Positions 1 to 13,732 of a stretch of DNA of 13,732 bases are shown piece after piece; within the stretch, counting starts at the first letter, position 1, and each line of letters starts with the position of its first letter. The position numbers were made by a program, and so were the translations under genes. The notes beneath the pieces were generated by a model, which was not told where the DNA came from, ran no database searches, and saw only the letters and a program-made list of their open reading frames with translations. This DNA comes from an uncultured Flammeovirgaceae bacterium (GTDB lineage Bacteria > Bacteroidota > Bacteroidia > Cytophagales > Cyclobacteriaceae), in assembly GCA_937138955.1 (NCBI GenBank), contig CAKZPJ010000082.1, positions 1-13,732 of the forward strand, read 5' to 3'.

Positions 1-1
1 A

Positions 2-1150
2 AATATTCCTAACGTAGAATGCGCAGCTCTGTGTGATGTAGACGCAAATGTGTTAGAAAAGCGGGCGAGCGAAGTGGAGAAGATGACTGGAATACGACCG
101 AAAACCTACGGTGATTACCGAAAGCTTCTGGAGCAAAAAGATATTGACGCAGTAATTATTGGTACTCCCGATCATTGGCACTGTTTAACGATGGTAGATG
201 CCTGTGAAGCTGGAAAAGATGTATACGTAGAAAAACCGATTGCCAACTCCATTGAGGAATGTAACTTAATGGTAAAAGCCGGCGAACGTTACAATAAAAT
301 TGTACAGGTGGGTCAATGGCAGCGCAGCGACGAGCATTGGGATCAGGCATTGGCATACGTGAACTCTGGTAAATTAGGCAAAATTAGGTTGGTAAAAGCT
401 TGGGCGTATATGGGCTGGGTACCTCCCGTTCCATCTGTGCCAGATCTTAATGAACCACCTGCGGGAGTAGATTACAATATGTGGTTAGGACCTGCGCCAG
501 ATCGCCCGTTTAACAAAAACCGTTTTCATTTTAACTTCCGTTGGTTTTGGGATTACGCCGGAGGGCTAATGACGGACTGGGGAGTGCATTTAATTGATAT
601 GGTTTTGGCCGGGATGAATGCCGCTGCTCCTAAGTCGGTGATTGCTTCGGGCGGAAAATTTGCTTATCCTGATGATGCTCAGGAAACGCCAGATACTATG
701 CAGGCGGTTTACGAATTTGAAGACTTCTCTATGCTTTGGGAACACGCAATGGGTATTGACTTAGGACCGTACGGAAGAGGGCACGGCGTAGCTTTTATTG
801 GAAACTTAGGCACCTTGGTAGTAGACCGTAGCAAGTGGGAAGTAATTCCCGAGACAGAAGATGGGAAATATAAAACAGAAGCTTTGCCGATGCGAAACCG
901 TCGGGGCCCCAGTGGGTTAGATAAACACGCCGTAGATTTTATTGAGAGCATTAAAACTCGAGAAAACCCCATTTGCAGTATTGAGGTTGGACGCTTGGCA
1001 GCGGTCAATGCTCAATTAGGCAATATAGCCTTTAAGACCGGGCGCAAAGTACATTGGAATGATCAACAAGGACAGTTTAAAGATGATGCCGAAGCCAATG
1101 CCCTGCTCAAAGCTGAGTATCACGGAAAGTGGAAGTTGCCTTCCGTTTAG
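2..1150 (+). CDS. Gfo/Idh/MocA family NAD(P)-dependent oxidoreductase (5' end outside window)
   Basis: The frame is open from the first bases of the window, and the first 16 codons already read as family sequence (ending ALCDVDAN), so the gene begins upstream; the GTG at 50 is not the true start. 382 residues are visible. Seen: a GTPDHWH motif at nt 161-181 closing the Rossmann half, the family signature VEKPIA around nt 225-242 whose lysine is the usual catalytic residue, and DWGVHLID around nt 577-600, the C-terminal-domain region carrying the catalytic histidine in relatives. The missing part should hold the GxGxxG nucleotide-binding loop and, in many Bacteroidota members, a twin-arginine signal. 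The family oxidises or reduces sugars and related polyols with NAD(P). The exported DUF1080 gene starts 29 nt downstream on the same strand, which favours a role in 3-keto-glycoside formation. Exact substrate cannot be read from sequence. Confidence 0.93.
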   Translation, partial: NIPNVECAALCDVDANVLEKRASEVEKMTGIRPKTYGDYRKLLEQKDIDAVIIGTPDHWHCLTMVDACEAGKDVYVEKPIANSIEECNLMVKAGERYNKIVQVGQWQRSDEHWDQALAYVNSGKLGKIRLVKAWAYMGWVPPVPSVPDLNEPPAGVDYNMWLGPAPDRPFNKNRFHFNFRWFWDYAGGLMTDWGVHLIDMVLAGMNAAAPKSVIASGGKFAYPDDAQETPDTMQAVYEFEDFSMLWEHAMGIDLGPYGRGHGVAFIGNLGTLVVDRSKWEVIPETEDGKYKTEALPMRNRRGPSGLDKHAVDFIESIKTRENPICSIEVGRLAAVNAQLGNIAFKTGRKVHWNDQQGQFKDDAEANALLKAEYHGKWKLPSV

Positions 1151-1179
1151 ATAGAAATTATAATCATACAATACATTTA

Positions 1180-1938
1180 ATGAACACAAGACACATTTTA
1201 GCCAGCCTATTATTACTATTTATCTCCTCATCGCTTGTAGCCCAACAGTTTAAACAAGCAGATGAGTACAAACCAGAAGATACCGAATTCTGGGATCCTG
1301 AAGTTGAAAAAGTCGATCCAGGTGAAAGTAACGCTACCCCTCCTTCTGACGCTATTGTACTATTTGGTGAGAACGATCTTTCCAACTGGGAAAGTGTTGA
1401 GGGCGGAGAAGCTCAGTGGGATGTGACTGGCAACTATTTTACGGTAAAACCAGGTACGGGGCCAATCAAAACCAAGGAAGATTTTGGTAACTTTCAATTG
1501 CATATTGAGTGGCGCTCACCCCAAGAAATTGTGAGTGAAAGCCAAGGCCGGGGGAACAGTGGAGTATTTTTGCAGGGGTTATACGAGGTACAGGTGCTAG
1601 ACTCTTACGATAATCGTACCTATGCTAATGGTCAAGCTGGTAGTATCTACAAGCAGTCGCCCCCCTTAGTAAATGCCACCCGGTCACCACTGGAGTGGGA
1701 AGTATATGACATTATATATACTGCCCCAGAGTTTGATGAGAAAAACGGAGCTTTAGTTGAGCCAGGTTATGTTACCGTACTGCACAACGGAGTGGTAGTA
1801 CAAAACAATACGAAGCTGCAAGGAACTACTGCATACATCGGTACCCCTCAGTGGAAAGCTCACGGCGATGGTCCCATCGTTCTGCAAGACCACAGCAATC
1901 CGGTAAGCTTTCGCAATATTTGGATTCGTGAATTATAG
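1180..1938 (+). CDS. Exported DUF1080 protein (3-keto-disaccharide hydrolase family)
   Basis: 252 residues. The ATG at 1180 is chosen because it places a standard signal peptide at the very N-terminus (hydrophobic ILASLLLLFISSSLV, likely cleavage after VAQ near residue 22); the in-frame ATG at 1129 would add 17 non-hydrophobic residues and overlap the upstream gene. After a short acidic linker, one DUF1080 domain fills residues about 57-252: LFGENDLSNW near 61-70, GNSGVFLQG near 125-133, YEVQVLDSY near 135-143 and the end VSFRNIWIREL. This concanavalin-like fold is known in Bacteroides and other bacteria to hydrolyse or eliminate 3-keto-glycosides. It follows a Gfo/Idh/MocA oxidoreductase by 29 nt, and the two are probably co-transcribed: the oxidoreductase would make the 3-keto sugar and this protein would cleave it in the periplasm. 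Family is secure; reaction and substrate are inferred. Confidence 0.9.
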   Translation: MNTRHILASLLLLFISSSLVAQQFKQADEYKPEDTEFWDPEVEKVDPGESNATPPSDAIVLFGENDLSNWESVEGGEAQWDVTGNYFTVKPGTGPIKTKEDFGNFQLHIEWRSPQEIVSESQGRGNSGVFLQGLYEVQVLDSYDNRTYANGQAGSIYKQSPPLVNATRSPLEWEVYDIIYTAPEFDEKNGALVEPGYVTVLHNGVVVQNNTKLQGTTAYIGTPQWKAHGDGPIVLQDHSNPVSFRNIWIREL

Positions 1939-1959
1939 TTAGTTATCAATGTTAAAAGG

Positions 1960-2043
1960 CTATTTGGGGCGGGGTCTTGTATTTATGTAATTCAGAACAT
2001 TGTTTCACAGCTTACCCAGAAGACAGCCTGAATCCCCAAGTAG
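1960..2043 (+). other. Nested inverted repeats before the TMEM220-like gene (possible structured leader or terminator)
   Basis: In the 147-nt gap after the DUF1080 gene, CTATTTGGGG (1960-1969) can pair with CCCCAAGTAG (2034-2043), nine Watson-Crick pairs plus one G-U. Inside it, GTCTT (1974-1978) pairs with AAGAC (2020-2024). There is no T-tract after the outer stem, so a classical terminator is not obvious, and the 64-nt interval is long. It may be a weak structured 5' leader or coincidence. No matching promoter consensus was found nearby. Confidence 0.25.
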
Positions 2044-2085
2044 AAGAAAGAAAGCTATATTATTCGAAAATAACGGACTTCATCA

Positions 2086-2460
2086 ATGCTCTACAAAGTC
2101 ATTAATATACTGCTCACTCTACTCTTTGCGTTATTTGCCTACTTTCAGTTAAATGACCCAGATGCTTTCACCTGGGCATTTCTGTACGGGTTTGTAGCAG
2201 TAATGACTGGAATGGCCGCCTTCAATCGGTATAATTTGGCCTTTCTTATTCCGGGTATTGCCATCTTCACGCTCTACTTCTTTTATCTTACCCCGGGTAT
2301 TCTTGACTGGATTGCAAGCGATGATAATCTGGTAGGGGTGGAAATGACGGATGATAAACCCTACATTGAAAACACTCGCGAAGCCTTTGGACTTTTAATG
2401 GCTCTAGTAGCCTTGTTATTTGTACTGGCTCAGCAAATGTGGTCTCATAAATTAAAATAA
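2086..2460 (+). CDS. TMEM220-like four-helix membrane protein
   Basis: 124 residues and strongly hydrophobic. Four membrane segments can be seen at about residues 4-21, 28-46, 50-70 and 101-119. The first helix is followed by FQLNDPDAFTW, the conserved loop I associate with the transmembrane family 220 (TMEM220), and the last helix follows a short stretch ending NTREAFGLLMA, also in keeping with that family. Length fits the family. The family has no established biochemical role that I can name. It ends 7 nt before the CrtD-like desaturase on the same strand, so the two are very likely one transcription unit, which suggests but does not prove a link to membrane carotenoids. The start is the first ATG in frame; no clear ribosome binding site is seen, as is usual in Bacteroidota. 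Confidence 0.8.
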   Translation: MLYKVINILLTLLFALFAYFQLNDPDAFTWAFLYGFVAVMTGMAAFNRYNLAFLIPGIAIFTLYFFYLTPGILDWIASDDNLVGVEMTDDKPYIENTREAFGLLMALVALLFVLAQQMWSHKLK

Positions 2461-2467
2461 GCAGCTA

Positions 2468-3934
2468 ATGATGGTGAAGCGAGCGGGAATAGTGGGGGCG
2501 GGCATTGCTGGAATTGCTTCATCTATTCGTTTAGCCAATAAGGGCTACCAAGTAGATGTATACGAGGCTAACGCCTACCCCGGCGGCAAATTAAGTGAAA
2601 TTAAGCTGGGCGATTACCGCTTCGATGCTGGTCCTTCTTTGTTCACACTGCCTGAATTAGTAGAAGAACTATTCATGCTTTCGGGTGAGCAAACTCAAGA
2701 TCATTTTGAGTATCAACAGTTGCCGGTCGCTTGTCATTATTTCTACGACGACGGCACCTTTCTGCAAGCTTATGCCGATCGAGAGAAATTTTTGGAAGAA
2801 GTAAGTCAAAAAACCGATGAGTCACCTAAGACTATTCAGGCCGCTTTAGACCGTAGTTCTCATCTTTACGATACGCTGTCAGACTTATTTATGAAACGTT
2901 CGCTACATCGTTGGCAAACGTTTGTGAATAAGAAAGCTTGGCGAGCCTACGGTAAACTGCATCGGTTTGATTTTTTTCGAAGTATGCACCAAGCTAACCA
3001 GCAGCAGTTTCAGGATGAACGGGTAGTACAATTATTCAACCGCTACGCCACTTACAACGGTTCTAATCCCTACGAAGCCCCTGCTACGATGAATATTATT
3101 CCGCATCTGGAATTTAATATCGGAGCATACTTTCCAACTCGAGGTATGTATTCAATTACCGATAGTTTATATAAGTTGGCTCAACGGTTAGGAGTACAAT
3201 TTCATTTTCAGTCTCAGGTGGAAGAGATCAAAACTAGTAACTCAGGAGTGAAAGGAATTAAAGTAGAGGGGGAATTGCAGGAGTACGATGTGGTGGTAAG
3301 CAATATGGATGTGGTGAATACCTATCGTAAATTATTACCGGATGTAAAACCACCAACTCGTTTGCTGAATCAGCCTAAATCTAGCTCGGCACTTATATTT
3401 TACTGGGGCGTTGACCATTCTTTTCCTGAGCTAGATTTACACAACATTTTCTTCAGCCGAGATTATCAGCAAGAGTTTGAGCATATTTTTCAGAAGAAAA
3501 CCATTCACCAGGATCCCACGGTCTACGTTAACATTACCGCCAAATACAAAGCAGATGATGCTCCGCCTGGTGCAGAAAACTGGTTTACTATGATTAATGT
3601 GCCCAACAACGATGGACAAGAGTGGGATGCTTTAATCAATCAGGCTCGTAGTAATATCATAGATAAAGTTAGCAATCGGTTAGGAGTAGACGTAGGGTCA
3701 AAAATTGTAGCTGAAGATATTCTTGACCCCCGCACCATCGAAAGCCGGACGTCTTCTTCGCAAGGTGCTTTGTACGGCAACAGTTCTAACAATCGCTACG
3801 CAGCTTTTCTACGGCACGCAAACTTTAGTCGTAAAATTAAGGGGCTATATTTTTGCGGAGGAAGCGTTCACCCTGGCGGAGGAATTCCGCTCAGTTTACT
3901 TTCAGCAAAGATTGCGGTAGACCAGATAAGATAA
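2468..3934 (+). CDS. crtD: Carotenoid desaturase, CrtI/CrtD family (probable 1-hydroxycarotenoid 3,4-desaturase)
   Basis: 488 residues, the normal size for the family. The N-terminus has the FAD-binding Rossmann signature GAGIAG (glycines 10, 12, 15), with the ribose-binding acidic residue at E33 in VYEAN followed by PGGKL. FDAGPSLFT lies around residues 53-61. The C-terminal 30 residues (GLYFCGGSVHPGGGIPLSLLSAK region) are the conserved FAD/carotenoid-binding end of CrtI-type enzymes. The wording GPSLFTLP and LDLHNIFFS resembles, from memory, the Bacteroidota CrtD group acting on hydroxylated carotenoids rather than the phytoene desaturase CrtI, which usually has GPSWY-type sequence here. 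It is expected to be membrane-associated. No other carotenoid genes are in the window. Two adjacent ATGs (2468 and 2471) are possible starts. Family is certain; CrtD versus CrtI is a moderate-confidence choice. Confidence 0.8.
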   Translation: MMVKRAGIVGAGIAGIASSIRLANKGYQVDVYEANAYPGGKLSEIKLGDYRFDAGPSLFTLPELVEELFMLSGEQTQDHFEYQQLPVACHYFYDDGTFLQAYADREKFLEEVSQKTDESPKTIQAALDRSSHLYDTLSDLFMKRSLHRWQTFVNKKAWRAYGKLHRFDFFRSMHQANQQQFQDERVVQLFNRYATYNGSNPYEAPATMNIIPHLEFNIGAYFPTRGMYSITDSLYKLAQRLGVQFHFQSQVEEIKTSNSGVKGIKVEGELQEYDVVVSNMDVVNTYRKLLPDVKPPTRLLNQPKSSSALIFYWGVDHSFPELDLHNIFFSRDYQQEFEHIFQKKTIHQDPTVYVNITAKYKADDAPPGAENWFTMINVPNNDGQEWDALINQARSNIIDKVSNRLGVDVGSKIVAEDILDPRTIESRTSSSQGALYGNSSNNRYAAFLRHANFSRKIKGLYFCGGSVHPGGGIPLSLLSAKIAVDQIR

Positions 3935-3970
3935 TGATTAATTGCGATCCATTACTCATCAGTCATTATT

Positions 3971-5455
3971 TCAGGCTTTGATAGTAGCCATCGCTGAATC
4001 TTCACCGACTAATTGTCGGTATCGCTCGTAGCGAGTTAAAATCTCACGAACATAATTTACTGGCTCCGCTCCACGCACGTAGCCCGACTTAGCCACCGGA
4101 TCATTGTAGTATTCTGGCTTAGATTTTAGTAATAGATACTTCGATACACTAGCCCATTTATCAGGGTTTTTATCATACTTACGAGCCAATCGGCGGGCAT
4201 CTAAAACGTGGCCCTGACCGGCGTTGTAAGAAGCCAGTACGAACTTGATTCGTTCCTGATCGTCAGAAATGTATTTCTCCCAAATTTTATCTAGCCAGTT
4301 TAAGTAAGCTACCGCCGCCTCCAAACTTTGGGTGGGACTTTGCATATCGCTTACACCGTACATTTCTCCGGTAGCCGGCATAAGTTGCATCAGACCTACT
4401 GCCCCAGCCCATGACTCAGCACTGGCATCAAACTTAGATTCCTGGTAAGCCTGAGCAGCTAATAACCGCCAGTCCCATCGTAAACTATCAGCCGCTTGCT
4501 TAATAATATCATCGTAAGGCGAAATAGTATTGCCAGTAAGTGATGAATAATCGCTACGTACCCGACGTAAGTTTGCTTTAGGGCTTTTGTAGTACTTGTT
4601 GTAAATGACGTAATAATCAGCTTCTTGCTTCATGCCGCGTATCCAACTATTAACTGCTCCTAGTAAATTAGGAGCATTAGCTCGCGTAGCCCAAGCAATT
4701 TTTTGCGGAAAACTAATTGGAGTATTTACATCAATGATAGAGTGATAGGTGGCGTTTACTAGCGCTAAATCTTCTTTGGCTACAGTAAAGTCAATTTCTC
4801 CATCAGCCACCATTCTAATGAGTGTTTCTGAATCTAACTCCTTTTCTACAATCTTAATTTCGCCTCCAATTTCTTCGGATAGATTTTCTAAGCGGGTAGC
4901 ATAAGAAGAACCAGCCGGAACCCATACTTCTTTTTCATCCAATGCTAATGGATTACGAATCAAGTATTCTTCAATCTGGTGACGCTTTCGCTGTCGCCAG
5001 TTAGGGGGCTTGCGCTGAATAAGCACTTGCTTTACCTCATTGTGATGCTCAGTAAATGCCACTCTTTCTTTATGCTGAGTAGTAACAGCCATGTTGTAGG
5101 CAATAATGTCACCTTCGCCGGAATTCAGCATTTGAAAAGCTTCCTTTACGCTATTAGTTAGCTTAATGTTAAGTTCTAAGTCTAACGATTGAGCCAATCG
5201 GTTCAGTAACTCGTATTCGTATCCCATCGGTTGCCCGCGGTAAATAAAGTAACCAGTAGAGCTATTATTAAGAATAGCAACCAAGGTATCGCGCTCCTGT
5301 ATCTGGCTTAAGTCTAACTCAACCGGATCGGAGTCTTGTTCCTTTACTTCAGCTTGCTGAATCATTTTTCCCTCTTCTTTACAAGCAAACGCCAGAATCA
5401 AGAAGAAGGGAAGCAGAGCAAACCTTATAGATACTTTGTCAAAAAATGTTTTCAC
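3971..5455 (-). CDS. mltF: MltF-like membrane-bound lytic murein transglycosylase lipoprotein
   Basis: 494 residues from the chosen GTG at 5455. That start puts a compact lipoprotein signal at the N-terminus: charged MKTFFDKVSIR, a hydrophobic stretch, then AFAC with the lipidated cysteine at 25. The in-frame TTG at 5491 would add 12 residues and is less natural. Two domains follow: a periplasmic solute-binding-type domain (about residues 55-290, beginning RDTLVAILNN, with YRGQPMGYEYELL) and a C-terminal SLT lysozyme-like domain (about 310-470). Its catalytic glutamate is E339 in YQESKFD, followed by GAVGLMQLMPATG and ASYNAGQGHV, the standard SLT motifs. The protein cleaves peptidoglycan glycan strands at the outer-membrane inner face, releasing 1,6-anhydromuropeptides; the binding domain probably modulates this. 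It is convergent with crtD, with only 36 nt between the stops, and ends with TGA. Confidence 0.93.
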   Translation of the reverse strand: MKTFFDKVSIRFALLPFFLILAFACKEEGKMIQQAEVKEQDSDPVELDLSQIQERDTLVAILNNSSTGYFIYRGQPMGYEYELLNRLAQSLDLELNIKLTNSVKEAFQMLNSGEGDIIAYNMAVTTQHKERVAFTEHHNEVKQVLIQRKPPNWRQRKRHQIEEYLIRNPLALDEKEVWVPAGSSYATRLENLSEEIGGEIKIVEKELDSETLIRMVADGEIDFTVAKEDLALVNATYHSIIDVNTPISFPQKIAWATRANAPNLLGAVNSWIRGMKQEADYYVIYNKYYKSPKANLRRVRSDYSSLTGNTISPYDDIIKQAADSLRWDWRLLAAQAYQESKFDASAESWAGAVGLMQLMPATGEMYGVSDMQSPTQSLEAAVAYLNWLDKIWEKYISDDQERIKFVLASYNAGQGHVLDARRLARKYDKNPDKWASVSKYLLLKSKPEYYNDPVAKSGYVRGAEPVNYVREILTRYERYRQLVGEDSAMATIKA

Positions 5456-5739
5456 TTTATTATAATTAAGATAGCATTGTTTGATTAGCAATCAAGAACA
5501 CTATCTATGTAATCTTTGGTATACAGAACCAATATTCTGATTTTCTTTAAATTATCTGCGATCTATTTTAATAATTCGCAGGGGGAGTAACGGAATCTTT
5601 TTCAATAAGGCTTAATTTACTTAACGCTCAAAGATATTTTGTAGTTATAATACAAATATTACATACGTTATAAAATCTAAATTATAGAAAGTTTTTAACA
5701 ATAAAAATAAATATTTGTATTATTTTAATTTTCATTTTA
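5456..5739. other. AT-rich divergent intergenic region
   Basis: This 284-nt stretch separates mltF (minus) from the unrecognised gene at 5740 (plus). It is clearly more AT-rich than its surroundings, especially 5630-5739. It holds a perfect 14-bp inverted repeat (listed separately) and a short dyad CTGCGA (5556-5561) / TCGCAG (5576-5581) with a 14-nt loop. I see no open reading frame of note, no RNA gene and no convincing TAnnTTTG promoter on either strand, although promoters for both flanking genes should lie here. Confidence 0.6.
5647..5723. repeat. Perfect 14-bp inverted repeat
   Basis: ATAATACAAATATT at 5647-5660 is the exact reverse complement of AATATTTGTATTAT at 5710-5723, with 49 nt between the arms. 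The right arm ends 16 nt before the TTG start of the next gene. Its placement suits an operator or an mRNA leader structure, but the region is very AT-rich, which raises the chance of coincidence. Confidence 0.5.
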
Positions 5740-6372
5740 TTGAGAAGGCTGTACGGAAAACTGTATTCTGAATTAGCAATAGAGCTAAAAGAACTAAATT
5801 ATGCGACCATTTCGTCTAAGAGGCAGTTTCGGCGTACTAACAAAAATGGGTATTACAGCATAATATTGTCTGCTGCGGGTCAACAACCTATTGAAATTGA
5901 AATATTCTTAGGAATCAGAATTGATATGGTAGAAGATTTAGTATACCAATTTACAAATGGATTAAAGGAGTATGGACCATACAGCACCACTTTAATTGTT
6001 CCAACTAGAAAAATATCGAGCGAGTCACAATATTATTATTCCTTAGCCACTGAGAAAGATATTCCAAACATTCTACATAAGATCATACATTTTCTAAATG
6101 GGCAGGGATTCCCCTTCTTAGCAGAATACGGCAACGTTAGAGCATTAAACGAACTGTATAATCAGTACCCTGAACAAAAACTGACCTACATAACCAATGA
6201 ATTCCACCGAGCCTTGCGCGGAATAGTATTAGCCAAACTGGCTCAGCAACCCCAGTGGAAGAAGTTAGTAGATCAGTATCGAGCTAAATTACAGAAGCGA
6301 GGCTTACCCGAAGTGCAGATGCAGAGCTACGAACGGTTAGTTCGATTTTTAACCAACTATTCGTTTAGCTAG
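5740..6372 (+). CDS. Hypothetical protein, unrecognised, TTG start
   Basis: 210 residues, not assigned to a family. The open frame extends up to a stop at 5671-5673 but contains no ATG until the methionine near residue 58, so TTG at 5740 is the best start. The product lacks a signal peptide and membrane helices and looks cytoplasmic. The N-terminal half (about 1-120) alternates strands and helices, with an RRTNKNG turn and the strand-like IEIEIFLGI; the C-terminal half (about 120-210) is mostly helical and rich in Q, K and R. The layout loosely recalls small DUF4304-type proteins, a guess from shape only. The 5' half of the gene is more AT-rich than the 3' half. Its last 8 nt overlap the end of trmD on the other strand. 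The coherent amino-acid composition supports a real gene, but a truncated remnant is possible. Confidence 0.7.
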
Positions 6373-7042
6373 ATAGCAAGCCTGGGCGCCGCTTTTGGGT
6401 GCGAACCACTGATTGTTCCTCGCGCCAATCATCAATTAACTTCTGATTACCCGAAAGAAGTACTTCCGGCACTTTCCAACCACCAAACTCTGCTGGGCGT
6501 GTATAAATTGGGGGAGCTACCAGATCATCTTGAAAGGAATCGGACAAAGCGGAGGTTTCATTAGACAGCACTCCGGGGATAAGTCGGATAATAGAATCGG
6601 CTAAGACTGCGGCAGCTAATTCGCCTCCCGAAAGTACGTAATCGCCAATGCTGATTTCGCGTGAAACTAAATGCTCCCGAACTCGCTCATCAACTCCTTT
6701 ATAGTGACCACACAGAATGATAATGTTTTCCAGTAGCGACAGCCGGTTTGCCATCTTCTGAGTAAGCAGTTCGCCATCCGGACTCATATAAATTATTTCA
6801 CTGTACTTTCGCTGAGATTGCAGAGATTCAATACACCGGACAATGGGTTCAATCATTAGTACCATGCCAGCGCCGCCGCCAAACGCATAATCGTCTATCT
6901 GTCCGTGTTTGTTCACCGCATATTCTCGCAAGTTATGAACCTGTACTTGTACAATTCCCTTATCTTGCGCTCGTTGAAGGATAGAATGAGAGAACGGGCT
7001 ATCTAGTAAAGCCGGAACACAGGTAATAATATCAATTTGCAT
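6365..7042 (-). CDS. trmD: tRNA (guanine(37)-N1)-methyltransferase
   Basis: 225 residues, the usual bacterial length. The enzyme methylates N1 of guanine 37 next to the anticodon of tRNAs reading CNN codons, using S-adenosylmethionine, which prevents +1 frameshifting. The family is clear throughout: FGGGAGM at residues 54-60, the deep trefoil knot that binds the cofactor ([12 protein letters not shown] at 110-121 and [12 protein letters not shown] at 132-143), and the linker with catalytic aspartate D168 in SDSF followed by PPIYTRP. The ATG at 7042 is preferred because the protein then begins MQIDIITC, as in relatives; an in-frame ATG at 7090 would add 16 unrelated residues. TrmD is often in an operon with ribosomal protein genes (rpsP, rimM, rplS), but here it stands alone, divergent from tpiA. 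Its stop overlaps the end of the convergent upstream gene by 8 bp. Confidence 0.97.
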
Positions 7043-7140
7043 AGCTTGGTATTTTGATGATAAAGGTAAAAATGAGAGCGAATTGTTCATAACCTATTCT
7101 TGATATAGTACGGCGATTATGTATTCGGGTGTTATTGTAT

Positions 7141-7170
7141 TACTGTATTCAGGTAAATACAGTAACTTTG
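7141..7170 (+). promoter_or_regulatory. Candidate tpiA promoter -7 element overlapped by a perfect palindrome
   Basis: TAACTTTG at 7163-7170 matches the Bacteroidota -7 consensus TAnnTTTG exactly and points toward tpiA, giving a leader of about 135 nt. Immediately upstream, TACTGTATT (7141-7149) and AATACAGTA (7156-7164) form a perfect 9-bp inverted repeat around CAGGTA, and its right arm shares two bases with the -7 element. A convincing TTTG -33 element at normal spacing is not seen (nearest ATTG at 7134-7137 is 25 nt away). The geometry would suit a dimeric repressor covering the promoter, but that is inference. Confidence 0.4.
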
Positions 7171-7222
7171 AGCCTTAGGCGGTCACTGCCAAAACACCTA
7201 AACGCATCAATACTAGACCCTG

Positions 7223-7252
7223 GCCTCAGATAAGTTCCGGGGTATCTGGGGT
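7223..7252 (+). other. Stem-loop in the tpiA leader
   Basis: CCTCAGAT (7224-7231) pairs with ATCTGGGG (7244-7251), with seven Watson-Crick pairs and one T-G, and G7223-T7252 can extend it by a wobble. The loop is 12 nt (7232-7243). No T-tract follows, so it is not a simple terminator. It sits about 58 nt before the tpiA start, inside the predicted leader. Confidence 0.3.
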
Positions 7253-7309
7253 GGAGATAATACTTCGCAACGCACGACGGTCATCAAAACACAATAAAAC
7301 CATCAAACT

Positions 7310-8068
7310 ATGAGAAAAAAGATTATTGCTGGCAACTGGAAAATGAATAAAACTTTAGAAGAAGGAAAAATTCTAACATCTGAAGTCGTAAATATGGCGA
7401 AAGATGAGCTGCGCGATGATGTACAATTAGTACTTTGTACGCCCTTTATTCATCTAAGTAACCTACAGACTATGTTGGCGGATTCTACCGTTGCGCTGGG
7501 AGCACAAAATTGCAGCAACCATGCTTCTGGGGCATACACTGGAGAAACCTCAGCGGCTATGCTCCAATCTATTGGAGTAGATTATGTGATACTAGGCCAT
7601 AGTGAGCGACGAGAATATTTTGGTGAAACGGATTTCTTACTAGCTGAGAAAGTAGATATAGCATTAGAAAATGGTTTGATTCCGATTTTCTGCTGTGGAG
7701 AACCACTTGAAATACGAGAGAGAGATGGCCAGCAGGCCTACGTACAGCAGCAAATCGAAGAGAGTTTATTTCACTTAAGTGATGAGAAATTTGGTAAAAT
7801 AGTCATTGCTTACGAACCTATTTGGGCAATTGGTACGGGTAAAACTGCGAGTTCCGATCAGGCGCAGGAAATGCACGCGGCCATTCGCAAGCAGATTACG
7901 GAAAAATACGGCGAAGAGATAGCAAATAATACCTCAATCCTTTACGGCGGAAGCATGAAGCCCGCCAATGCTGAAGAACTTCTATCTTGCATGGATGTAG
8001 ACGGTGGACTAATTGGCGGAGCCTCTCTCAAGTCGCGCGACTTCGTAGATATTGCTAAATCATATTAA
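7310..8068 (+). CDS. tpiA: Triose-phosphate isomerase
   Basis: 252 residues, full family length. It interconverts dihydroxyacetone phosphate and glyceraldehyde 3-phosphate in glycolysis and gluconeogenesis, as a cytoplasmic dimer with a TIM-barrel fold. All active-site residues are present: N9 and K11 in AGNWKMN, the electrophile H97 in LGHSERREYFGE, and the catalytic base E169 in AYEPIWAIGTGK, whose tail is the flexible phosphate-gripping loop. The C-terminal phosphate-binding sequences LYGGSMKPAN (211-220) and DGGLIGGASL (231-240) are also intact. The ATG at 7310 is the natural start, since MRKKIIAGNWK matches relatives. prmA follows 82 nt downstream on the same strand, so the pair may be co-transcribed from the promoter candidate near 7163, although the dyad between them could reduce read-through. 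Confidence 0.98.
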   Translation: MRKKIIAGNWKMNKTLEEGKILTSEVVNMAKDELRDDVQLVLCTPFIHLSNLQTMLADSTVALGAQNCSNHASGAYTGETSAAMLQSIGVDYVILGHSERREYFGETDFLLAEKVDIALENGLIPIFCCGEPLEIRERDGQQAYVQQQIEESLFHLSDEKFGKIVIAYEPIWAIGTGKTASSDQAQEMHAAIRKQITEKYGEEIANNTSILYGGSMKPANAEELLSCMDVDGGLIGGASLKSRDFVDIAKSY

Positions 8069-8073
8069 TTGTT

Positions 8074-8142
8074 GTGTTCGGGTGTTCTTGTTTTCAGGTT
8101 CTACAAAATTTGAAATGTATGAACACACAAATACGTGAACAC
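8074..8142. repeat. Dyad of paired GTGTTC / GAACAC motifs between tpiA and prmA
   Basis: GTGTTC occurs at 8074-8079 and 8082-8087, and its reverse complement GAACAC at 8121-8126 and 8137-8142, so the four copies can form two nested 6-bp helices. The element fills most of the 82-nt gap and ends 8 nt before the prmA GTG start. Its left part (8074-8086) matches the sequence at 7121-7133 in 12 of 13 positions. It could be a hairpin attenuator, a binding site with spaced half-sites, or a small dispersed repeat. Confidence 0.4.
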
Positions 8143-8150
8143 ATTGAGAT

Positions 8151-8981
8151 GTGAAACAATACATTGCCGTAGAAATTAAGTGTAGTGAGTCGCTTCGGGA
8201 AATACTGATAGCTGAGTTGGGCGAAGCACAGTACGATTCGTTTCTGGAAACCGAAGACGGGTTGGAGGCCTATGCCGAACGGGAGCATTTTGAGCAATTG
8301 AGGCTAGAGGAAATACTTCAGCAATACGACCTGTCTGCTGCGGATTATCAGGTGCAAACCGTGGAGGAGAAAAACTGGAACGTAGAGTGGGAAAAGCATT
8401 TCGACCCTATCGTAGTAAACGACCAGTGTTTAGTTAGAGCCACCTTTCATCAGACTGATAAAAAGTACCCCTACGAAATTATTATTGACCCGAAAATGGC
8501 CTTTGGCACCGGGCATCATGCGACGACCTACTTGATGTTACAGTGGCAATTGGAACTTGAGCAGGAAGGTAAATCAGTGCTTGATGCTGGTTGTGGCACC
8601 GGAGTGCTAGCGATTATGGCGAACAAGCGAGGAGCGACTAAAATCGCGGCCTTTGATAATAACGAGTGGGCAGTAGAAAACAGTCAAGAAAATCTGGAAC
8701 TGAACCAGTGCTCAGAGGTTCAACTATTTTTGGGAACGATACAAGATGTAGATCCTGAACAATCGGTAGATTTGATTCTGGCCAACATCAATCGCAACGT
8801 ACTGCTGGAAGAAATACATTTATACGCTCAACGATTAAAATCTTCCGGGAAACTGTTACTCAGCGGATTTTTGGAAGCCGATCAAACCCTGATCGAGCAA
8901 AGAGCAACTCAGGCTAGCCTACAATCAGCAGGGGTGAAATACCACAACGGTTGGGTGGCATTGTTGCTTGAGTGGACATAA
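8151..8981 (+). CDS. prmA: Ribosomal protein L11 methyltransferase
   Basis: 276 residues, near the length of known PrmA. The enzyme trimethylates several amino groups of ribosomal protein L11 with S-adenosylmethionine in the cytoplasm; it is usually dispensable. Seen: an N-terminal substrate-recognition domain (about residues 1-65), a linker containing NWNVEWEKHFDPI (76-88), then the family hallmark DPKMAFGTGHHATT (113-126), the cofactor loop LDAGCGTGVLAI (144-155), an acidic residue at D169 in AAFDNNE ending strand 2, and LANINRNVL (210-218), the NPPY-like motif of this family. The start is GTG at 8151; an ATG at 8149 overlaps it but is out of frame and hits TGA at once, so GTG is the only sensible choice. 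tpiA lies upstream on the same strand, and a strong hairpin follows the stop. Confidence 0.96.
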   Translation: MKQYIAVEIKCSESLREILIAELGEAQYDSFLETEDGLEAYAEREHFEQLRLEEILQQYDLSAADYQVQTVEEKNWNVEWEKHFDPIVVNDQCLVRATFHQTDKKYPYEIIIDPKMAFGTGHHATTYLMLQWQLELEQEGKSVLDAGCGTGVLAIMANKRGATKIAAFDNNEWAVENSQENLELNQCSEVQLFLGTIQDVDPEQSVDLILANINRNVLLEEIHLYAQRLKSSGKLLLSGFLEADQTLIEQRATQASLQSAGVKYHNGWVALLLEWT

Positions 8982-9026
8982 AGTAAGAACATGACGGTTC
9001 GCCACGCGATTAATCATGTTCTTGCT
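8982..9026 (+). terminator. Strong hairpin after prmA, possible terminator
   Basis: AAGAACATGA (8985-8994) is the exact reverse complement of TCATGTTCTT (9014-9023). The stem extends outward through T8984-G9024, G8983-C9025 and A8982-T9026 to 13 pairs with one wobble. The loop is 19 nt. It begins right after the prmA TAA (8979-8981). Position suits a terminator, but the sequence that follows is not a T-tract, so 3'-end protection or chance are alternatives. Confidence 0.45.
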
Positions 9027-9163
9027 AAGTACTACAACATTCACTCAAAAAGTACATACCTTACTTCTGTAATATTATCGTGCGGATATAATTTCACTTC
9101 TGGCTAAATTTTTTCGTTGGTAAAACGTTATGGTCTAGACAGGTACGTGAATAAACAAGTGGT

Positions 9164-11506
9164 ATGAAGGCGAAGTATATTTTCTTCACATTATTGCTGT
9201 ATACGCAATTAGGCTGGGCGCAACGCTACGAATTTAGCGATAGCCTCACTTATGGTGATCAGGTTAGGGAGTGGTTTTCTCAAGCTAGCGACAGCAGTAC
9301 CATCAAATTAGGGGAGCAATTTGCGGTTTTCTGGGATGGTAGTGCGTTATCTTCTACCCAAAAAGATACGCTAACCGCCATAACTACCCAAATGCTAGCT
9401 AAAAATTACAAGCTCAAGCCCTACCTAGCCGACTTACACGCTACGGTACTGTATGCAGTAGACTCAGCAGATATCAGCACTTCCAATCTGGATGCCATGT
9501 TGGGAATGCTCCACAAAATGACATTGTACAATGAACGCCGGGCAGTAGGCTACGGTTTGAACACGCTAAAATCATTCTTTGCCGAAGGAGCCATATATCG
9601 GGTTAACTACAATAAACTATACGCTGATGCAGGTGGCTATTCGTTCGAGTTTATTCCAGCCCCGGCAGATGAGTTGATACCGGAAGAAGAGTTGAGTGAA
9701 GGCGAAGATGAGTTTTTGAGCGAAGAAGATCTGTGGTCAGCTGAGGAGGAAGAAGTCGCCGAAGAAGATGCGTGGGGTGATGATGCCTGGGGGGACGACG
9801 ATGCTTGGGCCGATGAGGACTGGGGCACGACCGCTGATGAAACGTTACCTGAAAGTGAAGAAGAGGAAGAAACCGATATTCTGGACTACTTAATTCAGGA
9901 ACCTATTCAACCCGAGCTAACTGGAGCGGTTATGCGCTTTCAGAAAGTAGACCTCACATTCGCTACAACTTTTGATACCGCTTACCTTCGTCAAACGAAT
10001 GGTGCCCTGATGTTGAAAGACCAACTGTTTGTAGGTGAGGGTGGGAAGTTTGATTGGACAATGGCTGGCCTGGGTGAAGATTCGGTGTATTGTACGCTAG
10101 GCAAGTATAACTTTGATATTAGGGTACCTAAGTTGAATGCCGAAAAGACAACGATGACCTACGTTGGCAAAGTTAAAGAGCCAGTAGAAGGGTTGTTTGA
10201 GTTTGCCAGTGAGCGCCACCAAGGACTAAACGATGCCCGTTATCCCCGATTCAAAAGCTACCGTAGTGATATAGCGGTTAGCATTTACGATAAGCAGGAA
10301 ATTAATCCTAATCAGGTCTCCCTCATTGGCGGATTCTCACTGGTGGGCAGCCGGATTAGTAGTGCTTCTTTTTACGAAGGTGAAACTACGGTAGAAGTAC
10401 ACGAAAAGGGTGGCAGAAAATTTAAAGCTACTTCGATTCGTTTTGGTATTACCGATTCACTAATGACCAGTAGCCAAGCAGAAGTTGTTATTTACCAGAA
10501 CAACGACTCCATTCACCACCCGGCAGTGAAGTTTAAGTATATTCTGGATTCTTCGTACTTAGTACTGCAAACTACAAAAGGCGATTTCAAACGCACCCCT
10601 TTTATTTCTACTTTTCTTCAAATGGAGATCCAGGCCGATATGATTCAGTGGAACTTACAAACGGATAGTTTGGCCATCTCCACACTTTCGGCTCGGGATA
10701 AGGTGCCGGTTCTGTTTAAATCGCAGGAATATTTTAGCGAAGAGCAATTTGACCAACTGGGAAGAATGTACGACTTTCATCCGCTAATTATGGCGGTGAG
10801 CTACGCCCGCAAAACCCGGAGTGGCACTTTTTACGCTGATGACATGGCTCAGTCTCTCCGGAAGAACCCAAAAGTTATCCGCGCAGCCATGAAAAGTTTA
10901 ATGGGGCAAGGGTTTATTGAGTACGATGAAGAATCGGGTGAAGTGATAATGAAACGCAAAGCGTACCACTACGTACTGTCCAAGGCTAAGCGAAAAGATT
11001 TTGACGACCTGTTGATTCCCTCTTTTGCCAGTAATGGACCTAACGCAGTGCTCAACTTAGATAGCATGGCGCTGGCCGTGCAGGGTATTGAGAAGTTTAC
11101 GATCAGTAACGAGCTCAATGTGCAAATTATACCAACGAACAACGAAGTGACCATGCTGGGCCAGCGGGATTTTAAGTTTAATGGTGTACTACAGTCCGGT
11201 AACTTCGAGTTTTCAGGAAGAGATATCACGTTTCGTTACGATAGCTTCCTCATCAATTTACCTAAGATCGATTCTATTTCATTTTATTTACCGGATGAAA
11301 ACGGCAATCGTAAAAAAGTAAATAATTCCCTCCAAAGTGGACTAGCGGCTGGAATGCAAAATACTTCTGGGACGCTATTTGTGAATGATCCAAAAAATCG
11401 CTCGGCTCGCAGCAAAGATCCTAGCTTCCCTAAATTCGATGCGGAAAATGGGGCGGTGGTGTATTTTGATAATAAAGATATACTAGATGGAGTTTACGAT
11501 AAGTAG
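9164..11506 (+). CDS. N-terminal part of a very long exported Bacteroidota protein, ended by an in-frame TAG
   Basis: 780 residues with no function I can name. A signal peptide is clear (MKAKYIFFTLLLYTQLGWAQ, cleavage about residue 20), so the product is exported. Residues 169-238 are extremely acidic and include DAWG-like micro-repeats at 201-221. After about 245 the protein alternates short beta strands, with a helical stretch at about 540-605 that looks like a winged helix. The sequence just before the stop (YFDNKDILDGVYDK) reads without a break into the codons after it (MYYVIPPFDIDSL); from memory, long Cytophagales proteins of about 1,500 residues have a comparable join as one polypeptide. 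The TAG at 11504-11506 is therefore probably internal to the ancestral gene. The reading frame resumes at 11507 in the same frame. It may be a nonsense-mutated pseudogene, a sequence error, or a gene rescued by read-through or re-initiation. Confidence 0.8.
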   Translation: MKAKYIFFTLLLYTQLGWAQRYEFSDSLTYGDQVREWFSQASDSSTIKLGEQFAVFWDGSALSSTQKDTLTAITTQMLAKNYKLKPYLADLHATVLYAVDSADISTSNLDAMLGMLHKMTLYNERRAVGYGLNTLKSFFAEGAIYRVNYNKLYADAGGYSFEFIPAPADELIPEEELSEGEDEFLSEEDLWSAEEEEVAEEDAWGDDAWGDDDAWADEDWGTTADETLPESEEEEETDILDYLIQEPIQPELTGAVMRFQKVDLTFATTFDTAYLRQTNGALMLKDQLFVGEGGKFDWTMAGLGEDSVYCTLGKYNFDIRVPKLNAEKTTMTYVGKVKEPVEGLFEFASERHQGLNDARYPRFKSYRSDIAVSIYDKQEINPNQVSLIGGFSLVGSRISSASFYEGETTVEVHEKGGRKFKATSIRFGITDSLMTSSQAEVVIYQNNDSIHHPAVKFKYILDSSYLVLQTTKGDFKRTPFISTFLQMEIQADMIQWNLQTDSLAISTLSARDKVPVLFKSQEYFSEEQFDQLGRMYDFHPLIMAVSYARKTRSGTFYADDMAQSLRKNPKVIRAAMKSLMGQGFIEYDEESGEVIMKRKAYHYVLSKAKRKDFDDLLIPSFASNGPNAVLNLDSMALAVQGIEKFTISNELNVQIIPTNNEVTMLGQRDFKFNGVLQSGNFEFSGRDITFRYDSFLINLPKIDSISFYLPDENGNRKKVNNSLQSGLAAGMQNTSGTLFVNDPKNRSARSKDPSFPKFDAENGAVVYFDNKDILDGVYDK
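9668..9877 (+). repeat. Region encoding an acidic tract with Asp-Ala-Trp micro-repeats
   Basis: Codes for residues 169-238 of the long exported protein, mostly Glu and Asp. Within it (9764-9826) are four related units: EDAWG, DDAWG, DDDAWA and DEDWG. The codons for Asp, Ala and Gly differ between units, so the repeats are not a recent slippage product. The stretch is probably disordered; acidic tracts of this kind can bind calcium or act as linkers, but no EF-hand or other named motif is seen. Confidence 0.7.
11504..11506 (+). other. In-frame TAG followed directly by in-frame ATG (TAGATG)
   Basis: The stop closes a 780-codon frame that starts at 9164. The next codon is ATG and the same frame then stays open for 742 codons to the window end. 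TAG is an ordinary stop elsewhere in the window (ends of the genes at 1150, 1938 and 6372), so general recoding is unlikely. A TCG serine codon, one base different, is a plausible ancestor. GGAG at 11489-11492 lies 14 nt before the ATG, too far for a good ribosome binding site. Confidence 0.9.
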
Positions 11507-13732
11507 ATGTACTACGTAATTCCCCCCTTTGATATTGATAGCTTGAACAGTACCGACCCTGCTTCTATCTCGTTTCCCGGAACACTCTATAGCGATATAT
11601 TTCCCCCGGTAGAGGAGGATTTAAGCGTATTACCCGATAATTCAATGGGGTTTGTTCATAATACCCCAGCAGATGGATACGCACTATACGGGGGAACCGC
11701 CACATATAAGAACGACTTAAGTTTGAATGCTCAAGGATTGCGAGGAGTAGGAACGATTGACTATCTTACTACCGTGCTAGAATCAGAAGATTTTATATTC
11801 TATCTGGATTCGGTGCTGACTGTGGGTACAGTGGTGGATATGGAGGAAGGTAACTCAGGGCAAGCCAGTTTCCCGCAGGCGTATGTAGAGGATTATACGT
11901 TAAAGTGGCTACCTCGCCAGGATAGTATGTATATCACCAACAATGCTAAACCGTTTGAGCTGTACAATCAAACGGCTTCATTGGATGGTGGAGTTACTCT
12001 AACCAGCAATGGGCTACTGGGACAAGGTACATTACTAACGCGTGGCTCGGAGGCAATCTCGGATAAAATGGCCTTTGAGCAGAGTCAGTTTTCAGCGCGA
12101 AATGCCAGTTTTGAAATCAAGTCTGATAATACCAGGAAACCTGCATTAGCGGGAGAGGACGTTTACCTAAACTTTGACCTCGTAGCTAACCAAGCTAACA
12201 TCAGCCCTGAGGTGAAAGGGGTAGCGGCTATTGGTTTTCCCTACGCTCAATTCCGAACATCAATTACCAAAGCCGTTTGGGATTTGGAGGAAGAGACAGT
12301 ACGCATGAGCAAGCCCGAAGATGTAGCTATTGAAGACTCGTATTTTTATGCTACCCGAGCGGAGCTTGACTCCCTGGTGTTCAGTGCCGAAGAAGCGGTT
12401 TACCAAATTCCGCTGCAGGAATTAGATGTTTCGGGTATTCCGTACATTACAGTAGCTGACGCGAAAATTACGCCAGAGAATAACCAGGTGCAGATTCGGG
12501 AAAATGCTAAGTTTGATACCTTCAGCAACGCAACTTTAGTAATTGATACTCTGAATGAATATCACCGTTTATTCAACGGAACCATTGATATTATCTCACG
12601 GAATGAATTTCGTGGGAAAGCTACCTACGAGCTAGTATCGGCTAGCGATACTTTTGCTATTCAATTAACGGAATTTGTTATCGACTCAGCGCAAGAAGGA
12701 AGAGGAAGGCGAACCGAATGGGTGAAGCATACCGTAGCCGACGGAACAGTACAGGAAGCACAGAACTTGGTCATTTCTCCCGGGATGCTTTACCGCGGTA
12801 ACATTCGGATGCATGCTGCTAAGGAAGCTCTAGAGTTGGATGGAGAAGTCAAGCTGGATTTCAAGACTATTCCCAACTATAATACCTGGATTAGTTACGC
12901 GAGTGAGGCTGGTGATAAAGAGTTAAGGTTTGATATTGCTTCCAGTACTACTGATACCGGAGAACCGCTTACGGCAGGGTTGCACCTGGACCGAAGCAAT
13001 AGTTTATATATGACTTTTGTGACCGATCTTCGCTCACCCGAAGATCCCGATATTTTCCGACCGCAGGGTATGCTTGCGTTCAATGAAGAAGAGCAGAAGT
13101 ACACTATCCGCGCTCCACAAAAGGATAAGCCCAACGCACTTTCGGGTGATGTGTTTACCTTCGACGAGAATGAGCAGTCGGTAGCCTTTGAGGGTAAACT
13201 GAATTTACTTCCTTATCCCGAAGCAGGTCTCACCATTCAAACGGCCGGAGCTGGTAAAGGAGATCTACAAACTAATGAGTATAAGCTAGACGCTTTCATG
13301 ACCGTAGATATTGACTTGCCCGCACAAGCAGTGGAAATGATGGGTCAGGACTTGAATACTTCGCTTAATAAATCAGGAGCTCGAGCCGCTATTAGTGACC
13401 GAACTCGCTTGCTGTATAAACTGGCTGAATTTATCGGTGACCAAGCCGCTCGTGAATTTGATGAGCTATCTATTTCGGAGTACACCCCCATGTTTTCAAT
13501 GGGTCCTCAGTTAGAAAAAACCATTGTACTAGCCGATGTGCAGCTAGTCTGGTCCGATGAGCACAAAGCCTGGTACAGTACCTCTCCGTTAGGAATATCA
13601 AATATACAAGAAACTGATATTAATGGTCAGGCTACTGGGTTTTTGGAAATTAAGCCTACCGATGAAGGAACAATTATCAACCTATTCATGCAGGCTACCT
13701 CGGACTCTTGGTACTATTTTTCCCATCAGAAC
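11507..13732 (+). CDS. C-terminal part of the very long exported protein (3' end outside window)
   Basis: 742 codons are open to the last base of the window, in the same frame as the preceding 780-codon gene and directly after its TAG. I translated the whole stretch and found no stop or frameshift. It has no signal peptide, so by itself it could not be exported as the full-length protein would be; this argues that it was once (or still is) joined to the upstream half. It is rich in short alternating strands, with recurrent patterns such as GLRGVGTIDYL and GLLGQGTLLTRG, and with VSGIPYITVADA followed by NEYHRLFNGTIDIISR. From memory these resemble conserved stretches of long envelope-associated proteins in Cytophagales; their function is unknown to me. 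Translation from the ATG at 11507 by termination-coupled re-initiation is possible. The gene should end shortly downstream if it follows the length I recall for the family. Confidence 0.8.
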   Translation, partial: MYYVIPPFDIDSLNSTDPASISFPGTLYSDIFPPVEEDLSVLPDNSMGFVHNTPADGYALYGGTATYKNDLSLNAQGLRGVGTIDYLTTVLESEDFIFYLDSVLTVGTVVDMEEGNSGQASFPQAYVEDYTLKWLPRQDSMYITNNAKPFELYNQTASLDGGVTLTSNGLLGQGTLLTRGSEAISDKMAFEQSQFSARNASFEIKSDNTRKPALAGEDVYLNFDLVANQANISPEVKGVAAIGFPYAQFRTSITKAVWDLEEETVRMSKPEDVAIEDSYFYATRAELDSLVFSAEEAVYQIPLQELDVSGIPYITVADAKITPENNQVQIRENAKFDTFSNATLVIDTLNEYHRLFNGTIDIISRNEFRGKATYELVSASDTFAIQLTEFVIDSAQEGRGRRTEWVKHTVADGTVQEAQNLVISPGMLYRGNIRMHAAKEALELDGEVKLDFKTIPNYNTWISYASEAGDKELRFDIASSTTDTGEPLTAGLHLDRSNSLYMTFVTDLRSPEDPDIFRPQGMLAFNEEEQKYTIRAPQKDKPNALSGDVFTFDENEQSVAFEGKLNLLPYPEAGLTIQTAGAGKGDLQTNEYKLDAFMTVDIDLPAQAVEMMGQDLNTSLNKSGARAAISDRTRLLYKLAEFIGDQAAREFDELSISEYTPMFSMGPQLEKTIVLADVQLVWSDEHKAWYSTSPLGISNIQETDINGQATGFLEIKPTDEGTIINLFMQATSDSWYYFSHQN

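Follow-up and report, generated by a model that had tools for sequence, protein, structure and literature searches.

The stretch of DNA analysed here, called the window throughout (13,732 nucleotides), is the entire contig C82 of the draft genome G000, and it raises the question of whether two long open frames that adjoin one another towards its 3' end encode two proteins, or are the halves of one gene split by a stop codon. The first of them, 780 codons plus TAG, is the ORF 9164–11506 of the plus strand; directly past the TAG (11504–11506) the same frame is open again from the ATG at 11507 and runs for 742 codons without a stop to base 13732, its 3' end being open because the contig ends there. 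This layout had been given in the original prediction and was confirmed on the sequence. An open frame of 742 codons right behind a stop would be unexpected by chance. Judged by reading, the upstream half opens with a signal-peptide-like segment (the first 20 residues), and the product of the downstream half has none.

We consider it very probable that the two halves constitute one gene for an exported protein of approximately 1,600 residues, and that the TAG is a private lesion, being either a recent nonsense mutation or a consensus error. Seen directly are the one-gene ancestry of the halves, the sense residue that relatives and a near-identical copy have at the site, and the normal use of TAG as a terminator. 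No evidence contradicting this ancestry was found. The features of the locus are collected in Table 1.

Table 1. Features of the split gene and of its upstream neighbours (coordinates of the window)
Feature	Coordinates	Strand	Evidence
Gene which we take to be tpiA-like; conserved neighbour	7310..8068	+	Same order in L033, L034 and L037
Gene which we take to be prmA-like, directly upstream; conserved neighbour	8151..8981	+	Same order in L033–L037
Upstream 780 codons of long exported-protein gene	9164..11503	+	Whole-length homologues; residues 1–780 matched in L032 and L033
Putative MarR-like winged-helix insert (residues 553–639), flanked by beta-jellyroll parts	10820..11080	+	Weak profile matches below cut-offs; structural matches of the equivalent L032 region
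Lone in-frame TAG	11504..11506	+	Aligned residue in the best 120 of 434 homologues mostly S
Downstream 742 codons, same frame, cut by contig end	11507..13732	+	Final 65 residues on contig C126

The two halves in relatives

A protein query with X at the position of the stop retrieved 434 homologues, the best 120 of which were all 1,579–1,679 aa in length. In each of these 120 a sense residue occupies the site (S 94, D 10, T 6, N 6, K 2, R 1, E 1), with neither a TAG nor any other stop. The long single-polypeptide relatives supposed in the original prediction are thus demonstrated by these 120 and by the frames of the same-genus genomes G001–G003, which read straight through the site and lack the TAG. 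The text across the stop was rightly described as continuous protein, as relatives align through it; the alignment places a one-residue insertion just 5' of the site in two loci (L013 and L014).

When 59 genomes were searched with the downstream half, matches were obtained in 51 (G000 included), i.e. in 50 of the 58 others, eight genomes being without a match, and no stop occurred within any of the matches listed. The match lies in open frames of 1,609–1,642 aa in G001–G003, G015 and G028; frames around the matches mostly measured 1,437–2,168 aa, the shorter ones (510–1,184 aa) being those of G041 and G053. Homologues that are consistently two genes, an arrangement which would have spoken for two proteins, were seen neither in the 59 genomes nor among the best 120 homologues, and in none of the relatives found there did a split fall at this position. 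The hypothetical protein P0010 of Tunicatimonas pelagia (1,606 aa) is homologous over the whole length compared, with 88% identity over residues 1–1523 in the same frame, the TAG being read as X; in contrast to the window gene, P0010 and its orthologues in related Bacteroidota are single polypeptides with no stop at the site. The frame in G000 is interrupted, and its gene is a disrupted copy of the P0010 family.

The upstream half alone, compared only with proteins of about 430–1,365 aa, yielded six truncated relatives (517–1,176 aa), none of which is split at residue 780; their similarity ends at 818, 1205, 971, 524, 705 and 723. One of them, P0001 (848 aa, 58% identical), continues to be similar for 37 residues beyond the TAG site before the similarity ends, which is probably due to a frameshift elsewhere in the family.

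The genomic context was also conserved. The place behind the prmA-like gene is kept in five of seven loci, and in the two others (L032 and L038) the long gene sits at the start of a contig. Comparison with three same-genus copies gave pN of 0.06–0.13 and pS of 0.75–0.81 for both halves (499 of the 780 upstream codons being covered in the comparison with L003); pS is saturated, which precludes dN/dS. The low pN in both halves points to long constraint and carries no information on the time since the lesion. Titles and abstract openings of the literature yielded nothing on this gene.

Assembly error or recent mutation

The original prediction had listed four options for the TAG, of which a recent nonsense mutation and a base-call error stand, and read-through and re-initiation were left unsupported. 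Between the two that stand we found error and true recent mutation about equally likely. Most likely, the stop reflects a mutation private to this genome or a fault of assembly rather than any new genetic mechanism, with no apparent difference from ordinary nonsense alleles or draft-assembly errors in bacterial genomes, where a private single stop is likewise accompanied by an intact copy elsewhere.

Such an intact copy is P0008 (1,607 aa), one of the 120 homologues above and the representative of a 90% cluster of three sequences, which differs from the window at three positions over 1,523 residues, one of them being the stop and the other two falling among the remaining 1,522. P0008 might stem from a second assembly of this sample. 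A search of G000 with P0008 over contigs of 3 kb upward (a second copy on a shorter contig would escape) found one copy, with residues 1–1523 on C82 including one TAG and residues 1543–1607 on C126 (7293–7487 of 7,489). The gene is therefore broken again between contigs, 2.2 kb downstream of the stop. This break inside the gene shows that the assembly struggled here, which by itself does not prove the TAG to be an error.

An error of consensus or base calling, or a strain-mixed assembly, so that the TAG is carried by no cell, has close to an even chance of being correct. It is favoured by the draft state of G000 (5.63 Mb in 879 contigs, 94% complete), by the contig break within the same gene and by the existence of the near-identical intact P0008. 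The stretch, however, is not generally noisy, given only two other differences from P0008 in 1,522 residues, and none of the 21 SusC rows listed for G000 (48 matches) contained an internal stop. We had also considered a particular error spectrum as the cause of the TAG, as two differences from P0008, taken to be private to the window, seemed out of the ordinary; this idea was dropped because the serine of the window at residue 1513 is common to 14 of the 120 homologues listed.

Only marginally less probable is a true recent nonsense mutation, possibly at the level of the strain, with a pseudogene in the making here and the gene intact elsewhere in the species. The TAG would then have arisen as a private point change at an amino-acid codon, mostly serine in relatives. 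The undecayed downstream half is what would be expected of a recent event, and the assembly contains further lone stops in permease-like and phosphatase-like genes. Against it, the gene is widely conserved (the 50 other genomes mentioned above) and looks constrained, and the assembly is fragmented. The intact state of the downstream half had been taken to mean that the change is recent or that this half is still used; recency fits, and continued use need not be assumed with only two other differences from P0008. Since a copy this similar exists, one would not anticipate decay after so young a lesion.

We scanned for other stops between coding-like frames by codon bias in the 95 readable contigs of G000 (669,670 bases, all ≥3 kb) out of a set of 120, the other 25 being at most 2,989 bases long. 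The scan listed 13 stops, which by reading comprise five that cut proteins, six that separate neighbouring genes and two that are ambiguous. The five continuous-looking splits are this gene, L131, L171 (plus strand), L085 and L087, the stop being TAG in four of them and TAA in one; two of the four others, L131 and L171, were compared with relatives. At least two further genes of G000 are interrupted by a lone stop at a place where the frame of a same-genus relative is open.

L171 (8084, plus strand, contig C307) is a lone TAG in a phosphatase-like gene, presumably PhoD-like; two same-genus relatives have tyrosine at the site, and two more distant relatives have N and I. The relative in G003 holds two internal TGA codons, so decay of this gene may be under way within the genus. 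L131 (16652, minus strand, contig C207) is a lone TAG at a mostly valine site of a permease-like gene, which we take to be MacB/FtsX-like, and around it the reading frame looks scrambled in comparison with the copy of G002. The remaining two were assigned by reading: a TAG within a continuous-looking protein that we assume to be an IS66-transposase-like one (L085, 815, plus strand) and a TAA within a presumably Fic-like one (L087, 3611, minus strand).

Among permease-like matches in G000, one of 17 rows listed, the query included, had an internal stop (50 matches). In the draft relative G001, internal stops were present in three of 37 SusC rows listed (47 matches) and in three of 50 permease rows listed (134 matches), and in G002 and G003 there were none among the SusC and permease rows listed. 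From these counts, lone stops appear as a low background in such drafts that is not special to this gene.

Read-through and re-initiation

Read-through of the stop, or local reassignment of TAG, would restore the full-length protein. The intact downstream frame and the predominance of TAG among the continuous-looking splits (four of five, by reading) agree with it; it is nevertheless very improbable and was set aside. TAG is not avoided as a terminator: among open frames that reach a stop and span 300 codons or more, it closes 83 of 244 (all six frames, the TAGs discussed here included). RF1 is present in G000, above its cut-off. No CTA anticodon was present among the 21 distinct tRNA genes read by ARAGORN, a set in which several amino acids are missing (24 loci, three of them blank; 150 of the 244 candidates scored). 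Furthermore, the TAG sites match differing residues in relatives, this one aligning with serine, that of the phosphatase-like gene with tyrosine and that of the scrambled-looking permease-like gene with valine, and none of the homologues listed has a stop at this site.

Least probable of all is re-initiation at TAGATG yielding two cooperating polypeptides: the ATG does stand directly behind the stop, but the residue at its position among the best 120 of 434 homologues is V in 58, I in 29, M in 22, L in 10 and T in one, so that the methionine is an ordinary residue for this hydrophobic position (V/I/M/L in 119 of 120), the downstream product is without a signal-like segment by reading, the site falls between two strands in a beta domain modelled with confidence, and no relative split there was found among these 120, the 59 genomes searched and the six truncated relatives. 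The model covers the equivalent region of the same-genus relative L032 (mean pLDDT 89); in it the site corresponds to residue 564, flanked by the strands 547–550 and 566–569. Programmed read-through and a functional two-part protein are therefore both unlikely.

With the TAG regarded as a private lesion, its consequences depend on whether it is real. If so, the strain would yield a truncated product of 780 residues, predicted from the model to end within a folded beta domain; the downstream half would go unmade or unexported. That a real TAG is partly suppressed, or that the split is tolerated, so that less of the large envelope protein is made or it is made as two pieces, is as improbable as read-through itself; if true, the excess of TAG among lone stops (four of five in 670 kb, by reading) would reflect leaky TAG termination.

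The protein family and its modelled fold

The family, represented by 9164–13732 of the window and by L032:197–5056, takes in the models the shape of LptA/LptD-like jellyrolls that carry a MarR-like winged-helix insert, and it is apparently exported; it is probably a family of giant LptA-like jellyroll proteins with such an insert, and the protein presumably has a role in the envelope. Foldseek matches to the whole model were weak, with teneurin at the top of one list and LptDE at the top of the other. Pfam scans of the two halves and of five homologues gave no family above its cut-off, OstA and LptD included. The window protein thus differs from the LptA and LptD N-terminal beta-jellyroll (OstA-like) proteins in being much longer, in its MarR-like winged-helix insert and in having no Pfam OstA or LptD match. 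The Pfam LptD model gave no match in any of the four genomes of the genus (G000–G003), which says little, as a Bacteroides control was missed as well. One OstA_2 gene was detected in each of these four genomes.

Should read-through occur at the stop, Bacteroidota would have an instance of leaky TAG. As a private lesion the stop stands as a caution that in a single draft assembly a long conserved gene can pass for two genes, and that homologues settle the matter. The jellyroll-like exported family with its winged-helix insert may merit more attention than the stop.
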